Shown here: in pieces, positions 1 through 40,427 of the stretch
How positions within the stretch are numbered: the stretch's first letter is position 1
How the letters are laid out: the number at the start of each line of letters is the position of its first letter
Source: Bacteroidota bacterium
GTDB lineage: Bacteria > Bacteroidota > Bacteroidia > Cytophagales > UBA9547
Direction: 5' to 3'
NCBI GenBank assembly: GCA_004293915.1
Contig: RDZG01000103.1
Location: 1 to 40,427, forward strand
Length of the DNA: 40,427 nucleotides
Program-made: the position numbers and the translations under genes
Notes under the pieces: model-generated
Told to the model about the DNA's origin: nothing
The model's database searches: none
The model's input: only the letters and a program-made list of their open reading frames with translations

Positions 1-2088
1 AGTAGGATTTACACCAAATTTAAAACCTGCTTGTGTGCGACTGTTCCAGTTTGAGAAAATGGTATAGAATGGCAAATTGTAGCTATTTGTTTTGCCTTGC
101 ACCCATGCTTCCATCGTAAAACGAGAACTACCACCAACCAAATTAAAATCAAAACGGTTAGTACCCAAATTTACATTGGGGTCGGTAGCTGCTGGCACAC
201 GGATATAAATTTTGCCTCTGTATGGCATACCTGTAGTGTACAAATCAAACATATAGCCACCTGTTGATACCGTTTGGTCGCTTACTATATCAAAAGTTTT
301 CGAAATAACACTACTATGACATCCAGTCGGATTCAAATTAGTTGCTGTTATGTTAAAACCTTCTGAAACGGCATTTCCAGCTGTTAAACATATCATTTCA
401 GCTCTAGTGATGTCACAAAAATCATATGTGGTGTTTACACTGCCTGCTCCTGCTCTTTTTGGCGTTATGCTAAAGTTATAATTGCCTGCTGGCACAACAT
501 CAAGCGTAAAATTACTGCCCGCAATAATAGGAGGTGGTGTAACTAACACAATATCAGTAGCTAAAGTAGGAGCGGGTTCATACGTAGTTGTTGCCCAATT
601 AGAAGTCAAATTTTGATTAGGGTTTCCATTAACAACGCGTACTGCTAAATCAAACGTAGTTTGCCCGTTGTAATTCACAGATATATTGCTGGCAGTTTGG
701 TTTGTTATGGTGGTAGCGTTATTTAAAGTAAATCGTGCACTCGTTGCTGGCGTTATTGTGCCTTTATTAAACAATTTCCATTCGTAACTTAAACCATAAA
801 CAGATGATAAAGTGCTATAATAGTTATTATATAAACTTAATGAACTCTCAAAAACTCTAGAAGTGCCTGTTGGGCAAAATGGTGATATAGTATTTGCTGA
901 AACAGTTATTTTTGATGTTTGAGGAACAATAGCAAAAGGGAAAACTTTTGAATTGCCATAACCACAAGAATAAATAGAAGTTGCTTTTACACCATAATGT
1001 GAATAATATTTCCCCCCTGTTTTTAACGCAGCATTATTAATAAAAGGAATTATAAAAGTAGAATTATTACCACTTGCTACTGGTACAATCTCAGTATAGA
1101 CTGGGGTGCTATACCAACCATTATTACTTTCAGTATTTGTATAAACCTCCCATTTTATACCTGTTAAAGCAGGCTCAGATTTCAAATTTTGAATATCCAA
1201 ATCAAACCTTCTATTTATCTGTAATCGAGATGGAGTTACAACCGTTGATGTTATGTTGTTTATTGTGGGGTATATAGGTGTGTAATTTAACGTAAAACTA
1301 CTTGTCGCAGGATACCCCCCGCATTTAACATTTACATCCACTTTTATTTGTTTTCCGCAATTAGATTTTGTAAAGTCTACTGGCACAACTATAATTGATT
1401 TCAATGTAGCACCTTCAATCGTTCGGCTAGTTGAAACAATTTTAGGACCTGCAATAGAACTAGTTAAATAAATCACTGTATTCCAACCCTCTGGAATCGT
1501 CCATTTATAATTAGTTGCAGTTTCATTACCTACCAATTTTAAAACATACCCACCGTTAATTGTTTCATTAGTGTATATTTGACCTATATTGTAGTTTGGG
1601 TCTAATACATTAATTTCAATATGGGCTTTAGATCTTCCGCAAAGTCCTAATACTCCAAGCGGGCTTGTTTTAAGATATAAAGTTGTACTTTCATTGTTAA
1701 AAAGTCTAATATCATGAATCCCGTTATATCCACTGTAAGAACCTTGATATCCGTCTGGTATACAGATTTCTGTGTTTACAGAAAGACAATTACTAATATT
1801 TTTATTTGGTTCATTTGTATCATAAAACATACATTGATTGTAAGACATATCTATTCCTAAATTACCTAAATAAACTCCACTTTTGTTTTGAACTTCCCAA
1901 CCCATACATGTAACTAATTTCTTGTAATTCGGTGAATATGTTTCTTTCTGACCTCTACAAGGATTTTTTTCGCCAAGTATTTTCAAATCACTACAATAAA
2001 ATGTAGTATTACCACCATACCCAAACCCTAAATTAGTTGCAGCCATGACAAATACAATTGCCAAAAGCCAATATTTTTTTATCTTCAT
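1..2088 (-). CDS. Large secreted LamG-like protein, 3' end cut by window edge
   Basis: The minus strand is open without a stop from an ATG at 2088 down to base 1 (696 codons), so the C-terminus lies outside the window. The protein starts with a signal peptide (MKIKKYWLLAIVFVMAATNLGFG) and continues as Thr/Ser/Asn-rich beta-type sequence with scattered cysteines, typical of Bacteroidota surface proteins. Near the left edge the segment RFTMEAWVQGKTNSYNLPF followed by GFKFGV looks like the start of a concanavalin A/LamG-type domain. A T9SS sorting domain would be expected past the edge but cannot be seen. It lies 44 bases after the barrel-like gene on the same strand and is probably its operon partner. 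A role in adhesion or glycan binding is inference; the open frame and export signal are directly visible. Confidence 0.8.
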   Translation of the reverse strand, partial: MKIKKYWLLAIVFVMAATNLGFGYGGNTTFYCSDLKILGEKNPCRGQKETYSPNYKKLVTCMGWEVQNKSGVYLGNLGIDMSYNQCMFYDTNEPNKNISNCLSVNTEICIPDGYQGSYSGYNGIHDIRLFNNESTTLYLKTSPLGVLGLCGRSKAHIEINVLDPNYNIGQIYTNETINGGYVLKLVGNETATNYKWTIPEGWNTVIYLTSSIAGPKIVSTSRTIEGATLKSIIVVPVDFTKSNCGKQIKVDVNVKCGGYPATSSFTLNYTPIYPTINNITSTVVTPSRLQINRRFDLDIQNLKSEPALTGIKWEVYTNTESNNGWYSTPVYTEIVPVASGNNSTFIIPFINNAALKTGGKYYSHYGVKATSIYSCGYGNSKVFPFAIVPQTSKITVSANTISPFCPTGTSRVFESSLSLYNNYYSTLSSVYGLSYEWKLFNKGTITPATSARFTLNNATTITNQTASNISVNYNGQTTFDLAVRVVNGNPNQNLTSNWATTTYEPAPTLATDIVLVTPPPIIAGSNFTLDVVPAGNYNFSITPKRAGAGSVNTTYDFCDITRAEMICLTAGNAVSEGFNITATNLNPTGCHSSVISKTFDIVSDQTVSTGGYMFDLYTTGMPYRGKIYIRVPAATDPNVNLGTNRFDFNLVGGSSRFTMEAWVQGKTNSYNLPFYTIFSNWNSRTQAGFKFGVNPT

Positions 2089-2132
2089 TTTTATAATTTT
2101 TTAGTGTTTTTAAAATTTGTTAATTTATTTTT

Positions 2133-2669
2133 TTACAAAAATCTATATCTCCATCCGATTGAAAATTCAGCAGGAAGGTTTCCTTGCATTCTCAATCCTA
2201 AACTAAAATCAAAATTGAAACCATGTCTCGAATTGTGTGGCAAAATTTCAAATCCTACGATAGCATTTGGAAAAATATCGCCAGTTGCATTTACAACTTT
2301 ATCTGTAAAGGATGCAGACCCAATTCCTTTAAATAAATAAGAAGTATATTTAAACGTATGCCTGTACTTAATAGTAGCTCCAAAATAAGGTTGAAAAACT
2401 CTTTTTGTGTTTTTTTGATACACACATGCAACTTCAAAATCCATGTAATAAGGCGTTGCGAATCCAGATATATAACGCTTAAAACCTGTATTTATTTCAA
2501 AAGCTATATTTCCATAGTAATACCTGTAAGAAATTCCTTTCAATATTTTTAATCCTATCGCATGTGTATATAAATTATTATGTTTTGGTTTTGCGGTTGA
2601 GTCAATGGCTTGACTTTTGGCAAAAAACGAAACAAATATTAGTATGCTAGATAAAATTAAAAATTTCAT
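2133..2669 (-). CDS. Probable outer-membrane beta-barrel protein, 178 aa
   Basis: The protein has an N-terminal signal peptide (about residues 1-19, ending AKSQA). The rest alternates polar and aromatic residues, with many Tyr/Phe/Gly strands such as GISYRYYYGNIAFEINTGF, and ends in WRYRFL, an aromatic C-terminal strand as found in barrels inserted by the BAM complex. The length suits an eight-strand barrel. I recognise no named family. It lies 26 bases downstream of the exported protein at 2696-3427 and 44 bases upstream of the large secreted protein at 1-2088, all on the minus strand, so a three-gene operon is likely. The barrel assignment is inferred from sequence texture, not from a family match. 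Confidence 0.65.
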   Translation of the reverse strand: MKFLILSSILIFVSFFAKSQAIDSTAKPKHNNLYTHAIGLKILKGISYRYYYGNIAFEINTGFKRYISGFATPYYMDFEVACVYQKNTKRVFQPYFGATIKYRHTFKYTSYLFKGIGSASFTDKVVNATGDIFPNAIVGFEILPHNSRHGFNFDFSLGLRMQGNLPAEFSIGWRYRFL

Positions 2670-2695
2670 ATCGGAATGATGTTAGAATTTTTGTA

Positions 2696-3427
2696 TTATA
2701 ATGTTAAAGTTAATTTGCGTAATAATTTATTGTTTTTTGTGCGTTCTTCAACCTTCAAAACACCATACACAGGAGAAACCCAAAGTGTAAGTTTGTTTGG
2801 TTCTTCGCACACAAATTCGTTTTTGCTTTTTTCTTTTACACTTATTCTTAGTTTTGATGTGATCTTATACGAATTAGTGATGTTTACCCCACCCAAAGTA
2901 ATCAATTCCGAAGATTTTACTTTTAGGTTAGAAATTTCGTATTTAGAATCGAGTACTTTTTGAGTATCAAAAAAATATTTGCAATTAATTTCTGCATCGT
3001 CAAAATCTGAGTCAGTACACAAATTGCGAGGAAACGTTATGCCTTCGCTCATAGTTTTGATAGTTAGTTGTTTCACAGTCGAGCGGAGATTTAACAACAT
3101 TTCAGCATCAATCTTAAAACTTTCTTTCGAGAAAGAAAGTTTAAAGGTGTCATACCCAATGCTTCGGTCTTGTTCAGAAAAATAAGTTGCAAAGGCTTTT
3201 ATTTTTTTAGACGTTCCCGAAATGGTAAGCATACCAAATTGGCTAAAATCGAGCCTCATGCGATGCACAAAATTGCCCGCACTATCGGTTTCTATGTAGT
3301 CGAGTTGGTCGGGAACAAATATTTCTACCTTTTGGTTGTTTCCTGAACCCGCTTTGAGTTCTGTGGAAAAGAGTACAAACGCAAAAATACAACCTAATAT
3401 TTTGGTTTGTTTAACTAACTGTTTCAT
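2696..3427 (-). CDS. Exported protein of unknown function, 243 aa
   Basis: A signal peptide (about residues 1-26, ending TELKA) is followed by a beta-rich, lysine-rich soluble domain. The C-terminal part (LTLWVSPVYGVLKVEERTK) faintly resembles the last strands of DUF3108/TapB-like proteins, and a genuine DUF3108 gene lies divergently 530 bases away, but this is too weak to assign. Three cysteines lie in the middle and C-terminal parts. It is the first gene of a probable minus-strand operon with the barrel-like and LamG-like proteins. I do not recognise a function; export is the only well supported property. Confidence 0.65.
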   Translation of the reverse strand: MKQLVKQTKILGCIFAFVLFSTELKAGSGNNQKVEIFVPDQLDYIETDSAGNFVHRMRLDFSQFGMLTISGTSKKIKAFATYFSEQDRSIGYDTFKLSFSKESFKIDAEMLLNLRSTVKQLTIKTMSEGITFPRNLCTDSDFDDAEINCKYFFDTQKVLDSKYEISNLKVKSSELITLGGVNITNSYKITSKLRISVKEKSKNEFVCEEPNKLTLWVSPVYGVLKVEERTKNNKLLRKLTLTL

Positions 3428-3484
3428 ATTATATAAAATTAAGTGAATAATTTTGTATAATTATATATATATATATGCATATGT

Positions 3485-3492
3485 CAAAATTA
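3485..3492 (-). promoter_or_regulatory. Candidate -7 element for the 2696-3427 gene
   Basis: On the minus strand this reads TAATTTTG, matching the Bacteroidota -7 consensus TAnnTTTG. It would give a leader of about 50 bases. No TTG is found at the usual 17-23 base spacing, so support is weak. Confidence 0.3.
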
Positions 3493-3917
3493 AATGCAGA
3501 AAATGTTTGAAAAAGTTATCAACAATATTATATTTTGATTCAAAAATCTACAAAAATGCTAAGTAGTTATGCTCACAAACATAGTATCAGCAATATGAAT
3601 TTTAATTCGTGAATATCTTCAATGTTTTTTGTTCAGCATTAATTTCATTAATTTAATCTGTTTTTTTAAAATCACAATCTCACTCCCTTGCCAAAACTGA
3701 GCGGTAATGTATATTTAAGTAAGTCGCTTAATCTCTAAAAACTTTATCAAATCCCCCTTACTCAAAAATTAATTTATATTTGTTACAAAAACATTAACGT
3801 ATTGATATTCAATGGTTTAAAAATAAGCACATACATCATGAATTAGTATAACTTTTTAATAAAAAAATCGTGTAATAATCATTGTTTAGAAAAAAAATAT
3901 TTTCAGGCAATAAATCT

Positions 3918-3925
3918 TAAATTTG
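3918..3925 (+). promoter_or_regulatory. Candidate -7 element for DUF3108-murQ
   Basis: TAAATTTG matches TAnnTTTG and lies 32 bases before the ATG at 3958. The -33 TTG is not at standard spacing. A second perfect -7 (TATATTTG) at 3775-3782 would give a longer leader. Confidence 0.35.
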
Positions 3926-3957
3926 TAAGTTAATAAAATTCAGAATAACGTTAAAAA

Positions 3958-4779
3958 ATGAAAAGCAAAATAAAAGCTATTTTAATAAGTGTATTAGCTA
4001 TTTTTTTATTGTCGGCTGAAGAAGCCAAAAAAAGTAATGCAATAGAATTTGAAAGAGGAAATTTTGGACTTGGAGAAACCTTAAATTATCGCTTGCATTG
4101 GGGTCCATTTAATGCCGGTAGAGCTACAATATCGGTTGTAAATAAAATTGAAAGTATGAATAACAAACCTTGCTATGTGTTGGCTGTGGTTGGCAAAACT
4201 GTGGGTTTAGGCGAAGTTAGTATACACATAAGAGATAGTTGGGTTGCATTTTTGGATACTGCAACTTTTCTTCCTCAAAAAGCTTATCGAGATATCACTG
4301 AAGGAAAATATAAATTGAAAGAAGATGTAGTTTTTGATCATGAAAAAAAACAAGTAAAAATTACCCGAAAACATCCCGATAGAGATTTCGAGCGTTTAGA
4401 AAAAGAAGTTCCCGAAGGTGTACAAGATATTTTGGGTGGCTTTTATCAATTGAGAAGAGTAAATTTTAATAAATTAAAAATTGGCGACACCGTAGTTGTA
4501 AAAGCTTTTTTTGATAAAGAAAACTTTAATTTCAAAGTAAAATACAAAGGAAAAATAAAAGTAGATACCGATGCAGGTGAGTTTAATGCCATTAAAATTG
4601 TGCCAATTATGCCCAAAAATAAGCTTTTTGATGGCGAAGAATCTGTGGTTGGTTATATTTCTGACGATAAAAATAAAATTCCATTGATGGCAGAAGTTAA
4701 AATGTTTGTTGGCAAAGTTAAACTCGAATTAACCGATTATGCTGGTTTAAAAAATCCGTTGAACAAAATTGAAGACTAA
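3958..4779 (+). CDS. DUF3108 domain-containing exported protein
   Basis: The protein is 273 aa, with a hydrophobic N-terminus (about residues 1-18) that should send it to the periplasm. The mature part matches the DUF3108 pattern: an early GLGETLNYRLHWGPFNAGRA segment, an internal DSWVAFLDTATFLPQKAYRD strand pair and a late pair in which a processed value is converted (FNAIKIVPIMPK, then VVGYISDDKNKIPLMAEVKM). DUF3108 proteins are periplasmic lipocalin-like beta folds of unknown biochemical role. The stop codon is followed after three bases by the murQ start, so the two genes are surely co-transcribed, which suggests a link to cell-wall or envelope turnover (inference). Confidence 0.85.
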   Translation: MKSKIKAILISVLAIFLLSAEEAKKSNAIEFERGNFGLGETLNYRLHWGPFNAGRATISVVNKIESMNNKPCYVLAVVGKTVGLGEVSIHIRDSWVAFLDTATFLPQKAYRDITEGKYKLKEDVVFDHEKKQVKITRKHPDRDFERLEKEVPEGVQDILGGFYQLRRVNFNKLKIGDTVVVKAFFDKENFNFKVKYKGKIKVDTDAGEFNAIKIVPIMPKNKLFDGEESVVGYISDDKNKIPLMAEVKMFVGKVKLELTDYAGLKNPLNKIED

Positions 4780-4782
4780 AAT

Positions 4783-5580
4783 ATGACAACAGAATCGAGT
4801 TCAAAACATACAGATTTAGAAAAAAAAACAGTTAAAGAACTTCTTTTGGGAATAAATGAAGAAGACAAATTAGTTCCATTAGCTGTTGAAAAAGCAATTC
4901 CTCAAATCGAAAAAGTTGTTACTCAAATTGTTGAAAAACTAAAACTTGGCGGCAGATTGTTTTACATTGGTGCTGGCACAAGTGGCAGGTTAGGTGTGGT
5001 AGATGCAAGCGAATGCCCACCAACCTATGGTGTGCCTTACGATATGGTAATTGGCATAATTGCTGGTGGCGATGGGGCAATTAGAAAAGCGGTGGAAGGT
5101 GCCGAAGATAGCAAAGAACTTGCTGTTCAAGATTTAAAAAAGTATCATTTTTCAGCTAACGACTTTTTAGTTGGCATAGCAGCTTCGGGTCGAACACCTT
5201 TTGTGATTGGAGGGTTGGAATATGCAAAAATGCTGGGAGCAAAGACTGGCTGTGTGGTTTGTAATGCAGATTCTACCATTGCTAAAGTTTCGGAATTTCC
5301 TGTAGAAGTAATAGTTGGTCCGGAGTATGTTACTGGCAGTACTCGGATGAAAGCTGGCACGGCACAAAAGCTTGTTTTAAATATGATTACAACATCTACC
5401 ATGATTCTATTAGGCAGAATAAAAGGCAATAAAATGGTTGATATGATGCTTACAAACGAAAAATTGGTTGATAGGGGTATAAAAATGGTAATGCAAGAAA
5501 CTGGTTTAACTTATTCAGAATCAGATGCTTTGCTTTTAAAACATGGAAGTGTAAGAAAAGCGATTGAGAATAAAATATAG
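4783..5580 (+). CDS. murQ: N-acetylmuramic acid 6-phosphate etherase MurQ
   Basis: MurQ cleaves the lactyl ether of MurNAc-6-phosphate to give GlcNAc-6-phosphate and D-lactate in peptidoglycan recycling, in the cytoplasm. The 265 aa protein shows the SIS-fold phosphosugar loop [11 protein letters not shown] (61-71), DASECPPT with the family's catalytic acid at Glu77, the second conserved acid in EGAED (105-109), and the signature [13 protein letters not shown]. The length is about 30 residues shorter than the E. coli enzyme at the C-terminus, as is usual in Bacteroidota. It has no signal peptide. The neighbour is DUF3108, three bases upstream; no MurNAc transporter, kinase or NagA/NagB gene is in the window. 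The assignment is secure. Confidence 0.96.
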
Positions 5581-5623
5581 TATTTTAAGATTTTTAGTAT
5601 ATTAATACTATTCGTTTTTATTC

Positions 5624-5654
5624 TTGCAAAACCCAACCATTTGATTTATTTTTG
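5624..5654 (+). promoter_or_regulatory. Bacteroidota-type promoter for the DUF4384-like gene
   Basis: TTG (5624-5626), a 20-base spacer and TATTTTTG (5647-5654) match the -33/-7 consensus TTG-N17-23-TAnnTTTG. Transcription would start near 5661, about 17 bases before the ATG at 5678. This separates the gene from the upstream murQ unit. Confidence 0.55.
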
Positions 5655-5677
5655 AGTGATATACTTATTCACGATTT

Positions 5678-6574
5678 ATGAAAAAAGTCATTTTTGTTAC
5701 TTTTTGTGTTCAGTTTAGTTTTTTATCTTTTGCTCAAAAAAGTAAAAATGTAGCTGCTTCTTATCAGCTAAAAGTTGAAAACGGGATTTCAATTGAAGCT
5801 GCACAACAAAAAGCGTGCGATTTTGCTCGCGTAGAAGCTATGGAAGCAGAGTTTGGCAGGGTGGTAATTCAAGGCAATAGCACTTATATCGAAAATATTG
5901 AAACTGGTAAAAAAGTTGAAAGCAAATCGGTTTTTAACATGACCGCAGACACTTATGTAAATGCAGAATGGCTAGAAGATACGCAAAAACCTAAGCTCGA
6001 AAAGTTTTTGAATAAAGATGATATTTGGGTAAAATGTTCGGTTGAAGGCAAAGCTATCGAAATCAAAAATGCTCCAATTGATATTTTGGCAGAAACCATG
6101 GATTGCCCCAAAATAAGTTGCAAAACTACTGATTTTCAAAACGAAGAATCCATGTTTTTGCTTTTTAAATCGCCAAAAGATGGCTTTGTTTCTGTATTTT
6201 TAGATGATAGAACAACTTCTTTTTGTATTTATCCTTATCAAAATATGAGTTACGAACAATTTGTAAATCAGAAGTTTATGGCTCAAAAAGAATATTATTT
6301 TTTCGATAAATCTAATCCGTTTTTAAGTAATAAATCTATTATTGATGAATTAAATCTTGTAACAGAAAAACCTCAAGAAAGCAATCGTGTTTTTGTTGTT
6401 TTTTCTGAAAATGCTTTAGTTATTCCTGTGTTAGACGATAAAAAACAAAATGCTGATTTGAGTTTTATTCCACGTTCGATACCTTCCGAAAAATTTCAAA
6501 AATGGTTGCAAAATATTAGAATCAAAGATAAAACTGCACAAGTAAAAATTTTAGATGTAACTATTAAAAAGTAA
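5678..6574 (+). CDS. Exported DUF4384-like protein of the protease cluster
   Basis: The 298 aa protein has a signal peptide ending SFLSFAQ (about residue 20). Residues about 24-130 form a domain with an alternating A-x3-A helix (SIEAAQQKACDFARVEAME) and beta strands, recalling LPP20-like domains. Residues about 155-260 contain ESMFLLFKSPKDGFVSVFLD followed by CIYPYQ, which resembles DUF4384, a domain often found fused to or next to secreted caspase-like proteins. It is convergent with the TPR-CHAT gene, the two stop codons only four bases apart, and has its own promoter. The function is unknown. The context suggests it works with the exported caspase/CHAT proteins, perhaps as substrate or regulator (inference). 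Confidence 0.7.
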   Translation: MKKVIFVTFCVQFSFLSFAQKSKNVAASYQLKVENGISIEAAQQKACDFARVEAMEAEFGRVVIQGNSTYIENIETGKKVESKSVFNMTADTYVNAEWLEDTQKPKLEKFLNKDDIWVKCSVEGKAIEIKNAPIDILAETMDCPKISCKTTDFQNEESMFLLFKSPKDGFVSVFLDDRTTSFCIYPYQNMSYEQFVNQKFMAQKEYYFFDKSNPFLSNKSIIDELNLVTEKPQESNRVFVVFSENALVIPVLDDKKQNADLSFIPRSIPSEKFQKWLQNIRIKDKTAQVKILDVTIKK

Positions 6575-6578
6575 AATT

Positions 6579-9413
6579 TTAATTTCCCAAATAGATAAAA
6601 GCCCCCCAAAAATAAGGATGGTTAAACTTTTTCAGGGTCTTTAATTGGGCTATATGCAGTGCCTCACGTTTGTTTTTTGTTTGCAAATAATTTTTATAAA
6701 ATTCAATCATCAATTCTTTAGTAGAATTATCGTTTACTGTCCAGAGGCTCATAATAATGGATTTTGCACCAGCCGAAAGTATGGCACGTTGCAAACCAAA
6801 AACTCCTTCGCCATTTTTGATTTCTCCCAAACCTGTTTCGCAAGCCGAAAGCACAATCAATTCTATGTTTTCAAGATTTTTTTGGTTTAATTCATAAGCA
6901 GAAAGCAATCCATCGTAGCGTTTGCTCAAATTTACATCTGCCAAAACCAAACCCGAACGCAAAAGTGGTTCTTTTGATGTAACATCCGAATTTTTTGAAG
7001 GTACAAAATAACCGTGTGTAGCTAAATGAATGATGCTTTTTGCTGATTCAATAGAATCTGTAACAGACTTAAAATAAGCATGTGTACTTATTTTGACTTT
7101 TCTTTTTTGGGCTGATTCATAAAAACTTTCTTCTGTAGCTTTTTCTTTAATATAGATGTCGATTTTTTTTCCTGAATTTTGCAAAAGTTGTCCAATTTGT
7201 TTAATCTCATCTTCGGTTTCTGGCAAATCGCTAAATGGAATATTCGATGCAGCAGCTGCAGCTCTAGTTGCATCTCGCTCAGTATCAGTGCCTCCAGCAT
7301 TTCCTTCTAAGTTATAGCTTGGTCTGCCAAAGAGATAAAACGAATTAATTTCATCTGTTTGCTTTTTGTTATTTATGTCGCTTTTTGCTATATCGCCAGG
7401 ATTTGTAACATAATCAATTCTGTATTTTTCGATTACGTATTTATTCGTTTTTGGATTTTTTAGTGTCGAAATATTTACTTGATTATATACGCCATCATTT
7501 GAAAAATAAACAGATTTTATGTTTTCTCCCAAATACTTTTCAATCGGACTCCAAAAAACGTTAAACGACTCTAAATCATCTTGTTGCGATTTGATACTAT
7601 TTCTATAATATTTTATATAACGTTTTTCTAAATCTGTACTTTTGGCAATTTCTATAAGTTTTGGATTGGCAAATGATTTTTGCAAAATCAAAGCATAATA
7701 TATAGCCGAATCTTTAGTAATTCTTACTCTAAAAACATCCACCATTGCTTCTGTTTCAGAAAGTGAAGTTTGAATTCTTTTCCATCCTAAAATTTTGTTT
7801 TCATATTCTGACGAAAGTGTTAATCGTGTAAAAAGCTTTTTTTCGAGTGTGTTTATTTTAAAAACTAACTCATTAAGTTCTCTTTTAGATTTTTCATCAA
7901 AAGCACCTTTTTGATATAGTTTTGTAAGTTTAACTTTCTCATCTTCAATAGTTTGATGAATTTTCAGATTTGAAGTGTCTTTAATTTGCGACAATTGCTG
8001 TTTGGTCGAATTTAGTGAATTTAATACAAAGCCTTTTTGATTGATTTCAAAATCGAGCAACATTCCAGTAAAAGTTGTTGTTGATTTTGGATTTGCTTTG
8101 CCTAGCAATCCACTTCTATGCACACAAAAACGCTTAATATTATTGAAATAATTTTCATTTTTATCATAATATTTTAGTCTTTCTTTTTCAGTTAATTTTG
8201 GAAAATTGTTTAATAATTCAGCTTTTTTAGATGTATAAGATTTGATTAACATTTCGTCTGAAATCAAATCGATTTCATCAATATTTGAAGCAAATTCGAT
8301 GTATCTAGCCAAAAAATAACTATACTCAAAGCTGTCGTGCAATTTGTTTTCAGTAAAAAAAGTATTTAAAGCTAAAAAATGTGTTTTAGCATTTTCAATA
8401 TCGTTATTTAAGTAAGTTGCATAAGCCAAATTGATTTTATTGATGATATAATCTCTATTTTTTTGAAAGTTTTCGATATTTTTTTCAAAAGATTTTTGAC
8501 AAAATTCTACTAAACTATAATACTTTTTGTTTAATCCTTTTTTTGCAACCAGCTCGGCATAATTTGCAAGCATATTTGCGTATTCTGCTGATTCTATGGA
8601 TGAAATTTCTGCTTTCTTTTTTAAAGCTGCTAAAAATATTTTTTCGCTTTCTTCTAAATTATTACTATAAAAAGATGCAGAAGCCAAATTTATCATGGTA
8701 TTAACTTCTGATGAAACATCTTTTTGCTCTAATCTTTTTTTATACTCAAGTGATTTGTTTAAATAAATTATAGCAAGGTCGTAAAATCCGATGTTTAAAT
8801 ATAATTCACCTAAATTATTAACAATTTTTGCATATGTATTTGAACTTCGCTCATTTATTTCTTCAAGTTTTTCCAAACAAGTTTTGTACAATGGCTCAGC
8901 TTCTGAATATTCGCCTGTTGTAACATATAAATCGGCAAGGTTATTTAAAAAAATCGCGTATTCAACCGTATTTGACGTTTTTTTTGCTTTATTATAATCT
9001 AAAGATTCAATATAATATTTTTTTGCTTTTTGATAATTGCCAATTTCAGCATGTGCAGCAGCCAAATTATTGAGCAAAGAACCAAATATTTTTGTTTTTC
9101 TGCTGTTTTCAATGTTTTGTAGATTTATTGCTTTTTCAAAAACAGAAATTGCATCCGAATAATTTGTGTTTTTGTAATGTATTAAGCCAATTTGGTTAAT
9201 TATATAATAGTATTTTTCGTCATCTGTTACACCCTTTTTTTCGTATAACGTTTTGGCTATTAGATATTTATCAAATGCAGATTTTAAATTTTCGGTTTTA
9301 TAATATGCATCCGCTTGGGCTAAAATTGCTTGTTTTTCTGCAATATTTTCTGTTTGTGAAAAACTAAAAAAGTAGGATAAAATGGCAAAAAATAAAATAG
9401 ATTTTCTCTTCAT
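6579..9413 (-). CDS. Secreted TPR-CHAT protease
   Basis: The 944 aa protein has a signal peptide (MKRKSILFFAILSYFFSFSQ), then tetratricopeptide-type helical repeats over about residues 25-370 (for example LLNNLAAAHAEIGNYQKAKKYY and FLNNLADLYVTTGEYSEAEPLY), a helical linker, and a C-terminal CHAT domain (about 620-944). CHAT is a caspase/separase-like clan CD peptidase. The expected dyad is present: His800 in HLATHGYF and Cys858 in LSACETGLGE. The LPETEDEI motif and PLLRSGLVLADVN typical of CHAT are also seen. It ends an operon with the caspase and LPP20-like genes, nine bases after the latter. Known TPR-CHAT proteins (Craspase partner) are cytoplasmic; this one is predicted to be periplasmic or surface-exposed. 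The substrate is unknown. Confidence 0.93.
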   Translation of the reverse strand: MKRKSILFFAILSYFFSFSQTENIAEKQAILAQADAYYKTENLKSAFDKYLIAKTLYEKKGVTDDEKYYYIINQIGLIHYKNTNYSDAISVFEKAINLQNIENSRKTKIFGSLLNNLAAAHAEIGNYQKAKKYYIESLDYNKAKKTSNTVEYAIFLNNLADLYVTTGEYSEAEPLYKTCLEKLEEINERSSNTYAKIVNNLGELYLNIGFYDLAIIYLNKSLEYKKRLEQKDVSSEVNTMINLASASFYSNNLEESEKIFLAALKKKAEISSIESAEYANMLANYAELVAKKGLNKKYYSLVEFCQKSFEKNIENFQKNRDYIINKINLAYATYLNNDIENAKTHFLALNTFFTENKLHDSFEYSYFLARYIEFASNIDEIDLISDEMLIKSYTSKKAELLNNFPKLTEKERLKYYDKNENYFNNIKRFCVHRSGLLGKANPKSTTTFTGMLLDFEINQKGFVLNSLNSTKQQLSQIKDTSNLKIHQTIEDEKVKLTKLYQKGAFDEKSKRELNELVFKINTLEKKLFTRLTLSSEYENKILGWKRIQTSLSETEAMVDVFRVRITKDSAIYYALILQKSFANPKLIEIAKSTDLEKRYIKYYRNSIKSQQDDLESFNVFWSPIEKYLGENIKSVYFSNDGVYNQVNISTLKNPKTNKYVIEKYRIDYVTNPGDIAKSDINNKKQTDEINSFYLFGRPSYNLEGNAGGTDTERDATRAAAAASNIPFSDLPETEDEIKQIGQLLQNSGKKIDIYIKEKATEESFYESAQKRKVKISTHAYFKSVTDSIESAKSIIHLATHGYFVPSKNSDVTSKEPLLRSGLVLADVNLSKRYDGLLSAYELNQKNLENIELIVLSACETGLGEIKNGEGVFGLQRAILSAGAKSIIMSLWTVNDNSTKELMIEFYKNYLQTKNKREALHIAQLKTLKKFNHPYFWGAFIYLGN

Positions 9414-9422
9414 TTTTTAAAA

Positions 9423-10097
9423 CTATTGGTCTAATCCCAAAATTTTATCTAAGTTTTCTTTCACAACATTTGTTTCTTCTTCAAGTTTTTTTCGAATGGC
9501 TTTTTTTGCCGTTTGTTCAGCCACTTTTGCATTTGTGCCCACATGTACAGCGCATTGGGTATTCCCATCGGATGTTTTTTTGTATATTTCAACAAGTGTT
9601 ACAACTCTTGCTAAGTTCGTAGAAATTACATTATTTGATGCGGCAACTACTTTTTGAATATTGCTTGCTTCGTCAGCAGAAATAGAATTACTTACTAAAC
9701 TACTTTCTATCAAACCACTAATATTTGATGCCAATTGAGCACTTAGCTCTAGTTTTGCCAATTCAATTGCAGCCAATTTTGCAGCCATTTGCGTATTTCC
9801 TGTCGATTGTGCAAATGCAGTGTACCAAGCTGGATATCCCTCAGTATCAGTCTCTTGGCGTTTGATATAAAACCCATCTAGTTTGTTTTTTAGTGGTAAA
9901 TCTCCTGGTGGAGTTTCCCAACCTTCTTTAATTAATCTTGCCCCTTCTTTTTTTGCTTGTTTTCCAACTTTTTCGTTTAGTTCTTTTCTAAGTTGTTTTT
10001 CTTTTTTTTGTTGCTCAATGTTTGATTCTTTTGATGAATCTTGAGCAAAACAAAAAACACATTGAGCAAGAATAAAACTGATGATTATTTTTTTCAT
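9423..10097 (-). CDS. Exported LPP20-like protein
   Basis: The 224 aa protein begins with a signal peptide ending CVFCFAQ (no proper lipobox). It continues with a charged helix (about 25-60) and a domain whose centre TQMAAKLAAIELAKLELSAQ followed by later beta strands VVTLVEIYKK and TQCAVHVGTN resembles the LPP20 family, named after a Helicobacter lipoprotein, where an Ala-rich helix packs on a sheet. A charged helical tail closes it. It lies between the caspase (12-base gap) and TPR-CHAT (9-base gap) genes and should be translated from the same mRNA. Its biochemical role is unknown; a scaffold or substrate for the proteases is inference. The family call is moderate because it rests on pattern alone. 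Confidence 0.6.
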   Translation of the reverse strand: MKKIIISFILAQCVFCFAQDSSKESNIEQQKKEKQLRKELNEKVGKQAKKEGARLIKEGWETPPGDLPLKNKLDGFYIKRQETDTEGYPAWYTAFAQSTGNTQMAAKLAAIELAKLELSAQLASNISGLIESSLVSNSISADEASNIQKVVAASNNVISTNLARVVTLVEIYKKTSDGNTQCAVHVGTNAKVAEQTAKKAIRKKLEEETNVVKENLDKILGLDQ

Positions 10098-10109
10098 TTT
10101 TCAGAATAT

Positions 10110-11546
10110 TTATTTGTTTAAATTATAGTTTTCTATGGTATTAATCACATCATCGCTCATCAACATTTGCGGAGTTTGTTCTTTATCGTTTATAGTTAAT
10201 GAGTTGATAGACACTTCTTTGCGAACAGCGTCATACAGGTTTTTATAGCTAATGTTTCCGCCAGATTCTTTTATTTTTTTCAAAAGAAAATAAGTAAACA
10301 TCCCGTGTTTTTTGTCTTTATATGGCAAAGATGATTGTTCGCCATTACTTGCACTAAATACCACTAAATTGCCATTTAGTTTTTGCTCTGTAGCTTTAAC
10401 TTTTACACCTCTTGCAGCTATAAGTCCTTGATTTCTAGCACCTCCACTAAAACATGCATCAATAAAAACGGTAACTTTTTTGGATGGAAATTCAGTGAGT
10501 TTAGTATAGAAATCCTTTAGTTTTATGCCATCGCTTGGGTTTTTGCCACTTACATCAACAGGAATTAAATAAGGTTCTTTTGAAACTTCATCTGGCAAAC
10601 CATGACCTGCATAAAACACAAAAACATCTGCTTCGCCTTCTAATGTTTTTATCAAAAGATTTGTTTTTGCCACAGCCTGGCGCATTTTTGCAGATGTAGC
10701 GTTGGTTACAAAAATGATTCTGTCTTGCGAAATTCCTAAAAGTTTAGTGCAATATTCTTTAAATGCGTGTGCATCGTTCATGGCATAATCCACATTGCTT
10801 TCCGAAGACAAATCCATTTGGTAGGTTTTATAATCTTCGTTACCAATAATCAAAGCTATTCTGTTTTGTTTTGATAAATTATTTTTTTCTATTATGTCAA
10901 CATCTGATTTTTTTTCATACATATAGCCTATACTCGAAGATGCAGTTTCTGAAATCACAATTCTTTCGCTATCTCTTTGTTTTTCAGGTTGTTGGGCAAT
11001 ATTGTTTACAGGTTGATTTTGAGTTTGAACAACGGTTTGGGTAGTATTTTTTTGCGTATTTTTTTGTGAAACTACAGTTTCTAATCCATCATAAAAAGTA
11101 TTTGGTTCGAGTACAAACAATTCGTCTTTTGTGCAATTTTCCGTTTTTACCCATTTTGAAATTCGCATCAAACGTGTTCCTTCTTTCCAGTTTCCAAAAC
11201 TTAACGACACAATTCCATCGTTGGACATCGGCAAAGATGGGTCGAAAATCATATAAACATTTCCTTTTCCATTGCTTTGCAATTCTTCATAAAATTCTAA
11301 TTTTTTGTTTTGAATAGCTATTTTTTTTGCTGGCGATGTTAGTTTGTAGCCATGCCATTTTTCAGAATAATTATCTGCACCTCTGTTTTGTGCCACATCT
11401 AGTGTACCAACAACTTCATTATTAACCAATAACTCAAAACTTTCTTTTGCATTTGCCGATTTAGAAAGTTTGTTGATAATTAAATATTGTCCATTTGTAA
11501 AAAAACTTAGTGATAATAAAGTTGAAATTAAGATTGACGGTTTCAT
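10110..11546 (-). CDS. Secreted caspase-family (peptidase C14) protein
   Basis: The 478 aa protein has a signal peptide ending SFFTNG (about 19), an unrecognised beta-rich N-terminal domain (about 20-155), a Gln/Asn/Thr-rich linker (about 160-195) and a caspase-like p20 domain from about 228 (NRIALIIGNEDY). The catalytic dyad is intact: His315 in FYAGHG and Cys365 in FIDACFSGG. The later SASNGEQSSLPYKDKKHGMF segment is typical of bacterial caspase homologues (ortho/metacaspase-like). It is the first gene of the caspase-LPP20-CHAT operon. Family members cleave after basic or acidic residues; specificity cannot be read here. The signal peptide places activity outside the cytoplasm. Confidence 0.93.
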   Translation of the reverse strand: MKPSILISTLLSLSFFTNGQYLIINKLSKSANAKESFELLVNNEVVGTLDVAQNRGADNYSEKWHGYKLTSPAKKIAIQNKKLEFYEELQSNGKGNVYMIFDPSLPMSNDGIVSLSFGNWKEGTRLMRISKWVKTENCTKDELFVLEPNTFYDGLETVVSQKNTQKNTTQTVVQTQNQPVNNIAQQPEKQRDSERIVISETASSSIGYMYEKKSDVDIIEKNNLSKQNRIALIIGNEDYKTYQMDLSSESNVDYAMNDAHAFKEYCTKLLGISQDRIIFVTNATSAKMRQAVAKTNLLIKTLEGEADVFVFYAGHGLPDEVSKEPYLIPVDVSGKNPSDGIKLKDFYTKLTEFPSKKVTVFIDACFSGGARNQGLIAARGVKVKATEQKLNGNLVVFSASNGEQSSLPYKDKKHGMFTYFLLKKIKESGGNISYKNLYDAVRKEVSINSLTINDKEQTPQMLMSDDVINTIENYNLNK

Positions 11547-11580
11547 AATGTATTAAATTTTAATAAATGTACAAAAAAAT

Positions 11581-11611
11581 AAAGAGCAACAAAAATATTT
11601 TGTTGCTCTTT
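11581..11611 (-). terminator. Strong intrinsic terminator after the small lipoprotein gene
   Basis: A perfect 14-base-pair inverted repeat (arms 11581-11594 and 11598-11611, three-base loop) is followed on the minus strand by a T-rich tract. It lies between the lipoprotein gene (ends 11637) and the caspase gene (starts 11546). It should end lipoprotein transcription, or attenuate read-through into the protease operon. The stem also contains a TATTTTTG (-7-like) on the minus strand, at 11590-11597. Confidence 0.8.
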
Positions 11612-11636
11612 ATTAAAAATTGAATGACTAAAATTA

Positions 11637-12098
11637 TTATTTTTTTATTTTAGCCAAGCGAGTTGTTACTTTAGTTTTTGACGTTTTGTAAAAAAACAAA
11701 AAGCTTTTAGATGTATAATCATATTGCGGATAGAATACTGCATCGTATCCTGGATTATCTTTAATGATGTTAAAAACAGCATAGCCATTAACTCTAGTTG
11801 CTGCCAATGCAGGGTCTAATACATTACCAATAATTGGAACTGAACTTATTACACTACCTGCTGCTGAAGAGTAACCACCAATATTTCCACCATTAGTATT
11901 AAATAAACGAGCCCAGTCGATTCCCAAAATTTTGGTTTCAGATGCTTCGCCAGAAACTTGATTTGAATATTCAAAATCTTCTTTTTTGAATTGTACAAAA
12001 TTTGCAGGTGCGTATACTGATTTATATGCAGAAGAGCATCCCATTAAATAAAGCGACATAGTTGCCATTGCAACTTTTAATAAAGTGTAAAATTTCAT
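11637..12098 (-). CDS. Small lipoprotein, 153 aa, unknown function
   Basis: The protein has a lipoprotein signal with lipobox YLMGC, so Cys21 should be lipidated and the protein anchored to a membrane facing the periplasm or surface. After a linker it has QVSGEASETKILGIDWARLF, a motif that recurs in small Bacteroidota lipoproteins, a Gly/Ser-rich middle (about 70-95) and a C-terminal beta strand pair (YDAVFYPQYDYTSKSFLFFY). I cannot name the family. It has its own promoter and terminator and lies upstream of the secreted caspase operon on the same strand, so it may be part of that cluster, but this is not proven. Confidence 0.7.
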   Translation of the reverse strand: MKFYTLLKVAMATMSLYLMGCSSAYKSVYAPANFVQFKKEDFEYSNQVSGEASETKILGIDWARLFNTNGGNIGGYSSAAGSVISSVPIIGNVLDPALAATRVNGYAVFNIIKDNPGYDAVFYPQYDYTSKSFLFFYKTSKTKVTTRLAKIKK

Positions 12099-12128
12099 TT
12101 TTAAAATTTGTTTAGGTTAATAATATTG

Positions 12129-12158
12129 CAAATATAACTGGTGTAAGTTTTTATGCAA
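12129..12158 (-). promoter_or_regulatory. Bacteroidota-type promoter for the small lipoprotein
   Basis: On the minus strand TTG (12158-12156), a 19-base spacer and TATATTTG (12136-12129) match the -33/-7 consensus. Transcription would start near 12122, some 24 bases before the ATG at 12098. Confidence 0.55.
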
Positions 12159-12228
12159 ATATTTCGTAATAAAACAAGCAATAAATTCTTGTATATTTTA
12201 TTTTTTGTTCCAAAATACTGATATTCAA

Positions 12229-13647
12229 TTAGTTATAACCAAATAGTTTTTTTTCTTTTATGGTTGCTGCTACTTCGGGTGGAACCATATTTTCCCAGCC
12301 CGTTTTCCCAGTGGAAATCATTTTGAAAGCATCATCAGACATGATTCTGAGCAAATCAATATCAAAATGTTTAATATCTTCGATTTTGTTTTGCTCTTTT
12401 AAGTGTTTAAATAGGTGCTCGACTTCTTTTGAAGTTTTGAAATTTTCACAATTATATAGATTTCCAGTTTCAAAATTATTGGCTGGATAGACATAAAGTT
12501 TTGCATTTCCGCCAAAAAGCATTCCAAATGCTTCTAAAATTCCACCTTTTAGCTTGTTATATAAATTACTCGAAAATATATCAGCCAAATTATATATGCC
12601 CAAAATAATTCCAATTTTATTTTTTGTAAATCGAGATAAATATGATGCCAATCGATAATATCCTTGATAATCAGAAATCAAAACGGTATAGCCAAGTGAG
12701 CATAAAATCTCTACCCGATCAATAAAATCTTTGTAATTTAATTCTCCTGTTTCGCTGCCCGATTGTAAATTGAAAAGTGTGAGTTCTGCAACTGTTATTA
12801 AATTTTCGTTCGTTACTCCTTCTTCTTTTTTAAACTGCTCAATACCACGATGATACATATCTTGGTTGAGCAATGTAAAAGGTCTGAACCTGCCTCGGTA
12901 AGCCAAAATATTTTTTTTATAAAACACATCCGAAGCTTGCAAAACTTCGCCTGATGGTCCAAAAAGTGCCGAACGTGTCATTTTGTTTTTTACCAACTGT
13001 AAAGCCAATATTCGATTATCAACATGCTCAAAATCAGGACCTTTGAGTCGAAACATATCAATTTCAATTCTGCCTTTATCTATTTCTTCGGTAAGCGTTG
13101 TGATAATATCTTCAGGATTTGTGTTTCTGTATAAACAAGCATAAATTAGGTTTACACCAAGTGTGCCAACGGCTTGTTGTTGCAAATTGGCATCGTTATC
13201 GAGCAAACGCACATGCAAAATACACTCGTTTGGTTTGGTGTTTGGACTCAACTGAAATTGAATTCCCATCCATCCATGTCCTTCGTTATCTTTTTTGAAA
13301 TTTATTGTAGTTAAAGTATTTGCATAAGCAAAAAACAGTGTTTCTTTTCCTCTTTTTTCGGTCAATCGCTCGTCTAAAAGTCCAAATTCGCGAGAAATCA
13401 TTTTTAATAATCTGGATTGTGTAACATATCTGTTGCCTGGTTCTGCACCATAAATGGCATCGCTAAAAGTCATATCATAAGCACTCATGGTTTTTGCTAT
13501 GGTTTGCGAAGCGGCTCCAGCTTTGAAAAAATGTGCTGCAACTTCTTGTCCAGCACCTATTTCTGCAAATGTTCCATAAGTTCGCTTGTCAAGGTTTATT
13601 GCCAAAGCTTTTTGTTTCACTCCAAGAATTTGTGTGTTTTCTGCCAT
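12229..13647 (-). CDS. Conserved cytoplasmic protein of unknown function, 472 aa
   Basis: The protein lacks a signal peptide and starts MAENTQILGVKQKALAINLD. It has a highly patterned N-terminus (YGTFAEIGAGQEVAAHFFKAG and TIAKTMSAYDMTFSDAIYG) that I recall from a widely distributed, uncharacterised bacterial family of about this length; homologues carry unreliable names in databases, and I give none. No catalytic motif of a known enzyme class is apparent to me. It is a single-gene unit with a good promoter on the minus strand, divergent from yceI. The soluble, acidic/basic-balanced sequence and strong family-like motifs suggest an enzyme or a stress-related protein (inference). Confidence 0.8.
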   Translation of the reverse strand: MAENTQILGVKQKALAINLDKRTYGTFAEIGAGQEVAAHFFKAGAASQTIAKTMSAYDMTFSDAIYGAEPGNRYVTQSRLLKMISREFGLLDERLTEKRGKETLFFAYANTLTTINFKKDNEGHGWMGIQFQLSPNTKPNECILHVRLLDNDANLQQQAVGTLGVNLIYACLYRNTNPEDIITTLTEEIDKGRIEIDMFRLKGPDFEHVDNRILALQLVKNKMTRSALFGPSGEVLQASDVFYKKNILAYRGRFRPFTLLNQDMYHRGIEQFKKEEGVTNENLITVAELTLFNLQSGSETGELNYKDFIDRVEILCSLGYTVLISDYQGYYRLASYLSRFTKNKIGIILGIYNLADIFSSNLYNKLKGGILEAFGMLFGGNAKLYVYPANNFETGNLYNCENFKTSKEVEHLFKHLKEQNKIEDIKHFDIDLLRIMSDDAFKMISTGKTGWENMVPPEVAATIKEKKLFGYN

Positions 13648-13672
13648 TTTTACGTTACTAATTTATTATACA

Positions 13673-13702
13673 CAAATTTATCATAACTAGCTTGATAAGC
13701 AA
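13673..13702 (-). promoter_or_regulatory. Bacteroidota-type promoter for the 472-aa protein
   Basis: On the minus strand TTG (13702-13700), a 19-base spacer and TAAATTTG (13680-13673) fit the consensus well. The start would be near 13666, about 19 bases before the ATG at 13647. Confidence 0.6.
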
Positions 13703-13878
13703 ATATTTATATAAATTATATTGTTTGTGGTTTGGTAAAATAAATTTTATAGATTATTTATGATATGAAAAAAAACAGTAGATTTACCATTGTAATATTG
13801 TGTTTTTACAAATTAAAAAAAACTTTTTTGATTTGTTTGAATTTCACTTCGTGCTTACATTTAGATAATATTTTGACC

Positions 13879-14427
13879 ATGAAAAAGTTATTGTGTTTTT
13901 TGTTTTTTGCATCATATTATACAAATGCACAAAGTTTATTTATGCTCAAAACAAGCCAAGTTACTTTTTTTGCTGGCACACCAATCGAAGATATTGATGC
14001 TAAAAATACAAAATCGACCAGTTTTATAAATTTAAAAACTGGCGATATTATGGTTTCTATTCCAAATAAAGATTTTGTTTTTAAACGTGGATTGATGCAA
14101 GAACACTTTAATGAAAATTATATGGAATCCGAAAAATATCCTAAATCTACGTTTAAAGGCACTATTCAAAATATTGATTCGTTGAATTTACAATCTGGCG
14201 AACCTCAAAAAATTGCTGTAAAAGGAATTTTAAATATGCATGGTGTTGAGCAAAATCAACTAATAAATGCAGTAATTTCCGCACAAAAAAATGGTTTATT
14301 TGTCGAATCTTCTTTTTTTGTAAAACTCGAAGATTTTAAAATTGATAGACCAAAAATTGTTTGGGAAAAATTAGCCGAAAAAGTAGAAGTAAAATTAAAA
14401 TTCGAGTATGTACCGTATCAAAAATAG
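13879..14427 (+). CDS. YceI-family periplasmic protein
   Basis: I choose the ATG at 13879 because it begins a proper signal peptide (MKKLLCFLFFASYYTNAQ); the frame is open further upstream to 13765 but that 38-residue extension would bury the signal. The 182 aa product shows YceI features: SQVTFFAGTPIEDIDAKN near the start, the central FKRGLMQEHFNENYMESEKY followed by PKSTFKG, and VKGILNMHGVEQ. YceI proteins are lipocalin-like barrels that bind long isoprenoid or lipid chains in the periplasm. The gene overlaps the DUF5777 gene by 20 bases, so the two are translationally linked. Confidence 0.9.
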   Translation: MKKLLCFLFFASYYTNAQSLFMLKTSQVTFFAGTPIEDIDAKNTKSTSFINLKTGDIMVSIPNKDFVFKRGLMQEHFNENYMESEKYPKSTFKGTIQNIDSLNLQSGEPQKIAVKGILNMHGVEQNQLINAVISAQKNGLFVESSFFVKLEDFKIDRPKIVWEKLAEKVEVKLKFEYVPYQK

Positions 14428-15304
14428 TTTTTTTATTGTTTTATTTTCTGTTTTAGGATTAAAAGCACAAAATTTAGATTCTTTGGTGGCTTCGCTTGAG
14501 CCAAAAGAGAATATTAAATACACTGATTATATCTTTAAAGGTACAAAAATTATAAATGGACATTCGATTGAATGCACAAAAAAAGGTGCATTGCAATTGA
14601 TGTTTCAACATCGCTTTTCACCAATAGGAAATGGCATAAAAGATTTTTTTGGACTCGATGGTGCCACAATCCGATTTGGATTTGATTATGGAATCACAAA
14701 ATGGCTTTCGGTTGGTATTGGCAGAAGCACAACGCAAAAAGCTTATGACGGATTTTTGAAAGCCAAACTTTTTAAGCAATCGAATAAAATGCCTTTTGGG
14801 ATTGTTTTATTGGGTACAACCGCCATAAAAACAGACAATTGGACTGCCAAACTTGAAGATGATATTTTTGCTCACCGTATGTTTTATACCACACAATTAA
14901 TTATTGCTCGAAAATTTACTGAACGATTTTCGGCTCAAATTACCCCAACTTTAGTACATCGAAATTATGTTACAAATCCAAATGCACAAAATAATGTTTT
15001 TGCACTTGGCTTAGGTTTGAGATATAAAATTTCAAAACGTATGGCAATAGTAGGGGAGTATTTCTATGCAAATGCCCGTCAATTAGAAGATAATTATTTT
15101 GGAAATACTGTCGCTTTGGGCTTAGATATAGAAACTGGAGGACATATTTTCCAACTTCATTTTACAAATGCTTCGGGTATGGTTGAGCATCAATTTATTG
15201 GAATGACCAGAGAAAATATTACGAATGGTATAAATTCAATCCGAATCGGATTTAATCTTAATCGAGTTTTCACTCTTGTCAAAAATTCTGAATCAAGTTG
15301 GTAA
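14408..15304 (+). CDS. DUF5777 family outer-membrane barrel-like protein
   Basis: The 298 aa protein has a signal peptide (ending VLGLKAQ, about 21) and the features of the DUF5777 family: GALQLMFQHRFSPIGNGIKD followed by FFGLDGATIRFGFDYGI, repeated amphipathic strands, and near the end GGHIFQLHFTNASGMVEHQF then IG. Such proteins are predicted outer-membrane barrels in Bacteroidota, commonly next to YceI or cytochrome-related genes. Its start lies 20 bases inside the yceI frame, so coupled translation is likely. It is tail-to-tail with the DUF2851 gene, one base apart. The biochemical function is unknown. Confidence 0.85.
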   Translation: MYRIKNSFFIVLFSVLGLKAQNLDSLVASLEPKENIKYTDYIFKGTKIINGHSIECTKKGALQLMFQHRFSPIGNGIKDFFGLDGATIRFGFDYGITKWLSVGIGRSTTQKAYDGFLKAKLFKQSNKMPFGIVLLGTTAIKTDNWTAKLEDDIFAHRMFYTTQLIIARKFTERFSAQITPTLVHRNYVTNPNAQNNVFALGLGLRYKISKRMAIVGEYFYANARQLEDNYFGNTVALGLDIETGGHIFQLHFTNASGMVEHQFIGMTRENITNGINSIRIGFNLNRVFTLVKNSESSW

Positions 15305-15305
15305 T

Positions 15306-16589
15306 TCAAGCACTATTTTCCTTTAAAATAGTTTGTCCAATACTGCATTTTAAGCATTTTTTTTGTACACAAAACTCATTATAAAGTTCTATCATAGCCT
15401 GCGAATCGTATGCTGATTTGGGTATTGTGCCAGTATTTTCAAAAATTCGGGTAATTTTATTGTCTTCTGCGGGTAGATTTTCTAAAAGCAAAACCGAATC
15501 TGCAATTAAATCGGAATTATCTTTCCAAATGCCATAGGCTGCTTTTGTTTGGCAAATGGTGTTAATTACCACATTTTCAATCGATTGTTTGCCTGAAAAT
15601 AATAAATTACGCTTCGATAAATCGCCAAAATTTATGTGTTTTTGCCAATAAGGAGATGGATTGATTTTAAAAATTATTGCTATTTCTTTGGGTTCTTTGG
15701 TTTCAAAAAATACGCGATTTAGATTTTGATTATGTTGCAAAATTCCAGCCAATTGTGCAATCCGAACAGTAGGAAAATTATGTGGTCGAAGCCTGAAAAA
15801 CTTCCATTCTGAGTGATTAAGCCTGTTTTTTAAGTTGTGTTTGGAACTTAAATATGCAAATTCTTTTGTTAATTCTTTTTGATAATCATCTTTTGGGCTC
15901 TCATCCAAAAAGCCAGCAATGCCAAAAAGTAATGCTTCGATTTGGATTCTGTTTTCTGCCTGTTTTTGTATGATTTTATAAGGCAAAAGTTCGGCTAGTC
16001 TAGCAAATGGTTCAGCATTGGTTTTAAAACCAAAATTTCTGAGCAAAAAATGATAACAAGTTTGTTCCCAATCGGCATTATATTTTTGAAATTGTGCTAA
16101 AATTTCAACTGCTTTTCGTTCTAATCTGCGATGCAAAACACCATCAAACATCGAAAGTTTTATTACTGATTCTATATTTGAAAAATGCGAAGCACAAGCA
16201 AGTGTTGATTGATTATTGATGAGTGCATAATATTTTTTAAGCATCTCATTATCAATTATTTGTTTGAGTTCTAAGGTTGGAATTAATTTGTTTTTAGCAT
16301 CAAAAATTGGTTTATTGTTTTCGTAAACCACATGCAAAATCACATTTTCATACGCTTTGTGATTCGAGTGTTTATGTAAATTCCAGTCCGAAGATTTTAC
16401 ATGAATTTCTACACTTCCTGCCCATTCTATTTCTCCAATTTTAATTTTTGCATGTAAAAAATCTGGACCTTCGTTGATATTTAGAATCCCTTTTGAATAG
16501 ATTTCTATTTTTTCGTTTTCAGAAGTAAAAATTGGTTTTGTCGAAAAATTACCAAATTGCCAAAGGTATTGAAGGATGTCTTCACGCAT
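15306..16589 (-). CDS. DUF2851 family protein
   Basis: The 427 aa protein starts MREDILQYLWQFGNF and shows the diagnostic block ILNINEGPDFLHAKIKIGEI followed by EWAGSVEIHVKSSDWNLHKH, then YENVILHVVYEN, all typical of DUF2851, a Bacteroidota family of unknown function. The N-terminal half resembles nuclease-like beta sheets in pattern, while the C-terminal half is helical (RLRPHNFPTVRIAQLAGIL). Two Cys near the C-terminus (VQKKCLKCSIG) form a CxxC. No signal peptide is present, so it is cytoplasmic. It stands alone between convergent and divergent neighbours. Confidence 0.88.
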   Translation of the reverse strand: MREDILQYLWQFGNFSTKPIFTSENEKIEIYSKGILNINEGPDFLHAKIKIGEIEWAGSVEIHVKSSDWNLHKHSNHKAYENVILHVVYENNKPIFDAKNKLIPTLELKQIIDNEMLKKYYALINNQSTLACASHFSNIESVIKLSMFDGVLHRRLERKAVEILAQFQKYNADWEQTCYHFLLRNFGFKTNAEPFARLAELLPYKIIQKQAENRIQIEALLFGIAGFLDESPKDDYQKELTKEFAYLSSKHNLKNRLNHSEWKFFRLRPHNFPTVRIAQLAGILQHNQNLNRVFFETKEPKEIAIIFKINPSPYWQKHINFGDLSKRNLLFSGKQSIENVVINTICQTKAAYGIWKDNSDLIADSVLLLENLPAEDNKITRIFENTGTIPKSAYDSQAMIELYNEFCVQKKCLKCSIGQTILKENSA

Positions 16590-16659
16590 TTTTTTACTAT
16601 TTTTTTACTATTTTTTTCTAAAATTTGAGATAAAATTCTGATTATTAGCTACAAATAAC

Positions 16660-16667
16660 TATTTTTG
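16660..16667 (+). promoter_or_regulatory. -7 element that decides the start of the coiled-coil/SPOR-like gene
   Basis: TATTTTTG matches TAnnTTTG. It overlaps the alternative TTG start at 16665, so transcription would begin near 16674 and only the ATG at 16719 can be used. No TTG at standard -33 spacing was found. Confidence 0.4.
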
Positions 16668-16718
16668 AAAAAACAATTCGACCTAAATCAACGTAATTAT
16701 ATAAAAGTTAATATTTAC

Positions 16719-17321
16719 ATGCAACGTATCACACACAATATATTTCTTTTACTTGTACTTTTTTCGCATTTTATCTTTGCTCAAGATGATAGAAAAGAAT
16801 GGGAAAAAAAGAAAAAAGAAATGGATCCGCTCGAATTAAAACGTATTTTAGACGAAAATAATTCGTTAAAAGCTGATATTGCTGCAAAGAAAAACACCTT
16901 ATCAGAAATCGAAACCAATTTTGCTCAAAAATCCGAAGAACTAAAAAAATTAGCTGATGAGTTTAATAATTATAAAAACAGTGTAAATACTGCAACTGCT
17001 CCTAAAAAAAACGAAACCGATATTACAACAACTACACCTGAAAAGAAAGAACTTTTAACAAAAGGTGTGATTTTTAAAGTGCAAATTGGAGCTTTTAAAA
17101 ATAAAGATTTACGAAAATATTTTGAAAACAACAAAAATTTCAGTGGCGATGTGGACGAAGATGGTGTAAAAAAATATACTATTGGCTACTTTAATGATTA
17201 CTGGGAAGCCGATACATTTAAAAAATATTTACGCGAAATGGGTGTGCGTGACGCTTGGATTGTGCCATACAAAAACGGCAAACGTGTAAATATCCGTGAT
17301 GTGTTAGAAGGAGTAATTTAA
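16719..17321 (+). CDS. Exported coiled-coil protein with SPOR-like C-terminal domain
   Basis: The ATG at 16719 is preferred because it starts the signal peptide (MQRITHNIFLLLVLFSHFIFAQ); an upstream in-frame TTG lies inside a -7 element. The 200 aa product has a Lys/Glu-rich coiled coil (about 25-95, for example LKRILDENNSLKADIAAKKN), a Thr/Pro linker and a C-terminal domain of about 70 residues starting FKVQIGAFKNKDLRKYFE and ending YLREMGVRDAWIVPYKNGKR. The VQIGAF...Y.IG.F...A..F...G pattern is SPOR-like; Bacteroidota homologues are sometimes labelled ezrin/radixin/moesin-like because of the coiled coil. A role in envelope structure is likely. It faces manC, eight bases tail-to-tail. Confidence 0.8.
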   Translation: MQRITHNIFLLLVLFSHFIFAQDDRKEWEKKKKEMDPLELKRILDENNSLKADIAAKKNTLSEIETNFAQKSEELKKLADEFNNYKNSVNTATAPKKNETDITTTTPEKKELLTKGVIFKVQIGAFKNKDLRKYFENNKNFSGDVDEDGVKKYTIGYFNDYWEADTFKKYLREMGVRDAWIVPYKNGKRVNIRDVLEGVI

Positions 17322-17329
17322 TTTCCTAT

Positions 17330-18403
17330 CTAAATATATTTTTTCCCGTATTTTGTTTTTGCATCAGCAACAAATTGTTTCACTTTTTGCTCGTCATCTT
17401 TTTTGCAAATCATCAATGCTCCATCAAATTCCGCTACAATAAATCCTTCTAAACCATTGATAACTACCAGTTTATCCTTTGGTGTTTTTATAATACAATT
17501 GGTAGAATTATAAATCATAGCTTCGCCTTCAATTACATTTCCTTCCGAATTTTTTTCGGCTAATTCATAGAGCGATTTCCAAGTTCCAACATCTGACCAG
17601 CCAAAATGCCCTAAAATAACATATACATTTTCTGATTTTTCCATGATTCCATAGTCAAAAGATATAGATTCTGTGGAAGGATATATTTCGTTTATTTTTT
17701 TAATTTCTTCCGTAGTAAAATATGTATTTTCAATGGAATTAAATACTGAGTCCAATTTTGGTAAAAACTTTTGGTATGATTTTTTTATCGTTTGTGCATT
17801 AAAAATAAAAATACCAGCATTCCATACAAAATCGCCACTTGCCAAAAACTGCAATGCGGTTTCATGGTTAGGCTTTTCTGCAAATTGTTTTACTTTTTTT
17901 GTATCTTTTTTATCATTTTCGTCAAATTGTATATAGCCATAACCCGTATCAGGTCGAGTAGGAACTATGCCAATTGTTACCAAATCTTCTTGGTTTTTGG
18001 CGTGATTAATAGCCGCATTTATCGTTTTTTCAAACTCAGCCAGTTTCATAATGTAATGATCGGCTGGCGAAATTGTAATTATAGCATCAGGATTTTTAGA
18101 AATAATTTTATAACACGAATAAGCAATACATGGAGCTGTATTTCTGGCTTCAGGTTCTAAAAGTATTTGACTATCAGATAGATATGGCAAATCTTTTTTT
18201 ACCAATTCATAATATGCAGCGTTTGTAACTACATAAATATTCTCTTTTGGACAAATATTCAAAAAACGATTGGCGGTTTCTTGCAACATCGTTTTTCCCG
18301 TTCCCAACACATCATGAAATTGTTTTGGAGCATAAGTTCTGCTAATAGGCCAAAACCGACTGCCTACTCCACCAGCCATGATTACAACAAAATTATTTTT
18401 CAT
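17330..18403 (-). CDS. manC: Mannose-1-phosphate guanylyltransferase
   Basis: The enzyme makes GDP-mannose from mannose-1-phosphate and GTP for surface polysaccharide or glycoprotein. The ATG at 18403 gives 357 aa and starts four bases after the rfbB stop; a TTG at 18415 is a possible earlier start. The nucleotide-binding signature is FVVIMAGGVGSRFWPISR followed by YAPKQFHDVLG; further conserved features are LLEPEARNTAPCIAY, ISPADHYI, FAEKP, FVWNAGIFIF, and FDYGIMEKSENVYVI leading to GHFGWSDVGTWKSLYEL. The C-terminal cupin isomerase domain of bifunctional enzymes is absent, as usual for the Bacteroidota form. It is co-transcribed with rfbB. Confidence 0.94.
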   Translation of the reverse strand: MKNNFVVIMAGGVGSRFWPISRTYAPKQFHDVLGTGKTMLQETANRFLNICPKENIYVVTNAAYYELVKKDLPYLSDSQILLEPEARNTAPCIAYSCYKIISKNPDAIITISPADHYIMKLAEFEKTINAAINHAKNQEDLVTIGIVPTRPDTGYGYIQFDENDKKDTKKVKQFAEKPNHETALQFLASGDFVWNAGIFIFNAQTIKKSYQKFLPKLDSVFNSIENTYFTTEEIKKINEIYPSTESISFDYGIMEKSENVYVILGHFGWSDVGTWKSLYELAEKNSEGNVIEGEAMIYNSTNCIIKTPKDKLVVINGLEGFIVAEFDGALMICKKDDEQKVKQFVADAKTKYGKKYI

Positions 18404-18407
18404 CTCG

Positions 18408-19472
18408 CTATGCAATAAATTTTTCTCCGTATTGTTGATTGTAATAGTTTTGGTAATTGCCCGATGTTACATCTTCGAGCCATTTTTTGTTGTTCAAATA
18501 CCAATCAATGGTAATTTCTATGCCTTCTTCAAATTGTAAAGAGGGTTTAAAACCGAGTTCGTTCATTATTTTTGTAGCATCAATGGCGTAACGCAAATCG
18601 TGTCCAGCTCTGTCGGTAACATAAGTTATTAATTTTTCGGATTCACCAGCAGTTCTACCCAATTTTTTGTCCATTGCTTTGCAAACCACTTTTATCAAAT
18701 CAATATTTTTCCATTCGTTAAATCCACCTATATTATATGTGTCGCCAATTTTTCCTTTATGAAAAACCAAATCTATGGCTCTTGCATGATCCACAACATA
18801 AAGCCAATCTCTTACATTTTCGCCTTTTCCATAAACTGGCAATGCTTTTTGGTTTTGAATATTATGAATAAATAGGGGAATCAATTTTTCTGGAAATTGA
18901 TTTTGCCCATAATTATTTGAGCAATTCGACAAAACCACTGGTAGTTTATACGTATTATGATAGGCTCTCACAAAGTGATCCGAACTTGCTTTCGATGCCG
19001 AATATGGCGATTGTGGGTCGTACGAAGTAGTTTCTAAGAAAAACTCGTTTTCATCGTGCAACGAACCATAAACTTCGTCTGTCGAAACATGATAAAATAA
19101 TTTACCTTCCATGTTGTTTTTCCAAGCATTTTTTGCGGTGTTTAGTAGATTTACAGTTCCCACAACATTTGTAATCACAAATTCCAATGGATTTGTGATT
19201 GAACGATCTACATGGCTTTCTGCAGCCAAATGTATAACTGCTTCAAATTTGTGTTTTTCAAATAAAACAGCTAATTCTTCTGCATTTGTAATATCGGCTT
19301 TCAAAAAAGTATAATTCGGTTTCGATTCCACATCAACTAAATTAGCCAAATTGCCCGCATAAGTTAGTTTGTCTAAGTTAAATATGTGGTAATCAGGATA
19401 ATTATTTACAAACAATCTAACCACATGCGAACCAATAAAACCTGCACCGCCAGTTATTAAAATATTTTTCAT
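18408..19472 (-). CDS. rfbB: dTDP-glucose 4,6-dehydratase RfbB
   Basis: The enzyme converts dTDP-glucose to dTDP-4-keto-6-deoxyglucose with bound NAD+, the first committed step to dTDP-rhamnose and related deoxysugars. The 354 aa protein has the Rossmann GGAGFIGS (8-15), the catalytic TDE triad region (Thr131, Asp132, Glu133) and YSASK with Tyr157 and Lys161. Further family motifs are HLAAESHVDRSI, SNCSNNYGQNQFPEKLIP and YGKGENVRDWLYVVDHARAI. The partner genes rfbA, rfbC and rfbD are not in the window. manC follows after four bases; a glycosyltransferase gene lies upstream beyond 40 bases on the same strand. Confidence 0.96.
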   Translation of the reverse strand: MKNILITGGAGFIGSHVVRLFVNNYPDYHIFNLDKLTYAGNLANLVDVESKPNYTFLKADITNAEELAVLFEKHKFEAVIHLAAESHVDRSITNPLEFVITNVVGTVNLLNTAKNAWKNNMEGKLFYHVSTDEVYGSLHDENEFFLETTSYDPQSPYSASKASSDHFVRAYHNTYKLPVVLSNCSNNYGQNQFPEKLIPLFIHNIQNQKALPVYGKGENVRDWLYVVDHARAIDLVFHKGKIGDTYNIGGFNEWKNIDLIKVVCKAMDKKLGRTAGESEKLITYVTDRAGHDLRYAIDATKIMNELGFKPSLQFEEGIEITIDWYLNNKKWLEDVTSGNYQNYYNQQYGEKFIA

Positions 19473-19495
19473 TTATTTTTTTGTGTATTTAAAAG

Positions 19496-19503
19496 CAAAA
19501 GTA
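19496..19503 (-). promoter_or_regulatory. Candidate -7 element for rfbB-manC
   Basis: TACTTTTG on the minus strand matches TAnnTTTG, giving a leader of about 17 bases to the ATG at 19472. No TTG at the usual spacing, so rfbB may instead be read through from the glycosyltransferase gene. Confidence 0.35.
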
Positions 19504-19512
19504 ATAGAATAA

Positions 19513-20406
19513 TTATTTAACCGAAATTTTTGATGCAAAAGCATGAAGTTTTATAAGGTCTAGAAAAAATAATTTTGGGTTTTTAGACTGTAAATTTTTG
19601 TAAATTAAGGGTTTAAAAATATTAAAAATGGACATAAACCAGAATAGCGTTTTTGTTTTTTTAAAAATTTCATACACTTTATATAGTTGTGTATTGATGC
19701 CAATTTGTTCGGTTTTTACTAAAATAGCCAAGTTTTCGGCTGCAGAAATGGATTTTGAAATAAATTGTTCTGCCGAATTCAACCCAATATGATAAACGGG
19801 ATTGTCGATATGAACAAGTTTTATGTTTTTGCGTTCGAGTTCGATTCCAAATTTACTATCTTCGTGTCCATACGTTTTTATTTTTTCGTCTAATAAAATT
19901 TCTTGGTATATCGACTTAGAAATGAGCAAGTTATTTAACGTAAAACTATGGTATGGATGTAGATTTCTAACATCAAATGGCTTTTGTTCTTTGTGTTTTC
20001 CAGCTTTCCAATGAAGCACAGTTGATAAATCAGAAACCGTATCTTCATATTCTGTTCCGCCAGAAACAGCTAAAGTTGAATCTAAAAACGGAATATACTT
20101 TATAATATAGTCATCACGTTTTATTTTTATATCACAATCTAAAATCAAGACCATATTATATTGGGCATCGTTTACCAATTTATTTCTAATTGCCGATCTG
20201 CCAATGTTTTTTTCTGATTCTATATAAATACTATTTGGGAAATAAATTGCTCTATTTTTTGATTTAATATCATCCGCTGAACCATCATCATAAATTCTAA
20301 TTTCAAAATATAACTTTTGAATCATTAAAAGATTGTATAGTTGATGGGCAAGGTCAAGTATATGAACATTAAAAACTGGAATTAACACCGACAATCCATT
20401 TTTCAT
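19513..20406 (-). CDS. Family 2 glycosyltransferase
   Basis: The 297 aa protein has a GT-A fold pattern: N-terminal LSVLIPVFN, the nucleotide-binding YDDGSADD (Asp40/Asp41), NIGRSAIRN, the metal-binding DxD as LILDCDI (Asp90-Cys91-Asp92) and GHEDSKFG with the likely catalytic base in His181-Glu182-Asp183. The acceptor and donor cannot be read from the sequence. It has no clear transmembrane segment apart from a hydrophobic stretch near 253-262. The next genes on the strand are rfbB and manC, so it probably adds a sugar to a surface polysaccharide or glycan (inference). Confidence 0.88.
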   Translation of the reverse strand: MKNGLSVLIPVFNVHILDLAHQLYNLLMIQKLYFEIRIYDDGSADDIKSKNRAIYFPNSIYIESEKNIGRSAIRNKLVNDAQYNMVLILDCDIKIKRDDYIIKYIPFLDSTLAVSGGTEYEDTVSDLSTVLHWKAGKHKEQKPFDVRNLHPYHSFTLNNLLISKSIYQEILLDEKIKTYGHEDSKFGIELERKNIKLVHIDNPVYHIGLNSAEQFISKSISAAENLAILVKTEQIGINTQLYKVYEIFKKTKTLFWFMSIFNIFKPLIYKNLQSKNPKLFFLDLIKLHAFASKISVK

Positions 20407-20519
20407 TTGAGATTCTATGTTTTGATAAGCTTAATAGATTATAAAAGTACCTAAAAATGTTTTTTTTGTATTTATTTTTATTTTTTTTCAAAATTTTAAT
20501 AAAAAAGTTAAACTTAATA

Positions 20520-20550
20520 TTGTTTTTATTATAAAAATATATCAAGTTTG
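20520..20550 (+). promoter_or_regulatory. Possible promoter for susC
   Basis: TTG (20520-20522), a 20-base spacer and CAAGTTTG (20543-20550) fit the Bacteroidota consensus except for C in place of T at the first -7 base. The start would be only about seven bases before the ATG at 20564, so it is weak. Confidence 0.3.
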
Positions 20551-20563
20551 TGGCCATTAACTC

Positions 20564-23500
20564 ATGCTGAAAAATATACGTAAACTACTAGTCTTGTCTG
20601 CATTTGCATTTTCAACTGCATTTGCACAAGATAAAAAAACAATCGACATCAAAGGCACAATTTTATATGCCGCTGATGATAAATCTATGGGTGCTTCGAA
20701 AGGTGATCCAATAATTGGAGCTACAGTTATTGTTGATGGTACTACCAAAGGTACTACGGCTGACATAGATGGTAATTTTGAATTAAAAGCCGTTCCAGTT
20801 GGTTCTAAACTAAAAATTACTTTTTCTGGCTTAAAAGATGTTGAATTAGATGTTGATGGATCCACAAACAATTTCAATATTTCAATGAAAACTGATGCAA
20901 TTGAAATAGATGAATTTGTTGTACAAGGCTATGGGGAGGTAAGAAAAACTGATAAAACCACATCAAGCGTATCTGTAGGAGCAAAAGATATGGCTCGAAC
21001 AATTAATCAAGATTTAAGTCAAGCGTTGCAAGGTCGTGCAGCTGGGGTTTCTGTAACTCAAACAAGTGGTTCACCTGGTGCAGCTTCTTCAGTAAATATT
21101 CGTGGGGTAGGTTCATTAAATGGTTCTCAGCCTTTATATGTAATTGATGGTATTCCTTTGGATGTAACAAATGGAAATGTACAAAACTTCAATCCTGCTG
21201 ATGTAGAAACAATGGAGGTTTTAAAAGATGCCGCTGCCACAGCCATTTATGGTTCGCGTGGTGCAAATGGAGTAGTTTTGATTACTACCAAAAGAGGAAA
21301 AAAAGGAGCTGGTAAAATTGATTTTGATGCCATGTATGGTGTTCAAAATGTTTGGAAAACATTGGACTTGCTTGATGCTAATCAGTATAAGCTATATATG
21401 CAAGACATTTACAAATCAAGCAACCTTCCTGTTCCTGTTGCCTATACAACACAAGATTCACGCCAAGCAAATACAGATTGGCAAAAAGAATTATTGCAAA
21501 CTGGAAATATACAAAACTACAATATACGTGCAAGTGGAGGATCTGAAATTGCCACATATTCGATTGGATTGGGCTATTTTAGAAACGATGGAACACTGAA
21601 AAAAAGTGATTATGATCGCTATACTTTGCGTGTAAATACCGATATTACACCTAAAAAATGGTTGAAAGTAGGTGAGTCTTTTTCTTTTTCGAAAGAAACT
21701 AATAATGGAGGTATAAATTGGGGTGATTTATCTAGTTGGGGGCTTAGGGGTAATCCATTGATGCCAGTTTACAATACCGATGCTAGTATAGCCTCTAGTC
21801 CAATATACGACCCAACTAAGCCCTTAAATCAACAGCCAAATGCATTTGGACGACCAATTGCCTCAAATCAAAGTGTGATAGGTGTAAATGATATGGTTAA
21901 TCCAGTTGCTCTAAACACATTTAATAATACGAATAGAGAAAAATACAGAATATTTGGTAATATATTTTCTGAAGTTGAAATTGGACAATTTTTTGGCATA
22001 GATGCTCTAAAAGGATTGAAAGCAAGAGTTTCGTTTGGTGTAGATGTTTTAAATGGTTTCGATAAATCCACAAGAGATATTTTCGATGGCGGTGTAAATA
22101 ATAATGATAATGTTGTTCCAACTAGAACAACAGTATCTCATAATAGATTTAATAATTTTTCATCCACTACCGACTATTTACTATCATATAATAAAGAAAT
22201 AAAAGACCATTCAATAGCAGTAGTAGGTGGATTATCAGCACAGTATTTTAGACAACACGAATTGGGTGCTGAAGCTAAAGATTTTATATCAGGATTATAT
22301 GAATTTGGAGCAAACATAAATACGGACAGAAGAACCAATTACAATATTGGCAGTCAAAAAAACGAAAATGGATTGGTTGGTTATTTAGGTAGAGTAAATT
22401 ATTCTTTCAAAAATACCTATTTGATTACTGCAAATGTACGTTATGATCGTTCTTCTCGTTTTGGACAAAATTATAAAGGCGGTTTTTTTCCATCAGTATC
22501 AGCAGGATGGAGAATAAATAATATGAGTTTTATGAAAAGTATCAAAACTATTTCCGATTTGAAACTACGTGTTGGTGTTGGTATTACAGGAAATCAAGAA
22601 ATTGGAAATTATTTGTACACGCAACAACTATATTCTAGTATATTAAGATATCCACTAGCAAATGGTACGATATTTAATGCAAATGCTCCTACTAGAGGTT
22701 TGGCAAACAGCGACTTACGTTGGGAGTCTGTTGCTCAATATAATGTTGGAATAGACTTAGGGTTATATAAAAACAAAATTTTGTTTACTGCTGATGCATA
22801 CATCAAAGATTCTTATGATATGTTAGTAAATGTGCCTTTGAATGCCTTGGCAGGTGCAACAGATGCTCCTTTTTTCGGACAACCTACTACATTAGAAAAT
22901 ATTGGCAAAATCTCAAATAAAGGATTAGAATTGGCTTTAATATATAGAAATGATAATGGTCCATTCAAGTTTTCAGTTAGCCCGAATGTTTCTTTTATTA
23001 AAAATACTGTTACTTCACTAAAAACTGCTTTGCCAACAGACAATTTAATAGATGGAAATAGTGTTACTTATTCTACACCGGGCTTTCCTGCTGCTTATTT
23101 CAGAGGTTTTGTTTTTGATGGTATTATTCAAACAGAACTTGATTCTGCCAACTACGCTGGCAATTCTGAAACAATAAGTGCGAATGGAAACGCCATAACA
23201 AACGATATTATTCAAACAAAAAAAGGACTTGGAGATGCTAAATTTAAAGATTTGAATGGAGATGGAAAAATTACAGATGCTGACAGAACAATTATTGGTT
23301 CACCAATACCAAACATGACATTTGGTCTTTCTTTTGATGCATCGTTTTATAATTTTGATTTCAAGTTGTTTTTGCAAGGAGTAACAGGCAATTCTATTTA
23401 CAATAGTCAAAGACAAGGTTTAGAAGGGATGCAAAATGGAGGTGGTCCAAAAGACGCTAATCAATTAGCATCGGTTGCAAATCGTTGGAAACCTACAAAT

Positions 23501-23863
23501 ACAAATACAGATATTCCACGTGCAAACAATGCCGATCCAACACAAAACACTAGATCATCGTCTCGTTGGATAGAAGACGGTTCGTATATGCGTATTAAAA
23601 ACATTCAAATAGGATATTCTATTCCATCAAAAATTTTACAGAAATGGTTGCGCACAGAAGATGGTGTCAGTTTACGTTTTTATATTCAAGCACAAAATTT
23701 GTTAACAGTTACTGCTTACAAGGGCTTTGATCCTGAATTAGCCAATTTTTCAAGAGACCCTAACACAGGTAAAGACGTAATTAGTGCTGCTGTTGCAGGA
23801 TTTGATAATGGTCAGTATCCACAGCCTCGCACATTTTCTGCTGGTTTACAATTCTCCTTTTAA
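20564..23863 (+). CDS. SusC/RagA-type TonB-dependent outer-membrane transporter
   Basis: The 1099 aa protein imports oligomeric nutrients across the outer membrane together with a SusD lipoprotein. It has a signal peptide ending FSTAFAQ (about 21), a carboxypeptidase-D-like regulatory domain (about 25-110, with GATVIVDGTTKGTTADIDGN) and a TonB-box-like segment IDEFVVQGYGEV. The plug domain carries QALQGRAAGVSVTQTSG, SVNIRGVGSLNGSQPLYVID and MEVLKDAAATAIYGSRGANG, followed by VVLITTK, all SusC signatures. The rest is a 22-strand barrel ending in FSAGLQFSF. The first domain has an extra loop (about 33-47). It is 33 bases upstream of susD. The substrate is unknown: no glycoside hydrolase or peptidase gene is adjacent. 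Confidence 0.96.
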   Translation: MLKNIRKLLVLSAFAFSTAFAQDKKTIDIKGTILYAADDKSMGASKGDPIIGATVIVDGTTKGTTADIDGNFELKAVPVGSKLKITFSGLKDVELDVDGSTNNFNISMKTDAIEIDEFVVQGYGEVRKTDKTTSSVSVGAKDMARTINQDLSQALQGRAAGVSVTQTSGSPGAASSVNIRGVGSLNGSQPLYVIDGIPLDVTNGNVQNFNPADVETMEVLKDAAATAIYGSRGANGVVLITTKRGKKGAGKIDFDAMYGVQNVWKTLDLLDANQYKLYMQDIYKSSNLPVPVAYTTQDSRQANTDWQKELLQTGNIQNYNIRASGGSEIATYSIGLGYFRNDGTLKKSDYDRYTLRVNTDITPKKWLKVGESFSFSKETNNGGINWGDLSSWGLRGNPLMPVYNTDASIASSPIYDPTKPLNQQPNAFGRPIASNQSVIGVNDMVNPVALNTFNNTNREKYRIFGNIFSEVEIGQFFGIDALKGLKARVSFGVDVLNGFDKSTRDIFDGGVNNNDNVVPTRTTVSHNRFNNFSSTTDYLLSYNKEIKDHSIAVVGGLSAQYFRQHELGAEAKDFISGLYEFGANINTDRRTNYNIGSQKNENGLVGYLGRVNYSFKNTYLITANVRYDRSSRFGQNYKGGFFPSVSAGWRINNMSFMKSIKTISDLKLRVGVGITGNQEIGNYLYTQQLYSSILRYPLANGTIFNANAPTRGLANSDLRWESVAQYNVGIDLGLYKNKILFTADAYIKDSYDMLVNVPLNALAGATDAPFFGQPTTLENIGKISNKGLELALIYRNDNGPFKFSVSPNVSFIKNTVTSLKTALPTDNLIDGNSVTYSTPGFPAAYFRGFVFDGIIQTELDSANYAGNSETISANGNAITNDIIQTKKGLGDAKFKDLNGDGKITDADRTIIGSPIPNMTFGLSFDASFYNFDFKLFLQGVTGNSIYNSQRQGLEGMQNGGGPKDANQLASVANRWKPTNTNTDIPRANNADPTQNTRSSSRWIEDGSYMRIKNIQIGYSIPSKILQKWLRTEDGVSLRFYIQAQNLLTVTAYKGFDPELANFSRDPNTGKDVISAAVAGFDNGQYPQPRTFSAGLQFSF

Positions 23864-23896
23864 CATCTAAATTTATTATCTTTAAATTATATAATC

Positions 23897-25777
23897 ATGA
23901 AATCTACATTATATTTATTACTCATATTTATACTACTTACATTAGTTAGTTGTAAAAAATATTTAGAACTAGAATCGCCAAATAATCTTACTACTGATAA
24001 TTTTTATAAAACAGAGAAAGATGCTTTTGAAGCTGCAATGGCTATGTATTCTAATATACAACATCTAAGATACTATGGTGCTGGATACTTTAAATTGACA
24101 GAATACCCATCAGACGATATTACAGGAAAAGTTCTAAATGTATGGGATGAATTCAGCTGGAGTGCCATTAAAAGTGGTGCTTACGAAGATAATGACAATT
24201 TTTTTGGACATCTTTATGAGGGTATATTTAGGACTAATTTAGTATTAGAAAAAGTTTCTTTAAATCGTGTTGATGGTAAAGAAGTTATCCCTTTTACTAA
24301 TGAAGTAGATAGAAATAATATATTAGCTGAGGCCTATTTTTTAAGAGGCTTAAATTATTTCAATGGTGCTTGTTTCTATGGCGGGTTACCAATTTTAACT
24401 GAAACACCAAAAGAATCTAAACTTGGAGGTATTTTGTACACCAAACGTAGCACTAGATTACAAACTTTTGAGCGAGCTATTGAAGATTTGAAGACAGCAA
24501 TTGGTGAGGGTTCTAATCCAAATATTAAACTACCAGAATCTTGGAAATCAGATTTTGCCGGACGTGCAACAATATATGCTGGCTATGCACTTTTAGGTAA
24601 AATTTATTTACATGCGGCTTGTTATTTCCAGAATCAAGATTTTTTTACACAATCTGAAAAATACCTTGGGTTAGTTATAAACAGTGCTAAATATGAATTG
24701 TTGCCTAAGTATGCAGATGTCTTTAGTTCTACTAATAAAAATAACAAAGAAAGTGTATTTGAAATTGGATATGGTTTGGTAGGGACTTTAGGTTTTTTTC
24801 ACGATGGTGGAATTGCTGGAGAAAATACGCAACGTGATTTATTTTTTGGAGTTCAAAAGGGCATTGGAAGTGGGTATGGTGAATTGATAGCTACTCAAAA
24901 CTGGGTACTCGAAAGCGAGTATGGTGATCCACGTGTTAGAGAATTTTTGCATTTTGCTTGGGACACTATTCCTTTTCCTGATAGTCAAAATAAACGTGTA
25001 TTACCAATAGATGCTGTTTCGGGTAAAGTAAAAGCAAATTACACTGTTGATTTGGCTAAAACGGTAAAAGAAGTAGGTGAAAATGAAGCAGGTAGTTATT
25101 TTCATGTTAAAAAAGCTGTAGATGGTTATGAAGCTGGTGGACCTGGTGGATTGAATGGTGTAAATAATTGGCGTTTGATTCGCTATGCTGATGTGCTTTT
25201 GATGTATGCAGAGGCATTAAATGAATTGGGACGATCGTCTCAAGCCATATCATTTATTAATAAAATCCGTCAGAGAGCAGCAAATTCGGTTCCTGTTGTA
25301 AATGGTGTAAAAGTATTTAGGTCTGCTAAAATAATAAGAACATCACGTTCTAGTGTGTCTGTTGGAGAATATACTGGTTTGTATGAAGAAACAACTATTA
25401 CAGGAGGCAAGCATGAAGTGGATCCAACTAAGGATATATTAGCTGATTATCCTACATTATATGGTATCTATAATGGAGAACCTGTTGATTTGACAACTAT
25501 ATCAAAAGAATCTGTTAGACTAATGATTGTGAGAGAACGAAGGGCAGAGTTAGCATTTGAATATCTTCGGTTTTTAGATATGCGCAGATGGGAAGCTTTG
25601 GATAAAATACATCCAGGAGCAGCATCAACAGTTTTTGAATCAAAAAATATAGGTAATAGTTTACCAGGCGGAAACGACAAACAGCCCTATAATTCAGCTA
25701 TTCATAATTTATATCCAATTCCTCAACAACAAATTGATTTAAGTCAAGGCACAATGGTTCAAAATCCTGGATACTAG
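23897..25777 (+). CDS. SusD/RagB-family surface nutrient-binding lipoprotein
   Basis: The 626 aa protein has a lipoprotein signal with LLTLVSC, so Cys19 should be lipidated and exposed on the outer membrane. The N-terminal LESPNNLTTDNFYKTEKDAF is the SusD-like start; TPR-type helices follow (ILAEAYFLRGLNYFNGACFY), and the C-terminus carries RERRAELAFEYLRFLDMRRW and YPIPQQQIDLSQG, both typical of RagB/SusD. It forms a lid on the SusC barrel. It is longer than the usual 500-550 residues; an internal segment near 465-520 (around VFRSAKIIRTSRSSVSVGEY) accounts for part of that. A strong terminator follows 24 bases later. Confidence 0.95.
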   Translation: MKSTLYLLLIFILLTLVSCKKYLELESPNNLTTDNFYKTEKDAFEAAMAMYSNIQHLRYYGAGYFKLTEYPSDDITGKVLNVWDEFSWSAIKSGAYEDNDNFFGHLYEGIFRTNLVLEKVSLNRVDGKEVIPFTNEVDRNNILAEAYFLRGLNYFNGACFYGGLPILTETPKESKLGGILYTKRSTRLQTFERAIEDLKTAIGEGSNPNIKLPESWKSDFAGRATIYAGYALLGKIYLHAACYFQNQDFFTQSEKYLGLVINSAKYELLPKYADVFSSTNKNNKESVFEIGYGLVGTLGFFHDGGIAGENTQRDLFFGVQKGIGSGYGELIATQNWVLESEYGDPRVREFLHFAWDTIPFPDSQNKRVLPIDAVSGKVKANYTVDLAKTVKEVGENEAGSYFHVKKAVDGYEAGGPGGLNGVNNWRLIRYADVLLMYAEALNELGRSSQAISFINKIRQRAANSVPVVNGVKVFRSAKIIRTSRSSVSVGEYTGLYEETTITGGKHEVDPTKDILADYPTLYGIYNGEPVDLTTISKESVRLMIVRERRAELAFEYLRFLDMRRWEALDKIHPGAASTVFESKNIGNSLPGGNDKQPYNSAIHNLYPIPQQQIDLSQGTMVQNPGY

Positions 25778-25800
25778 TGTGCTATACTTATGTTATCTAT

Positions 25801-25832
25801 GAGCGAACTATAAAACGAGTTCGCTCTTTTTT
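25801..25832 (+). terminator. Intrinsic terminator after susCD
   Basis: A nine-base-pair perfect inverted repeat (GAGCGAACT, 25801-25809, with AGTTCGCTC, 25818-25826) with an eight-base loop is followed by six T residues. It ends the susCD transcript before the secreted CBM9-like gene. Confidence 0.8.
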
Positions 25833-25874
25833 ATGATAATTTTTATATTTTTTCTTTTAATAATAAAATTTTTA

Positions 25875-25882
25875 TATATTTG
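25875..25882 (+). promoter_or_regulatory. -7 element for the CBM9-like secreted protein
   Basis: TATATTTG matches TAnnTTTG and lies 39 bases before the ATG at 25922. With the terminator just upstream, it indicates separate transcription from susCD. The -33 element is not clear. Confidence 0.4.
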
Positions 25883-25921
25883 TATCATTAATTTCACAAA
25901 ATATACTTAAAAAATATAGTC

Positions 25922-28165
25922 ATGATTAAAAAAATATTACAACTGGCGAAAATTACATCTTGTGTAATGCTCTTTTCGACCTTTGGGTTTGCTCAAACCG
26001 TAATTAATAACGGTAATTATACCTTTTCTGGTTTGTATACTCCAGCTCCTCCAGTGTTAGATGGAGATCCTTCTGATGCATGTTGGACAAAAGCTACTTT
26101 GGGAGGGGAACCTAATACAATGAGATACAACACAGTAACAAATACTTTTGCTACGTTAATTGCTAAAGAAAATAATGATAGAGATGGAGGTACTGTTTCA
26201 GGTAATCCACCCCCTAAAGGTATTTTGCCTGGAGGAGTTAGTGCCAGTTTTTCAATTGTTTGGGACCAAGAGTATTTATATTTTATTGTAAAAGTAGTTG
26301 ATCCTCGATTAATTACTAGGACAGCATCTAATTCAACTGGAGGTGCAGCTGTTGAATTATTTTTTAATAATGGTAATGGACGTTCAGCATTTTTACCTGG
26401 AGGTGTAAATTTTCCAAGAAAATACAATTCTGATAGAGATATGCAAGCAGTATTTAATTTTTCTTCTTACAGTGACATATCAAAGCCAATTGTTGGTGAA
26501 AGCTTTCAAAATTTTGGAATTCCACTTAATTTTACTGGATACAATGCCGTTGCCAAAGGCACAAGTAATGGTTATATAGTTGAAGGTAGAATAAGTTGGG
26601 CTGTTATAAATATAGAGTTTATTAATCCTGTTTCTGGTGAATATACAGATGTTTCTAAAAAGCCTCTTTCGAGTAGAATACCTTTTGGTTTAGATGTTTC
26701 AGTTAACGTCCCTAATTCTGATTTTTCAAGTAGAGGTGCACAATTAATGTGGAATCAATGCTGTTGGAACACTAATTGGACTCAATCGCAACATTTTGGA
26801 GTTTTGACACTTGCTGGTGCACCTAAAGTGTTTCCCGCAACAGGCATAACTATATCTGAAAAAAATAATGGTACTATTAGTATTACATCTCCAAGCACTC
26901 CACTTGAGTTAAAAGGTACTGTTAATCCTGATGAAGCAAATCAGAATTTAAAATGGTCTATAGAAGGTACTTCCGGTAGTTTTCAAGTTGCTAGTATAGA
27001 TGTATTTGGTAAGATTACTCCTCTCAACAATGGTGTTGTTACCGTAAGTGCTGCCACATTTCCATTTACTGCTGATGGTGCCTTATTAAATCCACCTGTT
27101 GCTGGATTAGTTCCAATATCTGAAATATCTCAAACGCAAATTGTTACTATTACTGGGCAAGTTCCTCCAACAGCAATTAATATTACTGCTCCAACAATTG
27201 ATAAAAATTGGGGTTCTTCATTACCTTCAGTATCTGTTATTCCTTCAAATGCTCCTAGTTTAGTTACTTGGTCTATGATTGACCCAGGAGGTTTAGCTTC
27301 TATGAATACATTAACTGGTCAAGTAACATCAAAATCAATTAATAATGGTTCAGTTACTATTGTTGGTACTTCTTTGGCTAATGGTTTAATAGGATACTAT
27401 ACTTTACCTATTATAAAACAAAGTCCTGTGGATTGCTTTGCATTGAATGCTTATACCAATGTTAATCAAACCTTAAGAACGAAAACAAATCTAACCTTTT
27501 CTGGATTTAATTCAGGGGCTGGTGTTCTAAAAACCAAAATTCAGTTATTACCTCAGTATATCAATCAATATGAAATTACTATTGCTGGTGTTGGTACTAC
27601 CCCCGGTAACTTATCTTCTGTAATTCCTGACGATTTAGTTACAATTACTGCTGCTTTTGGAACTAGCGGTAGTGGTAAATTAGAAAAAACGGGTTCAGGT
27701 TGGGAAATTTCTTTTAATAATCAACAAGCAAATCCTGTTACTATTACAGCGGTTTATTTGAATAATACCTCAGTTACTAGTAGAATAATTGGTGCAATAA
27801 AAACAACCTCACCTACAACATCTCCAGGCGTAGCTCAAGGAGTGAGTTATGATATTAGAAACAAACCAACAGATCCTAATCCAGGTTGTAATCCTTATGA
27901 CATAACAATAGGAATTACACCGCTTAGTTTAAATTCTAATTTTCAATTATATCCAAACCCTGCATCTGAGTCGATAACGATTTCGGCTGAAGGAATTCAA
28001 AGTGTTTCTGTATTGAGTTTGGTTGGAAGTGAAGTTTTAGTTTCTAATGTTATTTCGGATAATATCACATTATCAACTTTGAGTTTATCTTCTGGAATAT
28101 ATCTTGTTAAAGTTAAACTAAAAGGTGGTCAAGTTTCTACTCAGAAATTGATTATTAGTAAATAA
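25922..28165 (+). CDS. T9SS-secreted protein with CBM9-like and Ig-like domains
   Basis: The 747 aa protein has a signal peptide ending STFGFAQ (about 25). Residues about 38-300 look like a CBM9/DOMON-like sugar-binding domain: PVLDGDPSDACWTKA, later YLYFIVKVVDPRL and GYIVEGRISWAVI are the canonical strands. Two Big_2-like Ig repeats follow (about 305-410 and 415-505), then an unassigned beta region, and a type A T9SS sorting domain (about 670-747) starting FQLYPNPASESITIS and ending STQKLIISK. The sorting domain is removed on secretion by the T9SS. No catalytic domain is seen, so a glycan-binding or substrate-presenting role beside SusCD is inferred. It has its own promoter and terminator. 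Confidence 0.85.
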   Translation: MIKKILQLAKITSCVMLFSTFGFAQTVINNGNYTFSGLYTPAPPVLDGDPSDACWTKATLGGEPNTMRYNTVTNTFATLIAKENNDRDGGTVSGNPPPKGILPGGVSASFSIVWDQEYLYFIVKVVDPRLITRTASNSTGGAAVELFFNNGNGRSAFLPGGVNFPRKYNSDRDMQAVFNFSSYSDISKPIVGESFQNFGIPLNFTGYNAVAKGTSNGYIVEGRISWAVINIEFINPVSGEYTDVSKKPLSSRIPFGLDVSVNVPNSDFSSRGAQLMWNQCCWNTNWTQSQHFGVLTLAGAPKVFPATGITISEKNNGTISITSPSTPLELKGTVNPDEANQNLKWSIEGTSGSFQVASIDVFGKITPLNNGVVTVSAATFPFTADGALLNPPVAGLVPISEISQTQIVTITGQVPPTAINITAPTIDKNWGSSLPSVSVIPSNAPSLVTWSMIDPGGLASMNTLTGQVTSKSINNGSVTIVGTSLANGLIGYYTLPIIKQSPVDCFALNAYTNVNQTLRTKTNLTFSGFNSGAGVLKTKIQLLPQYINQYEITIAGVGTTPGNLSSVIPDDLVTITAAFGTSGSGKLEKTGSGWEISFNNQQANPVTITAVYLNNTSVTSRIIGAIKTTSPTTSPGVAQGVSYDIRNKPTDPNPGCNPYDITIGITPLSLNSNFQLYPNPASESITISAEGIQSVSVLSLVGSEVLVSNVISDNITLSTLSLSSGIYLVKVKLKGGQVSTQKLIISK

Positions 28166-28185
28166 ATTTTAATTATAAATCATTT

Positions 28186-28222
28186 AAAAGGTCTCAATAG
28201 TATAAAATTGAGACCTTTTTTA
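28186..28222 (+). terminator. Intrinsic terminator after the CBM9-like gene
   Basis: A 13-base-pair inverted repeat (arms 28186-28198 and 28207-28219, core GGTCTCAAT/ATTGAGACC) with an eight-base loop runs into a T tract at 28216-28221. It lies 20 bases after the stop codon. Confidence 0.85.
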
Positions 28223-28286
28223 TTTTAAATGACGCTAAATTTTTTATTATTCGCATTTATTTCAAATCAGATTGAATGTTTTGCTT

Positions 28287-28294
28287 TACTTTTG
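28287..28294 (+). promoter_or_regulatory. -7 element for the PAPS/APS reductase gene
   Basis: TACTTTTG matches TAnnTTTG; transcription would begin near 28301 and leave a leader of about 20 bases to the ATG at 28322. The upstream TTG at 28272-28274 is closer than the usual spacing. Confidence 0.4.
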
Positions 28295-28321
28295 TGTTGA
28301 GCAGATATAAATTGTTTGAAA

Positions 28322-28978
28322 ATGCAAATTCCTGAAATAGAAAAATATATTACTGAATATAAAGCCAAAGGCTTAAAACTTTTTACTACCTCTAGTTTTC
28401 AGAGTCATAGTATTGTTTTGCTTCATATTTTGAGCAAAATAGATAATACAATTCCAATCTATTTTATAAATACAGGTTATTTATTTCCTGAAACCACAAA
28501 ATACAGAGATATGATTGTAGAACAATTTGGATTAAATCTCAAAAATGTATATTCACAAACTCCAAAAAGTTTACAAAAAGATAGTCAAGGTAGATTTTTA
28601 TTTACATCAGATCCAGATTATTGCTGCCACATTAATAAAGTAGAACCTTTAGATCCTATTTTAGGAGAATATGATGTTTGGATTAATGGCGTAAGGGCAG
28701 ACCAAAGTGCGGTTCGTAAAAGTTTTCAAATTGAAGAAAAAGCCCCTCATGATGTAATCCGTTTTCATCCTATGCTCGATTGGAATTCGATTCAGATTCA
28801 AAAATATTTGTTTCAAAATCAAATTCCGCCACATCCATTAGAAGAAAAAGGCTATTTTTCAATTGGTTGCGAACCTTGTACTCGCAAGTTTAGTACCGAT
28901 TTGTCGGAGCGAGAAGTACGTTGGTATGGACTAAATAAAACCGAATGTGGACTAAATACTGAACTTGTTAGCAAATAG
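28322..28978 (+). CDS. cysH: Iron-sulfur type phosphoadenylyl/adenylyl-sulfate reductase
   Basis: The enzyme reduces APS or PAPS to sulfite with thioredoxin or glutaredoxin in sulfate assimilation. I use the ATG at 28322 (218 aa); a TTG six bases upstream is in frame. Residues below are numbered from that TTG: a nucleotide-binding TTSSFQSHS (24-32) in place of the usual SxSGG-type loop, Cys103-Cys104 in DYCCHINKVEPL, Cys185 and Cys188 in GCEPCT, and catalytic Cys211 in KTECGL. The CC plus CxxC set binds a [4Fe-4S] cluster and marks the APS-reductase-like branch, though substrate choice cannot be decided from sequence alone. No other cys gene is in the window. It is likely monocistronic. Confidence 0.92.
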   Translation: MQIPEIEKYITEYKAKGLKLFTTSSFQSHSIVLLHILSKIDNTIPIYFINTGYLFPETTKYRDMIVEQFGLNLKNVYSQTPKSLQKDSQGRFLFTSDPDYCCHINKVEPLDPILGEYDVWINGVRADQSAVRKSFQIEEKAPHDVIRFHPMLDWNSIQIQKYLFQNQIPPHPLEEKGYFSIGCEPCTRKFSTDLSEREVRWYGLNKTECGLNTELVSK

Positions 28979-29051
28979 TTTATAATTAATTCAACATTTT
29001 TTTAATTAAAGCGTAAACACCACGAAAATTTTAATTTAAAACTAATTCCAC

Positions 29052-29059
29052 TACATTTG
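29052..29059 (+). promoter_or_regulatory. -7 element for the DksA-like gene
   Basis: TACATTTG matches TAnnTTTG, 17 bases before the ATG at 29076. The region at -33 shows no TTG. Confidence 0.4.
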
Positions 29060-29075
29060 CGTAAATTTTTCAAAA

Positions 29076-29462
29076 ATGGAAATACAAAAAGAAAGAGTTA
29101 AATACTCAGACGAAGAATTAAAAGAGTTTGAGGTTTTGATAGCCAAAAAGCTAGATAAAGCTCGAAAAGAATACACATACATGAAAGAAAGTATGACTCG
29201 TAAAACTGATACAGGTACAGATGGCACAGCATCATCTGCTAAAGTATTAGAAGATGGAGCTGATACAGCCGAAAAAGAAAATCTTACGCAATTGGTAGGT
29301 CGTCAGCAAAAGTTTATTCAACAATTAGAGTTTGCCCAAATTCGTATAAAAAATGGTACGTATGGCGTTTGTATTGATACTGGGAAATTGATTCCTAAAG
29401 AGCGTTTGCGTGCAGTACCACATACACAACATTCTATAGAAGCAAAATTAGCTAAAAGATAG
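29076..29462 (+). CDS. DksA/TraR-like regulator with degenerate zinc finger
   Basis: The 128 aa protein has an N-terminal coiled coil (about 5-45, LKEFEVLIAKKLDKARKEY), an acidic middle (VLEDGADTAEKENL), and the C-terminal DksA/TraR signature NGTYGVCIDTGKLIPKERLR followed by AVPHTQHSIEAK. DksA-like proteins bind the RNA polymerase secondary channel. Of the four zinc cysteines only Cys99 remains; the other positions are Thr102, Ser120 and Ala123, so it should not bind zinc by the standard C4 site. This loss is common in the Bacteroidota version. It is cytoplasmic. The scpB start lies 12 bases downstream of its stop, suggesting an operon. Confidence 0.9.
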   Translation: MEIQKERVKYSDEELKEFEVLIAKKLDKARKEYTYMKESMTRKTDTGTDGTASSAKVLEDGADTAEKENLTQLVGRQQKFIQQLEFAQIRIKNGTYGVCIDTGKLIPKERLRAVPHTQHSIEAKLAKR

Positions 29463-29474
29463 CTTTCATAAAGT

Positions 29475-30035
29475 TTGGATTTTCTTCAACATCATATAGA
29501 GTCGATTATTTTTTGTTCTACTAAGCCAGTATCTCAACAAGATATAGGTTTGGTAATGAATGAAATGTTTGATACAATTTTGCCTGAAGATGATATTTCA
29601 AAATGTTTATCGAATTTGGTAGCGAAATATAAAGATGATGTATATCCATTTTATATTATTTTTTCTGGTGGTGGATATCAATTTTTAACAAAACCAGCCT
29701 ATCAGGCTTCAATTGGGATATTTTTAAAGCAAAAATCGAAAAAAAGATTAAGCACAACAGCAATGGAAACGCTTTCCATTATTGCATATAAGCAACCCAT
29801 TTCTAAGAGTTCAATAGAGCAAATTAGAGGTGTAAATTGCGATTATGCTATTCAAAAATTATTGGATAAAGAGTTAATCGAAATTAAAGGCAAAGCTGAT
29901 TCTCCAGGCAAACCAGTACTGTATGGTTCGTCTGAAAAATTTATGGATTATTTTGGGATTAATCATATTTCTGAATTACCCATGCCAAAAGATTTTTCAA
30001 CAGATGAAAATACTATAGGAGAAAGCGTTACTTGA
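29475..30035 (+). CDS. scpB: Chromosome segregation and condensation protein ScpB
   Basis: ScpB is the kleisin-associated winged-helix subunit of the SMC-ScpAB condensin. The 186 aa protein shows MDFLQHHIESIIFCSTKPVS, the first winged helix start, and the strong motif STTAMETLSIIAYKQPISKS followed by SIEQIRGVNCDYAIQKLL. It continues with KGKADSPGKPVLYGSSEKFM. The start is TTG at 29475: an in-frame TAA lies six bases before it and the next ATG would remove 27 conserved residues, so TTG is required. The product is cytoplasmic. scpA is not adjacent. The gene follows the DksA-like gene after 12 bases and is probably co-transcribed. Confidence 0.93.
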   Translation: MDFLQHHIESIIFCSTKPVSQQDIGLVMNEMFDTILPEDDISKCLSNLVAKYKDDVYPFYIIFSGGGYQFLTKPAYQASIGIFLKQKSKKRLSTTAMETLSIIAYKQPISKSSIEQIRGVNCDYAIQKLLDKELIEIKGKADSPGKPVLYGSSEKFMDYFGINHISELPMPKDFSTDENTIGESVT

Positions 30036-30144
30036 TTTTATAAACTTATATGCTTTTTTGAATATTTTTTTGTGATATATAAAGATATGATTTTTTTTAT
30101 ATTCGTAAAATCAAATTTACATTGAATATTATTTATTTTAATTT

Positions 30145-30172
30145 TTGTTTTTCAAAAACTCTTCTTAATTTG
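30145..30172 (+). promoter_or_regulatory. Possible promoter for the PID-CTERM-like gene
   Basis: TTG (30145-30147), a 17-base spacer and TTAATTTG (30165-30172) match the consensus with one change in the -7. Transcription would start near 30180 and give a leader of about 138 bases that includes the hairpin at 30218-30256. Confidence 0.25.
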
Positions 30173-30217
30173 CTTGATAAAGTAGTAATAAATAGATGTT
30201 TGTCGGTAAAAAATAGT

Positions 30218-30256
30218 CTTTGGTCGAAAAAACATGTCAATTGATGTTTACCAAAG
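30218..30256 (+). promoter_or_regulatory. Bulged hairpin in the leader of the adhesin locus
   Basis: CTTTGGT (30218-30224) pairs with ACCAAAG (30250-30256), and AAACAT (30230-30235) with ATGTTT (30244-30249), around an eight-base loop; a five-base bulge (CGAAA) sits on the left arm. A second ATGTTT at 30196-30201 could compete for AAACAT. Gene-free sequence runs from 30036 to 30317. No U-tract follows closely, so it is not a plain terminator. A regulatory role is inference. Confidence 0.4.
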
Positions 30257-30317
30257 ATAATTTTTAAGTATAAACGGTTGAAAAGGAAATTAAAAATAAC
30301 TAAATAATATTTTAATA

Positions 30318-30620
30318 ATGAATATAATTAAAACTAATTCGATAATTCTTATCCTTTTCCTCTTTTTAGGTCTAAATTTTGCTTACTCCGATCCTGGCTC
30401 TTGTTCAGCACTATGCGACCAATGTGAAGCTGGGAATGGTGATTTATGCGATATTTTATATGGTGGAGATGCACAAACTTGTTATACAGTTGCTCCTGAA
30501 TGCGGAGGTATTCCAATTAATGAAAATGCCTATTTATTGATTGTTTTAGGTGGAATTTTAGTATTTATAGTTGTTTTTTTTGCTAAAAACAATAAACTAG
30601 TTTCTTCTAATTATCTGTAA
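30318..30620 (+). CDS. Small Cys-rich exported protein with PID-CTERM-like anchor
   Basis: The 100 aa protein has a signal peptide ending GLNFAYS (about 24), a short cysteine-rich mature domain (seven Cys among residues 29-62, as in SCSALCDQCEAGNGDLCD), and a C-terminal segment PINENAYLLIVLGGILVFIV running into a basic AKNNK tail. The Pro-Ile-Asn/Asp start plus hydrophobic helix and basic end matches the PID-CTERM type of sorting/anchor tail known in small Bacteroidota proteins. The seven cysteines probably form disulfides. It lies 44 bases upstream of the giant adhesin on the same strand. Its function is unknown; association with the adhesin is inferred from position. Confidence 0.7.
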   Translation: MNIIKTNSIILILFLFLGLNFAYSDPGSCSALCDQCEAGNGDLCDILYGGDAQTCYTVAPECGGIPINENAYLLIVLGGILVFIVVFFAKNNKLVSSNYL

Positions 30621-30664
30621 AGTCAAATAGAATAAAACACACAAAAAATATATAACTTAATATT

Positions 30665-33600
30665 ATGAAATTCCTACTTCATTCTCTATCAAAACTTCGT
30701 TTGGTGTTTTCAATCTTTTTTTTGGTTTCATCCATAGTTTTTGCACAAACTACTTATACTTTTACTGCTGCTGGAGGAAATTTTCAAACAGCTACCAATT
30801 GGAGTCCTGCCCGAAATACACCTGCAACAAATGATATTTTGGTGTTTACTACTACCAGTAACATCACAGTGAGCAATGTTCCATCACAAACTATTTTACA
30901 ATTACGAAATATAGGGACTGGAATTGTAACACTTGAACCACCAGTATCAACTATATCTATGTTATCTATTGTTGGTGGAAGCTTAAATAATTTAGATTTA
31001 GCCACAGGAAATTTTAGATTAAATATCAATGGAGTGAACTCAGGAGTAGTAATAGTAGCACAAAATGTGAACATTCCTTCAGGTAGATCATTGGATTTAA
31101 CTACAGGAAATACTATAACTGGAATGACAGTACTCGGTATAATGAATAACCAAGATACCGGAGGCGGAGTAAGCAATGGCGTAGTAAGTGGAATTAATAA
31201 ACTCACTTTTGCCAATGGTAGTGTTTATAGACATAATGTAAATAATGGAGCTATTCCCACATCTAATTGGTTGCAAGGTTCTACTTGTAGTATTACAGGT
31301 GTTGTAGGAAATTCAGGATCTGGATATAACCAAGGCTTTTGGGATTTTACATACAATTGCCCAAATATGGGAGCTGGACGTAGATTTTTAAATGTAAATG
31401 GACAGGTAATGTCTATTTTAGGAACATTAACTATTCAAAACACAAATGGCAATGATTTAGCTTTTTATGGAAATGGTACAGGAGCTGAGACGGGTACTGT
31501 ATATATAAATAATTTAGTGCAACAAACTGGGATTCTCAAAATGGGTCTGGCTGGTAGCAATATTGCCAATGTTATTATTTTTGGTAATATAACTCAAAGT
31601 GGAGGTACTTGGATAGGGGCTGCTGTTGGATCTGGTTCGTTAAGCATTACTGGTGCAAATTCTACTATTAGTATGGTCAATGGTGTGGGTGCTAATATTC
31701 CAGTAGTTATTAATAAAAATACAGCTACAACTAACCTGGATTTGTCTTCAAATCTTGCTTTAGGGGATAATTTAACAATTTTAAAAGGAATTGTTAATAC
31801 AATTGGAAATGTATTGTCAGTTTCTGGAAATGTCATAGGTGCATCAAGCTCTTCAGGCTGGATTAATGGAAACTTAGCAAGAAACTTTGCAATCGGTACA
31901 AATGTATCTAGAACTTTTGATGTGGGCAATGCAAGTGTTTATGCTCCTTTTTCTATTAATTTTCCTTCTGTAACTACGCAAGGCTTTTTAAAAACCAATT
32001 TTACAAATGGAGAAAACCCTAATACTTCTTCAGTTTGTTTAGATGCTGCCAATAGTGTAAATGCTTTTTGGAATATTACAACTTCTGGTTCATCGGTTTT
32101 ACCATTATCTTTTGCTCCCACTTTTAGTTTATCTGGAATAAACGTAGATGGTACGGTTACAAATTCTTCGTTGATAGGTGCAGTTTTTCAAGGCTCAAGT
32201 TTATTAAATTATATTTCACAGTCAGGCTCTACGGCAAGTTCAGTAACTTTATCAAACGCATCAAACTTAGGAAATTATGTTTTGGCACAACGTAATCTAC
32301 TTACTAATAATATAAGTTCAATCATTGGAAATGCAAGTTCTTGTATTAATCAATCTTCTGCCTATTCAGTAACTAGTGTAGCTGGTTCTATTTATACTTG
32401 GGCAGTTCCTTCAGGATATAGCATTGTATCTGGACAAGGTACTAGTTTGGCTACAATAAGTATTTCGGGAGTTGCTTCAAGTGGGTTGGTTTCTGTAACA
32501 GGTTCTTCTGTTTGTTATTCTGGAATATCATCAACTACAACTGGAATTTCTGTTAGCCCTGTTTATTTAACTCCTGTAAATCTACCAACGAGTTCTTTAT
32601 CTTATCTTTTTTCAAATAATACAAATGATGGTTCTGGTTCAAATACAGCTGTTTTATTAGGAAATGTTACTCCTACTTATATATTAGATAGATTTAACAA
32701 TGCAAATTCTGCAATAAGTTTAAATGAAGTAGCTTCTACACCTACTCGTCAGTCGGTTTCCAATACTTCGCAAGTTACAAGCCCTACAAATTTTAGTTTA
32801 TCTATTTGGATAAAAACAAATTCTTTGCAAGGCGGGTGGATTGTTGGACTTCAAAATGGGGGAAATAATGACAGAAAAATATTTATGAATGATAATGGTA
32901 TTGTAAAATTTGGCGTTTGGGATGGTGCAATTCGAACCATAGCTTCTACATCTCCATTAAATGACAATAAATGGCATCATTTAGTAGCAACACATTCTAC
33001 ATCTAATGGCATACAGCTTTTTGTTGACGGTATATTAAATAGCAGTTCAACAAGAATTGCAACAACAGCTTACAATGGTAATTGGTTAATCGGAAATGGT
33101 ACAAATTGGGCTGGTGCTGATGGCTCTACGAATAGTTTTTTCACAGGTTCATTAGATGATTTTGGGTATTTTACAAGAGTTTTAACACAAGAAGAAATTA
33201 ATCAATTGTATGGGATTTCTTATAATAGCCCAGTATGTATTGGTGGAAATTTAATTCTTCAAGTTGGAACAGCTACTGGTGCAAATTATGCTTGGTCTGG
33301 ACCAAATGGTTTTACTTCTTCCATTTCAAATCCAACTATTTTGGGTATTACTACAAGTGCAACAGGTACTTATGCTGTTACAGTATCTTTTCCTACCTGT
33401 AGTTTAACACCTATTACAAGATTTATAGATGTTGCTGCTGACTTAGTAAATACAATTACTGGAACACAAACAGTTTGTAGCGGAATAGTACCTTTAAATC
33501 CATTTACAGGTTCAGTACTGTCGGGTTATACCTATCAATGGGAGATGAGTACGATTTCGGGTGTAACAGGTTTTACTACCATTTTAGGAGCAACATTAAC

Positions 33601-36600
33601 TGGATTTACTGTAACAACTTCGGCAGCAACCAATCGCTGGTATAGAAGATACGCAACAAATGGAATATGCGCTTTGTATAGTAATACCATTGGTATATTT
33701 TTAACTACTCCTGATTTTAATGAAGCATTAGTATATCCATCTGGCTATTTTGCAGCGTATGCTTATCGTGCTCAAAACTGGCCCAATGCTAACTATGCAG
33801 GCTTTTGGACGGTGGCTGGTGCGGGTTTAACTTTTGATACTCGATTATCCACCATAGGTTATGGTTCAACTATTGGTTATCCCTCAAATGCCCCTAATTA
33901 TCAAGGCTGCCAAACAGATAATGTAAATTATTCTTTGAGCGTAAAGGGAAAAGATTTAGTTCCTGTTTCAAGCAACTACGCTCTTAATCTAATTTATAAT
34001 GATGATGCAGTTGAAGTTTTAGTTGATGGTAATAGAATATATTATGATGGAAATTGGAGTAATGTTGCCAAAAACAATTATTGCATAACGCCTATCAATC
34101 CTTCAACTTTGATAGAAGCAAAACTAAACCAAGGAACTGGTGGCGGTGGGTTAGCTTTTAATTTCACTCCCATCACAACTTTATCTACATTGAATGCAGG
34201 TCAGATTTCAGGAAGCATTACTGGCTTAAGCACCATTACTTCTATATGCCCAGGAACATTAGCACCTACATTTTATAATTTAACTACACCATCTGGTGGT
34301 TGCTGTATTCAATCTTACAAATGGCAACAATCTCCTGATGGAATTGCATGGACTGATTTATCTAATTCAAATTCAGTTAATTATACCCATCCTTTAACTT
34401 TAAGTCAAGATACGTATTTTAGAAGAATTGTATTTGATAGATGTGGAAATTCGGCTACATCAGCTCCATTACTAGTAGATATGAATAAAGTTGTCAATGG
34501 AAATCCAAGTATTTTTGGAACAGCAGGTTGGAATTCATATTTTTATAGAGATATGACCAGAACTTCTTATGCTGGTAATTTTTCTATGCCAGGTTTAAAT
34601 CCTACTACTTCTGGTCTAAGTTTCGATACTAGAAATTATTTTGCAACTGCCACAGCACCAAGTACTTATTCTCAATATGACGGTTGTCCAATATCTAATG
34701 ATAATATTTCTGCCAGTTTCAAAAGAACTAATTTCACGCCAGGTTTTTATAACCTAAATATGATATTTAACGATGATAATGTTAATGTACTTATCAATGG
34801 ACAATCTGTATTTTCACGTGCTTTTTCTGGCACTGCCGTTACAGCTTGGACGGGTTATCTTTCTGCAACTGATCAAATAGAAATGAATTGGGATCAAGGT
34901 GGTGGTGGTTCTGGTTTAGCTGTAAATTTTGTACCAATTTCTACTTTTACGGGCATGATTGCTGGTACTATTGCACACCCAACTTCGGTTTGCTCAGGAG
35001 AAATTCCTCAACCTAAATTTGTTACTTTAATCAATTCTACGGGTTGCGGAGTAGGTTTAATTAAAAATTACCAATGGCAATCGAGTACAACTTCATCTAC
35101 TACAGGATTTACAAACTTAGGAACTGTAACAACTGTACCTACATATCAATTTATATCTGCTATCTCTTCTACTACTTTTTTAAGAAGAATAGATAACGAT
35201 TGGTGTAATCAATCTATTACATTACCTGCTATAGCACTTACAGTTACAAATACCTTACCTGGAGATACGAGTGTTTTTGGTAGTAACCAATGGATTAGTT
35301 ATGTATTTAGTTCTTCTAACTGGACTAATTACAAAGGGTATTTTCCTATGCCTACGCAAACATTTAATTCATTAAATTATTTTAATACAACGAATAATGA
35401 GAGTCCATCAAGTTCACCTGGATATCAAGGTTGTGCAGTGCCTGGCTCTACTTTTTCGACTCGTACCAAAAGACAAGGTTTTACATCTGGAACATATAAT
35501 TTACAATTTTCTCATGATGACTTAGGGGTTGTTATAATTAATGGAATAGAAGTTTTTAGGCTTAATAATTGTTGTAGTAATAATGCAAATATTTGGACTG
35601 GCACGCTAGGTGCTACTGATAGAATAGAAATATATCATAATCAATCACCAGGTCCTGCTTATTATGGACTTGCACTAAATTTATCGGCTTCTACAGGATT
35701 AACAAATGGCGGAACGATTGGCACTTCTCAATCAATTTGTTTAAATTCTAGCATTTCAGGTATTACAAATGTAGCCAATCCTGCAAATGGAGGTTGTACA
35801 AATTATTTTAGATGGGAGTCGAGTACCTCTCCTACATTTGCAAGTATAAATTCATTAACTGGATTGTCAATATCAAATGCACTTTCTGGCACAGTTTTAG
35901 GAATAATTACACAAACTACCTTTGTTAGACGTGTGGCTATAAGTGCCTGTGGAGGAGCTTCTTTTTTCTCAAATGTGGTTACTATTACTGCAAATCCTAT
36001 TCTTACTAGCGGTACAATTAGCACAGTCGCAGGAGTTTGTGCAGGTAATATTCCTAGCACAATTACTAGTCTTTCTTTACCTACTGGTGGAACTTCAAGT
36101 TTTACATATCAATGGGAAATTTCAACTAATAATACAACATTTGCAGGAATTCCTTCGGCAACTAACATCAATTATACGCCAACGGCAACAATTTCTGTGC
36201 CTACATTTTATAGAAGAAGGGTTACAGATGCAAGTTGTGGCACAACCGTTACATCTGCTACTTTAGCAGATATTAGTCCAGCTACAACAGTTACAGGTTT
36301 ATCTTCATCATTAAGAATTTGTCCTGGAGAAACTGCCACATTTTCTGCATTCACAAACGCTGCAACGCCAACATTTAGATGGGGATATTCAAATTCTAGT
36401 GTGCCTGGAACGTTTGTAGCTTTGAATGAAAACCAAGTAATAAGTAGCGGAACATTTTCAGGAGTAAATACGAGTTCTTTAACAATTAAAACTTTGACTT
36501 CTGCGGGTATTTCATTAGATAATACTTTCTATAGTGTTTCAATAGTTGGTTCATGTGGACAGCTGGCTACTAGTACTGGTTTAAAATTAGATATGTCTAT

Positions 36601-37651
36601 AAATCCAATAGTAATTTCTAATGTACAAGATTTAACTGTTTGTGGTGGAAATATAGCTGTATTTAGTTATACTTTGACAGGCAGCCCTATTGGCTATCAA
36701 TGGCAAAAAAGTACAGACGGTGGCTCAAATTATTTCCCGATTTCGGATAATGCAACTTTTTCTGGAACAAATACCAATTCATTAACGATTAGTGGTGCTT
36801 TTACTACTGCATTACATAATACAAGATACAGATCTTTTCCTTCATATATCGAAACTTGTAATTCTTTTGGTGGTTCTAATGTAGGAACACTAAGAACTAC
36901 ATCAACTATTAATAATAATATTTCTGTATCAGGTATCGTATCTTCAATTTGTTCGGGAATTCAAACAACTATTACTGGGGCAAATGTAACTGTTCCTGGC
37001 TTTGGAACATATCAATGGCAATATTCTACGAATGGCAGTTCTTGGTCTAATATCACTTCAAGTGGCGTGTCTCAAAATTATACTGTAACAGGATTGACTA
37101 GCAATAGTTTTTTCAGAAGAATTGCTAATTCTAATTTTGGTTGTACAAGTACTTCAACAGGGTTTTTATTAACTGTAAATCCTAATGTAGCTTTTGTAAC
37201 TAATCTAAGTGCTACACTTACAACTTGTGCTGGTCCAGGCATTACTTTAAATACTTCTGCTACAGGTACACCTTTAATTAATTATCAATGGCAAATGGGA
37301 GGTGTAAATATTTCTGATAATGCTACTTTCTCAGGCACAAACACACGTTCACTTACGCTCTCTACCATTTTAAGTAGCATGAATGGATTACAATTTAGAG
37401 TTGTAGCCTCTTCGGTTTGTGGTATGATAACCTCAACAGTAACTACTTTGTCCGTAACTAACTTGCCTACATTTGTTATACAACCAATAGGAAGACAAAT
37501 TTGTGAAGGCGAACTTGTGAATATATTTAATGGAAGTGCTACTGGAGTCACAAATTATCAATGGCAAAGAAGTTTAGATGGTGGAAATAGTTATTCTGAT
37601 ATTTCCAATACTGGAGATTTTTATAATAATTCTGCTATTACAGTAAACTAA
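30665..37651 (+). CDS. Giant T9SS adhesin, N-terminal part up to a frameshift
   Basis: The frame from the ATG at 30665 gives 2328 aa before a TAA at 37649. It has a signal peptide ending SSIVFAQ (about 28), a repetitive beta-helix-like region (about 30-540), an Ig/PKD-like segment, a LamG domain (about 640-850, with FSLSIWIKTNSLQGGW and NKWHHLVATH), another Ig-like domain, then three copies of a PA14-like domain (about 1018-1169, 1278-1427 and 1533-1676) alternating with Ig-like units. A string of Ig-like domains marked by YQWQ motifs follows (about 1680-2328). The same protein clearly continues in another frame at 37647. It is a cell-surface or secreted adhesin by architecture; ligand unknown. 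Confidence 0.9.
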   Translation: MKFLLHSLSKLRLVFSIFFLVSSIVFAQTTYTFTAAGGNFQTATNWSPARNTPATNDILVFTTTSNITVSNVPSQTILQLRNIGTGIVTLEPPVSTISMLSIVGGSLNNLDLATGNFRLNINGVNSGVVIVAQNVNIPSGRSLDLTTGNTITGMTVLGIMNNQDTGGGVSNGVVSGINKLTFANGSVYRHNVNNGAIPTSNWLQGSTCSITGVVGNSGSGYNQGFWDFTYNCPNMGAGRRFLNVNGQVMSILGTLTIQNTNGNDLAFYGNGTGAETGTVYINNLVQQTGILKMGLAGSNIANVIIFGNITQSGGTWIGAAVGSGSLSITGANSTISMVNGVGANIPVVINKNTATTNLDLSSNLALGDNLTILKGIVNTIGNVLSVSGNVIGASSSSGWINGNLARNFAIGTNVSRTFDVGNASVYAPFSINFPSVTTQGFLKTNFTNGENPNTSSVCLDAANSVNAFWNITTSGSSVLPLSFAPTFSLSGINVDGTVTNSSLIGAVFQGSSLLNYISQSGSTASSVTLSNASNLGNYVLAQRNLLTNNISSIIGNASSCINQSSAYSVTSVAGSIYTWAVPSGYSIVSGQGTSLATISISGVASSGLVSVTGSSVCYSGISSTTTGISVSPVYLTPVNLPTSSLSYLFSNNTNDGSGSNTAVLLGNVTPTYILDRFNNANSAISLNEVASTPTRQSVSNTSQVTSPTNFSLSIWIKTNSLQGGWIVGLQNGGNNDRKIFMNDNGIVKFGVWDGAIRTIASTSPLNDNKWHHLVATHSTSNGIQLFVDGILNSSSTRIATTAYNGNWLIGNGTNWAGADGSTNSFFTGSLDDFGYFTRVLTQEEINQLYGISYNSPVCIGGNLILQVGTATGANYAWSGPNGFTSSISNPTILGITTSATGTYAVTVSFPTCSLTPITRFIDVAADLVNTITGTQTVCSGIVPLNPFTGSVLSGYTYQWEMSTISGVTGFTTILGATLTGFTVTTSAATNRWYRRYATNGICALYSNTIGIFLTTPDFNEALVYPSGYFAAYAYRAQNWPNANYAGFWTVAGAGLTFDTRLSTIGYGSTIGYPSNAPNYQGCQTDNVNYSLSVKGKDLVPVSSNYALNLIYNDDAVEVLVDGNRIYYDGNWSNVAKNNYCITPINPSTLIEAKLNQGTGGGGLAFNFTPITTLSTLNAGQISGSITGLSTITSICPGTLAPTFYNLTTPSGGCCIQSYKWQQSPDGIAWTDLSNSNSVNYTHPLTLSQDTYFRRIVFDRCGNSATSAPLLVDMNKVVNGNPSIFGTAGWNSYFYRDMTRTSYAGNFSMPGLNPTTSGLSFDTRNYFATATAPSTYSQYDGCPISNDNISASFKRTNFTPGFYNLNMIFNDDNVNVLINGQSVFSRAFSGTAVTAWTGYLSATDQIEMNWDQGGGGSGLAVNFVPISTFTGMIAGTIAHPTSVCSGEIPQPKFVTLINSTGCGVGLIKNYQWQSSTTSSTTGFTNLGTVTTVPTYQFISAISSTTFLRRIDNDWCNQSITLPAIALTVTNTLPGDTSVFGSNQWISYVFSSSNWTNYKGYFPMPTQTFNSLNYFNTTNNESPSSSPGYQGCAVPGSTFSTRTKRQGFTSGTYNLQFSHDDLGVVIINGIEVFRLNNCCSNNANIWTGTLGATDRIEIYHNQSPGPAYYGLALNLSASTGLTNGGTIGTSQSICLNSSISGITNVANPANGGCTNYFRWESSTSPTFASINSLTGLSISNALSGTVLGIITQTTFVRRVAISACGGASFFSNVVTITANPILTSGTISTVAGVCAGNIPSTITSLSLPTGGTSSFTYQWEISTNNTTFAGIPSATNINYTPTATISVPTFYRRRVTDASCGTTVTSATLADISPATTVTGLSSSLRICPGETATFSAFTNAATPTFRWGYSNSSVPGTFVALNENQVISSGTFSGVNTSSLTIKTLTSAGISLDNTFYSVSIVGSCGQLATSTGLKLDMSINPIVISNVQDLTVCGGNIAVFSYTLTGSPIGYQWQKSTDGGSNYFPISDNATFSGTNTNSLTISGAFTTALHNTRYRSFPSYIETCNSFGGSNVGTLRTTSTINNNISVSGIVSSICSGIQTTITGANVTVPGFGTYQWQYSTNGSSWSNITSSGVSQNYTVTGLTSNSFFRRIANSNFGCTSTSTGFLLTVNPNVAFVTNLSATLTTCAGPGITLNTSATGTPLINYQWQMGGVNISDNATFSGTNTRSLTLSTILSSMNGLQFRVVASSVCGMITSTVTTLSVTNLPTFVIQPIGRQICEGELVNIFNGSATGVTNYQWQRSLDGGNSYSDISNTGDFYNNSAITVN
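37645..37647 (+). other. One-base frameshift in the adhesin gene
   Basis: In the AAA run at 37645-37647 one A is surplus: removing it turns the VN-stop into a continuous V-T-N-G-M-Y-F-R-L-K-A-T reading, matching the N-G-L-Q-F-R-V-V-A ending of the preceding Ig repeat. The ATG overlapping the stop (37651) is in the third frame and stops quickly, so no clean translational restart is offered. It could be a sequencing error, a true mutation or phase variation. Confidence 0.85.
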
Positions 37652-40427
37652 TGGAATGTATTTTCGTTTAAAAGCTACAAATGCTTGTCCAACTCCAAGT
37701 TTTTCAAATGGTGCAGTATTAACAGTTATATCTCCAATTACAGGAAATATCATTACAACCAATAATCAGAATATTTGTCCATTGACAACATTTGTAGGTT
37801 TGCAAGCATCTACAACTACTGGTACAATCAATACACTTACTGGTGGCAGTGGAATATTTGATGTTTACTGGACTTCTTCGCCTAATAATGCAACTTGGAC
37901 TACCATAGTTGGTCAGACATTTCAAAATTATAATCCATTAACTGTTGCAGGAACAACCTTTTTTAGAAGAACTGTATATTCTGGAACTTGTCCTGTAAGC
38001 AATAGTAATTCAGTTTCTGTTACTGTAAACCCAGCAACAACCGTAACTTCTTCACCAACTTCTATATTAGGCTGTGCCAATAGTTCAGTTGTATATTCTG
38101 TTACTGCTCAAGGAAGTGCATTGAATTACCAATGGCAATATTCGTCTGATAATGGTACTAGCTATGCTGATGTAACTAATCCGCTTTTAGGAAATAGTTT
38201 AGGATTTTCTCCTAGTTCAAATAATCTGAATATAAATAATATGAGAGTTAATTTGAATGGATTTATGTTTAGAGTAATTGTATCTGGAAATTGCCCACCT
38301 AATTTGAATACCTCAACTGGTGCCGTATTGTCAGTAGGCGGAATTCCAACTGTTACAAGTACACTTGCCAATACGATTTGTTCTGGAACGCCATTGTCTT
38401 ACAATATAACCAGTAATATTGGAGGCTCTACTTTCTCTTGGACTAGAAATGCAATTGCTGGAATTTCAAATCTAGCAACTATTTCGGGAGCAGCTTCAAT
38501 TACTGAAACATTAGGTGTAACTTCTGCTTCGCCTGTGAGAGTGCTTTATTCAATTATACCTTCAGGACCGGCACCATCCGTTTGTGTGGGTGTTGCATCG
38601 GTACTTACCGTAACGGCAAGTGCAAGTGGTAGTTGGAATGGGTTTGTAAGTTCAGATTGGAATAATGCTGGAAACTGGTGTGGTGGAGTACCAAGTGCAT
38701 CAAATGCCATAATTCCATCAGGCGTGGCATTTATGCCAGTAATAACAACATTAGGTGTGAATGTAAGCGGATTGACTATTTTAGGTTCTGCTTCACTCAC
38801 ATTAAATTCGCCTAATAACCTATCTATTTCTGGAGATGTATTGAATAATGGAACATTTACAATCCCTGCAAGTTCAACTATTGCTTTATATGGAGCTAAT
38901 CAATCCATAGGAGGAACTGCACCCACTTCAATTTCAAATCTTGTTTTGGCAGGAACAGGTATTAAAACTTTGAACTCTCCATTGAGTGTTTCTAATACAT
39001 TAACTTTAGGTACAAACATTACTTTAAATGCTGGTAATAATCTCACCTTAGTTTCAAACTCATCAGGCACAGGTCGAGTAGCAGCTTTGCCAACAGGAGC
39101 CATAATCAATGGCAATGTTCGTGTTCAGAACTATATGGGTTCAAAAATTAACAGACGCTATTTATCGTTCCCAGTAAGTGGAGCAACGGTATTACAATTA
39201 AAAAGTAGCATTTGGTTGAATGGACCAGCTAGCGATGCTAATTTTGATACACCAAACTTTATTCCATCTGTTTTAGTTTATGATGAAACAATGACAGGTC
39301 AGGTTAATATTGGTAAAAAAGTAGTAACATCTACCTCACAAACGTTTGCTTCAGGAGTTGGATACGAAATTTTGGTAAGACCAAGAACAGTTGCTTCAAA
39401 CGAAACCAGAGCAAACCAACCGACAACACCAGTTACTTTAGAGGTTGTTGGAACCTTAAATCAAGGCAATCAAACTATTCCAATAACCTTTACAAATACA
39501 GGAAATGGCACAGCAGATGGTTATAATTTTGTTGGGAATCCATACCCATCGAATATCGATTGGACTGTTACTGGTTGGACAAAAACTAATATTGCACCAA
39601 GCATCTATTTCTTAGATCCAGGTTCGAGTTTAACAGCAACTACCTCACTTGCAGGTCAATCATATACCTACATACCTGGAACAGGCTGTGTGCCAGCAGT
39701 AGCAGGATGTAATAGTTTAATAGCCCAAGGACAAGGATTTTATGTATTGGCAACGGCATCGGGAGCAGTATTATCTGCAACAGAATCTGTTAAATCAACA
39801 GGCGTATCAAGAAGAAACTTTAGGACAGAAGAAGACAATTCAACTGATTTGATAAGAGTAACAGCAAAAGCACCAAATGGTATGATAGATGAAACCGTAT
39901 TGAGAGTAGGGGATAGTTTTACAGATGGTTACGACAATGCAGCAGTAGATGTTAAGAAATTTCCAAATGCGAATATAAATCTATCTACAAAATCGCAAGA
40001 AGGCTATAATTTGGTATTGAATTCGATGTCGATTGCAGATACAAACAAAGTTATACCATTGGTATTTGCATCGAATATATCTGGAGTTTATAGTCTAAAA
40101 GTATCAACAAACTCATTGGCTACATCAGCACCACAATTGTATATTAGAAATAATACAGATAGTAGTTTGGTAGAAGTTACAAGCGAAGAAACAGTAACAT
40201 TTGTGCATGTATCAAGTGTAACATCAGCACCAAAATATAGCTTGGTAATGAAAAAACCAGCGAGAGTAGAAACACCACAAACACCACAAGAGCAGCAAAA
40301 TCCACAATCGATAAAAGAAAGTGGAAGCAAAAACAGTGTTATGGTTTATCCAAATCCGTTTAGTGAAGGCATAACCATAGTTTTTGGCAAAGCAATTGAA
40401 GAAGAAGTAACGATTGTATTGCAAAAT
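37647..40427 (+). CDS. Giant T9SS adhesin, C-terminal part, cut by window edge
   Basis: The +1 frame is open for 927 codons from 37647 to the window end. It completes the interrupted Ig-like repeat (NGMYFRLKATNACP), then has further Ig-like units (LNYQWQYSSDNGTSYADV), a domain starting GSWNGFVSSDWNNAGNWCGG with strands like those of other T9SS cargo, a conserved pre-tail region (NRRYLSFPVSG, YNFVGNPYPSNIDW, GQGFYVLA) and finally SVMVYPNPFSEGITIVFGKA, the start of a type A T9SS sorting domain, where the window ends. With the first part the intact protein would exceed 3,250 residues. An in-frame ATG at 37656 exists but no promoter or independent signal peptide is seen, so separate function is unlikely. 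Confidence 0.85.

Follow-up and report, generated by a model that had tools for sequence, protein, structure and literature searches.

The locus described here raises the question of whether two cysteine proteases encoded side by side, a putatively exported orthocaspase and a putatively exported TPR-CHAT protease, form a proteolytic system of their own, or whether the conserved element is found among the genes that accompany them. The window, that is, the whole stretch of DNA analysed, corresponds to an entire contig (C152) of 40,427 bases from a genome of 3.85 Mb, and includes the following features:

5678-6574, plus strand: gene C, an ORF of 298 aa for a predicted exported DUF4384-like protein
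6579-9413, minus strand: gene D, an ORF of 944 aa for a predicted exported TPR-CHAT cysteine protease
9423-10097, minus strand: gene E, an ORF of 224 aa for a predicted exported LPP20-like protein (SHS2/dodecin-type fold)
10110-11546, minus strand: gene F, an ORF of 478 aa for a predicted exported orthocaspase
11578-11614, minus strand: intrinsic terminator between G and F, with a 17-pair stem, a 3-base loop and a T-tract (fold z -7.3)
11637-12098, minus strand: gene G, an ORF for a small lipoprotein with the lipobox LMGC

A previous sequence-only reading considered these five genes as a single cluster in which both proteases shared an operon. Inspection of ORFs and motifs confirmed the five ORFs, their coordinates, both catalytic dyads and the short gaps of the minus strand, on which the gene order is F, E and D, with 12 bases between F and E and 9 bases between E and D. 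The operon would hold for these three co-directional genes but not for all five, since C is convergent with D, their ends being only 4 bases apart, and G lies behind the terminator. The position of this strong terminator, downstream of G and upstream of F, indicated that G most likely comprises its own transcription unit. Relatives of G were recovered in four other genomes of the order, none of them near E, C or F, and on both grounds its candidacy as a lipoprotein partner was rejected; the gene probably stands outside the module discussed below. A recent mobile-element insertion was also considered and discarded, as no tRNA was found within the window and its base composition resembles the rest. 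No syntenic empty site could be recognised, the core-gene flanks being different in both same-genus species.

The N-termini of C, D, E and F present lysine or arginine residues, a hydrophobic core, a small residue and a glutamine at position 19-20, and a glutamine at +1 corresponds to the Q-rule described for the signal peptidase I substrates of Bacteroidetes (PMC5837995). A simple signal scan detected sites in 23 of 70 N-termini against 1 of 70 internal stretches used as control, and a Q-type site in 16/16 relatives of C and 21/22 relatives of E, the signal glutamine being conserved without exception in the C family alignment. In the C and E proteins of the window, the scan halted at an earlier AQ/VQ (residue 12), and their 19-20 site was assigned by eye. 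Altogether, these features suggest that C, D, E and F are Sec-exported by means of Bacteroidota-type signals. The export proposed earlier for both proteases thus appears to be borne out by the Q-rule-type signals of D and F. The fifth protein, G, is a lipoprotein with a lipobox.

Regarding the caspase, F harbors a Peptidase_C14 domain (PF00656, residues 229-462, Pfam 9e-24) preceded by an N-terminal region without family assignment (residues about 20-225). Its dyad, H315/C365, is found within the motifs YAGHG and DACFSG, aligned with those of its relatives, as expected for a C14 orthocaspase domain; these motifs are kept in most of the relatives, and the DAC motif of F retains Asp363, two residues before Cys365. 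Cleavage by orthocaspases takes place after basic residues (PMC6426788). F is the sole C14 protein of the window genome, in which E and C are also single copies, and the three genes lie within 6 kb; none of the three was found in two other species of its genus. A caspase relative found in another genome of the set (L159:1572-3269, in G017) has AGRG and ETDF where the dyad should be; with both catalytic residues lost, it is an apparent pseudo-caspase.

The labels that had been given to the two smaller proteins were supported by indirect tests, even though Pfam returned no family above its cut-off for either. For E, LPP20 included, this was the case for the protein itself, and Pfam LPP20 was matched by 2 of its 22 relatives, the best at 0.034. 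However, two matches of the E profile in two distant genomes (L199 and L200) exceeded the Pfam cut-off for LPP20 (PF02169). In addition, a model of E obtained from three sequences (pLDDT 82) had H. pylori Lpp20, Tip-alpha and HP1454 as its seven best solved-structure matches, with modest Z scores of 6.8-7.9 (below 8) and unrelated structures from 5.6. Since the intermediate sequences and these matches to the Lpp20 group lead to the same family, the sequence and structure paths agree, and E is predicted to adopt an LPP20-like fold. This modelled fold and the intermediate sequences connect E to H. pylori Lpp20/Tip-alpha, FlgP and FlgT (PMC12222027), from which it differs by a long, charged, Lys/Arg-rich N-terminal helix, by a locus without flagellar genes and by its tie to a caspase. 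A sequence search of solved structures with the E and C profiles gave nothing significant, and the comparison of both profiles revealed no convincing relation between them (probability 7). Two relatives of E deserve a separate mention. One of them (L041:8583-9662) presents a C-terminal extension, which probably accounts for the lone DUF4476 match among E relatives (5e-19). The other was observed in a Chlorobiota MAG, the only contig with matches in a contig search with E alone, where two tandem copies, about 41% identical to the E of the window, occur with no C alongside (L050:2327-4180).

For C, the formal Pfam search gave no DUF4384 assignment; nevertheless, DUF4384 was weakly matched by 11 of the 16 members of its family (best 2.2e-4, below the gathering score), and this family-wide sub-threshold match identifies C as a probable DUF4384-like protein. 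Cys120, Cys143 and Cys148 are invariant in C, a trio that would fit an oxidising compartment. The single-sequence structure model of C was unusable (pLDDT 37). Orthocaspases often carry DUF4384 as an accessory domain, and the same coupling between caspase and DUF4384 is found in cyanobacteria (PMC8283722, PMC7475262); in the cyanobacterial orthocaspases, however, DUF4384 is fused in one protein, while in the window the two are separate, putatively exported proteins accompanied by an LPP20-like third partner.

The distribution of these genes was evaluated in a main sample of 148 genomes, all from the order of the window genome. E was found in 19 and C in 18 of them, occurring together in 18, so that C was present in 18 of the 19 E-genomes versus 0 of the 129 others. 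In a neighbourhood count that added further sampling of family f19, both genes were no more than 4 kb apart in 23 of 26 genomes from families f1, f15 and f19. Strong relatives of F (>80 bits) were present in 19/19 E-genomes versus 4/129 others, i.e., four genomes carry F-type caspases without E. When counted by genus, the co-occurrence of E and F-type caspases was 12/12 against 2/68, and by family it was 4/4 against 2/18 (Fisher, p 0.002), values that overstate independence, as the sampled genomes are related within families. Genomes of families f15 and f19 hold many caspases, and the caspase link of E and C could reflect these caspase-rich lineages. However, the co-occurrence also holds in f1 and f6, families with few caspases, and the three f15 genomes without E (G014, G075 and G116) are devoid of F-type caspases as well. 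In a phylum-wide sample of 296 genomes, weak E matches were detected in three genomes only and C nowhere outside the window genome, which indicates that the E-C pair is lineage-restricted.

The neighbourhoods of these genes in other genomes revealed how the pair is combined with further components. In G049, the order is a CsgG-like gene, a caspase with a DUF6175 region, E and C. G063 and G131 carry a second copy of E, placed beside genes for a DUF4384 protein, a PD40/OmpA protein, a protein of 771-773 aa, a TPR-caspase and a WD40-caspase. Together with the window, these constitute three separate arrangements that join E-type, DUF4384-type and caspase genes. A co-directional run in G436 (L204:7318-14228) comprises DUF4384, CsgG-like, a 599 aa protein, E and C with no caspase, and most E-C loci likewise have no adjacent caspase. 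Caspases of the F kind are paired with a CsgG-like protein in G104 and with a DUF6175 protein in G005. These arrangements indicated that an E-C envelope module has been repeatedly joined by a caspase, and that a TPR-CHAT gene joins it only in the window. The association proposed earlier was thus recovered as a link of the E-C pair with caspases, but not as a five-gene unit with two proteases, since none of the other loci examined pairs a D relative with relatives of E, C or F. As a separate observation, one genome has an exported caspase with DUF6175 fused to it, and in a second genome DUF6175 is encoded 12 bases ahead of such a caspase (L031:6476-7897 and L161:4637-6928), which suggests that DUF6175 is a further caspase partner.

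In light of these findings, the explanation that we favour, with about an even chance of being right, is that the locus carries a conserved exported envelope module, in which the LPP20-fold E and the DUF4384-like C are joined in several lineages by CsgG-like or OmpA-like proteins and by an orthocaspase that is also exported, F in the window. Peptidoglycan is bound by OmpA domains, and the outer membrane is where CsgG-like proteins are located. The LPP20-fold proteins FlgP and FlgT, in turn, form outer-membrane-associated rings (PMC12222027). From these likenesses, E and C may act together as a scaffold, either periplasmic or associated with the outer membrane. F would be the protease of this scaffold, cutting after basic residues by analogy with known orthocaspases once the scaffold senses damage or contact, and its substrate could be a scaffold component or another envelope or surface protein. 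More speculatively, the N-terminal helix of E might be a target of F. D, flanked by E and C, would be a genome-specific recruit that is translated along with E and F and probably works in the compartment that they occupy.

Exported orthocaspases themselves are not new. Likely export of prokaryotic caspases was already noted in 2012, and the portions of that study considered here describe metacaspases and orthocaspases with a C14 p20 domain, an HC dyad and an N-terminal helix that is likely a signal, many of them in Bacteroidota, and also propose a surface or extracellular role for them (PMC3501461). What distinguishes the window locus is the recurrence of LPP20-like and DUF4384-like partner genes, which are not described in those portions (PMC3501461), and no description of such a partner pair for exported orthocaspases was found in the literature searched. 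The recurrent pair provides named substrate or scaffold candidates for exported bacterial caspases, which are common but have few known partners or substrates. A clean genetic test is possible in the window genome, where a single caspase, a single E and a single C are found within 6 kb.

A different interpretation, which we regard as possible though somewhat unlikely, is that E and C belong to a caspase-independent envelope assembly of the CsgG/LPP20 type, and that the proteases adjoin it by chance, given the abundance of both caspases and CHAT proteins in these lineages. The predominance of E-C loci devoid of caspases, including the G436 run with its CsgG and DUF4384 genes, is what would be expected from such an assembly, as is the abundance of caspases in f15 and f19. 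Evidence against chance adjacency comes from the window, where the sole C14 gene and the sole E gene of the genome belong to one operon, from the repetition of the caspase link in G049 and in the second G063/G131 locus, and from the co-occurrence observed in the caspase-poor families f1 and f6.

Another interpretation is a two-protease periplasmic cascade, as put forward by the sequence-only reading, in which F and D would be exported together, one activating the other, with E or C as substrate or scaffold. D comprises a CHAT domain (PF12770, 7.7e-59) and TPR_12 repeats (9.5e-23), both from Pfam, and a dyad, H800/C858, within the motifs ATHGYF and SACETG. The intact dyads of both proteases, their export signals and the 9- and 12-base gaps that bind D, E and F are in favour of such a cascade, which is nonetheless improbable. 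The D gene is located between E and C only in the window genome, no D relative adjoins relatives of E, C or F at any other locus examined, and E-C and caspase modules elsewhere occur without CHAT. A conserved caspase-CHAT pair was accordingly rejected, given that the D-F pairing has no second example. The full gene order was not conserved either, the outcome that the sequence-only reading had named as refuting, and both same-genus species lack E and C as well as F and G. Moreover, the window genome encodes six exported CHAT proteins besides D, all of which keep the dyad motifs, but no further caspase; as all seven (7/7) carry a comparable N-terminal signal, an exported TPR-CHAT protein is unremarkable in this genome. 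A narrower version, in which the TPR-CHAT protein entered the LPP20/DUF4384/caspase module and, outside the cytoplasm, would either activate the caspase or be activated by it, the Lys/Arg-rich helix of E being the caspase substrate, is a long shot.

A role in defence or cell death, along the lines of Craspase or gasdermin systems, is highly improbable, for although CHAT and caspase domains are found in such systems (PMC10028731), here all parts present export signals, the neighbours are housekeeping and envelope genes, the window contains no CRISPR-type repeats, and PADLOC gave no defence match in the cluster except a generic caspase model. D shares its TPR and CHAT protease architecture with Csx29 of Craspase (PMC10028731), from which it differs by its predicted export, by having neither a Cas7-11 partner nor a CRISPR array, and by being one of many exported CHAT paralogs. 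The scanned neighbours included no Cas7-11 domain, which, together with the lack of CRISPR repeats in the window, sets D apart from Craspase (type III-E). Elsewhere in the window, a protein encoded at 28322-28978 matched the PADLOC BrxP model (5e-10), away from any evident defence locus, and the match probably reflects a generic domain. Three tandem and very similar ORFs of ~192 aa, one of them cut by the contig end, were observed in the same genome close to a further exported CHAT gene (L179:1-1549).
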